The notes under the pieces: generated by a model
Seen by the model: only the letters and a program-made list of their open reading frames with translations
What the model was told of the DNA's origin: nothing
The model's database searches: none
Virus record (IMG/VR): IMGVR_UViG_3300021963_000181
Coordinates: 1-50,958 of that record
DNA from: a virus
Direction: 5' to 3' (one strand)
DNA: 50,958 bases
Made by a program: the position numbers and the translations under genes
In this document: positions 1-50,958 of the stretch, piece by piece
Numbering within the stretch: the first letter of the stretch is position 1
Layout: the number at the start of each line of letters is the position of its first letter

Positions 1-1
1 A

Positions 2-802
2 TCGTGGCATAAAGCTATGGCTGCCGTATTGCCAAAATATAAAATTGATACACCTGAGCGTATTGCAGGATTTTTGGCTCAATGTGGTCACGAGTCAAAT
101 AATTTTTCTGTGCTTGAGGAAAATCTCAACTATCGCGCTGAGACCCTTGACAAAATCTTCCCAAAGTATTTCGTAAAAGCTGGACGTAAAGCAGCCGACT
201 ATGCAAAGCAACCTGAAAAGATTGCTAACATTGTTTACGGTGGTCGTATGGGAAACACTCAGCCTGGTGACGGATATCTGTTCCGTGGACGTGGTGTGAT
301 TCAGCTAACTGGCCGTGACAACTACACAAACTTCGGTAAGACAATCAACAAGTCTGCAGAAGAAGTTGCTGGTTATGTCACATCCAAAGAAGGTGCTATC
401 GAATCTGCATGCTGGTACTGGAACAGCCGCAACATCAACAAGGCAGCAGATGCTGGTGACATCGTCACAATGACCAAGCTCATCAATGGTGGCACAATCG
501 GTCTAGAAGATCGTAAGAAGCACTATGAACACGCTCTAGCAGTGCTTACAGGCAAAGAGGTGCACGTTGCCCCAGTTGCAACTGTATCAGCGGCTCCTAG
601 CGTGGCTCCTGCGGTCTCTCGCGCGCTTAAAGTCGGTTCACGTGGTGCACAGGTCAAGAAGCTACAAGAAGCACTCGGATTGGAAGCTGATGGAGCGTTC
701 GGTCCTGGCACAGAAGCTGCTTTGAAGACATGGCAAGCTGCAAACGGTTTGGAAGCAGATGGCATCGCTGGTCCTGCTACTCTTGCTAAACTTGTGAAAT
801 AA
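2..802 (+). CDS. Endolysin, GH19 chitinase-like lysozyme with C-terminal peptidoglycan-binding domain (5' partial)
   Basis: Predicted to cleave the glycan backbone of peptidoglycan for host lysis. The first visible part reads as a GH19 lysozyme/chitinase domain: FLAQCGHESNNF carries the candidate catalytic Glu, a second acidic cluster LEEN follows, and GNTQPGDGYLFRGRGVIQLT is the family's substrate-cleft signature. An Ala/Pro/Val-rich linker follows, and the last ~60 residues form a PG_binding_1 repeat (GSRGAQVKKLQEALG, then DGAFGPGTEAALKTWQ). There is an ATG at 17, but the frame stays open to the window edge, and GH19 proteins usually have some 20-30 more residues before the GHES motif. The true start is therefore probably outside the window. 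No holin or signal sequence is visible. Confidence 0.9.
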   Translation, partial: SWHKAMAAVLPKYKIDTPERIAGFLAQCGHESNNFSVLEENLNYRAETLDKIFPKYFVKAGRKAADYAKQPEKIANIVYGGRMGNTQPGDGYLFRGRGVIQLTGRDNYTNFGKTINKSAEEVAGYVTSKEGAIESACWYWNSRNINKAADAGDIVTMTKLINGGTIGLEDRKKHYEHALAVLTGKEVHVAPVATVSAAPSVAPAVSRALKVGSRGAQVKKLQEALGLEADGAFGPGTEAALKTWQAANGLEADGIAGPATLAKLVK

Positions 803-830
803 CACAAAAACAAATTTTGAAAATAACTGT

Positions 831-862
831 AAGGGCTGTTGACATTTGCGTTGGCAGCCCTT
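831..862. repeat. Perfect 8-bp inverted repeat embracing a promoter -35 box
   Basis: AAGGGCTG (831-838) and CAGCCCTT (855-862) are perfect reverse complements 16 bases apart. The loop contains the TTGACA of the promoter at 839, and the right arm lies in the spacer and touches the -10 box. No T-run follows, so an operator is as likely as a terminator for the endolysin transcript. Confidence 0.7.
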
Positions 863-867
863 ATATT
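839..867 (+). promoter_or_regulatory. Sigma70-type promoter for the small-gene cluster
   Basis: TTGACA (839-844), a 17-base spacer, then TATATT (862-867) is a near-consensus host-type promoter. Transcription would start near 874, just upstream of the gene whose ribosome site and ATG lie at 881-897. This placement argues against any start before 874 for that gene. Confidence 0.75.
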
Positions 868-894
868 ATATCTATGAGCAAGGGAGAACAGCAG

Positions 895-1104
895 ATGCGC
901 GTTGCAACAGTCACCAAGGAATGGGCCGAAGTCAAGCGTAACGGTCGTAAAGTTGAAGATTGGTCGTGGACTGTGACGTTCACCAACAACGATGTTCGTG
1001 TCGATGAGCACTACTACAACAGCGCAGAAGTAGCTCTTGACGCAGCATTTGCATTCGAGCTTGGTCAATACACCGTCAGCGAGTTTGGAGGAGTTCAGAT
1101 CTAA
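895..1104 (+). CDS. Small protein of unknown function
   Basis: A 69-residue protein (MRVATVTKEWAEVKRNG...). I do not recognise the family. It is a mixed alpha/beta small soluble protein with several Trp residues and no membrane segment or Cys motif. The ATG at 895 is chosen because AGGGAGA stands 8 bases before it and because the frame upstream (back to 817) runs through the promoter at 839-867. An ATG at 874 is possible but would be at the transcription start. Its stop overlaps the next start (TAATG at 1102-1106), so it is first in a translationally coupled cluster. Confidence 0.7.
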   Translation: MRVATVTKEWAEVKRNGRKVEDWSWTVTFTNNDVRVDEHYYNSAEVALDAAFAFELGQYTVSEFGGVQI

Positions 1105-1301
1105 TGCCGAAGTATGTTAACGATGTCTGGGGCGAAGACAAATACTACTACATTGCCCACAACGGAATCGGCGGTTACACAATAAAAGAGTTTGTTAACC
1201 GTTGTCTCAAGACCGAACTTCGTATATCATACGATGAGAAGACCGCCTTCGAACAGAAACTGAAACAAAATGGATGGTATGAAAATGCAAACAACCGCTG
1301 A
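1104..1301 (+). CDS. Small protein of unknown function
   Basis: A 65-residue protein rich in Tyr and Asn (MPKYVNDVWGEDKYYYIAHN...), with no recognisable domain. GGAGGAG in the end of the upstream gene is a strong ribosome site, and the TAATG overlap suggests coupled translation. It overlaps the next gene by about 30 bases. Such dense, overlapping tiny genes next to a host-type promoter are typical of T4-like early regions, whose products often act on host functions. No function is assigned. Confidence 0.65.
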   Translation: MPKYVNDVWGEDKYYYIAHNGIGGYTIKEFVNRCLKTELRISYDEKTAFEQKLKQNGWYENANNR

Positions 1302-1518
1302 TCGTATGGCTCTGATTCGCCAAGCTCACGAAAAGTTCAAAGCCAAGATGAAAGTCCAGGCTAAGTTCGAACGTGAAGAGCGTGTCGAGAAAGTCGCTGA
1401 GATCGACAAGAAGTTCGAACGTGACGAACGTCTGTGGAACGATGCTCCTCAGTATGCCAACCAGTACTACGGTGAGGTGTATCGCGAAACTACTCGGTTT
1501 GACAATGACTGGGATTGA
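1270..1518 (+). CDS. Small charged, probably helical protein
   Basis: An 82-residue protein dominated by Lys, Glu, Arg and Asp (AHEKFKAKMKVQAKFEREER and similar), predicted mostly alpha-helical and probably coiled coil. Function unknown. Three in-frame ATGs (1270, 1279, 1285) lie close together. The first is listed, but 1279 has a GGATGG-like sequence before it and may be the real start. It overlaps the genes on both sides. Confidence 0.6.
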   Translation: MDGMKMQTTADRMALIRQAHEKFKAKMKVQAKFEREERVEKVAEIDKKFERDERLWNDAPQYANQYYGEVYRETTRFDNDWD

Positions 1519-1675
1519 TATCGCACGCCTGCAGGTCAGGCTAACCGAAACAGAAGCAAAAGCCAAACAACTGGCTTTTGCTGTTGATAAACTTGAAGAT
1601 GTTGTGTATGATCTCAATCAGAAGATCGTACAATTGGAAAACTTAGTTGAAAGGAAACTTAATGACCCGCGATGA
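1505..1675 (+). CDS. Small coiled-coil protein
   Basis: A 56-residue protein with a clear heptad pattern of Leu/Val/Ile from residue 8 to 50 (LQVRLTETEAKAKQLAFAVD, then LEDVVYDLNQKIVQLENLVE), so probably a short parallel coiled coil. The start at 1505 overlaps the upstream stop (1516-1518). The same frame is open back to 1373 but reads there as a shadow of the upstream gene. The ribosome site is weak, which suggests coupling. Function unknown. Confidence 0.55.
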   Translation: MTGIDIARLQVRLTETEAKAKQLAFAVDKLEDVVYDLNQKIVQLENLVERKLNDPR

Positions 1676-1895
1676 AATGTTGAATGAGCTGCGTGAACGT
1701 GTTTGCCGTGTGATCTTTACCAAAGTCAATGGTGAAGAGCGCGACATGCAGTGCACACTGAACATGGACACTATCCCTGAGGATAAACGTCCTAAGACTG
1801 GCAAAGAGTATGCCGATGACGTGATTCGTGCATTTGATATCAACAAGCGTGAGTTTCGCTCGTTCCGTGTTGAGAATGTGATTTCGTTCTCCTAA
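1662..1895 (+). CDS. Small WYL_2/DUF2693-like (Sm-like SH3 barrel) protein
   Basis: A 77-residue protein. The pattern CRVIFTKVNGEERDMQCTLN resembles the short phage family annotated DUF2693/WYL_2, predicted to have an Sm-like SH3 beta-barrel fold and to occur widely in T4-like and other phages with no established role. The ATG at 1662 is chosen because AAAGGA stands 7 bases upstream. A TTG at 1647 would add five residues. It overlaps the preceding coiled-coil gene by 14 bases. The family assignment is from memory of the motif. Confidence 0.65.
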   Translation: MTRDEMLNELRERVCRVIFTKVNGEERDMQCTLNMDTIPEDKRPKTGKEYADDVIRAFDINKREFRSFRVENVISFS

Positions 1896-1919
1896 ATACT
1901 ATTAAACGGAGGACTATAA

Positions 1920-2141
1920 ATGTTTGGTATCGACCCTCTATTGGCTACTATTGTAACAGCTGGCGGCATCTTTGTCGTCAGCTATCTTATTAACCGACAA
2001 CACTTCATGTCAAGATATGAAGATGTTATTGAGGCAACAATTGACCATCTGATTAAAGATGGCTACATTGCTACTCGCAAAGCTAAAGATGGGGACGTTG
2101 AATTGATTCCTATCAAGGAATTACGCAATGTTGACTTCTGA
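1920..2141 (+). CDS. Small single-span membrane protein
   Basis: A 73-residue protein with one hydrophobic segment near the N-terminus (residues ~5-24, PLLATIVTAGGIFVVSYLI) followed by a charged cytoplasmic-type tail ending in two Lys/Asp-rich stretches. It is probably an inner-membrane protein with N-out/C-in topology. The ribosome site CGGAGGA is the strongest in this cluster and fixes the start. It could be involved in lysis control or superinfection exclusion, as small membrane proteins of T4-like phages can be, but nothing in the sequence proves this. Confidence 0.65.
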   Translation: MFGIDPLLATIVTAGGIFVVSYLINRQHFMSRYEDVIEATIDHLIKDGYIATRKAKDGDVELIPIKELRNVDF

Positions 2142-2159
2142 TACAAAACGTGGTATACT
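2131..2159 (+). promoter_or_regulatory. Sigma70-type promoter for the 2195 gene and gp33
   Basis: TTGACT (2131-2136), exactly 17 bases, then TATACT (2154-2159), partly inside the end of the preceding gene. It lies 36 bases before the ATG at 2195 and could also serve gp33. Confidence 0.75.
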
Positions 2160-2194
2160 GATTATGCCAACGGATATACATGATGGAGAAGTGA

Positions 2195-2821
2195 ATGGCT
2201 CGTCAACCTCAGACCAAGGAACAGATCGCAGCTCGCGTAGCAAAAGCTCAAGCTACCAAAGCAGCGAAGAAGTCGAATGCACTTGCTCAGATGGGTGTGG
2301 TTGCAAAGACGTCGAAGACTAAGTCTCACAAGTCCCGTAAGATGTCTGCAGAGCAAAAGGCTGCTGCTGTAGCTCGTCTTGCTGCTGCTCGTGAGGCCAA
2401 AGGTCCTTCACAGAACATGATGATCGATGCAGATGTTCGTAATCTGCCTGACGATGATACGTTCAGCTTGAAGAATGTTCGTCAGTGGATCAAGACCAAC
2501 AAGGAGCTGTTGGTAGCGATGCGTGGGATGAAAGACTCCAAAGAAGCATCGGAACGAGCTTCATACGCAAATGTTGAGTCGTATGTTGCTAACCTCGAAT
2601 CGTATCTTCGCAGCGGTCACTACCTTGACTTCCGCTTCGGAGAGAATGGACAAAATAAAGTAACGTATGTGTGTCGTGCAATGGCATATTATGCCAATGG
2701 ACATCCCAAGCGCACTGTCGGTGTGTTGTATCCTGACATTGGCTTGTACACACAAGAAATGGAAGACGATGATCGAAGAAAAGCAATTTCTAACCAAACA
2801 AAAGTTCGTAAAGCTAATTGA
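2195..2821 (+). CDS. Basic protein of unknown function upstream of gp33/gp32
   Basis: A 208-residue protein in two parts. Residues 1-75 are Lys/Ala-rich and of low complexity (ARVAKAQATKAAKKSNALAQ), like histone-H1-type or ribosomal-protein-type nucleic-acid-binding tails. Residues ~85-208 look globular, with WIKTNKELLVAMRGMKDSKE and a Tyr/His-rich segment. I do not recognise the family. The start is supported by GGAGAAG before the ATG. It shares a promoter (2131) with gp33, overlaps it by 53 bases, and lies just before gp32, so a role in DNA binding, replication or transcription is an inference from place and charge only. Confidence 0.7.
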   Translation: MARQPQTKEQIAARVAKAQATKAAKKSNALAQMGVVAKTSKTKSHKSRKMSAEQKAAAVARLAAAREAKGPSQNMMIDADVRNLPDDDTFSLKNVRQWIKTNKELLVAMRGMKDSKEASERASYANVESYVANLESYLRSGHYLDFRFGENGQNKVTYVCRAMAYYANGHPKRTVGVLYPDIGLYTQEMEDDDRRKAISNQTKVRKAN

Positions 2822-3002
2822 GGATGTTGTTCGCTCAACCAACTCAACATACATGGATGCTGTGATCACAGTCTGTCAAGATAATGAAGTTGAGATCGAA
2901 GACGTTCGCAAGTTCATTACTCCCATCCTCAAGGATAAGATTCAAGCAGAAGCAATGAAGCTAAATTTTCTTCCTAGACAGAACACTTTACCTATTGACT
3001 AA
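2769..3002 (+). CDS. gp33: gp33-like late transcription coactivator
   Basis: A 77-residue protein. In T4, gp33 bridges the sliding clamp (gp45) and host RNA polymerase to activate late promoters. The match is to the C-terminal two thirds of T4 gp33. KLIEDVVRSTNSTYMDAVIT corresponds to the T4 IEKMVEEFGMSYLEATTAFL region, and KFITPILKDKIQAEAMKLN to the segment with EKIQSEAIDENL. It is shorter than T4's 112 residues, as in environmental T4-like phages. Proximity to gene 32 agrees with the T4 33-59-32 order, though 59 is absent here. The ATG at 2769 follows GGAAG, and the upstream part of the frame is a shadow of the 2195 gene. Its presence predicts T4-type late promoters, and these are found in this window. 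Confidence 0.75.
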   Translation: MIEEKQFLTKQKFVKLIEDVVRSTNSTYMDAVITVCQDNEVEIEDVRKFITPILKDKIQAEAMKLNFLPRQNTLPID

Positions 3003-3023
3003 CCCTATATAATCTGCTAATAT
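2995..3023 (+). promoter_or_regulatory. Sigma70-type promoter for gene 32
   Basis: TTGACT (2995-3000), exactly 17 bases, then TAATAT (3018-3023). The box overlaps the end of gp33. A TATAAT at 3008-3013 lies in the spacer and may serve as an alternative -10. The gp32 ATG is 37 bases downstream with CGGAGA as the ribosome site. Confidence 0.65.
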
Positions 3024-3059
3024 TAGCACTCAAACATTCAAACATTCGGAGAACATACA

Positions 3060-3959
3060 ATGTCTTTTGCAAATCTTAAAAACAAGCGTACGGACCTTTC
3101 CAAGCTGATCAGCGATGCTGAGAAGTCCACTGGTGGTCGTGAACGCACCGAGGATGACCGCTTCTGGAAACCCTCTCGCGATAAAGCTGGCAATGGCTAT
3201 GCTGTTATTCGCTTTCTTCCTGGCAAAGAAGAGAATACCGTTCCTTGGGTCCGTTACTGGGACCATATGTTCAAGGGTCCTACCGGACAGTGGTATATTG
3301 AGAAGTCTTTGACGACTCTCGGCCAGAACGATCCGCTTTCTGAATTGAACATGAAGATGTGGGGTGAGAGCGCAGAAGGCTCTACTCAACGTAAACTTGT
3401 TAGCTCACGTTCGCGTAACCTGCACTACATCACCAACATCATGGTTATCTCAGATCAATTGAATCCTGAGAACGAAGGTCAGGTCAAGCTGTTCCGCTTC
3501 GGCAAGAAGATCTTTGACAAGCTGATGGCTGCTATGAAGCCTCAGTTCCCTGACGAGAAGCCTATCGATCCCTTCAATATGTGGGAAGGTGCTGACTTTG
3601 TAATCAAGATCAGCTCTGAGAAGGTTGGTGAGCGTATGCTTCCGAAGTATGATGCTTCGTACTTCAAAGCTCCTTCTGAGCTGCTTGGTGGTGACGAAGC
3701 GAAGTTGGAAGCTGTCTACGACAAGCAGATGATTATGACTGAATGGACTGATCCTGCTTCGTTCAAGAGCTACGATGAGTTGAAAGCTCGTCTGCATCTT
3801 GTGCTTGGTGAGTCTGCTCCTCGTACGATTCGCGAGACCGCTACTCTGGACACTACCGCAGATGCTCCTTCCTTCAAGACTGCTGAGAACTACTCCATGA
3901 GTGATACATCTGATACAGATGAGACTATGGACTACTTTGCGAAGCTCGCGGCTGACTAA
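3060..3959 (+). CDS. gp32: gp32 single-stranded DNA-binding protein
   Basis: A 299-residue protein that coats ssDNA during replication, recombination and repair. The N-terminal LAST-type basic region (FANLKNKRTDLSKLISDAEK), the core with GNGYAVIRFLPGKEENTVPW, and the RFGKKIFDKLMAAM and PFNMWEGADFVIKI segments match T4 gp32. The C-terminus is acidic and ends DTDETMDYFAKLAAD, the protein-recruiting tail of the family. The region that in T4 holds the zinc ligands (His64, Cys77, Cys87, Cys90) has no cysteine here, so this gp32 is not expected to bind zinc, as in cyanophage homologues. It has its own promoter at 2995 and terminator at 3987. Confidence 0.95.
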   Translation: MSFANLKNKRTDLSKLISDAEKSTGGRERTEDDRFWKPSRDKAGNGYAVIRFLPGKEENTVPWVRYWDHMFKGPTGQWYIEKSLTTLGQNDPLSELNMKMWGESAEGSTQRKLVSSRSRNLHYITNIMVISDQLNPENEGQVKLFRFGKKIFDKLMAAMKPQFPDEKPIDPFNMWEGADFVIKISSEKVGERMLPKYDASYFKAPSELLGGDEAKLEAVYDKQMIMTEWTDPASFKSYDELKARLHLVLGESAPRTIRETATLDTTADAPSFKTAENYSMSDTSDTDETMDYFAKLAAD

Positions 3960-3963
3960 TAGT

Positions 3964-3982
3964 TTTAGCTAAATTAGCTAAA
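3964..3982. repeat. 19-bp palindrome after gene 32
   Basis: TTTAGCTAA, one base (A), then TTAGCTAAA: perfect 9-bp arms, directly after the gp32 stop and just before the terminator hairpin. It could be an operator-type protein site or an extra mRNA 3' hairpin. Confidence 0.6.
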
Positions 3983-3986
3983 GTTT

Positions 3987-4013
3987 AGGCCCAGCGTTTG
4001 CTGGGCCTTTTTT
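3987..4013 (+). terminator. Intrinsic terminator of gene 32
   Basis: AGGCCCAGC, loop GTTT, GCTGGGCCT, followed by a run of six T: a textbook rho-independent terminator. It sits between the convergent gp32 (+) and tape measure (-) genes. On the minus strand the hairpin lacks a U-run, so it is mainly one-directional. Confidence 0.9.
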
Positions 4014-4014
4014 A

Positions 4015-5775
4015 TTAGCGGGTGCCGTATCCAGCTAGATATGCTGCTCTTGCACCCGCTGGTCGATCATAAGGATTAGGGGCTGCCCCATTTCCAAGTT
4101 GGATGCTGGTCACAGCGCTATTATTGTTTACTACTGTGTTGCCGCTATTTGCAACTAAACTACCACCCCTTGGTCCACGATTCTGTACTTCGTTTAGAGC
4201 GGCCTGTTCTTGTTGTAGTTGTTGTCCTGTTGTCTTTGGAACTGTAGTAATAGAACTTGGTTGTACCGGACCCGCGACCCAAAATTTGCCGCCCCTTGGA
4301 CCTGTTCGCCAATGTCCCGTTGTACCTTCTTGACTTGGTGGTGGTGTAGATGCTGATTCGCTGTCCCAATTGATCATCCAATCAGGCAAACCTAGCTGGG
4401 TTTTAATATTTTCCCAACTAAAGGTATTTGCTAGCCAATCCCACAAAGGACCAATAGAATTATCCCAAATCCACGCTCCCAAGCCATCGGGACCGACAAC
4501 TTCATTCCACGCGTTGGAAATCCACGCTGATAGGTCTGGGAATGTATTTTCAAACCAAGTCCACAGAGGTTTAACAGCAATGTTGTATATCCACTCACCA
4601 ATGCTTTCATATAGCCCAATGTATCCCCAGAATAAATCACTCAATGCTTGACCTGGATCTGTGAACAGTAGTTTAACCCAATCTACTGCGCTCTGCACCA
4701 TTGTCCAGATTCCGCCAATCATATTGTTAATGATTGTCTCAAAGCTCCAACCCTCAAGCCACTTAGCTGCGTTTTCAAACCCAAGCGCATCCAGAGCCCA
4801 GCCAACAATGTCCTTTAGCAGGTCAAGAGGTGCACCAACAAAGTCGCCAATGAACGCGCCAATACCAGCTACAAACTTGTCCATGAATGACCCCTCGGTA
4901 TTCATAAATGCCATCACGCCATCATATGCTGAGAACAAGAAACCAATTGGTTTGAGAATCTTACCAACAAAACCCGCAAACTTACCAATGTTTGCTACAC
5001 CACCAGAGATTCCTAACACGCTATCCATGAAACCAAGTAGCTTAGCGCCAGGACCAGCAGCCCAGCCTGAGATAGCGCTACCAACAGAAATTAGTGGGCT
5101 GATGATCACTTTCATCAAGTTGCCAGCCTTGGCTACAATTCTGCCAATCTTGCCACCATCTGTACCAACACCAAATGCTTGAGTAACATTCAGTCGCAAT
5201 AGGTCAAACGCTTCTGAGATCATTACAGCAGTTGTCTTCATCTCACGGCCTGTGAAACGTCCTCGAGCATCTCTTAACATCTTACCCGTTGCTGGGTTAA
5301 TGCCAAAAGATTTCAGAACCGAACGCATCATATCGTCAATACCGTTAGTCATTTTGAGTTTAAAGCTATCAGCTAGCTTACCAACACCTTCTACCAATCC
5401 AACAGCCAACTTCTTGATAACTGGAATTTCCCATCCACGCATTCCCACTATTGCTAATGGAAGGGCTGCCAACAACGGACCAAACATCTTTCCAAGATCA
5501 AGCAAATCGCCAAACGAACTTAAAGATTTCTGGCCCGCTTCCTGACCCGCTTCATAGTTTTTGGTGAATGTTGTTTTGTTTTTGTTATTAGCATCGCGGG
5601 CTGCTTGAAGCGCATCCATATCCAGCCGCTCAGCTTTTTTCTGCTCGAAGAACATTGTAAATGACTTGTTAAGAGATGTGGTCAGTTCACCAATTTTTTT
5701 ATTGGTCTGATCAGAAGCCTTCTGATTATGTTTTAGTTGAGCGACAACATCTTTTAACGTAACAGCTTGCGCCAT
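4015..5775 (-). CDS. Tail tape measure protein (gp29 position)
   Basis: A 586-residue protein, very close to T4 gp29 (590), implying a tail of similar length, since such proteins set tube length. The N-terminal ~60 residues are helical and charged. Several long hydrophobic/amphipathic segments follow (FGPLLAALPLAIVGMRGWEI; FVGKILKPIGFLFSAYDGVM; FVAGIGAFIGDFVGAPLDLL), as in tape measures that pass into the host membrane. A Trp-rich stretch lies at ~360-470, then a low-complexity Gln/Asn/Gly tail. Identity rests on length, composition and position directly after the frameshifted chaperone pair, the universal G-GT-tape measure order. Direct similarity to gp29 is not obvious. AAGGA precedes the ATG, inside the end of the chaperone extension. 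Confidence 0.75.
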   Translation of the reverse strand: MAQAVTLKDVVAQLKHNQKASDQTNKKIGELTTSLNKSFTMFFEQKKAERLDMDALQAARDANNKNKTTFTKNYEAGQEAGQKSLSSFGDLLDLGKMFGPLLAALPLAIVGMRGWEIPVIKKLAVGLVEGVGKLADSFKLKMTNGIDDMMRSVLKSFGINPATGKMLRDARGRFTGREMKTTAVMISEAFDLLRLNVTQAFGVGTDGGKIGRIVAKAGNLMKVIISPLISVGSAISGWAAGPGAKLLGFMDSVLGISGGVANIGKFAGFVGKILKPIGFLFSAYDGVMAFMNTEGSFMDKFVAGIGAFIGDFVGAPLDLLKDIVGWALDALGFENAAKWLEGWSFETIINNMIGGIWTMVQSAVDWVKLLFTDPGQALSDLFWGYIGLYESIGEWIYNIAVKPLWTWFENTFPDLSAWISNAWNEVVGPDGLGAWIWDNSIGPLWDWLANTFSWENIKTQLGLPDWMINWDSESASTPPPSQEGTTGHWRTGPRGGKFWVAGPVQPSSITTVPKTTGQQLQQEQAALNEVQNRGPRGGSLVANSGNTVVNNNSAVTSIQLGNGAAPNPYDRPAGARAAYLAGYGTR

Positions 5776-5777
5776 TT

Positions 5778-5963
5778 TTATGATCCTTTATTGTGTTCCT
5801 GCTGCTCTTTGATCCATTGCATTAGCAGCGTAACATAAACTTCTTTTTCCCATGGCATTAATCCGTCTATCTCATCTAGCGAAAAATTATGTTCACGCAT
5901 TAGTCTAAAGTTAGTCGTATAATAATTAGCTAGGGTTTCGTGAGATAGACATATTAAAAAAAA
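5778..5963 (-). CDS. gp51: gp51-like tail chaperone extension, read by -1 frameshift from gene 26
   Basis: A reading frame of 59 codons in the -1 frame relative to gene 26, entered at the slippery T_TTT_TTT (5957-5963) and ending with TAA at 5778-5780, two bases before the tape measure ATG. The amino-acid pattern LDEIDGLMPWEKEVYVTLLM and QWIKEQQEH matches the short C-terminal T part of tail assembly chaperones (acidic helix, Met-Pro-Trp-Glu, Tyr, Leu-Leu) and the small proteins labelled gp51 in cyanophages. An internal ATG at 5900 would give only a 40-residue protein and has no ribosome site. Production as a 295-residue fusion with gp26 is therefore favoured. Confidence 0.7.
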   Translation of the reverse strand, partial: FFLICLSHETLANYYTTNFRLMREHNFSLDEIDGLMPWEKEVYVTLLMQWIKEQQEHNKGS

Positions 5964-6664
5964 TTCTGCATACCTTCAACTGTGTAGGTATTAGCATGAC
6001 TGCATTGAACGCAATTAAAATGAACCTCGTGAGTCATCTTTGGAATTGTGTCAACAAAAGATCTTACCTTTTGCAACTGTTCATTTGTCATTGATTCAAT
6101 AAATTCTTCAATGTCTTTATGACTAACATCCTTTAAATCAATTCGTTCTTCACCCGTATGAATAGCTTTCATTACAGACATAATCATCTCAAACGTTTGC
6201 TCTGTAGCAGATGTAGAGTTAATCAGCTTCTTGTTTTTGACCATAGATCTAAAATGAGGATATGACATCTCAACGGTGATATTATCTGTTAGTTGCACCA
6301 TGAAATTTGTCTTGGGAATTGTAATCTCAATCGCTTGCAGATCTACTGCAACTTTGTTAGTGTGGTCACATTCCGAACACTTAACACCGATTTCACTTGT
6401 CTCACCAACAGACTTTGAACGAATCTTGATGAACATATATTCAATGTCAAAGGTTGTTAGACTATCTGGATCAATCTTCTCATCGACGCATGCAATGATT
6501 GTATCCAGCACAGCGTTCAATGCTTGACCAGCATCTTTTGTCTCCATAGCAAGCAAGAGGATCTTTTCCTCTTTTACAAGATATGGACGAAATTTGATTG
6601 CTTTGTTAGTAGACGGAATAACCAAATCATATTTTGGAGTATTATTTAACTTAGGTAGTGCCAT
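5954..6664 (-). CDS. gp26: gp26-like baseplate hub / tail assembly chaperone
   Basis: A 236-residue protein of the T4_baseplate (gp26) family. Residues 1-80 match the family's opening (KYDLVIPSTNKAIKFRPYLV, EEKILLLAM). Two CxxC pairs, C96/C99 (VKCSECDH) and C218/C221 (FNCVQCSH), suggest a bipartite zinc ribbon. In T4, gp26 is classed as a hub assembly factor. Here, the layout with a -1 frame extension followed by the tape measure indicates that it is the G component of a G/GT chaperone pair. The 0 frame ends NFF-stop exactly at the slippery T8 tract. AAGGA upstream supports the start. Confidence 0.85.
   Translation of the reverse strand: MALPKLNNTPKYDLVIPSTNKAIKFRPYLVKEEKILLLAMETKDAGQALNAVLDTIIACVDEKIDPDSLTTFDIEYMFIKIRSKSVGETSEIGVKCSECDHTNKVAVDLQAIEITIPKTNFMVQLTDNITVEMSYPHFRSMVKNKKLINSTSATEQTFEMIMSVMKAIHTGEERIDLKDVSHKDIEEFIESMTNEQLQKVRSFVDTIPKMTHEVHFNCVQCSHANTYTVEGMQNFF
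5957..5963 (-). promoter_or_regulatory. Candidate -1 ribosomal frameshift site T_TTT_TTT
   Basis: In the gene 26 frame the mRNA reads AAT TTT TTT TAA. The heptamer T_TTT_TTT allows perfect re-pairing of both tRNAs one base back and continuation as TTA ATA TGT into the gp51-like frame. The stop codon immediately after the site should promote slippage. No strong downstream hairpin is evident by eye. Confidence 0.7.
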
Positions 6665-6684
6665 TCACTTCATCCTTATTAATT

Positions 6685-7248
6685 TCAAACTACTTTCCAT
6701 TTGCGATATGATAGCTGAACAAGTAATTCAACAGTCGCATTTTCAGTAGCATCAGACAATTCAATTGCGGTAACGGTTGTGGGAAATGCTTCGTAAAGCT
6801 CGCAGGTATATACAATCTTATCAGCACTTACTAGATCAATATCAATAAAATTGTTGTTAAACAAAGGTAATCCAATTCCCTTTTTTAACTGGTGGATCTT
6901 TACAGTTTTAGCATACTCGTTCGTATATCCTATTTCGTGAGTATCTGGATCAATTGCAAGAGCTTGCCAATCTTCAAAATACTGCCGCACCTTGTAGTCG
7001 TTTGGTACATGGAAAGACATACTAACATCTTCTGTAGCTACACTGTAGGCGACTTTCTGATCAACTGCACCAATCGAGCGTGTGTTGGTAATTACTTGAC
7101 GACCTGGAAGATTTGTAGCTTTGCAAAGCAAATTTAATGTACGAGTTGACAAACCATTAATTGAAGGTAACTCGACTCTATAGAGGTTTGGCGAAGCCAT
7201 ACCACCACTTTGAGAGATTAGACTCTTTAGATCTTCAATACTGGCCAT
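6685..7248 (-). CDS. Tail tube-fold protein, gp54/gp19-like
   Basis: A 187-residue protein with the architecture of the T4 gp19 tube family: an N-terminal helix (SIEDLKSLISQSGG), PNLYRVELP opening the barrel, LCKATNLPGRQVITNTRSIG, VSMSFHVPNDYKVRQYFEDW, and a closing strand VELLVQLSYRKWKVV. The true major tube protein lies at 47189, so this is a second copy. By its place among hub/baseplate genes it is probably the tube initiator (gp54 role) or an inner hub ring, although T4 gp54 has 320 residues and an extra domain. It starts on a TAATG overlap with the upstream gene. Confidence 0.7.
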   Translation of the reverse strand: MASIEDLKSLISQSGGMASPNLYRVELPSINGLSTRTLNLLCKATNLPGRQVITNTRSIGAVDQKVAYSVATEDVSMSFHVPNDYKVRQYFEDWQALAIDPDTHEIGYTNEYAKTVKIHQLKKGIGLPLFNNNFIDIDLVSADKIVYTCELYEAFPTTVTAIELSDATENATVELLVQLSYRKWKVV

Positions 7249-7844
7249 TAGATCATATTCCTCGAATCAGCATACACTTTATTAATGTTGTATTTTTTAC
7301 CTTGTGAGTTGAAATCGGCAGTTGGAAGAAACACCGCAATTTCCCACTCAGGAGCTTGAACCATTGCAAAACGACTTCTAACATGATCTGTTAAATAGTG
7401 TTTAATACATGGTTTAAAATACTTCATCTTTGCAGCACGCTGCAGCGCATTGTACGTTAGTTTAAACTTTGTTGTTTCATCATAACGCTTATTGTTTGTA
7501 ACGTCTAAAAGAGCGTCTAGAAACTTCGCTCTTAGTACTGGCGGGAGGTAGTGCAGGTTCAACCCTAAGAACCCTCCAGCGGCAGGCTTAAGCACGATAA
7601 CAAGCGGGAAAGAGTCGTAGTACGGTAGTGTCTCTTTATGCTTTGGATCGTAGAAGAACATATACATCGAACCCATCACTTGACGGTTCTTCAAGGTGAC
7701 TGGTTCCTCTTTCATCAGTTGACTTCTACTGATATTCTTCATTGCACTCATTTTGTCACGGAACCAATCGCGAGACTGTGCAGTCCGCGGTGTAATTCCA
7801 GCTCTAAAGGCTTCATATTCGAGGGTGTGAAATAAATTACTCAT
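7248..7844 (-). CDS. Conserved virion-region protein of unknown function
   Basis: A 198-residue protein. I recall its pattern (TLEYEAFRAGITPRT, FYDPKHKETLPYYDSFPLVI, GFLGLNLHYLPPVLRAKFLD) from many large myophages, where it is usually left unnamed, but I cannot give it a T4 number. It is basic with conserved Trp/Pro/Tyr, no membrane segment and no clear catalytic motif. Its place between gp4 and the tube-fold gene suggests a tail or head completion role; in T4 the neighbours of 4 are 2 and 53. It has no ribosome site, and a late-promoter-like CATAAATA lies only 6 bases before the ATG. Confidence 0.75.
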   Translation of the reverse strand: MSNLFHTLEYEAFRAGITPRTAQSRDWFRDKMSAMKNISRSQLMKEEPVTLKNRQVMGSMYMFFYDPKHKETLPYYDSFPLVIVLKPAAGGFLGLNLHYLPPVLRAKFLDALLDVTNNKRYDETTKFKLTYNALQRAAKMKYFKPCIKHYLTDHVRSRFAMVQAPEWEIAVFLPTADFNSQGKKYNINKVYADSRNMI

Positions 7845-7849
7845 GTGCT

Positions 7850-7857
7850 TATTTATG
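7850..7857 (-). promoter_or_regulatory. Late-promoter-like CATAAATA
   Basis: The minus strand reads CATAAATA, one mismatch from TATAAATA, 5 bases before the ATG at 7844. If used, transcription would begin at or near the start codon. Confidence 0.4.
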
Positions 7858-7914
7858 TTGATTTTTCTAAAAACTTGGGTATAATAAATCTGCGGTTGTT
7901 AGCAGTCCGGCATA

Positions 7915-8388
7915 CTATTTCTTAGTTGGATATGGCTTTAGCGGTTTTAGAGGCTTGGGCATGATTCCCATCTGCTGTAGATGGTGTTCAGTCCATATCT
8001 CAAAGCGCCATCCTCGATCAGCAGCATATTCAGAAGCAGCCTTCCACTTACACTGATTCTTAACATACGTCACAGCTTCGGTGACATACTGTTTGGTTTT
8101 GCGTTTGCCTGTAGGTGCTTTGGTCTGTTTGTCGGGCTTTATCTCGATCAGAAAAGTGACGCCCTCATTTGTGACATATTTTAGATCCACAAAGTATCTA
8201 TGGTAGCTTTTATCAACATCAAAGAAGTATGGAATGACAACTTCCTCCGACGACCATTCTTTGATCTGTGAATTCATATCGAGCCACTTAAAGCAATAGC
8301 GTTCCCACATTGATCTGTAAATGACGTTTGATGCATCACCTTTATATTTGTGAGGATTGATAACAGTGTATCGTCCTTTATATGTCAT
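7915..8388 (-). CDS. gp4: gp4 head completion protein, PD-(D/E)XK nuclease fold
   Basis: A 157-residue protein close to T4 gp4 (150), the head completion protein required before tail joining. Matching segments are the N-terminal KYKGDASNVIYRSMWE, EWSSEEVVIPYFFDVDKSYH and RYFVDLKY. The nuclease-like core is E29, D68 and E82-x-K84 in FLIEIKPDKQTK, the TnsA-type arrangement. The Lys/Pro-rich C-terminus (KPLKPLKPYPTKK) is slightly extended. It opens the minus-strand group. Its ribosome site AAGG overlaps the plus-strand late promoter of the opposite operon. Confidence 0.9.
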   Translation of the reverse strand: MTYKGRYTVINPHKYKGDASNVIYRSMWERYCFKWLDMNSQIKEWSSEEVVIPYFFDVDKSYHRYFVDLKYVTNEGVTFLIEIKPDKQTKAPTGKRKTKQYVTEAVTYVKNQCKWKAASEYAADRGWRFEIWTEHHLQQMGIMPKPLKPLKPYPTKK

Positions 8389-8398
8389 CGAAAAACCT

Positions 8399-8406
8399 TA
8401 TAAATA
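8399..8406 (+). promoter_or_regulatory. Late promoter TATAAATA for the gp48-gp53-gp27-gp5 operon
   Basis: An exact match to the T4 late box recognised by gp55/gp33-modified polymerase, 34 bases before gene 48. It is in the gap between divergent gp4 and gp48. Confidence 0.75.
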
Positions 8407-8422
8407 TCTGCAAATGCAACTG

Positions 8423-8430
8423 TATTTATT
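8423..8430 (-). promoter_or_regulatory. Late-promoter-like AATAAATA for the gp4 group
   Basis: The minus strand reads AATAAATA, one mismatch from the late box, 35 bases before gp4. Its transcript would cross the plus-strand late box at 8399, so the two promoters interlock. Confidence 0.5.
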
Positions 8431-8439
8431 AGGCGAACA

Positions 8440-9384
8440 ATGGCCGGTTATTACCAATTTCCCATAGAACATCAAGACGACTTCCTAGGAACAATATCCT
8501 TCGAAGCAATGGTTGAGCCTCCAATTGAAGTGACATTGTTTGGAGGAGCGGGTGCTGGTGCTAGCACAAACATTCAAACTTTTGCAGATCGTGGTGCGGT
8601 CAGTACAATTGACTATGACGTCCAATCGCAACTGTTTGGTATACCAAGAACACCAATTAGCCCTGGAATAAATGGTGTGACAAGTGATGGAAAGGTTACG
8701 TTATTCTTACCGAAGGCTTTGAGTATCCAAGATGGTGTGATGTACGATAACAACGTTAGTTTGGGTCAGATAGGCGCTGCGGCGGCGGGCTTAGTTAAAA
8801 ACGGTGCTAGCATTGCTGGTGCCACTACCGAATCGGTTAAGGGAAGCATCCAATCTTTCATTGATGGCCTGACAAATGGAGGAGGTGGAGACCTTGCTCG
8901 CCTTGCGGCTGTTCGCATTGGAGATAATGTTAACGCAATTAGTCCAGAGTTTAACAATGCTGTAAAATCTGTTGCTCAGGTAGTACCAAACCCAAATACA
9001 AGAACGTTGTTTAGAGGCGTTGCAATGCGTGGGTTTATGTTCGAGTTTTCACTAATTGCTAATAGTATTCGAGAAGCGCAAGAAATTACCAACATAATCA
9101 AATTCTTCCGTACTCAATTATATCCAGAGGATATTGGTGGCACAGCTTCGACTCAGGGCGTGCTGGGTTTAAAGTTTCCAAACAAATTTGAGATTAAAAC
9201 TAGATATCGCAATAAAGAACTTGGAATCCGTTTTCTACCTTGTTATTTAACAGGCTTTACAGCAGTGTATAATGATCAGGGTGGTGCAATGCATAAAGAT
9301 GGTAATTGGAATAGCGTCCAGATCCAACTATCATTTACTGAAACTCGAACACTTGTTAAACAAGATATTGAAGCAGGTTACTAA
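8440..9384 (+). CDS. gp48: gp48-like baseplate tail-tube cap
   Basis: A 314-residue protein. The N-terminus (YYQFPIEHQDDFLGTISFEA) and the C-terminal tube-like domain from ~190 on (FRGVAMRGFMFEFSLIANSI, IIKFFRTQLYPEDIGG, and the closing YLTGFTAVYNDQGGAMHKDG then VQIQLSFTETRTLVK) fit the gp48 family, the ring that joins hub to tube. A Gly/Ala-rich middle insert (~100-150) is predicted flexible. It is the first gene after the late promoter at 8399 and overlaps gp53 by TAATG. Confidence 0.8.
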   Translation: MAGYYQFPIEHQDDFLGTISFEAMVEPPIEVTLFGGAGAGASTNIQTFADRGAVSTIDYDVQSQLFGIPRTPISPGINGVTSDGKVTLFLPKALSIQDGVMYDNNVSLGQIGAAAAGLVKNGASIAGATTESVKGSIQSFIDGLTNGGGGDLARLAAVRIGDNVNAISPEFNNAVKSVAQVVPNPNTRTLFRGVAMRGFMFEFSLIANSIREAQEITNIIKFFRTQLYPEDIGGTASTQGVLGLKFPNKFEIKTRYRNKELGIRFLPCYLTGFTAVYNDQGGAMHKDGNWNSVQIQLSFTETRTLVKQDIEAGY

Positions 9385-10106
9385 TGTCAAGATACTTTGC
9401 ACCATTTCCACTATTACAATACAGCTTTGGTACAAACGAAGATCCTGTTCTATTTCAGAACATTTCAACGTATATTGATCTTGTTGATCAAATAAAAGAT
9501 GACATATCATACTACCAAACAATGCAAATTGAAGAATATGAACGTCCTGATACACTATCGTATAAGCTATATGGTACTACAGATTACTATTGGACGTTCT
9601 ATTTGCTAAATGATGGCATTCGTGAGGGTGGTTGGCCACTATCTGGAGCTGATCTACAGGCTAAAGCATTAATAGATTATCCCAATAGAGTAATTACGAC
9701 CAGAGATGATATATCTGCAATATTTCTTCCTAATGAAACAGTAATTGGTCTTGCATCAGGATCAACTGGCAAGATATTGAAAAGATATCTTGATCTAGGT
9801 CAGATAGTAATTAATTCACCTGATAATTTTGGGGTTAATGAACTGATTCGAACATCTACTGATGAAATTACAACTGTCTCTGTATACAGAGAAACAGCTC
9901 AATACAACAGCGTACATCATTATGAAAACGCAAACGGTGAGTGGGTCGATATTAATCCATTTACACAAAACGTATCAGGATTAACACCAATAACATATTT
10001 GGATAGAATGATTACTCGCAACGATCAGTTAAAAACAATCAAGGTGTTGAATAAGAGAGTTGCTCCTCAAATCGCAGCTGGCTTCAAGAAGGCATTGTTA
10101 AGTTAA
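9384..10106 (+). CDS. gp53: gp53 baseplate wedge subunit
   Basis: A 240-residue protein. The N-terminal signature PFPLLQYSF followed by ISTYIDLVDQIKDDISYYQT, and YERPDTLSYKLYGTTDYYWT then FYLLNDGIREGGWPL, are the gp53 wedge pattern (the latter resembling the YG-xx-xWW-ixx-N element also seen in LysM-linked wedge proteins). It is longer than T4 gp53 (196). The protein links neighbouring wedges around the hub. The start is set by the TAATG overlap with gp48. Confidence 0.85.
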   Translation: MSRYFAPFPLLQYSFGTNEDPVLFQNISTYIDLVDQIKDDISYYQTMQIEEYERPDTLSYKLYGTTDYYWTFYLLNDGIREGGWPLSGADLQAKALIDYPNRVITTRDDISAIFLPNETVIGLASGSTGKILKRYLDLGQIVINSPDNFGVNELIRTSTDEITTVSVYRETAQYNSVHHYENANGEWVDINPFTQNVSGLTPITYLDRMITRNDQLKTIKVLNKRVAPQIAAGFKKALLS

Positions 10107-10107
10107 T

Positions 10108-11475
10108 ATGCAATCAGCAAAGCATTATATTATAGAACAAGCTGTAATTACTGCAGATCGCTCTGCAGGATTTACATTAGACATATCTGCAGCTATTGTA
10201 GAATTAAACATATTTGAAAATATAGAAATGCCTTATCTAACGGGCATTGTTCTAATAAATGATGAGTTCGACTTATTAAACAGAATCAGTTTTGTAGGAA
10301 CAGAGCGCTTAGAGATAAAAATTGCGCAACCAAACAATCCCAACACAATAACTAAAAAGTTTGTAGTTGAGCTAATTGAGCGATCAGAAAAAGTAAATGA
10401 TCAACAAGAAATGTTGATGATTCGCATTATCGAAGAGCACGCTTATAATAGTGATTTAATTAGATTTAGTAAAGCATTCACTGGTAAGCCTGAGAAGATT
10501 ATTGAGAAAATCCTATCAGACCAATTAAAGATAACTCTAGCTAATAAATCGGTAGAGTCTGCTCAGCCAAGTCTAATGAAAGTTGTTGTTCCGTATATGA
10601 CTCCACTACAATCGTGTGAGTGGATGAGAGCCCGCGCTTCTACAATTAATGGATCACCATATTTTCTATACTCAGCACTCAATGAGAAGAATTTAGTACT
10701 CAGTGATTTAGATAGTATATTGTCGACTGGTACTTGGAATGGTAACATTGACCGTCCATTCACATACTCACAAAAGAACTCGAGCTTTGTCGATGAGTCA
10801 AATGTTGAAAGACAATCATTTGCCATAGAATCATACACATATGGAAACACCGAAAATACTCTTGCGTTGGCACGCCAAGGAATATTTGGTGCTCAATATT
10901 ACTTTACAGATTTATCCTCTGGAATAACAGAGCAACAACACTTTGATATAACAAATGTTGTAGAAAAGATGAACCACACTGGTGTACTAGCTGGTGGAAA
11001 GACTCTTGCTATTGATGTCGACTATGTAGTTAATAATCAACAGATTAATAAAATTAATTCAGCTCACGTTCACCAAATTATCAGTAATGGATCTTATCCA
11101 GACTATTCCAATTACTATGAAGAAGGCGGCGATGCAATTGCTAAATATATGTTAAATGCTTCTAATGTTGCACTTAGATACTTGCTATTTAAAAACTCAA
11201 TACAATTTAAAGTGCCAGGATTTAACTTCTTAACTGGAACAAATAGATCTATTGGTAAGATGGTAGAAGTTAATATATTCAATAGTGATATGACATTACA
11301 GACTCGTCCAGGCGTTTCAATGGAAGAAATGAAAGATAAAAAGAAATCTGGCGATTATCTAATATATGCTGTACGTCATGTATTTTCAGTTGGCAAACAC
11401 GACATTATGGTTGATGCAGTAAAATTAACAACTGATCGTGGTGCCGATGGTGGCAGATATCAGAGAGGCGTATAA
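10108..11475 (+). CDS. gp27: gp27-like baseplate hub protein
   Basis: A 455-residue protein by position and pattern equivalent to T4 gp27 (391), whose trimer forms the torus carrying the gp5 spike. The N-terminal domain (LDISAAIVELNIFENIEMPY, GTERLEIKI) and the second tube-like domain (FLTGTNRSIGKMVEVNIFN ... DYLIYAVRHVFSVGKHDIMV) follow the hub pattern of a barrel pair with an inserted domain. It is flanked by gp53 and gp5 in a run of one-base gaps or overlaps. Base composition appears AT-richer than in the neck/terminase genes. Confidence 0.85.
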   Translation: MQSAKHYIIEQAVITADRSAGFTLDISAAIVELNIFENIEMPYLTGIVLINDEFDLLNRISFVGTERLEIKIAQPNNPNTITKKFVVELIERSEKVNDQQEMLMIRIIEEHAYNSDLIRFSKAFTGKPEKIIEKILSDQLKITLANKSVESAQPSLMKVVVPYMTPLQSCEWMRARASTINGSPYFLYSALNEKNLVLSDLDSILSTGTWNGNIDRPFTYSQKNSSFVDESNVERQSFAIESYTYGNTENTLALARQGIFGAQYYFTDLSSGITEQQHFDITNVVEKMNHTGVLAGGKTLAIDVDYVVNNQQINKINSAHVHQIISNGSYPDYSNYYEEGGDAIAKYMLNASNVALRYLLFKNSIQFKVPGFNFLTGTNRSIGKMVEVNIFNSDMTLQTRPGVSMEEMKDKKKSGDYLIYAVRHVFSVGKHDIMVDAVKLTTDRGADGGRYQRGV

Positions 11476-12437
11476 TGTTTGGCATGTTTACTTCACAATA
11501 CTACGGTGATGTTACACGTTGGTTTGTTGGTGTTGTTGAGCAAGTTGGAGGCGATATCCCTCAGCTAGGTCGTGTAAGAGTTCGTATACACGGTATACAT
11601 GGCCCTGCAACAGAACTTCCGTTATCAGACCTTCCCTATGCTAGCGTGCTACTTCCTACAACAGAAGGGGGTGTATCTGGGATTGGAAGATCAACTGGCC
11701 TCGTGCAAGGCGCAACTGTATTTGGTATTTTCATGGATGGAACCAACTCACAGCTACCGTTAGTACTTGGGTCAATTCCAAAAATAGAAACACCGTCTGC
11801 TACTCAGTTATCAGGAATGAGAACTGGACTACCATATCAATCATCTGGTGTGCCATATGGTAATACAACCCCAACAATGAATGATTCGCTAATTGGTGTT
11901 CCACCTGGTGTTACATATAATCCTAACTCTAGCCAAAAGCAAAACATTCAAACTGCTTGGGATTACTTTATGTCCACAGGCAATTATAGTAAAGAGCAAG
12001 TTGCTGCTATGATTGGTAACTTCATGGTTGAAAGTAAAATGGATCCAGCAGTTCATTCAGGATTTACAACCGCTGGTGGCGGAACCGAGAATTCAATTGG
12101 TATAGCACAATGGTATTACTATGGTGCAACTGGTGGTCGTCAAACTGCCTTAAGAAACTTTGCAGCACAAAAAGGCAAAAACTGGGATGATTTATATGTT
12201 CAGCTAGCATTTGTTGATTATGAACTTGCAACGGTTCCTTATTTGGGCGGTGCTCAATTTAAAAGAACAACCAATATTACAGATGCAACACTTGTGTTTA
12301 TGCGTGCATATGAAAACCCTAAGAAGACTGGTGTGATTGGTCCTGACGGAGAAGAAATGAGACTAGGTCAAGATGAACGCCTTTCATATGCACAAAGCAT
12401 CTATCAAAACTTTGCTAGTGGTGGTGCAGGAGTATGA
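11475..12437 (+). CDS. gp5: gp5-like central spike: OB-fold plus tail lysozyme domain
   Basis: A 320-residue protein. Residues ~10-115 form the gp5/VgrG OB-fold (DVTRWFVGVVEQVGGDIPQL, RVRVRIHGIHGP, then GATVFGIFMDGTNSQLPLVL). Residues ~155-315 are a phage tail lysozyme domain (KQNIQTAWDYFMSTG, AAMIGNFMVESKMDPAVHSG, SIGIAQWYYY, YENPKK), with E186 as candidate catalytic acid. This is not the T4L fold found in T4 gp5. The triple beta-helix needle that in T4 is the C-terminus is missing here and is encoded separately at 14081. The start overlaps the gp27 stop (TAATG). It acts at the baseplate centre to breach peptidoglycan during infection. Confidence 0.88.
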   Translation: MFGMFTSQYYGDVTRWFVGVVEQVGGDIPQLGRVRVRIHGIHGPATELPLSDLPYASVLLPTTEGGVSGIGRSTGLVQGATVFGIFMDGTNSQLPLVLGSIPKIETPSATQLSGMRTGLPYQSSGVPYGNTTPTMNDSLIGVPPGVTYNPNSSQKQNIQTAWDYFMSTGNYSKEQVAAMIGNFMVESKMDPAVHSGFTTAGGGTENSIGIAQWYYYGATGGRQTALRNFAAQKGKNWDDLYVQLAFVDYELATVPYLGGAQFKRTTNITDATLVFMRAYENPKKTGVIGPDGEEMRLGQDERLSYAQSIYQNFASGGAGV

Positions 12438-12440
12438 TAA

Positions 12441-14069
12441 ATGCCAATTAACACAAGTGACCTTAACTACCAGCTAAAGAATTTAAATAATCAGCTTAGC
12501 TTTGATGAGATAAACTCTGCAGCCACTACCCTAACCGATCAGTTCAAAGCTGCATCCCATACACAGCTAGGTTTTAATGTTGGTGATGTTAAGGGTGGTA
12601 TAGAATCATTAGTTCAAAATGTAGACTATCCTTTGGGTGCAACGTCATCACCGTTACCTGCCGTATCTCGCGTAACAGCTAACGTCCCAAACGTAAAAAG
12701 TGATCTTGTACAAACAATTAGTGGATCTGATGCAACAAAATTAGGATCGATTGTAGAATCAACTGCACAATCTGGTATTCTTGATGAAATTATTACTGCA
12801 GGAACTGCTGAGGCAATTGCTACAGCATTTAAACAAGTGTTGGGTAAAACCACATCAGAAATTGAAGGTTGTCTATCATCTATTGCGCCAACAGATTTAA
12901 CAGTAAATGTTAGTACATCAGTTGATGATGTGTTGAGTGGAGCTTTTAAGAATCCATTTGCATCAGGTATTGGTAATATTGCCACAGCTTATACAGCTGC
13001 TGTTGGAGGATTAAATAGTACCAACTTAATTAAAAACGTTGTTGAGAATTTTACAAAACAGATTACAAATACCGTATTATCATCAATTAGTATTCCCGAC
13101 AGTATATTACAACTCGCGGTTGTTAATATTATGGATGGAGATGTTAATGCTGCTGTTGATAAATCAATTTTATTCTTACCAATTCCAAAAGATTTGACGG
13201 ATTTATCAATAAGAGTTGGTGTTGATATTAATAAGTCAAATGTAAACTCTTTAGTACAATCGTTGAATATTCTTGAGCAAGCTGGTGGTAGCTCTTCATC
13301 AATTCAAAGTGTTTTAAATAGTATTAGTAGCATTCAATCGTCATTCTCAGGTGTTTCGGGCGGAATTAGCAATACAGTCCAAACAGGAAACTCTGCTTTG
13401 GGCACACCATCGCCCGACCGTATAACTACAATTGGTAGTGCTTCCAGTGGAGGATCTGGTGCATATGATACAGATTTTTCATACATTGATTCGCTAGAAG
13501 AAATGACTGCTGACCTTCGAGCAGTAACTCGCCCTGTTTCAACAACAGTTGTTCATTGGACTGCTAACTACATTGACGATAATCATATTGACGCACAAGC
13601 AATTAAACAAATGCACATTGCGCGTGGCTGGTCAACTATTGGATATCACTACATTATTAAACGCGATGGGTCAATTCAAAGAGGTCGCAATCCAAACCAA
13701 ACGGGTGCTCATGCTAAGAGCAGTCACAATCCATACAGCATTGGTATTAGCTTTGTGGCTGGATATAACTGTCCCAATGGCACACGCAATCCAGAAGCGT
13801 CTGTTGGTCCAGATTCTATCAACGCTGCTCAATGGGCGGCACTCGATACATATCTAAAAGCATTCTACACTGTGTATCCAGGTGGAGAAGTTTGGGGCCA
13901 CCAAGATACCGACCCATGGAACAAGGTTGACCCTATGACTAATATGACAGCTTACGTCAAGAATAAATTTGGCAAAACTAATGTTAGTCCACAGCCATCT
14001 AGAACATATTCACTCGAAGAACTGGCTGCAAAGACGTTCGATCCAGTTCGCACTACACCAATTTCGTAA
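12441..14069 (+). CDS. Virion N-acetylmuramoyl-L-alanine amidase, baseplate-associated
   Basis: A 542-residue protein. The first ~350 residues are Ser/Asn/Val-rich with no recognised domain, apparently a structural region that anchors it in the baseplate. Residues ~365-515 are an Amidase_2 domain: H372 in VVHWTANY, GYHYIIKRDGSIQRGRNPNQ, GAHAKSSHNPYSIGISFVAG, and H487 with D497 in WGHQDTDPWNKVDP as the other probable zinc ligands. It lies between the two halves of the spike, so it is probably a particle-borne enzyme and not a lysis enzyme. It would cut the peptide link while the neighbouring lysozyme cuts glycan. Confidence 0.85.
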   Translation: MPINTSDLNYQLKNLNNQLSFDEINSAATTLTDQFKAASHTQLGFNVGDVKGGIESLVQNVDYPLGATSSPLPAVSRVTANVPNVKSDLVQTISGSDATKLGSIVESTAQSGILDEIITAGTAEAIATAFKQVLGKTTSEIEGCLSSIAPTDLTVNVSTSVDDVLSGAFKNPFASGIGNIATAYTAAVGGLNSTNLIKNVVENFTKQITNTVLSSISIPDSILQLAVVNIMDGDVNAAVDKSILFLPIPKDLTDLSIRVGVDINKSNVNSLVQSLNILEQAGGSSSSIQSVLNSISSIQSSFSGVSGGISNTVQTGNSALGTPSPDRITTIGSASSGGSGAYDTDFSYIDSLEEMTADLRAVTRPVSTTVVHWTANYIDDNHIDAQAIKQMHIARGWSTIGYHYIIKRDGSIQRGRNPNQTGAHAKSSHNPYSIGISFVAGYNCPNGTRNPEASVGPDSINAAQWAALDTYLKAFYTVYPGGEVWGHQDTDPWNKVDPMTNMTAYVKNKFGKTNVSPQPSRTYSLEELAAKTFDPVRTTPIS

Positions 14070-14080
14070 AGGTTACAACA

Positions 14081-16153
14081 ATGGCAACTAATGCAATGGG
14101 CGATGATACTGGCGATGATTTTGATGGCATTGTAGATCAACAAGTTGCTGGAGTTATCAATACTCCAAAAGGTGCAGGGTTTTCAGATCCTACAGGAGTA
14201 CATCCACGACCTGAATATCACTACAGAAGCTCGATTAATAAAGTAGCTACTGGTCATGCCGTAACAGGATTGAGTGTTGGTGGTGGAGATCCACGTGTTG
14301 ACGCGTGGGGAGCATTAAGTGACCCAACAACAGATCAGCCTGGAAAGTATACCCACGTTGATGTCAACGAGACCAAATCAGGACATCAAATTGTATATGA
14401 CGACACGCCTGGCAATGAACGCATTCTAATCAAGCATAGAACTGGCGCTGGGGTTGAACTTCGTGCTGATGGAACAATGATATTAAAAACTGAATCTAAT
14501 ATGATTACAGCAGTATCTGGAAACAGTTCAATTATTATTGAAGGTGACATTCAAATGTCAGCTAAAAATTTCAATCTTAATGTTGCTGCTGATATGAATT
14601 TAAAAGTTGGAGGAGACTTCAATGTTACAGTTGGCGGTAGCTTAACTGAGAATATTAATGGTTCACGTCGAGAAACAATTCAAGGACAAGCTGGAACAAC
14701 AGTTAAAGGCAGTAAGTCAACAACCGTTCTTGGCACTGTAACTAATACAACTCTCGGTTCATTGAACAACATTGTCAAGGGCAATTCTAGCAATGTTACT
14801 GAAGGGTCAGCGTCACACTCTGCAAAAGGCGCAATGAAAGTTTCATCTGAGGCTGAGACTAATATGTCGTCACCAAGTGTTAATATTGCAGGAAATAGTT
14901 TATCTGTATTTGGTGCAACAGGAACTGTTGGTGGTGATGGAGTTGTTGCATACGTCAAAAACATTTACGGCAAGTCTGGAACATTCACAGAAGGTTTCAA
15001 AGCTCCCACATTTGAGGGTAAGCTAAAAGGTAAGGCTGATGATGCGTGTGCTGCCGACTATGCAACCACAGCAGGACAAGCTCCTCTTGGTTCTGCTGGC
15101 TCGCCAGGAACACAATCACATACCGCAGTTAATACAGCAGCAACAGAAAAGCCTACATCATCATTGCTAAGTACATACTTGAATAAATCGTCACGAGGTG
15201 TATCACGAATTAGTATTGATGCTGGCGATCATTTAAAGAATATGATTGATAAGTCTGTTAAGACTGGTGGTGTTACTGATCGCCCTCTTACGGAAGGTGA
15301 AACTCGTGTTCGTATGTTAGATGATGACAATGCAGCAAACGCAGATTTTGTAGCTCACTCGGTTGCATCTGGAACACTTGCTCCAACATATTCAAACAGT
15401 GTCCCACCCGCAGTTGGCAGAACAAGATCAACTCAGCCACATAGCCGAGTTGGGACATCATTCAATTCTGGTAGCACCGCTCAATCAACCATTAAATCAT
15501 TCTTACCTGCCGAAAAGCCACCTGCAAAAGTGTTCTCAGTTGACCCAGCATACGATCCAATGAATATTGACCCACGGTTGGGTCCAACAGCTATTAACTC
15601 ATCGACGATGCTAGCTAAAGGTGTTCCGTTGGGAACATTTCTTGGTGGAACAGCAGACTCCGTAACACTGAGTCATATTGCAACGCTAGAAGAACGCCAA
15701 GCTATTGTGCGCAACTTGCTACCCCAAGCTCAAATACTTAGATGGGTACAAGATAATAAGGGTGAATTCAAAGATTATAGACTTGTTGTTGTGAGTGGCT
15801 TGTATAAATTGGGCCCAAGCGAAACAAAGACTGACAATTCGGATAAAGACCTTGCTACCAAGGGAAGACGAGTATTGTATGAGTTGTATGGTCCAAACGG
15901 TAAACCCGCTCCAGATAAAATCTATGAGTTGGCAGATTATTTGGCAGATGTGATCTATTTTGATAAAATGACATTATCGTATGATAATTTTAATCCAGCT
16001 GGAGCAATGGTTGCACTATTAAGTGTTACTATGCCTGAATTATCTGCAACATATACAATTGCAGGTGGTGGTAATTTTAAGAATCTACTTGAAACAAGAT
16101 ACAATGGTAAGGTGCAAAGTGCTAATGATCTAATTGAAGTGTTACCACAATAG
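14081..16153 (+). CDS. Spike needle protein (gp5 C-terminal beta-helix equivalent) with C-terminal extra domain
   Basis: A 690-residue protein. Residues ~90-260 read as the gp5/VgrG triple beta-helix. GHQIVYDDTPGNERILIKHR opens it, then short repeating strands with Gly at turns follow (GVELRADGTMILKTES, MNLKVGGDFNVTVGGSLTEN, RRETIQGQAGTTVKG, SKSTTVLGTVTNTTLGSLNN). Residues ~270-490 are low complexity, and ~500-690 form a globular domain (LEERQAIVRNLLPQAQILRW, KDLATKGRRVLYELYG) that I do not recognise. It would assemble as the membrane-piercing needle below the OB/lysozyme trimer. It has no own promoter and follows the amidase by 11 bases. Confidence 0.75.
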   Translation: MATNAMGDDTGDDFDGIVDQQVAGVINTPKGAGFSDPTGVHPRPEYHYRSSINKVATGHAVTGLSVGGGDPRVDAWGALSDPTTDQPGKYTHVDVNETKSGHQIVYDDTPGNERILIKHRTGAGVELRADGTMILKTESNMITAVSGNSSIIIEGDIQMSAKNFNLNVAADMNLKVGGDFNVTVGGSLTENINGSRRETIQGQAGTTVKGSKSTTVLGTVTNTTLGSLNNIVKGNSSNVTEGSASHSAKGAMKVSSEAETNMSSPSVNIAGNSLSVFGATGTVGGDGVVAYVKNIYGKSGTFTEGFKAPTFEGKLKGKADDACAADYATTAGQAPLGSAGSPGTQSHTAVNTAATEKPTSSLLSTYLNKSSRGVSRISIDAGDHLKNMIDKSVKTGGVTDRPLTEGETRVRMLDDDNAANADFVAHSVASGTLAPTYSNSVPPAVGRTRSTQPHSRVGTSFNSGSTAQSTIKSFLPAEKPPAKVFSVDPAYDPMNIDPRLGPTAINSSTMLAKGVPLGTFLGGTADSVTLSHIATLEERQAIVRNLLPQAQILRWVQDNKGEFKDYRLVVVSGLYKLGPSETKTDNSDKDLATKGRRVLYELYGPNGKPAPDKIYELADYLADVIYFDKMTLSYDNFNPAGAMVALLSVTMPELSATYTIAGGGNFKNLLETRYNGKVQSANDLIEVLPQ

Positions 16154-16154
16154 G

Positions 16155-16162
16155 TATAAATA
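16155..16162 (+). promoter_or_regulatory. Late promoter TATAAATA for gp25-gp6
   Basis: An exact late box starting 2 bases after the spike stop codon and 23 bases before gp25, which has AAAGGG as ribosome site. Confidence 0.75.
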
Positions 16163-16184
16163 AAGGTAAAACAAAAGGGTTGAT

Positions 16185-16625
16185 ATGAGTAAGGCGTTTG
16201 CAGTAGAGGATAAAAACCTCAATCAGGCAAGTATTATTGTCTCGCGGAACAAGTTGTATCGCGATGTCGACCTTTCATTTACTATAAGACCAAACGGTGA
16301 AATTTATAAAAAAGTTGACGCCGGTGCAGTAAAACAAGCTATTAAAAATCTACTGTTAACTAACCATTTTGAAAAGCCATTCCTACCTTTGTATGGTGGT
16401 AATTTAAGAGATTTGTTATTTGAATTAGCTCACTCATCAATCAACGACGAGATAACATCTAATATTACTCGCGCAATTGAATCTTATGAACCTAGAGCTA
16501 AAATTGTTGATATCAGAGTGGATAACCAAGCAGATTATAACTCAATTGGTGTTACTGTTGAATTTCGTATTGTTAATACAGAAGAAACTGTAATCTTCAC
16601 CACTACACTAGTAAGGCTAAGATAA
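16185..16625 (+). CDS. gp25: gp25 baseplate wedge, gpW/gp25-like
   Basis: A 146-residue protein (T4 gp25: 132). It has the conserved pattern of this family, also used in contractile injection and type VI systems: an N-terminal DVDLSFTIRP, GAVKQAIKNLLLTNHFEKPF (pattern of turning the first helix), GGNLRDLLFE, and the hallmark EPR motif in IESYEPRAKIVDIRV, followed by the closing strands. It initiates sheath assembly at the baseplate. Confidence 0.93.
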   Translation: MSKAFAVEDKNLNQASIIVSRNKLYRDVDLSFTIRPNGEIYKKVDAGAVKQAIKNLLLTNHFEKPFLPLYGGNLRDLLFELAHSSINDEITSNITRAIESYEPRAKIVDIRVDNQADYNSIGVTVEFRIVNTEETVIFTTTLVRLR

Positions 16626-16626
16626 T

Positions 16627-18453
16627 ATGGCAACGACAATTCTTTCAACAGCGCTTGATTTTAACAATATCAAGAATAACTTAAAGATATATTTGCAGCA
16701 ACAACCCGAGTTTACTGACCATGATTTTGAGGCTTCTGGTCTATCCAACATCCTTGATGTACTAGCTTACAACACTCATATTAACGGGTTAATTGCAAAC
16801 TTTGCTACAAACGAATCGTTTTTGGGAACAGCTCAGCTTAGAAGCTCAGTTGTCTCACTTGCTAGTGGAATTGGATATATTCCAGACTCAAAAATGTCTG
16901 CACGTGCAACTGTAACAATAACGGTTAACTTGGCAGGGGTTGCTGGGCGACCTTCTGTGTTGACACTTCCCTCAGGTACAACATTCACATCATCTGTTGA
17001 CGATGTGGCATATACATTCCAAACCATTGAATCGTATACTGCAGAAGATGACGGTACTGGTGTGTATCGTTTTAGAGATAACAATGGTACAACAAGTGTT
17101 CTTATATACGAAGGTGCGCTAAAAACAAAAACTTTCTACGTTGGCCCATTCTCTGAAAATGATGTTTATATCATACCTGATGTTAATATTGATGCCAATA
17201 CTGCAACTGTAAATGTTTATGATACAGCTACAAGTAATACTTTTGCAACATATAACACTATTCTAAGCGCAACATCAATATCAGCAAATTCAACTTACTA
17301 TATTCTTAAAGAAGCTCCTAACGGTTTTTATGAGCTATCATTTGGTGATGGAGTCAACCTTGGTAAAGCCCCAATTGCTGGTAATAAAATAGTTGTTACG
17401 TATCTATCGACGAATGGCAGCGTAGCAAATGGAGCTGTGACTTTTGTACCAACTGCAAACTTTACTGTAAACTCGGTTGGATATCCACTAGTTGTTACCA
17501 CGGTGTCAAAAGCTGTTGGTGGAGATACAGTTGAGTCAATAGAATCGATTCGTAAGAATGCACCATTTCAATACGCAACACAAAACCGTATGGTTACAGC
17601 TGCTGACTACACATCATTAATTTTACGTAACTTTTCACAATTTATTCGTGATATTAAATCTTGGGGCGGTGAGGAGAATTTAGAACCAAAGTTTGGTACA
17701 ATTTTTACATCAATCTTGTTTGAGGATGATGTTAATACAACTCTTCAAGCGTCAATTAAAAGTCAGGTTGCAGCACTTGTTGATCAACTTGGAATTGTGT
17801 CATTTAATATTGAATATGCTGATCCAGTTGAAACATATATTGAGACTAACGTATACTTCCAAGTAAACCCAAAACTAACTACATTATCATTAAACACTCT
17901 TGAAAATCAAGTTAACAGTACAATATCAACTTATTTTACCAATACCATTGGGTCATTTGATCAGTCATTTAGACGATCTAATCTACTAACACTTGTTGAT
18001 GATATCAGCCCAGCTATTTTATCAAGCCGCGCCGATATTAAAATGCAACAACGCTTTACCCCTTCGCTAAATACAAATGCAAACTACACTTTAAGATTTC
18101 CAGCGCCAATTGCGGTCCCTGATAACGATGTTCCAGTTATTACAAGCTCGGTATTTACATACAACAGCTCGCTCGCTAAAATTCAAAACAAACTTGGATC
18201 AACCACTCTACAAGTTGTATCGGCTGGAACGGGAACTGTGCTTGTAGATAGTGTTGGATCATATACTCCAACAACAGCTATTGTCAATATTGTATCATTG
18301 AACCCATCGAATGTTACTGGCGGGGTTAACTATATTAAGCTATCAGCTGTTCCAACAAATAACAGTGTTGTTACTCCTCAGCGCAACGATGTGCTAAAGT
18401 TTGATCAAGAGGCTTCGTTCTCTTCACCAGAGATTGTATCGGCTACGAACTAA
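16627..18453 (+). CDS. gp6: gp6 baseplate wedge protein
   Basis: A 608-residue protein (T4 gp6: 660), the core wedge protein that forms the iris-like ring of the baseplate. Diagnostic segments are STALDFNNIKNNLKIYLQQQ, FEASGLSNILDVLAYNTHIN and NFATNESFLGTAQLRSSVVS at the N-terminus, then FELSFGDGVNLGKAP-type strands and RMVTAADYTSLILRNFSQFI in the middle. Its order after gp25 matches the functional pairing of gp25 with gp6. The C-terminal ~150 residues are Ser/Asn/Val-rich. Confidence 0.92.
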   Translation: MATTILSTALDFNNIKNNLKIYLQQQPEFTDHDFEASGLSNILDVLAYNTHINGLIANFATNESFLGTAQLRSSVVSLASGIGYIPDSKMSARATVTITVNLAGVAGRPSVLTLPSGTTFTSSVDDVAYTFQTIESYTAEDDGTGVYRFRDNNGTTSVLIYEGALKTKTFYVGPFSENDVYIIPDVNIDANTATVNVYDTATSNTFATYNTILSATSISANSTYYILKEAPNGFYELSFGDGVNLGKAPIAGNKIVVTYLSTNGSVANGAVTFVPTANFTVNSVGYPLVVTTVSKAVGGDTVESIESIRKNAPFQYATQNRMVTAADYTSLILRNFSQFIRDIKSWGGEENLEPKFGTIFTSILFEDDVNTTLQASIKSQVAALVDQLGIVSFNIEYADPVETYIETNVYFQVNPKLTTLSLNTLENQVNSTISTYFTNTIGSFDQSFRRSNLLTLVDDISPAILSSRADIKMQQRFTPSLNTNANYTLRFPAPIAVPDNDVPVITSSVFTYNSSLAKIQNKLGSTTLQVVSAGTGTVLVDSVGSYTPTTAIVNIVSLNPSNVTGGVNYIKLSAVPTNNSVVTPQRNDVLKFDQEASFSSPEIVSATN

Positions 18454-18454
18454 C

Positions 18455-19432
18455 ATGACAGATAAGACCTTACGCGATATCGGCAGACGTAATATAGATT
18501 TCCAGCGTGATCTGGTCAAAGAAGTCTTGCCTGAATTCTATGCAGCAGATTATCCAAAGCTAGTTGAATTTCTTCAAAAGTATTATGATAACCTCGATTC
18601 GGATGGAAACTTTTCTCGCAAAATACACGATTTATTTGTAACTCGTGATATTGAGCAAACGTCCCAGTCAAACCTAACATATATTGAAGATGAATTGTTG
18701 TTGGGTCAAAACTACCTCGAAGGTTGGTTAAACTCGCGCCAAGCAGCTTTGTTGTCTAACAACTTCTATAGATCCAAAGGTACAAAGTATAGTATCGAAC
18801 GGTTCTTTAGAGCCTTCTATGGACAAGATCCTGTTGTTGAGTATGGTAAGAATTATGTGTTTACCGTTGGACACGATATTGTTGGTCCAAACAGTGGCAG
18901 ATATCTTATCAATGATAAGGTTTACCAATTTTGGGGGATCCTGATTAAAGTTGGTTTACCTGCATCTGAGTGGCTAGAACTTTACAAGTTGTTTGCACAC
19001 CCAGCTGGAATGTACATTGGTTCCGAAGTTCAGTTAGTTAGCGTTAATGCTGATATTAGCTTTAATAACATGCCGATTGCTATTCCATCTGTAGACATTC
19101 CTATGTTCAGTGGTCTAGCAACGATTACACCATTTGTGTTCACAGATATTACTGGTGTTGAAGTTAATGACTCTGCTGGTAGCTCTTACAGATACAGTCT
19201 GGATACCACTTTTATCCAAGTTAGCAACAATTACGTTGGAGGATTCTTGGATTCAGCAGAGCCGCTATATCAAAGCTTCAAAGATCTCACCAAGGCAGGT
19301 TCGCCAACGTTTGATGAAGATTCAGATGCAGCGGGCTCATCAATGAGAATGTCAAGTGCAGTTATTAGATTCGACGTCGATAACTACGATGTTTACCTTG
19401 ATTCAGATGGTGCAGGCAATCTTGTTCCATAA
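18455..19432 (+). CDS. Baseplate wedge-region protein in the gp7 position
   Basis: A 325-residue protein. The N-terminus is helical with the conserved pattern RNIDFQRDLVKEVLPEFYAA, PKLVEFLQKYYDNLDSDGNF, and NNFYRSKGTKYSIERFFRAF, which I associate with wedge-region proteins of cyanophage-type T4-like phages. T4 places the 1032-residue gp7 between 6 and 8, and this protein is in that place but only a third as long. The ATG at 18455 is chosen because it follows the gp6 stop by one base. The frame is open further upstream only as a shadow of gp6. Confidence 0.65.
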   Translation: MTDKTLRDIGRRNIDFQRDLVKEVLPEFYAADYPKLVEFLQKYYDNLDSDGNFSRKIHDLFVTRDIEQTSQSNLTYIEDELLLGQNYLEGWLNSRQAALLSNNFYRSKGTKYSIERFFRAFYGQDPVVEYGKNYVFTVGHDIVGPNSGRYLINDKVYQFWGILIKVGLPASEWLELYKLFAHPAGMYIGSEVQLVSVNADISFNNMPIAIPSVDIPMFSGLATITPFVFTDITGVEVNDSAGSSYRYSLDTTFIQVSNNYVGGFLDSAEPLYQSFKDLTKAGSPTFDEDSDAAGSSMRMSSAVIRFDVDNYDVYLDSDGAGNLVP

Positions 19433-19436
19433 CCGA

Positions 19437-19444
19437 TATAAATA
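19437..19444 (+). promoter_or_regulatory. Late promoter TATAAATA
   Basis: An exact late box just after the preceding stop and 27 bases before the gene at 19471. Confidence 0.75.
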
Positions 19445-19470
19445 AAACAAAAGAGTTTTAGGGATTTAGC

Positions 19471-20490
19471 ATGTCTAGACAAAGCATTAATATTGGTGCA
19501 ATAGCAAACGATGCAACTGGGGACACCCTCAGACAGGCTGGTAGTAAGATCAATTCAAACTTTGCAGAATTGTACACATCGTTGTATGGCGATAGCGTAA
19601 CAGCTATTAGCACAATCACACTTGGTAACAATACAATTATCTTTGAAGGATCCGCAGCAGACTCTTGGGAAACAACGCTCACTGTTATTAACCCTACAGC
19701 GGATAGAACAATTAAGATACCAGATTATACTGGTAGTATTGTTATGGACTCTGCTACTCAAACGCTGATTAATAAAACTCTAAAGACTCCATCATTTACA
19801 TCTCCTAAGATCAAAGATGCTGACTCAAGCCATTCATACACTATTGTTCCAGGCAATTTAACAGGCAATAGAAATATCAACCTTCCTGTTTTAGCTGATA
19901 GTGACACTATAGTATTTGCTAGTCTTACACAAACACTTACCAATAAAACTCTAACATCCCCATTCCTTATCACACCAAGAATTGACTCAACAATTCAAGA
20001 CTCTAGTGGCAATCCACTAATTGGCCATACAGCTGCTGCTTCTGCTGTCAACTACATTCAAGTCAATAATGCGGCAGCAGGTAATAATCCTGGGATTGAG
20101 GCTGTTGGTGCTGGCACAAATATTAATTTGACCTTAACTGGTAAAGGAACTGGATCCACTCAAGTACGCAGCCGTTTTAATTTGCTATCTGAAACATTAA
20201 CAGCAGGAACTGCCGTAAGTACAACATCTCCTACGACAGTGTTTAACCATGCAACAGCGGAAGCGTTTACGCTAGCTAATGGTATTACAGAAGGCGATGT
20301 TAAAAAGTTTATCAATAGAGGTGCTGGTGAGGCTCGTATTACTCCATCGACTTTTCCATATACGGGCAAAACAAAATTCACACTAAAGCAATTCGGTGCT
20401 GTCGAAGCTGTTTGGGCATCAACAGGTTGGTTCCTGATGGGTCTAGATTCTAGCTTCGATTCGTCAGCACGTTATATGTTTATTAGCTAA
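19471..20490 (+). CDS. Virion structural protein, fibre/whisker-like repeats
   Basis: A 339-residue protein. It opens with the widespread phage virion motif INIGAIANDATGDTLRQAGS, SKINSNFAELYTSL. Two copies of a ~45-residue unit follow, marked by TQTLINKTLKTPSFTSPKI and TQTLTNKTLTSPFLITPRI, typical of trimeric fibre shafts. The C-terminal third is a compact domain ending SSARYMFIS. It is between the gp7-position protein and gp8, so it may be part of the wedge or a short fibre. No exact T4 counterpart. Confidence 0.7.
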   Translation: MSRQSINIGAIANDATGDTLRQAGSKINSNFAELYTSLYGDSVTAISTITLGNNTIIFEGSAADSWETTLTVINPTADRTIKIPDYTGSIVMDSATQTLINKTLKTPSFTSPKIKDADSSHSYTIVPGNLTGNRNINLPVLADSDTIVFASLTQTLTNKTLTSPFLITPRIDSTIQDSSGNPLIGHTAAASAVNYIQVNNAAAGNNPGIEAVGAGTNINLTLTGKGTGSTQVRSRFNLLSETLTAGTAVSTTSPTTVFNHATAEAFTLANGITEGDVKKFINRGAGEARITPSTFPYTGKTKFTLKQFGAVEAVWASTGWFLMGLDSSFDSSARYMFIS

Positions 20491-20502
20491 TAGGACAATT
20501 CA

Positions 20503-21870
20503 ATGTCAGCAATCATTACTGAGCGCATTAAGAAACTTATGATCCAGAATCTGTATGATGATATTGCAGATTCTGCAAACAATTATTATATTGCAATTGG
20601 TCGTTCACAGGATTGGGATAGTGCTGACACCGCACCTACACCGACACCAACTGACCGCGAAATTCGCAACTTTAGATTGAGCGCTCAGTCAGCTAAACAA
20701 GTGACTGATTATTCCTTTGTTGTTCCTCGTTTCAACTGGTCAACTGGTACAACATATTATGGTTATGATGACAATACATCTGGGCATCCTCTAAACACAT
20801 ATTATGTGATTACTGATGATAATGCTGTTTATATGTGCCTACGTCAAGCAAAGAATACTGCTGGTGCAACTATCCCTTCAACAGTAAAACCAACTGGCAT
20901 ATTAACTACTCCATTTATTACAGCTGATGGATACGTTTGGAAGTTTTTATATACTATTGGTACAACTTATGCTAACAAATTCCTTGCTGCTAACTATATG
21001 CCCGTCCGTTTGCAAGATCTAACAGACTCAAATTCACTAGCTGTTGAAATTGAACAAGAGAATATTCAGAATGCAGCAGTGGCTGGTCAAATAGTTGATA
21101 TCCAACTAACCGCTGCTGGCAGTGGATATGTATCCGCTCCAACCGTATCAATTGTTGGTGATGGTACAGGTGCTCGTGCGTCTGCTACAGTATCTGGCGG
21201 ATCTGTTACAAAAATTACACTCGATGAAAGTGATGGAACTATTGTTCAAGGTTCTGGATACACTTGGGCTGAACTTAAATTCACCGGTGGTAGTGGAAGT
21301 GGAACTATCGCCCGCGCCGTTTTAGGTCCTAAAAATGGCCTTGGGGCAGATCCGCGTGATGATCTGCGCGCAACTGCAATCATGTTCAACACAAAGCCGG
21401 ATGGAAATGAAGGTGGCACATTTGTCGTCAACAACGACTTCCGCCAGCTTGCGCTTGTAAAGAACCCAGAACTACCAGATAGCGATGCATTATTTACTTC
21501 CGCGTCAGGCAATATGTTGCGTAGATTACGATTTGCAGCAATCACATCACCGTTTGCTGCTGACCACACACTACTTGGTGCTACATCGGGTGCAATGGCG
21601 TTTGTTGACAAGTTTGATTCTGATGAAGTTTGGTATCACCAGACAGAAGACACAGGCTTCACTCAATTCACTGAAGGTGAAGTTGTTTCTGAAACTGATG
21701 GTGCTGGTGCTGGTACGCTGCTAAGCGCAGGAGCAGATGCAGATACAGAAGCATTCCTTGAGCCAGATATTAATCCATTCAGTGGTGAAGTCCTATATAT
21801 TGAGAACCGTTCTGCAGTTCAGCGAACTGTTGGACAGGTTGAAGACATTAAGATTATTGTACAGTTATAA
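20503..21870 (+). CDS. gp8: gp8 baseplate wedge protein
   Basis: A 455-residue protein (T4 gp8: 334). The signature is YYIAIGRSQDWDSADTAP, then AQSAKQVTDYSFVVPRFNWS with YVITDDNAVYMCLRQ and VWKFLYTIGTTYANKF, matching the gp8 family of wedge proteins. A Gly/Ser/Thr-rich insert at ~200-270 (SGYVSAPTVSIVGDGTGA) carries a beta-repeat common in phage baseplate proteins and accounts for the extra length. The C-terminus ends in a short conserved strand (VEDIKIIVQL). Confidence 0.88.
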   Translation: MSAIITERIKKLMIQNLYDDIADSANNYYIAIGRSQDWDSADTAPTPTPTDREIRNFRLSAQSAKQVTDYSFVVPRFNWSTGTTYYGYDDNTSGHPLNTYYVITDDNAVYMCLRQAKNTAGATIPSTVKPTGILTTPFITADGYVWKFLYTIGTTYANKFLAANYMPVRLQDLTDSNSLAVEIEQENIQNAAVAGQIVDIQLTAAGSGYVSAPTVSIVGDGTGARASATVSGGSVTKITLDESDGTIVQGSGYTWAELKFTGGSGSGTIARAVLGPKNGLGADPRDDLRATAIMFNTKPDGNEGGTFVVNNDFRQLALVKNPELPDSDALFTSASGNMLRRLRFAAITSPFAADHTLLGATSGAMAFVDKFDSDEVWYHQTEDTGFTQFTEGEVVSETDGAGAGTLLSAGADADTEAFLEPDINPFSGEVLYIENRSAVQRTVGQVEDIKIIVQL

Positions 21871-21879
21871 GGATACGAC

Positions 21880-24800
21880 ATGGTAACCCCTGTTATTAAA
21901 AACACTTTCCTAACTACCTATCGCGACGATTGGAAAGATAGCGATAACTATCACCGTATCCTGTTTAATAATGGTCGGTCATTGCAAGCTCGTGAGCTTA
22001 CGCAAATGCAGACTATTCTACAAAACCAGATTACTAAATCTGGCGACTTTCTATTTAAAGATGGATCTCCAATATCAGGAGGTCAGATTCATCTTTCAAC
22101 CTCTGCTGAATATGTTAAGTTAAACACAGCTGTATACGACTTACCAACCAATACTGCGACTATCATTGGCGACATATTTACTGGATCTACATCTGGTATC
22201 AAGGTTCGTCTCGATAAAGTTGTTGTTGCAGAAGGTGCAGATCCCGCGACTATCTACGTTTCATATGTTGACAATAATAGCCAAACCGCTGCTGATACAA
22301 CTGTTCCTCAACGTTTGCGTGCTGGGGAAACTCTAACGGGTGCAACCAGTGGTGTTACATTACGCGTTCAATCAACAAATACAACAGTAAATCCTTGTGT
22401 CGGAAGAGGTTCAACCGTTAGCATTGCTTCGGGCACATATTATGTTGCTGGACATTATGTTTTTGCAGACAATCAAACAATAGTTGTTTCAAAGTATTCA
22501 AACACACCAACAGAAAATATTGGATTTATTGTAACAGAAGATATTGTAACAGCTTCTGATAACTCAGCACTTTATGATAACTCTGGACCAAACCCTAATC
22601 TATCTGCTCCAGGCGCTGACCGTTATAGAATCAGATTGACTATTGCTAAAGAAAGCGAAGTTGATTCTGGCACCGTGTTCTTTAACGTTGTTAAAATTGA
22701 TAGTGGTTATATTGTTCAAAGCGTTGATGGTGGTACATCAGATATTCTGAATACTATTGGCGATATTATGGCTAAAAGGACTTCAGAAGAGTCTGGTAAT
22801 TATGTTGTAAATCCTTTTATCATAAAAGTACAAACTAATGAAGACAGTGATCAAAGACTTGATATTTCGGTAGGACCTGGATTAGCATATGTTAATGGAT
22901 ATCGTGTTCAAACTTTAGCTAATACAAATTTCACAATTCCAAAACCACGTGATACAACTCTGTATCGTAATCAAGTTTCTGCCGCCAATTATGGCAATTA
23001 TGTAATTGCGTCTACGTTGAAGGGTCTTCCAACCTTCAACACACTTGTACCAGTAAACTTGCGAAGTGCAGTTACGTATGGTGGGTCGACTATTGGTACT
23101 GCACGTGTTAGAGCAATTGAAGAGAATGGAGCTAACTACAACCTTTACCTATTTGATGTAACTATGAATTCTGGACAAAGTTTCCGCGATGTTAGATCAA
23201 TTGGAACAAGTACAGTAAAATATGCAGATTTAATATTGGTTGATGGTGTAGCAACTATTATTGATGCTTCCAATAACAATCTATTCTTTGATCTTCCACG
23301 CTATCGTCCAAGCCAACTATCAGATATTGTGTTAACAACTCAACGTCTGTTTACTGGAACAACAAACGGTGCCGGATCTGTAACACTAACTGCTGGAACA
23401 AGCGAAGTCTTCGACGATGCTAATTCGTGGATCACTGTTGTTGATAGCAGTGGAACTGTGCAATCACCTACTATCACAATTAGTTCTCCATACACATCTG
23501 CTGTGTTGACAGGATTACCATTCTCGAGTGCTGTTACTGTCGCCGCATATGTTCAAAAGAATGCTGGTTCAGTTAAGACAAAAACGCTGCTAAACAGAAC
23601 TAACACATATACTCCTGATGGTAGTGGAAATATTACGCTTGATCGCGCTGACGTATATCGCATCAACTCAGTAAAACTTGGTTCATCGTCTGGTGCCGAC
23701 ATTACAAGTTATTATACTTTTATTGATGGTCAGAATGATAACTACTATGATCTAGGTTCGCTATTATTGAAGAATAATAAGGCTACTCCTGTCGGCAACA
23801 TCTATGTTGATTTTGATTATTTTAGTCATGGTGCAAACGGTGACTTCTTTGCTGCGAATTCGTATACTGGTCAGGTTGCTTATGAAAATATTCCATCACA
23901 CACCCAAGCTAACGGTGATGTGATTAATTTAAGAGATGTTCTAGACTTTAGACCACGCATAAGTGATGCTGGAACAAACTTTACTGGAACTGGTGCCGTT
24001 CGCGTAGAACTTCCAAAAAACACAGACTTGGTAAATTTTGATGCCTACTACTACAGAGCTCAACGTGGCTTGATAGCTATAAACCCTGATGGTTCTATGT
24101 CAGTTGGAACAGGACCATCATCAGTGGTTAATCCTAAATACCCAGATGTCCCGCCAGATAGTCTGATATTATATCGATTTGCACTCAACCCATATATGGT
24201 TGATGATTTGGATATGACTAGTGAATATATGCGCTACAGACATTACAATATGGCTGCAATCGGTAAGCTAGAAGATCGTTTAGATCGTCTTGAAGAACTG
24301 ACCACTCTGTCGCTATTGGAACTTGAAACTGCTAACGCTCGTATTCTTGACTCAGCTGGTGTTGATCGTCTAAAGGCTGGTTTTACTGCTGACAATTTTA
24401 GCAGCCATGCATATTCTGACTTTAATAATCCAGAATATGCTGCATCTATAGATTTCCAACGTCGTGAACTTAGACCAGAATTCGTTCAACGTTCTATTGA
24501 ATTGGTGTATGATTCTGCAGCATCTTCAGGAACAATCTTAAAGGGCGATACTGTTTACATGCAGTATTCAAGTGTTGCATGGAAATCACAACCAACATTT
24601 ACTAATTCTGAAGATGTAACATCGTTTGAAATTTCAAAAATGGTTGGTGAGATTAAACTATCTCCAGCCTCTGATGTTTGGTTCGATGAAGAAACACTAC
24701 CCAAGAAAATTGTTGATGGTGGATTTGACCTCGATGTAAAATCAACAAGAACGTGGGCTGGATGGAATGGTGATTGGTCTGGATGGGATGACACCGAACT

Positions 24801-25557
24801 TGCTGCATTAAAAGTTGGTGACGATTTAAATAGTGGAACCGTAACAAGTACTCAAACACGTACTTACACCAGTGGTAATTACAGATATACTGTGAAAGAT
24901 CGAACTAAGTATACAAATGACGTTTCATCAATATATACCGTTAGTGTGCCTGGTCCAAGAATTGTTACCAAAAAATCTATTCCATATCAGCGCGCCAAGT
25001 TTGTATTTTTTAAAGCTACAAATCTAAGACCCAATACCAGATTTTTTGCTTTCTACAATAACACAAACGTAAGTAGCTGGATCAACACTAGCGTATCATT
25101 TACAAATTATGGAAGTCTGTCAAGAACGTCACCTTATCTGGAAGTGGGCAATATATATAACGCAGAAACCCAATTTCCAGCAAACCTGGGCGGTCCGACA
25201 GACATCTATTCAGATGCTAGTGGGATTGTTGAGGGTGTGTTTTTAATTCCAAACACAGCCAACTTAAAATTCCCAACAGGAACAAATAAGTTAACGTTGA
25301 TTGATATCAGTGTTCTAGATTTAGATAAAGCTATATCTTATGCGGAAGCGGATTTTACATCATCTGGTATGTTAACAACATATCAAGATCAAACTATCAG
25401 TACACGGATGGTAAAAGTTGTTACAGAAACAGACCAGCTAGACCCAATTGTCATTAGCAAGACACGTATTCCAAGCAGCAGTAGCAGCGGTAGCGGTGGT
25501 AATGGCGTTGTCGTACAGACATATCCAAAACCTCAAGCGGCAAGAAACGGTCACTAA
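21880..25557 (+). CDS. Large DUF4815-type virion protein (baseplate/peripheral)
   Basis: A 1225-residue protein of the family known from cyanophages and other T4-like phages by N-terminal YHRILFNNGRSLQARELTQM, LQNQITKSGDFLFKDGSPIS. Repeated beta-rich segments follow (Gly-Ala-Thr-Ser-Gly-Val motifs). A coiled-coil section at ~790-820 (IGKLEDRLDRLEELTTLSLL) is followed by DRLKAGFTADNFSSHAYSDF, and a Ser/Gly linker stands near the C-terminus. Function is not established; as the largest protein of the wedge operon it may be the peripheral baseplate component replacing T4 gp10/gp7, which is an inference from location. Confidence 0.8.
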   Translation: MVTPVIKNTFLTTYRDDWKDSDNYHRILFNNGRSLQARELTQMQTILQNQITKSGDFLFKDGSPISGGQIHLSTSAEYVKLNTAVYDLPTNTATIIGDIFTGSTSGIKVRLDKVVVAEGADPATIYVSYVDNNSQTAADTTVPQRLRAGETLTGATSGVTLRVQSTNTTVNPCVGRGSTVSIASGTYYVAGHYVFADNQTIVVSKYSNTPTENIGFIVTEDIVTASDNSALYDNSGPNPNLSAPGADRYRIRLTIAKESEVDSGTVFFNVVKIDSGYIVQSVDGGTSDILNTIGDIMAKRTSEESGNYVVNPFIIKVQTNEDSDQRLDISVGPGLAYVNGYRVQTLANTNFTIPKPRDTTLYRNQVSAANYGNYVIASTLKGLPTFNTLVPVNLRSAVTYGGSTIGTARVRAIEENGANYNLYLFDVTMNSGQSFRDVRSIGTSTVKYADLILVDGVATIIDASNNNLFFDLPRYRPSQLSDIVLTTQRLFTGTTNGAGSVTLTAGTSEVFDDANSWITVVDSSGTVQSPTITISSPYTSAVLTGLPFSSAVTVAAYVQKNAGSVKTKTLLNRTNTYTPDGSGNITLDRADVYRINSVKLGSSSGADITSYYTFIDGQNDNYYDLGSLLLKNNKATPVGNIYVDFDYFSHGANGDFFAANSYTGQVAYENIPSHTQANGDVINLRDVLDFRPRISDAGTNFTGTGAVRVELPKNTDLVNFDAYYYRAQRGLIAINPDGSMSVGTGPSSVVNPKYPDVPPDSLILYRFALNPYMVDDLDMTSEYMRYRHYNMAAIGKLEDRLDRLEELTTLSLLELETANARILDSAGVDRLKAGFTADNFSSHAYSDFNNPEYAASIDFQRRELRPEFVQRSIELVYDSAASSGTILKGDTVYMQYSSVAWKSQPTFTNSEDVTSFEISKMVGEIKLSPASDVWFDEETLPKKIVDGGFDLDVKSTRTWAGWNGDWSGWDDTELAALKVGDDLNSGTVTSTQTRTYTSGNYRYTVKDRTKYTNDVSSIYTVSVPGPRIVTKKSIPYQRAKFVFFKATNLRPNTRFFAFYNNTNVSSWINTSVSFTNYGSLSRTSPYLEVGNIYNAETQFPANLGGPTDIYSDASGIVEGVFLIPNTANLKFPTGTNKLTLIDISVLDLDKAISYAEADFTSSGMLTTYQDQTISTRMVKVVTETDQLDPIVISKTRIPSSSSSGSGGNGVVVQTYPKPQAARNGH

Positions 25558-25558
25558 T

Positions 25559-25566
25559 GATAAATA
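25559..25566 (+). promoter_or_regulatory. Late-promoter-like GATAAATA
   Basis: One mismatch from the late box, overlapping the end of the 21880 gene, 38 bases before the ATG at 25605. Confidence 0.5.
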
Positions 25567-25604
25567 TGAATACCTTGCAAGTTAATATAGGCTGAGAAAA
25601 ATAA

Positions 25605-27194
25605 ATGGCACAAACGTATACCTCACGTTATTATCACCCAATTGCTCAAACGTTTCACGTTAATAATGATCAAGGGGTCTATATTACTCAACTGGGATTA
25701 TTTTTTACTCAGAAATCTACACTCTTTCCTGTGTCGGTAGAAATTAGACCTACGCTTGCGGGAGCTCCTGATCCTATAATTATTTTACCAGATTCGACCG
25801 TTGTAAAAGCTCCAGGCAGCGTTAATGTATCCACAAATGGTTCAGCAGAGACGTTGTTTGAATTTGATGAGCCAATATATCTTGCCCCTAAAACTTGGTA
25901 TGCTATTATTATAAAAAGCTACGCATCAGGTGCAAACGGATATAGTGTCGCAACAGCTAAACTTGGCGAGTTTTTATTTGGATCAACAGTAGCTAGATTT
26001 ACGGGTGATCTAGATCCAGGTGTATTTTTTAAATCTTCAAATGCGGTGACGTGGACTGAGAATCAAGAGCAAAATCTAAAATATAACCTGTATCGTGCAG
26101 CTTTTATTCCTACAACAGCCTCTGCTGTTTTTGTTGATGCTAATACCCCACGTAAGAAATTAGTAGCAGATCCTTTTTATGTTGACTCTGGATCAAATTC
26201 AATTATTGTTTCTCATCCCAACCACGGTTTTCAAGTAAACGATCGCGTTTACATTACAGGATTAACTGCAGCAACTCGATACAATGGTATATTGGGATCA
26301 AGTATCACTGGTAGAAATATCATTACTGCTGTTGATGGTTATGGATATAGCATCACTGCCGATTCGAGTTCAACCAGTAAAGGTGACTTTGGTGGTAGTA
26401 GTATTTTAGCTACACAGCAATATTTAATAGATGTGGGTCAATTACAAATCCAACACGCTATTCCTCCAACAACTACTATAACATATAGTGGTGAGTTCAC
26501 GACATCCAAATCGTTTGCTAGCATAACAGAGACTGCATATGCTTCTGGAGATATTATAGCTATTGAGAACCAAAAAGATCTATATTTTACTCAACCTCAT
26601 GTTATTATGAATGATTCAAATGAAGATCTTAGTATCGGTGGTGGAACTTCTACAACTATTACTGGCACTATGAATAGAGTAGCTACAAATGACTTTATCG
26701 CTCCTGCAATTGATTTGCAGCGCGCTAACTTGCTAGCTATTAACAATCTTATTGACAATCCAGATTCAGCTGCAACAAGTGGATTTAATGTGCCCTTACA
26801 GTTTGTTGCTGAAACGGATCGTGCTGCAGGATCGGCACTAGCTAAACACATTACAATTCCAATCACATTGGCAGAACCTGCTGTCGGTATTAAGATTATC
26901 TTTGCTGCAAACAGACCAAATGGAACAGACTTCAAAGTATACTACAGAGTTGTTGAAGCGGGCGCTGATAGAAATATTAAAAATATTCCTTGGATCGAAG
27001 AATCAATTGACGTTCCAATGCCAACTGACCAAAATCCAACCAAGTATAGAGAGTACAGATACACTGTTGGTGGTGAGTATATTGGAACAATGCAACCATT
27101 CACAAAATACCAAATCAAGATTGTTATGACGTCTGTCTCATCATCTGTTATTCCTAGAATTAAGGATTTGAGAACCATCGCATTGGGTGTATAA
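25605..27194 (+). CDS. Virion structural protein accompanying the DUF4815 protein
   Basis: A 529-residue beta-rich protein. The opening SRYYHPIAQTFHVNNDQGVY, ITQLGLFFTQKSTLFPVSVE and LAPKTWYAIIIKSYASGANG resemble the protein that habitually follows DUF4815 proteins in cyanophages. It reads as a jelly-roll-type N-terminal domain followed by further beta domains (VSHPNHGFQVNDRVYITGL). No enzyme motif is visible. It is probably a peripheral baseplate or fibre-attachment protein; no T4 number assigned. Confidence 0.7.
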   Translation: MAQTYTSRYYHPIAQTFHVNNDQGVYITQLGLFFTQKSTLFPVSVEIRPTLAGAPDPIIILPDSTVVKAPGSVNVSTNGSAETLFEFDEPIYLAPKTWYAIIIKSYASGANGYSVATAKLGEFLFGSTVARFTGDLDPGVFFKSSNAVTWTENQEQNLKYNLYRAAFIPTTASAVFVDANTPRKKLVADPFYVDSGSNSIIVSHPNHGFQVNDRVYITGLTAATRYNGILGSSITGRNIITAVDGYGYSITADSSSTSKGDFGGSSILATQQYLIDVGQLQIQHAIPPTTTITYSGEFTTSKSFASITETAYASGDIIAIENQKDLYFTQPHVIMNDSNEDLSIGGGTSTTITGTMNRVATNDFIAPAIDLQRANLLAINNLIDNPDSAATSGFNVPLQFVAETDRAAGSALAKHITIPITLAEPAVGIKIIFAANRPNGTDFKVYYRVVEAGADRNIKNIPWIEESIDVPMPTDQNPTKYREYRYTVGGEYIGTMQPFTKYQIKIVMTSVSSSVIPRIKDLRTIALGV

Positions 27195-27400
27195 TGGATA
27201 ACTATATTAAGGTTGACGGTCAACCTAGCCTTGTTCGAGATAGAAACTCTGGTGCTATAATCAATATAAATACTACAGAATTTGAAAAAGCGCGGCTGGC
27301 TAAACAAGCTAAGAAGCGTCAAGAACAAGAGCTGCAAGATCTAAAGCATGAAGTATCTGAATTAAAATCCTTGCTCCTAAAACTGATAGAAAAGAGCTGA
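27194..27400 (+). CDS. Small coiled-coil virion-operon protein
   Basis: A 68-residue protein: a short N-terminal segment (IKVDGQPSLVRDRNSGAIIN) with the conserved VRD-x-x-x-GAIIN pattern seen in small proteins of cyanophage structural operons, then a coiled coil from ~30 to 66 (ELQDLKHEVSELKSLLLKLI). It starts on a TAATG overlap with the preceding gene and ends two bases before the repeat fibre, so it is strictly co-translated. It may be an assembly factor or a linker protein. Confidence 0.7.
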   Translation: MDNYIKVDGQPSLVRDRNSGAIININTTEFEKARLAKQAKKRQEQELQDLKHEVSELKSLLLKLIEKS

Positions 27401-27401
27401 G

Positions 27402-29624
27402 ATGACAAGAGTAGTAATCGGACCGTCTACAACACTAACTGCCTGGAAGAATTCGCAGAATTCACTAGATTCTGATGTTGGCGTGCGTACATCGCTTACT
27501 GCGACCAGCAAAGCCACGTTGGTAGCGGCGATTAACGAGCTGGATTCTGATCTATTTGGATCTGGCGGGGGCAGAGCTAGGACTTCCCTTACAACCGCTT
27601 CTAAAACGATTCTAGGCGCTGTAAACGAGCTTGACAGCGATGTTGGTGCACGTGCATCGCTAACTACATCGAGTAAGATTAGTCTTGTTGCAGCTATCAA
27701 TGAGCATGACGCTGAACTTGGTTCAATTACATCAGGCGCAATGGGTACGACCGCTTCAACAGTAAGTGGTGCTATCAAAGAGCACGATTCAGATATCGGA
27801 ACACGCTCTAGCTTAACTACCACAATTAAGACAAGTCTCGTGGCAGCTATCAACGAGCTTGATAGTGACATTGGCAATCGTTCAAGTCTAACGACAGCGA
27901 ATACATCAACACTTGTTGCAGCAGTTAATGAACTCGACAGCGACGTTGGCAATCGTTCAAGTCTAACAACAGCGAATAAGTCTACTCTCGTAGCGGCTGT
28001 TAACGAACTTGATAGCGATATGGGTGCAAGATCGTCACTGACAACTGCTAACAAGGTCAGCTTGGTTCTTGCGATTAATGAGCATGATGCTGAGCTTGGT
28101 ACAATCACCTCTGGTGCAATGGGAACAACAGCCTCAACTGTCAGTGGTGCTATCAAAGAACACGACTCGGATATCGGCACTCGATCAAGTTTAACAACAG
28201 CAATTAAAACAAACTTAGTTGCAGCTATTAACGAACTTGATTCTGATATTGGTAACCGTTCAAGTCTAACAACATCCAACAAATCGACACTTGTTGCAGC
28301 AGTCAATGAAGTCGATTCTGATGTTGGATCAAGATTAAGTCTAACAACTACAAATAAATCTTCACTTGTTGCAGCTATTAACGAACTTGATGGTGAACAC
28401 GGTGTGCTTTCTACTCTCACAACTGTAACTAAAGATAATTTTGTTAACGCAATTAACGAACTAAAAATTCGTGTAGATGCCCTCGATAGTAGTGCAACCG
28501 CTATTTTAGATAGTGCGTTTGGTGCAATTGGTTCACTATCAACTCTTAAAACTACAGTTAAAACTGATCTAGTATCAGCAATTAACGAGGCTTATGATGA
28601 TATTGACTCGTCTCGTATTAGAAGTCTCTCTATATCATCTGCTAAAATTCAAAACAATGCGGTTACACTCGGAACTCAAACAACTGGTAACTATGTTGCG
28701 TCATTAGTTGCAGGAACTGGTATTACACTCACCAACAACACTGGTGAGACTGCAACCCCAACAGTTGCGATTGGTCAGGCTGTTGGAACAACATCCAACG
28801 TGACGTTTAATGACGTTATTGTAAGTGGCAACTTGACTGTATCCGGTACAACAACGAGTATCAATACAGAAACTATTACTCTAAACGATAATATTATTGT
28901 ATTGAATAACAATGCTACTGGCACCCCAAGCGAGAACGCTGGTATTGAAATTGAGCGTGGGGATTCTGCTAACGTACTGATTCGTTGGAATGAAGCTACC
29001 AATCGTTGGGGCTTTACAAACGATGGAACCAACTACCACAACATTCCAACATTTGATGAATATATTGATAGTGCAACATCTAAGTATCCAACAACTTACG
29101 CTTGGACTGGTGGGACAACTGCAGGTCCTACAGGATCTCTAACAGGTAATAACCTAACAGCGGTTTCGTTTGGCGCAATTCCATCTGCTAGTGCAACAGC
29201 TTCTGGTATTATCACAACGGGTGCTCAGACGATTGCTGGTGCTAAAACATTTAGCAGCACGATTAGTGGTTCAATTGATGGTAACGCTGGAACGGCAACA
29301 ACTCTAGCAACAGGTCGAAACTTCTCGCTAACAGGTGACGTTACAGCCACGGCGATTAGCTTTAATGGTTCTGGCGCTGTTGCACTATCCACATCGATTG
29401 CAACAGATGCGGTTGACTCATCAAACATTCTTGCTTTGTCGATATCAACAGGTAAACTTCAAAATGATGCTGTGACTTCTGCAAAACTTGGACCAGGATC
29501 TGTTGACTCTGCGTCATTGAAGTCCGCTGTCATTACTTCTGCAAAACTTGCATCGGCAGTTACATTGGTCATATATAACTCGGCAGGTTCAGCTCTAAAG
29601 ACAATGTATGGTGCAGGTTCGTAA
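27402..29624 (+). CDS. Repeat-built tail fibre protein
   Basis: A 740-residue protein. Residues ~20-350 consist of about 13 tandem units of 25 residues, typified by SLTTANKSTLVAAVNELDSD, most likely a trimeric coiled-coil shaft since Leu/Val recur with heptad-like spacing. A 126-residue block of five units is itself duplicated. Residues ~470-545 carry a fibre module (GNLTVSGTTTSINTETITLN, IVLNNNATGTPSENAGIEIE) also found in the fibres at 34638 and 36274. It ends VIYNSAGSALKTMYGAGS, closely matching the C-terminus of the 36274 fibre. Likely a host-recognition or linking fibre. Confidence 0.8.
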   Translation: MTRVVIGPSTTLTAWKNSQNSLDSDVGVRTSLTATSKATLVAAINELDSDLFGSGGGRARTSLTTASKTILGAVNELDSDVGARASLTTSSKISLVAAINEHDAELGSITSGAMGTTASTVSGAIKEHDSDIGTRSSLTTTIKTSLVAAINELDSDIGNRSSLTTANTSTLVAAVNELDSDVGNRSSLTTANKSTLVAAVNELDSDMGARSSLTTANKVSLVLAINEHDAELGTITSGAMGTTASTVSGAIKEHDSDIGTRSSLTTAIKTNLVAAINELDSDIGNRSSLTTSNKSTLVAAVNEVDSDVGSRLSLTTTNKSSLVAAINELDGEHGVLSTLTTVTKDNFVNAINELKIRVDALDSSATAILDSAFGAIGSLSTLKTTVKTDLVSAINEAYDDIDSSRIRSLSISSAKIQNNAVTLGTQTTGNYVASLVAGTGITLTNNTGETATPTVAIGQAVGTTSNVTFNDVIVSGNLTVSGTTTSINTETITLNDNIIVLNNNATGTPSENAGIEIERGDSANVLIRWNEATNRWGFTNDGTNYHNIPTFDEYIDSATSKYPTTYAWTGGTTAGPTGSLTGNNLTAVSFGAIPSASATASGIITTGAQTIAGAKTFSSTISGSIDGNAGTATTLATGRNFSLTGDVTATAISFNGSGAVALSTSIATDAVDSSNILALSISTGKLQNDAVTSAKLGPGSVDSASLKSAVITSAKLASAVTLVIYNSAGSALKTMYGAGS
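27463..28455 (+). repeat. Tandem 75-bp (25-codon) repeats with a 378-bp higher-order duplication
   Basis: Units coding for SLTTxNKxxLVAAxNELDSD repeat in tandem. A block of five units starting at 27702 returns at 28080 (378 bp), with nearly the same protein but many synonymous codon changes. Confidence 0.85.
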
Positions 29625-29627
29625 TAA

Positions 29628-30563
29628 ATGGCAGTTAGAACACCCCTAAAACTAGATGGGTCTAATAATCTTATTGAGATGAGCTCAACAGATATTGCGA
29701 ACATCAAACTTGAGATGATTCGCCAGTATGCTTTGAGTCCATCTGTTGCATTGACATATTCTGCAGGGTTGGGTAACCTACCAGCAATGTCTGATACTCG
29801 CTATCAAGCTGGTGCAGCACTTGTTGATACCGTAGCATTCCCAGCTGAAACTCTTACTGCCGAACCAAACCAGCTTACCGTTACGTATCAAAGTGTGGTG
29901 GAAACATTTACCACATTATCCGCACCAGCAGATACAAACAATGTGGCATTTCCTGTATACTTGAACGCATCAAACCATATCCAAGCTATGACGCTAACTG
30001 ATATGTACGATACGTTTGTTAATGATGTGATCACCACACTGACAACAAACAGCTTTAGTACATCACAAGCTGGTACATATTATGTGCACACTGCAAACAC
30101 TTTGGCGGGTGCAACATTGGTTAGCGCATCTCCGATATTTACTGATACACGTCCAGATCTAACACTATACACAACTCCTCCTGAAACTCAAGACCAGCCA
30201 GTTACTGTAACTAACTACTATCTGTTTGTGATTGATGAGGCAACAGTTGGAACAATTCCAACACCAATATATGCACGGTCAGCAGATGGTAACTTGCAGC
30301 AATATACAACGGCAGCATTCCAAACTATACTACAAAACCTTGTTAGATATTATGCAGCAAACGTAGTCGGCGCTAAGATTGAGTACAACATTTCCACATC
30401 CTCTACAGGTGGAAGAGGTTCGGGTATGGTTAACACAGACTATACAAGCGTTACAGGAACCTACACAACAACTCAAGTACTTGATAACTACTATGCTCAA
30501 GAATTTCCAAACGGTACTTTATCAACAATTAATACATATTACTTAAATTGCACTAGAGCATAA
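29628..30563 (+). CDS. Virion structural protein, unknown
   Basis: A 311-residue Thr/Ser/Asn-rich protein, starting AVRTPLKLDGSNNLIEMS and ending YYAQEFPNGTLSTINTYYLN. Beta-rich composition, no Cys-rich or catalytic motif, no membrane segment. It follows the repeat fibre by three bases and precedes a possible chaperone, so it may be a fibre-associated or baseplate-decorating protein. I do not recognise the family beyond a general resemblance to cyanophage structural proteins. Confidence 0.65.
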   Translation: MAVRTPLKLDGSNNLIEMSSTDIANIKLEMIRQYALSPSVALTYSAGLGNLPAMSDTRYQAGAALVDTVAFPAETLTAEPNQLTVTYQSVVETFTTLSAPADTNNVAFPVYLNASNHIQAMTLTDMYDTFVNDVITTLTTNSFSTSQAGTYYVHTANTLAGATLVSASPIFTDTRPDLTLYTTPPETQDQPVTVTNYYLFVIDEATVGTIPTPIYARSADGNLQQYTTAAFQTILQNLVRYYAANVVGAKIEYNISTSSTGGRGSGMVNTDYTSVTGTYTTTQVLDNYYAQEFPNGTLSTINTYYLNCTRA

Positions 30564-30572
30564 GGATTTATT

Positions 30573-31163
30573 ATGGCGATCTTTTCCAACAAACAAATTC
30601 TAAAAGCTGTTTTCACCAATAACGCTAATGATACAATCGAGATTGTGTTTAACCACAAGCAAGATGGTGAGACACCTGAGTATATTAGCATTTGGGTTCC
30701 TGCTACCGACCCTCAGAATGAAAATCTAGTAGCGCTCAAAGAAGCTGGTTGGTCGTTTGAAAGAATCCAACGAGAAACGCATGAAAGTATCGACGCGCTG
30801 CTTAAAGCTCGCCAAGCTCAAATTCACCAGCAGATTGACGCAAAAGTAAAAGAGCAGGTTGACCGCTATTACGAAATCATTAATAGTGAAACTGAAATGA
30901 CCAGAGAGCAGATTGCTGCTGCATATGAACAGCGCTATGCTGAAATGATAAACACTGGGCCAGCTATTACCACAACGATTTTTCAATCTGTACTAGATAA
31001 TAATCTCGATGAAGAGCTATTGTTTAAATCAAAGCTAGCTGCATTTGAGTTACCAAAGATTAAAGACTTAAAAGATAGAGCAGTTAAACAAAAGATTAGA
31101 ACTGCAAAATCTCTAATGGAACTGTTTGGCGTATTGGATTCGTTGTTACAAGAGGTTAAATGA
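30573..31163 (+). CDS. Unknown protein, possible fibre assembly chaperone
   Basis: A 196-residue protein with a small N-terminal beta domain (QILKAVFTNNANDTIEIVFN; EYISIWVPATDPQNENLVAL) and a long helical C-terminal part rich in Lys, Glu and Gln (ARQAQIHQQIDAKVKEQVDR). Helical, highly charged proteins next to fibre genes are often fibre or tail assembly chaperones, but no recognised chaperone signature is present. An ATGA overlap couples it to the first glycosyltransferase. Confidence 0.6.
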   Translation: MAIFSNKQILKAVFTNNANDTIEIVFNHKQDGETPEYISIWVPATDPQNENLVALKEAGWSFERIQRETHESIDALLKARQAQIHQQIDAKVKEQVDRYYEIINSETEMTREQIAAAYEQRYAEMINTGPAITTTIFQSVLDNNLDEELLFKSKLAAFELPKIKDLKDRAVKQKIRTAKSLMELFGVLDSLLQEVK

Positions 31164-31822
31164 ATATTATCTTTGTGAATTTTGGCACCAAGTATACACC
31201 TTGGGATGTCAATCGACTATACGATGGTTTGAAGAAATATGATAGAGGCTTCAAATATTATGTTTACACCGACAATGGTATTAAGGATCTGGGGCTATAC
31301 GGTTTAGAATTTACCGTTGTAAAGCCAATGAAACCAACACTACCCAAATGGTGGAATAAGCTAGCTATGTTTAGTGAGGCTTTTCCAGCCAAGGGTAAAA
31401 ATCTATACTTTGATTTAGACACCGTTATTCAAGGTGACCCATTTACCGTATTAGATAATATTGATTGGGACAAGCTAACAATGATTGATTGCCATTGGAA
31501 ATCAAAAGATATTGTTAGATTAACTAATCTAGATGTAACAGTTAATTCATCTATACTAGCTTGGCACTCAGACAATCCTAAAATTCACAATATCTGGAAC
31601 CATTTTAACAGTGGTTACAAAGACTATTACCTAAGAAAATATGTTGGTATTGATAGATTTTTAGCACATGAACCTTTCGATAAAGATCTGTTTGCTTACT
31701 TCCCACACGATTACATAATGTCGTATAAGTATGAAAGTCACGATAAGGTGGCTCCTGTGATAACTTTTGAGGAACTTGATTTTGGATCAATTGATACTGT
31801 ACAGATCACTCAAGCTAATTGA
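31160..31822 (+). CDS. GT-A fold glycosyltransferase 1
   Basis: A 220-residue protein. FVNFGTKYTPWDVNRLYDGL, KWWNKLAMFSEAFPAKGKNL and YFDLDTVIQGD form the GT-A pattern, with the metal and sugar-nucleotide binding DxD at D85-D87. It is likely to transfer a hexose or similar from a nucleotide sugar. It lacks membrane segments, so it is cytoplasmic. It begins on an ATGA overlap and leads a four-gene island of transferases within the fibre operon. The substrate is unknown; virion proteins or host surface sugar are the candidates. Confidence 0.8.
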   Translation: MNIIFVNFGTKYTPWDVNRLYDGLKKYDRGFKYYVYTDNGIKDLGLYGLEFTVVKPMKPTLPKWWNKLAMFSEAFPAKGKNLYFDLDTVIQGDPFTVLDNIDWDKLTMIDCHWKSKDIVRLTNLDVTVNSSILAWHSDNPKIHNIWNHFNSGYKDYYLRKYVGIDRFLAHEPFDKDLFAYFPHDYIMSYKYESHDKVAPVITFEELDFGSIDTVQITQAN

Positions 31823-32420
31823 AGAGATCTATGATGAGTCTATGTACGGTGATCCTGACGTCTACAGGATTAAGGACATTGTCCACAGCGTAGACATCAA
31901 CCATTGGAAAAGCAAGCAGTGGCTGGTTGACGTGTTTAGCCAAGTATACGGTTTTGAATCTGGTAAGGTGTTTGTTGCTGGTGGCTGGTACGGACTTTTA
32001 AGTTTCTTGCTGCGTAAGAGATATCCAGACAAATCTTTCAATATTACATCGGCTGATATGGATCCAAAGTGTGAACAATTTGGTTATAAGTTGTTTCCTG
32101 ATCAAGACATTCAATTCAAAACAATGGATGTTGTAAAAACAGACCAGACGTTTGATGACTGTACAGCGATTATCTGCACTAGCTGTGAGCATATCGATAA
32201 AGATGATCTTGCGTTCTTTATTAGCGGTAAGCCCGAAAACGCTTGGTTGGTGTTGCAAACAAACAACTATAAAGATCTTGCCTCGCACGTCAACTGTAGT
32301 GAAAGCCTTGAAGATTTTGTAGAGTTTGTCAGCAAAGTAATGCCAAGCGATACGTATTGGGCATATAAGGGAGCTTTGAATCTTGGGGACTTCACTCGTT
32401 ATATGGTTATAGTCAGATGA
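31767..32420 (+). CDS. SAM-dependent methyltransferase-like protein
   Basis: Up to 217 residues. KVFVAGGWYGLLSFLLRKRY gives the glycine-rich motif I of class I methyltransferases, ITSADMDPKCEQFG the acidic motif II, and IICTSCEHIDKDDLAFFISG the motif IV region. The start is unsure: the frame opens at a TTG (31767), another TTG is at 31791, and the first ATG is at 31842. The segment LIEEIYDESMYGDPDVYRIK looks like part of the protein, which favours a start before 31842, overlapping the glycosyltransferase. An O-methylation of a sugar or of an unknown acceptor is possible from the context. Confidence 0.7.
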   Translation: MRNLILDQLILYRSLKLIEEIYDESMYGDPDVYRIKDIVHSVDINHWKSKQWLVDVFSQVYGFESGKVFVAGGWYGLLSFLLRKRYPDKSFNITSADMDPKCEQFGYKLFPDQDIQFKTMDVVKTDQTFDDCTAIICTSCEHIDKDDLAFFISGKPENAWLVLQTNNYKDLASHVNCSESLEDFVEFVSKVMPSDTYWAYKGALNLGDFTRYMVIVR

Positions 32421-33280
32421 AAAGAATAATCTTCACAATCTTTATTAACATCCCAGACGAAGAGCTGGATAACCCTGCACCTTATTCAGCTGATGGTGTT
32501 CAACACGTAACTGATAAGAGTAAGAAGACTAAAGACCAGTTAACAAAGTATAAAGATCAGCTAATTGAACGACAACATCAATATGCTAACAAGTTAGGTG
32601 TTGAGTATAGAGTTTATCAATGGGATCAGACTTATACAGACTTTGTCGAGCATTTTAAGCAAAACTATCCCCAGATTTCTCACTACGATATTATATGCTT
32701 TTACAAACACCACTTAATGTTATTACTTGCAGAGCAGTATGATGAAATCTGTTACTTTGATTTAGATATTATTCCTAACACAGATGAGAATATCTTTAAC
32801 GCATTTGATATAGCTAATACGTTTGCTGTTCCAGATTCGAATAAAGAAGCAGAATGGGGTAAAACAGTCAATGCAAAATACTATAACACATGCATTCGCA
32901 ACCCCGCAACAAAGTATTGGAATGCTCATGCAATGTTGTGGGAAGAAGGTTTTGAACCTGATCAGCACGTTTACAATACAGGTATAATGATTGCTTCAAG
33001 CGAGATCATTAAGAAGTTAGATTACTTTGGTGGGTTCCAAGCAACAATTGATCTAATGACACATCTAAAGAATCAAACTCCATCAATGTATCCTAAAAAT
33101 ATTCAAAGGGTTTTTAACTATGATAATGAGACTATTTTTAGCTACAAACTAATCAGCAATAATGTTCAATCGACACTGCTAGGAGATATGTGGCACCATG
33201 TTGTGGATAAAATTCCACATGATCCAGCAGCTAAAATATACCATATCATTAATAAAAAGTTTCAGATATTCTTTGAATGA
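32417..33280 (+). CDS. GT-A fold glycosyltransferase 2
   Basis: A 287-residue protein. The DxD is at D115-D117 in EICYFDLDIIPNTDENIF. It is followed by VYNTGIMIASSEIIKKLDYF, the acceptor-side NTG motif seen in GT8-like enzymes. The N-terminal RQHQYANKLGVEYRVYQWDQ resembles the nucleotide-sugar domain of the same family. It begins on an ATGA overlap with the methyltransferase and ends on another with the third transferase, so all are made in a fixed ratio. The specific sugar cannot be told. Confidence 0.78.
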   Translation: MKRIIFTIFINIPDEELDNPAPYSADGVQHVTDKSKKTKDQLTKYKDQLIERQHQYANKLGVEYRVYQWDQTYTDFVEHFKQNYPQISHYDIICFYKHHLMLLLAEQYDEICYFDLDIIPNTDENIFNAFDIANTFAVPDSNKEAEWGKTVNAKYYNTCIRNPATKYWNAHAMLWEEGFEPDQHVYNTGIMIASSEIIKKLDYFGGFQATIDLMTHLKNQTPSMYPKNIQRVFNYDNETIFSYKLISNNVQSTLLGDMWHHVVDKIPHDPAAKIYHIINKKFQIFFE

Positions 33281-33975
33281 AAGTATTTTGTGTTAGAATT
33301 GGTGACAAGTACGGTGTTGAGTATGAAAAGTACATTAACACCAAGTTGCAAGATTATGAAGTGGTTTGGATAAGAGAACCATTTAGAGATGATGTAGCTC
33401 TACAATGGAATAAAATGTTACCAATGTCAATGGATATTGACGAGCCTGTTTGTGTAATTGATATAGATTTACTTCTTATCAATGATTACAAACAGGTTTT
33501 TGATTATCCAATATCCAGAGGTCAGTTTCTAACCATTAATGATTGGGTCAGCGCTAATCCTGATTATCCTATCAATGGTGGTTTCTTTAAATACTATCCA
33601 AACGATGTTAAATACATCTTTGATAAGTTCATGCAAGATCCAAAGTATTGGCAGAACTATTACATTGCCAATGGGATCGCTCGAGGCCCCGTTAATGGTG
33701 AGCAGCACTTTGTATATGACTCAGTTAAAGAACAGCTAGAAGTTATTACATTCCCAGCTAGTTGGTTTACACGGTTTGCTACAATAAACTCAATTACGCA
33801 TGCTAATTACGACTACTGGCAATTTGAATTAAGTAAAACATACAAAGAAAAAACTGGTAACGACTACCTGTTTCTAGGTGGTGAGTTTCATCCGGACATA
33901 AAGATTGTTCATTTTACCCATGCAATGAACAAACCCCACGAGTGGGATTATTACGAATCTTATAAAACCCTCTAA
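33277..33975 (+). CDS. GT-A fold glycosyltransferase 3
   Basis: A 232-residue protein with DxD at D62-D64 in VCVIDIDLLLINDYKQVF and YPINGGFFKYYPNDVKYIF in place of the NTG motif. The C-terminal HPDIKIVHFTHAMNKPHEW includes the His-rich closing element of GT8-like enzymes. It is less like the other two than they are like each other. It ends the transferase island; a new late promoter follows at 33986. Confidence 0.72.
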   Translation: MKVFCVRIGDKYGVEYEKYINTKLQDYEVVWIREPFRDDVALQWNKMLPMSMDIDEPVCVIDIDLLLINDYKQVFDYPISRGQFLTINDWVSANPDYPINGGFFKYYPNDVKYIFDKFMQDPKYWQNYYIANGIARGPVNGEQHFVYDSVKEQLEVITFPASWFTRFATINSITHANYDYWQFELSKTYKEKTGNDYLFLGGEFHPDIKIVHFTHAMNKPHEWDYYESYKTL

Positions 33976-33985
33976 GACTTTTTCT

Positions 33986-33993
33986 TATAAATA
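33986..33993 (+). promoter_or_regulatory. Late promoter TATAAATA
   Basis: An exact late box 33 bases before the ATG at 34026, right after the glycosyltransferase island. Confidence 0.75.
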
Positions 33994-34025
33994 CCATAAA
34001 GAATTACGTCAATGGTGAGAAATGC

Positions 34026-34379
34026 ATGGCCCAATATGAAGACATAACAATTGATCAGGGTGCTGATGTTGCGGTTGAGATCCATCTTATTAACAAAGAT
34101 GGATCTGCAAAAAACCTAACTAATCATGCTGTCGCTGCAAAAATGAAGCGTACGTACAATAGTGATAGTGCTGACACACTAGCCTTCAATTGCATTGTTG
34201 CAGCACCTGCATCTGGTGGCATTGCAACAATTTCGTTAACCAATACTCAGACTAGCACCCTAAAAGCTGGGCAATATGTTTATGATGTTGAAATATCTTT
34301 CGTTGACAGCGATACAGCCACAATTGTTGAGCGTGTGTTAGAAGGTAAAATTTTAGTAACTCCATCTGTGACTAGGTAA
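34026..34379 (+). CDS. BppU N-terminal-like baseplate/fibre adaptor
   Basis: A 117-residue protein whose pattern EDITIDQGADVAVEIHLINK, DGSAKNLTNHAVAAKMKRTY, and LKAGQYVYDVEISFVDSDTA resembles the beta-sandwich of BppU N-terminal-like proteins, small baseplate or fibre-linked proteins of many phages. It is first in the operon with the small protein and two large fibres, and is thus probably an adaptor for them. Confidence 0.65.
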   Translation: MAQYEDITIDQGADVAVEIHLINKDGSAKNLTNHAVAAKMKRTYNSDSADTLAFNCIVAAPASGGIATISLTNTQTSTLKAGQYVYDVEISFVDSDTATIVERVLEGKILVTPSVTR

Positions 34380-34383
34380 TTTA

Positions 34384-34638
34384 ATGGCTATTACAGTTGG
34401 TACTGGAATTACAGCTAAAAAGGTAGTAGTTGTTGGTTCAACAACTCAAGTTAAAAAGGTTGTTGTTGGAACTCCTGTAAAAAGAGTTACATCTGGTGGA
34501 TTCAACATTAATACTATTAGTGGTGTCGATACAACTGGTGCCACAGAGGGAAGTTTATTAATTTATAGTACTGCGACATCAAAATGGATGGCTAGCAAGG
34601 ACTTACAAGAGCAAAACATTAACGGAGGCAGTTACTAA
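34384..34638 (+). CDS. Small fibre-operon protein
   Basis: An 84-residue protein. Residues 1-40 are two short Val/Lys-rich repeats (KKVVVVGSTTQVKKVVVGT). The C-terminal half carries TTGATEGSLLIYSTATSKWM, a pattern found in the C-terminal part of some phage fibre proteins. It ends by TAATG on the next gene. Probably a virion protein; no known function. Confidence 0.6.
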   Translation: MAITVGTGITAKKVVVVGSTTQVKKVVVGTPVKRVTSGGFNINTISGVDTTGATEGSLLIYSTATSKWMASKDLQEQNINGGSY

Positions 34639-36218
34639 TGGCCGCTATAATTAGAATCAAAAGATCTACAGGCCAGTCTGCGCCAGGGTCACTAAAAACA
34701 GGTGAACTAGCTTATTCAGCAGGTGTTGGTACAAGTGCAAATGGTGGTGATCGCCTATTCTTTGGTAAAGGTGATGACGGTTCAGGTAACGCCACTACCG
34801 TTGAAGTAATTGGTGGTGCCTATTTTGCCAACTTACTTGATCATACCGCTGGTACGCTAACCGCTTCAAGTGCCATCATTGTAGATGCTAGTAGCAAAAT
34901 TGACAACTTGAAGGTCGACAATCTTGACCTCAATGGCAATACGATTTCATCTACAAACACAAATGGCAACGTTATTCTTGATCCAAATGGATCTGGTACA
35001 GTTGATGTTAGTACGTCAAGAATTACAAGCGTTACAGATCCATCAGATGCACAAGATGCTGCTACAAAGAATTACGTCGATACTAGATTCACAGGCGGTG
35101 CTGTAACTCTGTTTACAGTTGCTGGTGACGCTGGAACCCCAGATGCAATCACGAGTGCAGATACGTTAACCATTGCGGGTGATTCAGATATTCTGACCAC
35201 CGCTTCTTCTAACAGAATAACGATCACTCACAGAACATCTAGCGTTACTGCTGGAACATATGGATCTGGAACAGCTATTCCTGTCTTAAAGATTAACAAA
35301 AACGGCCACATTGATTCTGCCGGCACAGCATCAATTGCAACAACTCTAAACATCGCCGGTGATGCCACATCTGGATCTGTTGACCTAATTAGTCAAACAC
35401 TTACCATTGCTGGCGGTGAAGGTATTGATGCCACAGCATCAGGCCAAACTATTACAATTTCTGGCGAAGATGCAACCTCCTCAAACAAAGGTATTGCTAG
35501 CTTTAACTCTACAGCGTTTACGGTCACATCTGGTGATGTTGCTGCTAACCCAATCTATGTTGGTACAACACGTCTTGATCTTGGTACAACCGACTCGAGC
35601 CTTGCTGGATTAAGCTCAATTGAAGTTGGTGATGTTCGTATTACTTCAAACGTAATTAGTTCTAGAACAACTGGAACATTGTATATCGATCCAAATCCAA
35701 TTGGCGATTCTGCAGGTGGCTTTGGTGGTGAGCTTGTTGTTCGCGGTAACTTGACTGTTCAAGGTACAACAACTACAATCAATTCAACAACCGTTTCAGT
35801 CAACGACAAGAACATTGTTCTAGCCGATAGCGCAGCTAATGCTGCCGCTGCTGATGGTGCAGGTCTTACAATTGGTGGTGGTCTATATTCCGGTACTAAA
35901 GCAACAATTCTTTACGATGGTTCAACAGATCGTTGGGATTTCAATAAACCACTCGATATTGGGTTTGCTTCACTAGACAGCGCTGTTTTGTTAAACGGCA
36001 TTGGTCTACGCGAAGTAATTGAAGATCATCTTGTTACCAATTTCTTGCTTGCTGGTGAAGGTATTGATCTCACATATGTTGATGCATCTAATACTTTAAC
36101 TGTGGCTGCAGAGTTGGCAACATACACTAACCCTGGTGTAGCAAACTTTGATTCTGCTCAGTTTACTGTATCAAGTGGATTTGTCACAATTACCACCATC
36201 GATGGTGGAACATACTAA
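34638..36218 (+). CDS. Tail fibre protein
   Basis: A 526-residue protein. The N-terminal module IIRIKRSTGQSAPGSLKTGE-LAYSAG is the common fibre attachment-type opening, shared with the fibre at 36274 (KLKRSSIAGRVPDSSQLDYG-ELAI). The shaft carries DPSDAQDAATKNYVDTRFTG, characteristic of tail fibres, and a module GNLTVQGTTTTINSTTVSVN-DKNIVLADS homologous to those in the 27402 and 36274 proteins. A repeated element (NKGIASFNSTAFTVTSGDV and NPGVANFDSAQFTVSSGFVT) occurs towards the end. Confidence 0.8.
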   Translation: MAAIIRIKRSTGQSAPGSLKTGELAYSAGVGTSANGGDRLFFGKGDDGSGNATTVEVIGGAYFANLLDHTAGTLTASSAIIVDASSKIDNLKVDNLDLNGNTISSTNTNGNVILDPNGSGTVDVSTSRITSVTDPSDAQDAATKNYVDTRFTGGAVTLFTVAGDAGTPDAITSADTLTIAGDSDILTTASSNRITITHRTSSVTAGTYGSGTAIPVLKINKNGHIDSAGTASIATTLNIAGDATSGSVDLISQTLTIAGGEGIDATASGQTITISGEDATSSNKGIASFNSTAFTVTSGDVAANPIYVGTTRLDLGTTDSSLAGLSSIEVGDVRITSNVISSRTTGTLYIDPNPIGDSAGGFGGELVVRGNLTVQGTTTTINSTTVSVNDKNIVLADSAANAAAADGAGLTIGGGLYSGTKATILYDGSTDRWDFNKPLDIGFASLDSAVLLNGIGLREVIEDHLVTNFLLAGEGIDLTYVDASNTLTVAAELATYTNPGVANFDSAQFTVSSGFVTITTIDGGTY

Positions 36219-36273
36219 AATAAAATAATTAGTGTTATTACACTTATTCTAATCCTTTATTAAGGAAAATAAA

Positions 36274-39200
36274 ATGGCGCAGTATCCAACAGTTAAACTA
36301 AAGCGATCTTCCATTGCTGGCAGGGTGCCAGACTCTTCCCAGTTGGACTATGGTGAGTTAGCAATAAACTATGAAGATGGAAAACTTTATTGGAAGTCAT
36401 CTTTTAATAATGTAAGAAGTCACACGATCGATTCAGATGCTCAAGATGGTATTACGAGGTCGATATTTAGTCAAGAATTTGCTAATAGATCAACAGATAG
36501 TTTAGGCGAAGGATCAACAAACCTATATTATACTCGTGTTAGATCAGAATCTGATATTACAGATATTGTGGATTCCAACTATATTCAATTCTTACAGCTA
36601 CATTATCTTGATTCGGCAAATACTACTCGTTTAATTGATTCTGCATACGTTGCAAGCCATTTTAAAGAGTTAAGAAATAATCTAAGTTTAAACACATACA
36701 ACATTGTTGATAGTGGTAACATTAATATCACTGGGACAATTACTTCAACTGGTAATGTGTCCGGACTTGAACTTACTTCCACCTTAGCTAGCGCTGATGA
36801 GGGTGGTCAGATTAATCTTGCCAAGCCACCAAACGCAACCATTGCTGGTGGGGTAACAATTGACGTTTGGCAAAACCGTCTAAGATTTTTTGTGCAAGGC
36901 GGCAATGCTAAAGGCGCATATATTGATTTGCCATCAACTGCAGATGGTGTAGGCACCAACCTACTAACTGGTGGTGCTTCAGGACTAACAGAAGCTCAAG
37001 TTATTGATTTAGTTGATTCTGCATATGTTCAAGCTCGTCAACTAACATACGATTTCTTGGACTCTGCTGAGGCGATTCATTTAATCGATTCTGCATATGT
37101 TAATGCTCGTTTGAATCGATCGTTGTTCTTGGATTCGGCAGAAGCTATACATCTTGTCGACTCAGCATATGTTAACGCTCGCTTAAATCGTTCGCTATTT
37201 TTGGATTCGGCAGAAGCTGTCAACCTTATTAACATATATGGTTTTGACTCAAGTAGCTTCAATGGGATGTTTGCGTTAAAGTCTACAACGAATTTAAGCG
37301 AAGGTACAAATAAGTATTATACTAGAGTACGATTCGATTCAGACTTTGGGACCAAATCTACAACCAATTTGACCGAAGGTTCAAACAAGTATTATACAAG
37401 AGTACGATTCGATTCAGACTTTGGCTCTAAGTCAACCACCAACTTAAGCGAAGGTACAAACAAATACTACACTAGAGTACGATTTGATTCAGACTTTGGT
37501 TCCAAGTCGACGACAAATTTAAGCGAAGGCACAAACAAATACTACACCACAGCACGTGCTGACTCTGATGCTAAAAGAGCAATTAGTGTTACGGATGCTG
37601 GCGGTGATGGTAGTTTATCATACTCTTCTTCAACTGGCGTTATTACATACACAGGTCCATCTGCAACAGAAGTACGTGCTCATTTCTCAGCTGGCACGGG
37701 CGTTACCATCACCAGTGGTCAGGTCGCTATTGGACAAGATGTTTCTACAACAAGTGATGTTACGTTTGGCAAGGTTACTGTGGACTCTGCAGTTGTAGAT
37801 GCTGTATATCTTGAACGCAAGGATACTAGACCATCTGGCGCTGCAGGAACCTTGTACTGGGATTCGAATCCTCAAAGTGGACTTTCATTTATTCCTACTA
37901 CAAATGAAGGCAACATTGACACTACAATCAACGTTGGCCAGCAAAGTCTAATATACGTTCACAACTTAACTGGTGAGACAGTTGTAAGTGGCACTGCTGT
38001 ATACATCTCTGGAACAGCTCATGGTGAACATCCATCTATTACTAAGGCAAAAGCTGACAATGCTGCAACTGCTCGTGCTGTTGGTCTTGCAACAACAACT
38101 ATGGTCGATAACTCTCATGGTTATGTTACAGTACTTGGTCTTGTAAAAAATATCAACACTGGTGGAATGACTACGGGTTCGGCTGTTTACCTGTCAAAAG
38201 ATTCTGCTGGTAAGTATACAACAACTCCAGTTACAGTACAAAGTGGATATCCCTTCCATATTGGTACAATCGTTAGAGCTGATTCAAACACTGGATCAAT
38301 TTTAGTAAATCCATTCAGCGAACATTATGAATATTTGAAAATTCAAGATGATTTGGTTGTTGCTGGGTTGACTCATACATCAACCTTGTCAATTGATTCA
38401 TCACTTATAATGACTCCAATTGATCATATGGCTCGACCAGCTTGGTACGAATCAAAAATGTGGTACGATCAAGATGGAAAAACATATGCTTTCCATACTG
38501 CTGATTCCGACTATATTCAGTTTGTTGGTGAGCGCGAATTTGTTAGAGGTAGAAACTCATCTGGATCCATGATCCCAAAAGGCACACCAGTTTACACAAG
38601 TGGTGTGCACATTTCTGGTGATCCGATTCATGGGCACCACCCATTAATATATCCAGCAAATGCTGCAACTGATGGTCAGTTTGAAGTTATTGGTATCACT
38701 AGCCATAATATTCAAAACGGCCAGCACGGATATGTTATTACTCGCGGTTGGATTGCTGACGTTAACACTATTGGGCTAGTAAGTGGTCAAAGGTTCCACC
38801 TTGCTCCTGCAGGTGGGTTCCAATTAGCTGCACCAGCATATCCAAACTATCCTGTAGATTTAGGTATAGCTCTATCAATTGATTCTACAGCAGGATCAAT
38901 ATACGTTAATGTTAAAGACCACACGCTAGAGCAAATAAGATCAACTGGCGATGCTCGTGTTGATGGTGATCTTACTGTTGGTGGTAACCTCAATGTTGTT
39001 GGTACAACAACCAGCACATCGCTACAACAGATTCAAGTTAGCTCTAACTTCCTTAAATTGCTTGAAGGTAACACATTAGCAACATCGTATGTTAATGACA
39101 GTCCTAGCGGCCTGAATGATGCGGTGTTTATTGGATCATACCGTGGTGACTCCGACCTGTACTATTTTATTGACATGGTGTCAACCGATTCCACTGGCGA

Positions 39201-40944
39201 TATTATCAGATTTGGAATTAGCAGCACGCCAACCATCGTTGAAGGTCAATACGGTGTTCCATTTGATTCTGCTAGTAGTGGCAAGACCACTTGGAACTTA
39301 TCCACCAATGGATTGACTGCACCTCTCCGTAACAATATTTCAATCCAGTTTACCAACGCAACCGGACACTCCGATAGTGATCTTTGGACATCTCATCCAA
39401 CATCGTTGAATTTAGATCTTGGTTTTGTTGGTAACTACAACCCAGCAGGTGCTGGTGGTATTCGGTATGCTGGTGTATACAGAGATGTTAATGATTCTAG
39501 ATGGAAGTTTTTTGAAGGTCTAAACCAAACCCTAGACAGTTCAATTGTAACAATATCTGACTCTAATGGCTTTACGCTGTCTAACGTCCAAGCTAATACG
39601 TTCTATGGCGCGCTGAGCGGTAACGCCACTACAGCTACAAGTGCAACACAATTAGCAAATGTTAGAACATTCACTATTGCTGGTGATGTAACAGCTTCTG
39701 CACAAAACTTTGATGGTACTGGCAACGTTACTTTAACAACCAACATTGCTACAGGCGTAATTGTTAACGCTGACATCAGTGCAACCGCTGCCATTGAAGA
39801 TACAAAGCTAGCAACAATTTCTACTGCGGGCAAAGTTCAAAATAGTGCAACCACTGCAACAAATGCAAACACAGGATCTGCTATTGTTGCGCGGGATGTA
39901 AGCGGCAACTTTAGTGCTGGTACAATTACTGCTGCACTAAGTGGAAATGCAACCACTGCAACAACACTTCAAACGGCTAGAACCATTGGTGACGTTTCAT
40001 TCAACGGTGGCGCAGCTATTGTTCCAGAACGTATAGTTTACAAAGATACAAGAGCGGTAAATCATAACCCATACACTTACCCAGGTGTTACTTTACACCT
40101 AAAGACAAACACAACTGATGGGCTTGCGGATGGTGGCACATACCATGGCGTCTTAGATTTACAACATTGGTCAGATTCATCTGGTGGTGTAGACCATCAA
40201 CTTGGTTTAACCCAAAACGGTAACATCTATATTAGAAATTCAACTAATGCCACCACATGGTCAAGTTGGCTCAAGTTATATGATTCTGCAGATGCTACAT
40301 CAACGAATACGGGTAGCAAGTTGGTGACGCGTGATGCAAGTGGTAACTTTGCTGCAGGAACTATTACTGCTGCATTAAGCGGAAACGCAACCACTGCCAC
40401 GACACTTCAAACAGCTAGAGACTTTTCAATAACAGGTGATATAACAGCAACAGCAGTATCATTCAATGGATCGGGAAATGTTGCACTGAGTGCTGCAATA
40501 AATGCGGGTGCAGTTGATTCTGCAGCTTTAGGAGCCTTGTCGGTATCATCAGCTAAACTACAAGCAAGTATCCCAGACAGTAAGCTAGCGACAATATCAA
40601 CTGCGGGTAAAGTATCAAACTCAGCAACAACTGCCACAAATGCAAACACAGCTAGTGCAATCGTTGCTCGTGACGCGAGTGGCAACTTTACAGCTGGCAC
40701 AATTACTGCTGCACTTACAGGTAACGCTTCTACCGCAACAACACTTCAAACGGCTAGAACAATTGCAATAAGTGGTGATGTGACTGGAACAGCCACTAGC
40801 TTTAATGGTGGGGCGAACATTTCTATTAGCTCTACTATTACAGCTGGATCAATTGTGTCTGCTGACTTTAATACAGCGACATCTTTGATTATTTACAACT
40901 CAGCAGGAACAGCACTCAAGACAATTTACAGTCCTGGTTCATAA
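36274..40944 (+). CDS. Large tail fibre protein with internal repeats and a pyocin-knob-like domain
   Basis: A 1556-residue protein, the largest in the window. Order: N-terminal fibre module (1-60); 24-residue units with LDSAEAIHLIDSAYVNARLN (~245-315); four 25-residue units STTNLSEGTNKYYTRVRFDS (~337-430); two copies of a ~130-residue domain (~555-690 and ~750-885); a GNLNVVGTTT module; three copies of a GTITAALSGNATTATTLQTA unit; and between them (~1265-1345) a pyocin-knob-like segment (YIRNSTNATTWSSWLKLYDS). It ends LIIYNSAGTALKTIYSPGS like the 27402 fibre. Probably the main host-recognition long fibre or its distal part. Confidence 0.82.
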   Translation: MAQYPTVKLKRSSIAGRVPDSSQLDYGELAINYEDGKLYWKSSFNNVRSHTIDSDAQDGITRSIFSQEFANRSTDSLGEGSTNLYYTRVRSESDITDIVDSNYIQFLQLHYLDSANTTRLIDSAYVASHFKELRNNLSLNTYNIVDSGNINITGTITSTGNVSGLELTSTLASADEGGQINLAKPPNATIAGGVTIDVWQNRLRFFVQGGNAKGAYIDLPSTADGVGTNLLTGGASGLTEAQVIDLVDSAYVQARQLTYDFLDSAEAIHLIDSAYVNARLNRSLFLDSAEAIHLVDSAYVNARLNRSLFLDSAEAVNLINIYGFDSSSFNGMFALKSTTNLSEGTNKYYTRVRFDSDFGTKSTTNLTEGSNKYYTRVRFDSDFGSKSTTNLSEGTNKYYTRVRFDSDFGSKSTTNLSEGTNKYYTTARADSDAKRAISVTDAGGDGSLSYSSSTGVITYTGPSATEVRAHFSAGTGVTITSGQVAIGQDVSTTSDVTFGKVTVDSAVVDAVYLERKDTRPSGAAGTLYWDSNPQSGLSFIPTTNEGNIDTTINVGQQSLIYVHNLTGETVVSGTAVYISGTAHGEHPSITKAKADNAATARAVGLATTTMVDNSHGYVTVLGLVKNINTGGMTTGSAVYLSKDSAGKYTTTPVTVQSGYPFHIGTIVRADSNTGSILVNPFSEHYEYLKIQDDLVVAGLTHTSTLSIDSSLIMTPIDHMARPAWYESKMWYDQDGKTYAFHTADSDYIQFVGEREFVRGRNSSGSMIPKGTPVYTSGVHISGDPIHGHHPLIYPANAATDGQFEVIGITSHNIQNGQHGYVITRGWIADVNTIGLVSGQRFHLAPAGGFQLAAPAYPNYPVDLGIALSIDSTAGSIYVNVKDHTLEQIRSTGDARVDGDLTVGGNLNVVGTTTSTSLQQIQVSSNFLKLLEGNTLATSYVNDSPSGLNDAVFIGSYRGDSDLYYFIDMVSTDSTGDIIRFGISSTPTIVEGQYGVPFDSASSGKTTWNLSTNGLTAPLRNNISIQFTNATGHSDSDLWTSHPTSLNLDLGFVGNYNPAGAGGIRYAGVYRDVNDSRWKFFEGLNQTLDSSIVTISDSNGFTLSNVQANTFYGALSGNATTATSATQLANVRTFTIAGDVTASAQNFDGTGNVTLTTNIATGVIVNADISATAAIEDTKLATISTAGKVQNSATTATNANTGSAIVARDVSGNFSAGTITAALSGNATTATTLQTARTIGDVSFNGGAAIVPERIVYKDTRAVNHNPYTYPGVTLHLKTNTTDGLADGGTYHGVLDLQHWSDSSGGVDHQLGLTQNGNIYIRNSTNATTWSSWLKLYDSADATSTNTGSKLVTRDASGNFAAGTITAALSGNATTATTLQTARDFSITGDITATAVSFNGSGNVALSAAINAGAVDSAALGALSVSSAKLQASIPDSKLATISTAGKVSNSATTATNANTASAIVARDASGNFTAGTITAALTGNASTATTLQTARTIAISGDVTGTATSFNGGANISISSTITAGSIVSADFNTATSLIIYNSAGTALKTIYSPGS
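37004..37222 (+). repeat. 72-bp (24-codon) tandem repeats
   Basis: Three units coding for FLDSAEAIHLIDSAYVNARLNRSL-like segments; copies have nearly the same protein sequence but different codons. Confidence 0.75.
37281..37560 (+). repeat. 75-bp (25-codon) tandem repeats
   Basis: Four units coding for STTNLSEGTNKYYTRVRFDS plus DFGSK. The last diverges after KYYT. The pattern is known from cyanophage fibre shafts. Confidence 0.8.
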
Positions 40945-40945
40945 C

Positions 40946-40953
40946 TATAAATA
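40946..40953 (+). promoter_or_regulatory. Late promoter TATAAATA for the neck/terminase operon
   Basis: An exact late box 25 bases before gp13. Confidence 0.75.
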
Positions 40954-40977
40954 TTGTAAACAGTGTAGGAAAATAAC

Positions 40978-41733
40978 ATGGCGATACCATCATCAAGACA
41001 AGGCCTTATTGATTACTGCTTGCGCCGCTTAGGAGCGCCAGTGATTGATATTAACGTTGATCCAGATCAAATTGAAGATAAGGTCGATGATGCTTTGTCA
41101 ACATATCACGATTATCATTCTGAAGGTACACTAAGAACATATTTGCAGCATCAGGTCACCGACTCTAATGTTAACAGCGGTTTCATTAATCTAGACCCTA
41201 ACATCATTTACGTAACAAAGATGTTCCCAATCAGCTCTGGGCTAGGAACATCGCGCGGCATGTTTGACATTAAGTATCAGTTGATGCTAAACGATATCAC
41301 AAGCATGTACAACTACATTGGTGACCTTGCTTATCACGAACAGATCAACCAATACGTTTCACTGATTGATATGCAATTGAACGGAACGCCACAGATCCGC
41401 TTCTCGCGGCGACAAAATAGACTGTACATTGACGGTGATTTTAACGACGGCGATATCAAAACTGGTGACTATGTTGTTGCTGAGGTAATGGCAAAAGTTA
41501 ATCCCACCACCTATAGCTCTGTATGGAATGATACGTTTATGAAGGACTACACAACTGCTTTGATTAAACAGCAGTGGGGTATGAACCTTATGAAGTTTGA
41601 GGGAATGCAGTTGCCAGGCGGTGTTACACTAAACGGTCGTCAGTTCTACGAAGATGCTACAAATGATATTCAACAGATTCTAGCTGATATGCGTTCTGTC
41701 CACGAAATGCCAATCGATTTCTACGTAGGATAA
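40978..41733 (+). CDS. gp13: gp13 neck protein
   Basis: A 251-residue neck protein (T4 gp13: 309) that closes the filled head. Segments SRQGLIDYCLRRLGAPVIDI, NVDPDQIEDKVDDALSTYHD, and NLMKFEGMQLPGGVTLNGRQ, FYEDATNDIQQILADMRSVH are the family core. It is followed at one-base distance by gp14, as in T4. Confidence 0.92.
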   Translation: MAIPSSRQGLIDYCLRRLGAPVIDINVDPDQIEDKVDDALSTYHDYHSEGTLRTYLQHQVTDSNVNSGFINLDPNIIYVTKMFPISSGLGTSRGMFDIKYQLMLNDITSMYNYIGDLAYHEQINQYVSLIDMQLNGTPQIRFSRRQNRLYIDGDFNDGDIKTGDYVVAEVMAKVNPTTYSSVWNDTFMKDYTTALIKQQWGMNLMKFEGMQLPGGVTLNGRQFYEDATNDIQQILADMRSVHEMPIDFYVG

Positions 41734-41734
41734 T

Positions 41735-42622
41735 ATGGCAACTAACATATACTTTAGCCAAAAAGTTAAATCTGAACAGAATCTATTCGAGGACATTGTC
41801 ATTGAGTCGTTAAAGATGTACGGCCAAGACGTATACTATCTTCCTCGTGACATTATCGACAAAAACGTTATTTTTAGTGATGATGTTTCATCAAGATTTA
41901 ACTCAGCATACAAGATTGAAATGTATATTGAGAACGTCGATGGGTTTGATGGTGAAGGTGATTTAATGACCAAGTTTGGTGTTGAGCTTCGAGACCAAGC
42001 AACGTTCATTGTGGCTCGTCGTCGTTGGAATCAAACTGTTAAGAGATATGACAACGAGATCAATTCAGTTCGACCTCGTGAAGGTGATCTGATCTACTTA
42101 ACACTCAGCAATACACTGTTTGAGATTATGCATGTTGAGCATGAACAACCGTTCTATCAGCTGAGTAACTTACCAACATACAAATTGCGTTGTGAGAAGT
42201 TTGAGTACAATGATGAAGATCTGGATACCAATATCGAAACAATTGACGCAATTGAGCAAATTGGCTACAACGTTAAGCTAACACTGCAAGACTCAAGCGC
42301 TAAAGGATTTATAATTGGTAATACACTTTCACAGACATTGTCTGGTGGTGTTACTATATCGGGCGAAATCGTTGATTATAACGATTCGGACAATATAATA
42401 TCAATCGCTCATGTTGGTGCAAGTGATGGCAATTTCCATACGTTTACAACATTAACAGTCACATCTGTTGATAGTGATGGAAATAATTTGGTTAGAACTG
42501 TTACATCTGTTGATGAAACGCTAAATGATGATGGAAGCCAAAACAAAGATTTTGAGCTTTTGAATGGTTTCTTTGTTGATTTTTCTGAAGTAAATCCGTT
42601 TGGTGATTTGGAGGCTCCATAA
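41735..42622 (+). CDS. gp14: gp14 neck protein
   Basis: A 295-residue protein (T4 gp14: 256) that forms the neck with gp13. The N-terminus EQNLFEDIVIESLKMYGQDV-YYLPRDI is characteristic, as are FGVELRDQATFIVARRRWNQ and RPREGDLIYLTLSNTLFEIM, HVEHEQPFYQLSNLPTYKLR. A C-terminal insertion (~195-275) of beta-type repeats (TVTSVDSDGNNLVRTVTSVD) is extra relative to T4. It overlaps gp15 by TAATG. Confidence 0.92.
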   Translation: MATNIYFSQKVKSEQNLFEDIVIESLKMYGQDVYYLPRDIIDKNVIFSDDVSSRFNSAYKIEMYIENVDGFDGEGDLMTKFGVELRDQATFIVARRRWNQTVKRYDNEINSVRPREGDLIYLTLSNTLFEIMHVEHEQPFYQLSNLPTYKLRCEKFEYNDEDLDTNIETIDAIEQIGYNVKLTLQDSSAKGFIIGNTLSQTLSGGVTISGEIVDYNDSDNIISIAHVGASDGNFHTFTTLTVTSVDSDGNNLVRTVTSVDETLNDDGSQNKDFELLNGFFVDFSEVNPFGDLEAP

Positions 42623-43401
42623 TGTTTGGTACATATTTTTATCACAGACGAATTAGAAGAACTGTTTCAGTATTTGGATCTCTGTTCAGCAACATCCATA
42701 TTGTACGCACAGACGCTAATGATAGTGTTATTAGCACGGTTAAAGTTCCTTTATCGTATGCCCCAAAACGTAAATATTTAGAAAGATTGCTAGAAAATCC
42801 CAATTTGGATACAGATTCTAAGGTGGCTATTAAGTTACCAAGAATGTCGTTTGAAATCATATCATTAAACTATGACGCTACGCGCCAACTATCAAAGGTC
42901 AATAAGTATAGTGTCTCTACAACAAACAACCTAAAGACTAAATTTTATTCTCCTACACCATATATCATTAACTTTCAGCTAAACATATATGCTAAAACTC
43001 AAGACGATGCTTTACAAGTTGTGGAGCAGATTATTCCTTATTTTAATCCTCAATACACCCTAACGATAAAGCCTATTATTGGATACGATACAATCGTTGA
43101 TGATGTTCCTATTATTTTACAAAGCGTGACATTCTCAGACGATTACGAAGGAGCACTAGAAGCTCGTCGTTCTATCATCTATTCTCTTGATTTTGAAATG
43201 AAAATTAATTTCTATGGTCCTGTTAATACTGGTGAGATTATTCGTCAAGCTGATATTAATCTTGGATTGATGAATATTGGAATGAATGATTCGGATGTTC
43301 TCACAGAGCGTATCAGAGTCGCTCCAGATCCTATCAATGTCAGTCTGGATAGTGACTATGGATTTACAACGACAATAACAACCTTAATTGATAGTGCCTA
43401 A
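42622..43401 (+). CDS. gp15: gp15 tail sheath terminator
   Basis: A 259-residue protein (T4 gp15: 272), which caps the finished tail and links it to the neck. Recognised by FGTYFYHRRIRRTVSVFGSL, FSNIHIVRTD, VPLSYAPKRKYLERL, LPRMSFEI and YTLTIKPIIGYD. The order 13-14-15-16-17 is as in T4. It begins by TAATG overlap with gp14. Confidence 0.92.
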   Translation: MFGTYFYHRRIRRTVSVFGSLFSNIHIVRTDANDSVISTVKVPLSYAPKRKYLERLLENPNLDTDSKVAIKLPRMSFEIISLNYDATRQLSKVNKYSVSTTNNLKTKFYSPTPYIINFQLNIYAKTQDDALQVVEQIIPYFNPQYTLTIKPIIGYDTIVDDVPIILQSVTFSDDYEGALEARRSIIYSLDFEMKINFYGPVNTGEIIRQADINLGLMNIGMNDSDVLTERIRVAPDPINVSLDSDYGFTTTITTLIDSA

Positions 43402-43404
43402 AAA

Positions 43405-43737
43405 ATGACCGATTCTGCTGATAATGATTTTGAATATGCAAGACAAGTCTATCACGATATCCTAGCTAAAGGATCTCAAGCAATGGATGAAATGATTGGG
43501 GTTGCTACAGCTACCGAACATCCTCGAGCATTTGAAGTGCTGTCAACAATGATGAAGACTCTTGCTGATGTTAATGGTAATCTAATTGATTTGCACAAGA
43601 AGAAAAAAGACTTTAACAAGTCTGATGCACCTGCTGCACTTCCAGGCGCAACAACAAACAATGTGTTTTTTGGATCTACAGCGGATCTACAAAAGCTGCT
43701 AATTGATCAAATGAAAGATGTGACTCCAAGTGGTTAA
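43405..43737 (+). CDS. gp16: gp16 terminase small subunit
   Basis: A 110-residue protein, shorter than T4 gp16 (164), and like other environmental T4-like small subunits. Its core is FEYARQVYHDILAKGSQAMD, IGVATATEHPRAFEVLSTMM and KTLADVNGNLIDLHKKKKDF, helical segments that in this family form the oligomeric ring. The protein starts DNA packaging with gp17. gp17 starts one base after its stop. Confidence 0.9.
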   Translation: MTDSADNDFEYARQVYHDILAKGSQAMDEMIGVATATEHPRAFEVLSTMMKTLADVNGNLIDLHKKKKDFNKSDAPAALPGATTNNVFFGSTADLQKLLIDQMKDVTPSG

Positions 43738-43738
43738 T

Positions 43739-45355
43739 ATGAACAATTCGTACAACGGCAACCAGAACGTAAAACGTGATGGGGCTGTGATTGGATTCAC
43801 TCAAGAGCAGATCCAAGAATATGTCAAATGCTCCCAAGATCCTGCATACTTTGCTAGAACATACTGTAAGGTGATCAACCTTGACAGAGGTTTGGTTCCG
43901 TTTGATCTGTATCCCTACCAAGAGAAGATGTTCAATCACTTCAACAACGAACGCTTCAACATTGTTCTTGCTTGTCGTCAGTCTGGTAAGTCTATCAGCT
44001 CAGTTGCATATCTGTTGTGGTATGCTGTGTTCAAGCCTGAGCAGACAATTGCTATTCTAGCCAACAAAGGTGAAACAGCTCGCGAGATGTTGGGCCGTAT
44101 CACATTGATGCTTGAGAACCTTCCATTCTTCTTGCAGCCTGGAACAAAGGCTCTGAACAAAGGTTCGATCGAATTCTCAAACAACAGCCGTATTGTGGCA
44201 CGTGCAACATCTGGCGCATCGATTCGTGGTATGTCTGTTAACTTGCTGTACTTGGACGAATTTGCATTCGTTGAAGACGCTGCAACATTCTACACCTCAA
44301 CCTACCCTGTTATTACTTCTGGTACAAGCACTAAAGTTATCATCACTTCTACTGCTAATGGTATTGGAAATATGTACCACAAGCTGTGGGAAGGTGCTGT
44401 TCAACAGACCAACGACTTCAAACCTTTCCGCGTTGACTGGTGGGACGTGCCAGGCCGTGATGAAAAGTGGAAGCTACAAACAATTGCAAACACTTCTCAG
44501 CTACAGTTTGACCAGGAATTTGGCAACACATTCTTTGGAACTGGTGACACTCTGATCGGAGGCGAAGCCCTAATGAAGTTGAGAATGGCTGAACCTATTA
44601 GAATTCTAGAGGATCAGACTGTTAGAATATACGAAGAAGTTAAAAAAGACCACGACTATATTATGGCTGTCGACGTAGCTAAAGGAGTTGGTGGTGACTA
44701 TTCTACATTCAATATTATCGACATTACGCAAAAACCTTTTAAGCAAGTCGCCACATATCAAAACAATAAAGTATCGCCTATTTTATTTCCAGATTATATT
44801 CACAAATATGCTAAGGTATATAACAACGCTTGGGTTCTAATTGAGAACAATGACCAAGGTGGGGTTGTATGTAATGGAATGTATTATGACTATGAATATG
44901 AGAATCTTTATGTGCAGTCAGCAGTAAAGGCTACAGGTCTTGGTATTACAATGGACCGCAAAGTTAAAAGACTTGGCTGCTCTAACATAAAAGACTTGAT
45001 TGAAGGCGGTAAACTAGAGATTGTCGATCGTAATACTATCCTCGAGATATCAACATTTGTAGCTAAAGGTCAATCGTACGAAGCATCAGATGGCAACCAC
45101 GATGACCTTATGATGAACCTAGTATTGTTTGGATACTTTACGGGTCTGTCTACATTTGGCGATATGACTGATATCAACGTGAAGAAGTTCTTGTTTGAGC
45201 AACAGATGAGACACATCGAAGATGATGTTGTACCGTTTGGGTTTATTGATGATGGATCGGATCCAGAACCAGAGCCAATAGTCGATCCAAAAAGCGGTTG
45301 GTCAGTAGACAAAGATTGGCGCGCGGAGCAATGGAATAGTAACGCTAATTATTGA
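43739..45355 (+). CDS. gp17: gp17 terminase large subunit, packaging ATPase and nuclease
   Basis: A 541-residue protein (T4 gp17: 610). N-terminal ATPase: adenine-side Gln motif near FDLYPYQEKMFNHF, Walker A at ~79-85 (CRQSGKS), Walker B LLYLDEFAF with D173/E174, coupling motif in IITSTANGIGNMYH. C-terminal RNase H-like nuclease: D312 in IMAVDVAKGVGGDYSTF, ENNDQGG, and D455/D456 in DGNHDDLMM. The ATG at 43739 follows the gp16 stop by one base; an in-frame GTG nine bases earlier is unlikely. The ATPase half uses mostly CGN arginine codons and the nuclease half more AGA. Confidence 0.96.
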   Translation: MNNSYNGNQNVKRDGAVIGFTQEQIQEYVKCSQDPAYFARTYCKVINLDRGLVPFDLYPYQEKMFNHFNNERFNIVLACRQSGKSISSVAYLLWYAVFKPEQTIAILANKGETAREMLGRITLMLENLPFFLQPGTKALNKGSIEFSNNSRIVARATSGASIRGMSVNLLYLDEFAFVEDAATFYTSTYPVITSGTSTKVIITSTANGIGNMYHKLWEGAVQQTNDFKPFRVDWWDVPGRDEKWKLQTIANTSQLQFDQEFGNTFFGTGDTLIGGEALMKLRMAEPIRILEDQTVRIYEEVKKDHDYIMAVDVAKGVGGDYSTFNIIDITQKPFKQVATYQNNKVSPILFPDYIHKYAKVYNNAWVLIENNDQGGVVCNGMYYDYEYENLYVQSAVKATGLGITMDRKVKRLGCSNIKDLIEGGKLEIVDRNTILEISTFVAKGQSYEASDGNHDDLMMNLVLFGYFTGLSTFGDMTDINVKKFLFEQQMRHIEDDVVPFGFIDDGSDPEPEPIVDPKSGWSVDKDWRAEQWNSNANY

Positions 45356-45359
45356 TTGT

Positions 45360-45367
45360 TATAAATA
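45360..45367 (+). promoter_or_regulatory. Late promoter TATAAATA for the sheath gene
   Basis: An exact late box 59 bases before gp18, giving it a 5' leader that ends in AAAAGGAAAAGAG before the ATG. Confidence 0.75.
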
Positions 45368-45426
45368 AAGGTAATTGAATCTTCGCATTATGATCCTTAT
45401 TATATAGCTCAAAAAGGAAAAGAGAC

Positions 45427-47163
45427 ATGGCTATTTTTACTCCTTCTGAGTCTCCTGCAGTAATTGTAAAAGAGATTGATTTAACGGGCGGTGTTCCAAA
45501 CGTACAATCAACTACTGGTGCATTTGTAGGAAACTTCCGCTGGGGTCCAGCGCGTAAGGCAACTCTCATCGACACAGAAGCGAGTCTTGCTGCTACGTTT
45601 GCTACCCCAAGTGCAACTTCCGCTGTTGACTTTTTGTCAGCGGCATACTTTCTAAGATACACAAATTCATTATATGTTGTGCGTGAAGTTACTGCAGCAG
45701 CATATAACGCAACTACTGGAACCTCAACAACTGTTCAAGTTCGCAACGCTGATCACTTTGCAACTCTTGTTGACACTTTCGGTGTAGACTCTGGTGAAAC
45801 CAACGTTGGTGGTTTTATTGCTCGCTATCCAGGCGCTCTTGGAAACTCTCTGAAGGTTTCTGTCTGCCCTGCTGTAAGCGGTGATGGATACTTTACCGGT
45901 TGGACATATAAAAGTTCATTCGATGGCGCGCCAGGCACGTCTGAATATGCATCGGCGCGTAGTGGTTCCAATGATGAAGTCCACGTCGTCGTTGTTGACG
46001 AAGATGGTCTATTCACTGGTGTACCTGGTCAAGTGATTGAGCGTTTTGCTTACGTGTCACTTGGATCTGATGCAAAGACGCCTGATGGATCTTCAAACTA
46101 TGTTAAAGATGTAATCAATAGCAGTTCCAGTTATATTTGGCTGGCACACTTCGATGGTGATTTATCTACTCTCACCAACGCAGGCACATCTGTGGTTAGC
46201 AAAACTTTTGCAGCATCTGCAACAGGCACTATTAGTGAAAGTTTCACCAGCGGTGCGGACTCTGGATCGCTTGGCACTTCACAGTATGCAACTGGCTTTG
46301 ATCTATTCGAAGATGTTGATACAATCACTGTAGACTTCCTAATTGCTCCTAGCATGTCTGTGCAAGGTGATCAAACAACGGTTGTCAATGATCTAATTTC
46401 AATTGCTGGCAGTACACGCAAAGATTGTATTGTAGTAGCCTCACCTAACCGTGCTGCTGTTGTAAATAACGCCACTCCAGTTACAGCTTCTGTGACTACA
46501 GCTAATACGTTTACTTTCTCATCTTATCTTGTGTTGGATAACAACTTCCTCAAGGTTTATGATAAGTACAACGATCAGTACATCTTTATCCCTGCAGCTT
46601 CTTCAACTGCTGGTATTATGGCGTCAACAGATTTTAATAACGCTCCATGGTATTCGCCTGCTGGTCAGCGCCGTGGTGCTTACTTAGGTATCACTGCACT
46701 ATCATATTCACCAACAAAGGCTGAACGTGATACTCTATATAAAGCAGGTATCAACCCAATTGCTAACATTCCAGGTTCTGGTGTGCTTCTATTCGGTGAT
46801 AAGACTCACATGAGCAGACCATCAGCATTCGATCGTATTAACGTACGCCGCTTGTTCTTGGTTCTTGAAAGAGCAATCTCGATTGCAGCAAGAAATGTTA
46901 TGTTTGAATTCAACGACGAATTCACACGTGCAGAGTTTGTAAATATTGTTGAACCTTTCCTTCGCGAAGTAAAAGGTCGTCGTGGTATTACAGACTTCCG
47001 TGTTGTCTGCGATGAAACAAACAACTTGCCAGCTGTGATTGACCGTAATGAATTCATTGCTAACATCTTCATCAAGCCTGCCCGTTCTATCAACTATGTC
47101 ACTCTAAACTTTGTGGCTGTAAGAACTGGCGTAGACTTCGAAGAAGTTGTTGGAACAGTATAA
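45427..47163 (+). CDS. gp18: gp18 tail sheath protein
   Basis: A 578-residue contractile sheath subunit (T4 gp18: 659). It has the N-terminal ESPAVIVKEIDLTGGVPNVQ, TTGAFVGNFRWGPA, and the C-terminal conserved domain INVRRLFLVLERAISIAARN, FEFNDEFTRAEFVNIVEPFL, REVKGRRGITDFRVVCDETN, FIKPARSINYVTLNF. Its own late promoter and strong ribosome site fit a very abundant product. T4's extra surface domains are probably in part reduced, given the lower length. Confidence 0.95.
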   Translation: MAIFTPSESPAVIVKEIDLTGGVPNVQSTTGAFVGNFRWGPARKATLIDTEASLAATFATPSATSAVDFLSAAYFLRYTNSLYVVREVTAAAYNATTGTSTTVQVRNADHFATLVDTFGVDSGETNVGGFIARYPGALGNSLKVSVCPAVSGDGYFTGWTYKSSFDGAPGTSEYASARSGSNDEVHVVVVDEDGLFTGVPGQVIERFAYVSLGSDAKTPDGSSNYVKDVINSSSSYIWLAHFDGDLSTLTNAGTSVVSKTFAASATGTISESFTSGADSGSLGTSQYATGFDLFEDVDTITVDFLIAPSMSVQGDQTTVVNDLISIAGSTRKDCIVVASPNRAAVVNNATPVTASVTTANTFTFSSYLVLDNNFLKVYDKYNDQYIFIPAASSTAGIMASTDFNNAPWYSPAGQRRGAYLGITALSYSPTKAERDTLYKAGINPIANIPGSGVLLFGDKTHMSRPSAFDRINVRRLFLVLERAISIAARNVMFEFNDEFTRAEFVNIVEPFLREVKGRRGITDFRVVCDETNNLPAVIDRNEFIANIFIKPARSINYVTLNFVAVRTGVDFEEVVGTV

Positions 47164-47188
47164 TCAGCGCTAGTAAGGAGATAACACA

Positions 47189-47713
47189 ATGGTTCTAGGC
47201 GTAGATGACTTCAAGTCAAAGCTCAGAGGTGGTGGTGCTCGCGCGAACTTGTTCAAAGCGACAATCAACTTCCCTGCGTATGCTGGTGGTGATGTAGAGC
47301 TTACTTCGTTCCTTTGCGAAGCGGCTGCACTTCCAGCTTCAACAATCACACCGATTGTTGTTCCATTTCGTGGTCGCCAGCTAAAGATTGCTGGCGATCG
47401 CACATTTGATAACTGGACAGTAACCATTATCAACGATACTGACTTCACTATCCGTAACGCTATGGAGCGTTGGATGAATGGAATCAATGGTCATTCATCT
47501 AACACTGGTTTTGTTAATCCAGTTGACTATCAGTCAGACTTGATTGTTGACCAACTCGACAAAGACGGTAAGTCAATTAAGAGATACAACTTCCGCGGTT
47601 GCTTCCCAACTGCAGTATCTCAGATCGACCTAAGCTATGCGACGGAAAGCGAAATTGAACGATTCACAGTAGAATTCCAAGTACAATACTGGGAATCAGG
47701 CACTACTTCTTAA
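47189..47713 (+). CDS. gp19: gp19 major tail tube protein
   Basis: A 174-residue protein (T4 gp19: 163). N-terminal DDFKSKLRGGGARANLFKAT, then FLCEAAALPASTITPIVVPF, FRGRQLKIAGDRTFDNWTVT, IRNAMERWMNGINGHSSNTG and the closing strand IERFTVEFQVQYWES fit the family tube fold. It follows the sheath gene, as in T4, with AAGGAG as ribosome site. A paralogue is at 6685. Confidence 0.95.
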   Translation: MVLGVDDFKSKLRGGGARANLFKATINFPAYAGGDVELTSFLCEAAALPASTITPIVVPFRGRQLKIAGDRTFDNWTVTIINDTDFTIRNAMERWMNGINGHSSNTGFVNPVDYQSDLIVDQLDKDGKSIKRYNFRGCFPTAVSQIDLSYATESEIERFTVEFQVQYWESGTTS

Positions 47714-47716
47714 TCG

Positions 47717-47724
47717 TCTAAATA
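47717..47724 (+). promoter_or_regulatory. Late-promoter-like TCTAAATA before the portal gene
   Basis: One mismatch from the late box, 4 bases after the gp19 stop and 45 bases before gp20, with a strong hairpin between. Confidence 0.4.
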
Positions 47725-47727
47725 ATC

Positions 47728-47750
47728 GGAAGGGGCCCAAAGCCCCTTCC
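47728..47750 (+). terminator. GC-rich hairpin between tube and portal genes
   Basis: GGAAGGGGC, loop CCAAA, GCCCCTTCC: 9 perfect pairs, followed by ATTAATAATA and not by a T-run. It may stop or attenuate the abundant tube transcript, or protect its 3' end. Confidence 0.65.
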
Positions 47751-47769
47751 ATTAATAATAGGAATTAAT

Positions 47770-49353
47770 ATGGCTGATGACGGTTTAAAGATTTTTGGAT
47801 TTGAAATTCGTAGGGCAAAGACCACTGCGAACAATAAATTATTGCCATCTATCGTACCACCTGTGGATGACGATGGTGCTGGATATGTTACCGCCGCTGG
47901 TGGATACTATGGCACATATGTTGACATTAATGGTGACACCACCGTAAAGGATGACGCTGTATTAATCAGACAATATCGCGGTGTTGCAACGCATCCAGAA
48001 GTTGATGCTGCAATCGAAGATATTACAAATGAAGCAATTGTAACAAGCTCTAATGAGCAACCTGTTGCTTTGGTTCTTGACAAGATTGAAGCACCCGACA
48101 ATATCAAAAAAGCTATTACAGAAGAGTTTGATAATATCATCTCAATGTTGAATTTTGGCGAAATGGGCCATGATATCTTTAAGCGTTGGTATATTGATGG
48201 TAGAATGTATCACCATCTTGTTGTTGACGAGAAGAATTTTAAAGCCGGCATTCAAGAGATTCGTCCAATCGATGGATCAAAGATTCGCAAAGTAAAGCAA
48301 GTTAAAAAGAAAAAAGATCCAATAACTGGTGCTGAGATCATTGAGAATATCGATGAATTCTACATTTACCAAGACAAGCCTGGTGAACAGAATAGTGGAA
48401 TCAAACTAAGTAACGATTCTGTAAGCTATGTTACATCTGGTCTGCTTGATGAAAATAGACGCAAAGTTGTTTCGTATCTGCACAAGGCTCTGAAGCCTGT
48501 TAATCAATTGCGTATGATGGAAGACTCGCTGGTGATTTATCGCCTTGCTAGAGCTCCAGAACGCCGTATCTTCTATATCGATGTTGGGAATATGCCTAAG
48601 GGTAAGGCAGAAGAGTACATGAAAGGTATCATGGCTCGCTACCGCAACAAGTTAGTTTACGATGCAACCACAGGTCAAATTCGTGACGATCGTAAGCATA
48701 TGTCAATGCTTGAAGACTTCTGGCTACCTCGTCGTGAGGGTGGTCGTGGAACTGAGATTACAACTCTTCCAGGCGGTGACAACCTAGGACAGATTGAGGA
48801 CATTCTATACTTCCAAAAGAAGCTATACAGATCGCTTAATGTTCCTATCAGCAGAATAGAATCTGAATCTCAATTCTCGTTGGGCCGCTCTTCGGAAATC
48901 TCAAGAGATGAATTAAAATTCCAGAAGTTCATTGATAGACTTCGTTCACGTTTTAACACTCTATTCTACAACATTCTCAACAAGCAGCTAATCCTAAAGG
49001 GTATTATCACTCAAGAAGATTGGGATGAGTGGAAGAATGACATCATTGTCGACTACACTAGAGACAATCATTTTACCGAACTAAAGAACAACGAATTGCT
49101 TCTCGGCCGTCTACAGCTAATGGATGAGATTTCTCAATACGTTGGTCAGTACTTCTCACGCGAGTGGGTAATGAAGAACGTGTTGCAGTTGGATGATGAC
49201 GACATTAAGGATATGAAAGGTCAGATGGATAATGAAGGCCGTCAAGGTGAGTACGATAGCATTATTCAGCCTGATGGTGGAACGGGTGCTGGTGCTGTAC
49301 AGATTCCGCAACGACCACAACCACCAACTCCAGCCGGTCAAACCCCCCAATAA
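47770..49353 (+). CDS. gp20: gp20 portal protein
   Basis: A 527-residue portal vertex protein (T4 gp20: 524). It has ATHPEVDAAIEDITNEAIVT, LNFGEMGHDIFKRWYIDGRM, LARAPERRIFYIDVGNMPKG, RNKLVYDATTGQIRDDRKHM, FWLPRREGGRGTEITTLPGG and YFQKKLYRSLNVPISRIESE, all hallmarks of the T4-type portal. It forms the 12-subunit ring through which DNA is packaged. The C-terminus is Pro/Gln/Gly-rich. Confidence 0.97.
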   Translation: MADDGLKIFGFEIRRAKTTANNKLLPSIVPPVDDDGAGYVTAAGGYYGTYVDINGDTTVKDDAVLIRQYRGVATHPEVDAAIEDITNEAIVTSSNEQPVALVLDKIEAPDNIKKAITEEFDNIISMLNFGEMGHDIFKRWYIDGRMYHHLVVDEKNFKAGIQEIRPIDGSKIRKVKQVKKKKDPITGAEIIENIDEFYIYQDKPGEQNSGIKLSNDSVSYVTSGLLDENRRKVVSYLHKALKPVNQLRMMEDSLVIYRLARAPERRIFYIDVGNMPKGKAEEYMKGIMARYRNKLVYDATTGQIRDDRKHMSMLEDFWLPRREGGRGTEITTLPGGDNLGQIEDILYFQKKLYRSLNVPISRIESESQFSLGRSSEISRDELKFQKFIDRLRSRFNTLFYNILNKQLILKGIITQEDWDEWKNDIIVDYTRDNHFTELKNNELLLGRLQLMDEISQYVGQYFSREWVMKNVLQLDDDDIKDMKGQMDNEGRQGEYDSIIQPDGGTGAGAVQIPQRPQPPTPAGQTPQ

Positions 49354-49361
49354 TTTAATTA

Positions 49362-49369
49362 CATAAATA
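49362..49369 (+). promoter_or_regulatory. Late-promoter-like CATAAATA before gene 67
   Basis: One mismatch from the late box, 24 bases before gp67 with AAGGAG as ribosome site. Confidence 0.5.
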
Positions 49370-49392
49370 TATGTTATGATAAGGAGAACACT

Positions 49393-49611
49393 ATGAGTAT
49401 TGAAGATTTTATTGATAAAGTACAAATGCAAGATTTTACAAATGCTGCACCCATGTTTGGTGAGTTGATGGCTAGTAAACTTGGTGATGCTTTGGATCAA
49501 GCTAAGATGAAAATTGCAAATGAAGTTTTTAACTCAGGCGATGATGATCTAGAAGAACTTTCTGATGAAGAAATTGATGAAATTCTTGATGAAGAGGACG
49601 ATGAGGAATAA
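49393..49611 (+). CDS. gp67: gp67 prohead core protein
   Basis: A 72-residue protein (T4 gp67: 80). The N-terminal half is helical (SIEDFIDKVQMQDFTNAAPM, FGELMASKLGDALDQAKMKI), and the C-terminal third is a very acidic tract (SGDDDLEELSDEEIDEILDE), the known form of T4 gp67, which is cut by gp21 during head maturation and helps fix head shape. The position between 20 and 21 agrees; T4 gp68 is missing here. Confidence 0.88.
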   Translation: MSIEDFIDKVQMQDFTNAAPMFGELMASKLGDALDQAKMKIANEVFNSGDDDLEELSDEEIDEILDEEDDEE

Positions 49612-49633
49612 TATTTCTCAAAGTTAAAAGATT

Positions 49634-49641
49634 TATAAATA
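49634..49641 (+). promoter_or_regulatory. Late promoter TATAAATA for gp21
   Basis: An exact late box 31 bases before gp21. Confidence 0.75.
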
Positions 49642-49671
49642 ACCCTAATAGGTTGATTAATAGGTATCAAT

Positions 49672-50331
49672 ATGAAGCTGATTGCAGAATTTACAGATCA
49701 CAGGCTCGAGGTTTTAACCGAGCGTACCGAGAAGGGGTCTAAGAACCACTTCATCGAAGGCGTGTTTATGCAATCAGAAACAAAAAATCGTAACGGTCGC
49801 ATCTATCCCAAATCAGTTATGGAAAGAGCAGTAGATCGATACGTTACAGAACAAGTTAAGACAGGTCGTGCTGTTGGTGAGTTGAATCACCCAGAAGGAC
49901 CAAGCATTAACTTGGATAAGGTTTCCCACATCATCGAAAAACTAGACTGGTCTGGTAATGATGTTGTGGGTAAAGCACGTATTCTAGAGACTCCAATGGG
50001 CAACATTGTAAAAGGTTTGCTTGATGGGGGTGTTCGTCTAGGCGTGTCAACTCGTGGTATGGGTAGCCTTGAGGAGAGAAATGGCGTTTCGTTCGTAAAG
50101 GACGATTTTATTCTTAGCACAGTTGATATTGTGCAAGATCCATCTGCACCAACAGCCTTCGTTAATGGAATCATGGAAGGTGTAGAGTGGGTTTGGAATA
50201 ACGGCATGATTCAACCCCAAGTAATTGAAAAAATGGAGACTGAAATTAAGAAAGCTCCACGCAGTGCTCTCTATGAGACACAGGTCCGTGAGTTCAAGAA
50301 TTTCCTCTCGTTGCTGAAACATAAAATATAG
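49672..50331 (+). CDS. gp21: gp21 prohead protease
   Basis: A 219-residue serine protease of the T4 prohead protease family (S77), which degrades the scaffold and trims head proteins. It has NHFIEGVFMQSETKNRNGRI-YPKSVMERAV, then the putative catalytic His73 in ELNHPEGPSINLDKVSHIIE, and the nucleophile Ser126 in LGVSTRGMGSLEERNGVSFV. D152 or D157 in VDIVQDPSAPTAFV may complete the active site. The length is like T4 gp21 (212). It precedes its main substrate, the scaffold gene. Confidence 0.94.
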   Translation: MKLIAEFTDHRLEVLTERTEKGSKNHFIEGVFMQSETKNRNGRIYPKSVMERAVDRYVTEQVKTGRAVGELNHPEGPSINLDKVSHIIEKLDWSGNDVVGKARILETPMGNIVKGLLDGGVRLGVSTRGMGSLEERNGVSFVKDDFILSTVDIVQDPSAPTAFVNGIMEGVEWVWNNGMIQPQVIEKMETEIKKAPRSALYETQVREFKNFLSLLKHKI

Positions 50332-50341
50332 GAGTCACAAA

Positions 50342-50958
50342 ATGGCTGATGAAATCAACCAGGATGTTGAGCTCAATGACAACGAAGATGTAGTTGAAGC
50401 TCACGATCCTAAAAATGCTGAAAAGCAATCTATTGGTTCTATCAAATCTTCCGAGAATGCAGGTCCAACTGCTAAATCTCGCAAGGGCGATAAAAGCAAT
50501 AGCGAAGCCGCACCAAAAACCAAAGCTGGTATGATTAGTGTTGCACATGACTTGATGTCAGAAATGTCTGCTGAAAAGCTATCAAGCATGTTAAACATTC
50601 TTATGGGTGAAGAAGCACAAGCCTCTTCAGTTGCAGAAGCTCGTAAAGTAGATGTCCACATCGACTTCACAAGCGACCTAAACGCACTAGTCGAATCTGA
50701 AGCTACTCTTTCCGAAGAGTTCAAAGCTAAAACAGCAGTAATTTTTGAAGCAGCAATCAAGTCAAAACTTTCAGAAGAAATTGATCGTCTGGAAGAGGCT
50801 TATAAGACCGAACTCGCAGAAGAGCTTGCTTCAACAAAAGCAGATCTTGTCGAGAAGGTTGACAGCTACCTCAACTATGTGGTTGAATCTTGGATGGAAG
50901 AAAACAAGCTCGCAATCCAAAACGGTCTTCGTACCGAGATTGCAGAGACCTTCATGTC
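50342..50958 (+). CDS. gp22: gp22 prohead scaffold (core) protein, 3' partial
   Basis: At least 205 codons, open to the window edge. The start ATG at 50342 follows GGAG, 10 bases after gp21. The sequence is highly charged and helical: ADEINQDVELNDNEDVVEAH, a Lys/Ser/Pro linker, HDLMSEMSAEKLSSMLNILM, ESEATLSEEFKAKTAVIFEA, RLEEAYKTELAEELASTKAD, and DSYLNYVVESWMEENKLAIQ, the latter highly typical of T4-type gp22 scaffold. It forms the prohead core that gp21 later digests. The end lies outside the window, and the major capsid gene 23 is expected next. Confidence 0.9.
   Translation, partial: MADEINQDVELNDNEDVVEAHDPKNAEKQSIGSIKSSENAGPTAKSRKGDKSNSEAAPKTKAGMISVAHDLMSEMSAEKLSSMLNILMGEEAQASSVAEARKVDVHIDFTSDLNALVESEATLSEEFKAKTAVIFEAAIKSKLSEEIDRLEEAYKTELAEELASTKADLVEKVDSYLNYVVESWMEENKLAIQNGLRTEIAETFM

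Follow-up and report, generated by a model that had tools for sequence, protein, structure and literature searches.

The DNA analysed here, referred to as the window, is the whole of the viral record IMGVR_UViG_3300021963_000181 (IMG/VR; 50,958 bases), which carries a set of T4-like tail genes on its minus strand (Table 1). The phage is a marine T4-like phage and the window a metagenomic relative. No near match to its tail region at the DNA level was found among deposited phages, and the nearest isolate record, C48C1, shows about 45% identity in gp26. The gp26 homologue is placed between a tail tube gene on the upstream side and a large gene directly downstream. The latter is designated as the tape measure gene by position only: BLASTP detected no significant similarity between its product and T4 gp29, and its sole PHROG match is PHROG 27688, of unknown function. 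A separate peculiarity of the region is a match to the N-terminal domain of a TnsA-like endonuclease (E 1.5e-16) at 7915-8388, in the place where relatives have a head completion gene resembling T4 gene 4.

Table 1. Features of the tail region considered in this work (window coordinates).
Feature	Position	Strand	Basis
DNA end protector	7844-7248	-	tail region
Tail tube gene, upstream of gp26	6685..7248	-	PHROG 45 tail tube, E 6e-38
gp26 homologue, candidate short tail assembly chaperone (TAC-N, G-like), 236 aa	5954..6664	-	PF12322, PHROG 150, AlphaFold2 model
Putative slippery heptamer T_TTT_TTT, within T8 run 5963-5956	5957..5963	-	sequence and relatives
gp26 stop TAA, immediately 3' of the slip site	5954..5956	-	sequence
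-1 frame extension 'gp51' (TAC-C, T-like), 59 codons and stop	5778..5957	-	PHROG 634, tblastn, pN/pS
Probable tape measure gene, 586 aa	4015..5775	-	position only; family match uninformative

The gp26 reading frame (6664..5954, 236 codons) ends with ATG CAG AAT TTT TTT TAA. The run of eight T's at 5963-5956 is unique, in that no other T8 occurs on either strand of the window. Direct reading of the minus strand bears out what an earlier note on this DNA had described, namely a T_TTT_TTT heptamer at 5963-5957 ahead of the gp26 stop and a 59-codon open -1 frame (5957..5781; LICLSHETLANYYTTNFRLMREHNFSLDEIDGLMPWEKEVYVTLLMQWIKEQQEHNKGS), whose TAA stop at 5780-5778 falls 2 bases short of the ATG of the next gene at 5775. 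The 295 residues given there for the predicted fused product likewise agree with the sum of 236 and 59. The ATG at position 5900 does lie in the -1 frame, as had been stated; it is not, however, the sole ATG but the first of three, followed by those at 5858 and 5822. Comparable open -1 frames accompany 15 of the 60 mechanically defined ORFs of at least 100 amino acids in the window, and openness at such length is not significant when taken alone. Since open -1 frames are this common, the case for a frameshift depends on conservation in relatives.

Relatives of gp26 are present in 687 deposited phage records and tblastn matches of the extension in 597; the matches listed are in the -1 frame and start from the FF with which gp26 ends. 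To characterize the end of the gene, loci were picked by protein similarity, not by presence of the motif, from 80 viral contigs, named phages and further contigs. The pattern found, a codon ending in T followed by TTT and then TTN, occurs at 160 distinct gp26 ends, as T_TTT_TTC (109), T_TTT_TTT (43), T_TTT_TTG (4) or T_TTT_TTA (4), and at every one of these the gp26 stop comes 0 or 1 codon after the A-site codon. Chance was estimated after grouping at 50% identity, with a single sequence standing for each of the 28 groups and gp26's own codon use as the null. A T at both wobble sites is expected at a rate of 0.44 per lineage and was observed in all 28 groups, corresponding to a chance probability of about 1e-10. 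The -1 extension is open in all complete relatives (155 distinct), over 54 to 66 codons. Comparison of related phages shows that the heptamer in the T tract and the frame relation are kept, the heptamer being absent from three loci only: two Vibrio phages and one probable miscall. Closer to the window, six contigs from other metagenome samples (L001-L006; 83-88% gp26 identity) have the same T8, and a seventh (L007; 78% gp26 identity) has T7 with the frame relation unchanged. It is thus very unlikely that the T count in the window is miscalled.

The three loci that depart from the pattern are of two kinds. In a Stenotrophomonas phage record (L194, 2215-2325) the tract is T5, T6 being found in otherwise identical relatives, and the gp26 end is broken; the deposited sequence probably contains a homopolymer miscall here. 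The Vibrio phages 207E48.1 (L088, 3190-3240) and K382 (L098, 3180-3320) have a homologous -1 extension, CTT TTT or CTT TTC replaces T_TTT_TTN, and an ATG overlaps the gp26 stop. These phages may use re-initiation or another slip site.

Several lines of evidence concern the identity of gp26 itself. The protein matches the Pfam family T4_baseplate, PF12322 (E 4e-60; 203.5 bits against a cut-off of 24.5), and PHROG 150, baseplate hub (E 1.5e-64). At the sequence level, the gp26 profile matched nothing among solved structures. An AlphaFold2 model of gp26 (pLDDT 86.6) has the HK97 tail assembly chaperone 2OB9 as its top Foldseek match (probability 0.92), with an E value of 0.33 that by itself lends weak support to a chaperone fold. 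In a second structural comparison 3FGX, 2OB9 and 3KLU lead with Z scores of 8.1, 7.5 and 7.2 over 84-87 aligned residues, the next entry having a Z of 4.4. A Z near 8 is modest alone; the weight of the comparison lies in three chaperones standing clear of the rest over one domain. All three are phage tail assembly chaperones (PMC9603447). The fold that HK97 gp13 (2OB9), YqbN (3KLU) and RBSTP2171 (3FGX) share with the model is confined to its first 90 residues or so; gp26 is about twice as long as these proteins, and its second half lies outside their structures.

If the extension is reached by frameshifting, its coding character should begin at the slip site. Selection was therefore measured on 70 loci, the window included, that have no ATG, GTG or TTG in the -1 frame between the slip site and codon 15 past the gp26 stop. 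From 33 independent pairs, pN/pS over these first 15 codons is 0.22 for the -1 frame and 1.74 and 1.70 for the remaining two; in the same set differences number 170 at third codon positions versus 73 and 64 at the other positions. By this measure, a stretch beyond the reach of an ordinary start is selected as protein, and only in the -1 frame. The clade nearest to the window gives a weak signal over these 15 codons, on numbers that are small and not decisive. Entry from a point farther upstream is excluded in 26 of the 155 distinct loci, where the -1 frame is closed by a stop no more than 1 codon before the heptamer. The extension also aligns with positions 58-113 of the 121 in PHROG 634 (baseplate hub assembly catalyst; E 3.2e-24).

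These data bear directly on the possibility that gp51 is a separate small protein with its own start, made by re-initiation after the gp26 stop or from the ATG at 5900. Database annotations do give gp51 as a separate gene; an ATG overlaps or closely follows the gp26 stop in Cr30, Mendera, P10VF, ValKK3 and others; and the extension is retained in the Vibrio phages K382 and 207E48.1, which have no canonical heptamer. An in-frame start is present within 2 codons of the stop in 10 of 47 lineages, where re-initiation could yield a free extension. However, the first start lies at least 7 codons in for the other 37, and -1 frame selection acts on the first 15 codons even in loci lacking a start. The conserved extension of the window reaches its first in-frame ATG at codon 20, and the conserved residues LSH..L..NF precede that codon. 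As described below, moreover, both parts are fused in T4. We consider an independent gp51 very improbable.

The arrangement of start codons and the deposited annotations vary among these phages. The heptamer occurs together with a TGATG or TAATG overlap at the gp26 end of L084, L085, L086, L087, L089 and L100, which are Caulobacter Cr30, Stenotrophomonas Mendera, Rhizobium, Agrobacterium and Vibrio ValKK3 phages. Phages having both the heptamer and a stop-overlapping ATG could make the fused and the free extension alike. The deposited 'gp51' begins at an internal or late codon in L082, L091, L092, L096 and L097, and the annotation is without gp51 in L087, L090 and L099. Among the records examined, none marks a joined gp26-51 gene.

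A second alternative is that the extension is brought in frame by slippage of RNA polymerase, rather than of the ribosome, on the T8 run. Runs of this length are borderline slippage-prone for the polymerase. However, just six T's are found in 113 of the 155 distinct relatives, fewer than transcriptional slippage usually needs, and ribosomal slippage is favoured by that count. The exact retention of the X_XXY_YYZ form also speaks against the polymerase, whose involvement we judge slightly less probable still than that of a separate start. The least probable view, that the T run is miscounted or the gene broken and the real gene one continuous frame, might appeal to the T5 of L194, but it is refuted by 155 distinct loci, drawn from many samples and isolates, that show the same out-of-frame relation.

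As for possible stimulators of ribosomal frameshifting on T_TTT_TTT, no clear one is evident in the window among those sought (3' structure, Rfam families, a consensus fold, an upstream Shine-Dalgarno-like site). The 3' structure of the window is not strong, with a z of -0.34 over 86 nt and of -1.5 to -2.0 over 60 nt at offsets of 5-8. The downstream RNA has no match in Rfam, and no consensus RNA structure was found in 19 relatives, mostly of the T8 type. In a set of 47 lineages, the mean z relative to shuffles is -1.64 for the 60 nt that begin 4 nt past the slip site, with 40% below -2; control stretches elsewhere give means between +0.2 and -0.8. Some lineages may therefore carry a stimulatory hairpin. 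In P-SSM2-type cyanophages (L101, 2208-2274, and relatives), a hairpin GTATGGCTCA...TGAGTCATAC lies a few bases past the slip site; it is 91.7% paired over 24 sequences, with minimal covariation. As for the Shine-Dalgarno-like site upstream, it is on average slightly stronger than in synonymous variants (-6.37 versus -5.32 kcal/mol; Wilcoxon P 0.001). The site of the window, however, is weaker than expected, and we do not claim it as a stimulator. Several lineages have neither an obvious 3' structure nor an upstream stimulator, and the stop is always close to the slip site. It is conceivable, though unlikely, that the gp26 stop is the main conserved stimulator, that hairpins and Shine-Dalgarno-like sites vary with the lineage, and that, where an ATG overlaps the stop, the same site may give both fused and free extension.

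In T4, gp26 belongs to the same Pfam family, and gp51 consists of a gp26-like N part followed by the same C part as the extension studied here. Comparison by hhalign pairs the N-terminus of T4-type gp51 with the gp26 family (171 columns, E 2.5e-14) and the final 40 residues of gp51 with the extension (E 1.8e-5). The models of gp26 and T4-type gp51 have an identical order of helices and strands, gp51 having four more helices at the end. The second structural comparison, run against the PDB with the T4-type gp51 model, retrieved no chaperone. In contrast to the window, T4 has its long form on an in-frame gene of its own, with no frameshift; genes 26 and 51 are there in divergent orientation. That T4 genes 26 and 51 are separate is thus accounted for by the long form having its own gene, and is not a failure of the fusion idea. 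The gp26 genes of the T4-type phages Cronus and Henu6 have no slip site at their end, and gene 25 comes next.

The order of genes in lambda is V-G-T-H, and the order tube, chaperone, extension and next large gene in the window is the same. As with lambda gpG/gpGT, a -1 shift shortly before the short gene ends would give a short and a long chaperone. The lambda slip site is G_GGA_AAG; here it is T_TTT_TTT with the stop directly after it, the comparison with lambda being one of gene order, shift position and slip site.

Altogether, these data suggest, with a probability that we put at roughly 0.93, that a -1 ribosomal frameshift on T_TTT_TTT gives a predicted gp26-51 fusion beside the short chaperone gp26. 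Most ribosomes would terminate at the TAA (5956-5954) and yield the 236-residue gp26, while a minority would slip 1 base back on the heptamer, where both Phe tRNAs can re-pair perfectly, and continue in the -1 frame to make the 295-residue protein. By analogy with gpG and gpGT, gp26 would coat the tape measure protein, whereas recruitment of tail tube subunits would fall to the additional helices at the C-terminus of the long form; both proteins are expected to be absent from the virion. The shifting itself, its efficiency and the binding roles of both forms we infer. What can be read in the sequences is the slip site, the frame relation, the selection on the extension and the homology to the fused gp51 of T4; the predicted fold is chaperone-like. 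The proposal of the earlier note that gp51 is the T part of a predicted gp26-51 fusion, in this phage and perhaps in relatives, finds support in the conserved heptamer and frame, the selection from the slip site onward, the chaperone-like model of gp26 and the fused T4 gp51. Identification of gp26 as the short, G-like chaperone and of gp26-51 as its frameshifted, GT-like long form is thus supported by sequence and model alike.

A -1 frameshift was reportedly proposed for the tail assembly chaperones of T4-like phages, poly-T shift sites included, by Vladimirov, Gautam and Davidson in 2022 (Virology 566:9-15). As far as that work is represented in the passages of later papers that cite it, it concerns the same genes and the same -1 frameshift idea, with poly-T signals as in the window. 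The paper on PRFect (PMC10885494) cites it for a short gene and a fused long gene in some T4-like phages, and PMC12846349 refers to it on poly-T signals for a -1 shift within the TAC-N genes of this phage group. A passage in a 2016 review described G-T frameshifting as widely conserved 'except T4' (PMC5009743). The mechanism has thus been known for T4-like phages since 2022, and the window adds one more well-supported case.

The annotation of many genomes from cyanophages and their relatives either lacks gp51 or gives it as a gene of its own whose start is doubtful. The frameshift is indicated to be the common arrangement in sampled T4-like phages, the two separate genes of T4 being the exception. 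For gp26 and gp51, long-puzzling 'baseplate hub' proteins, the evidence supports a clear role as short and long tail assembly chaperones.
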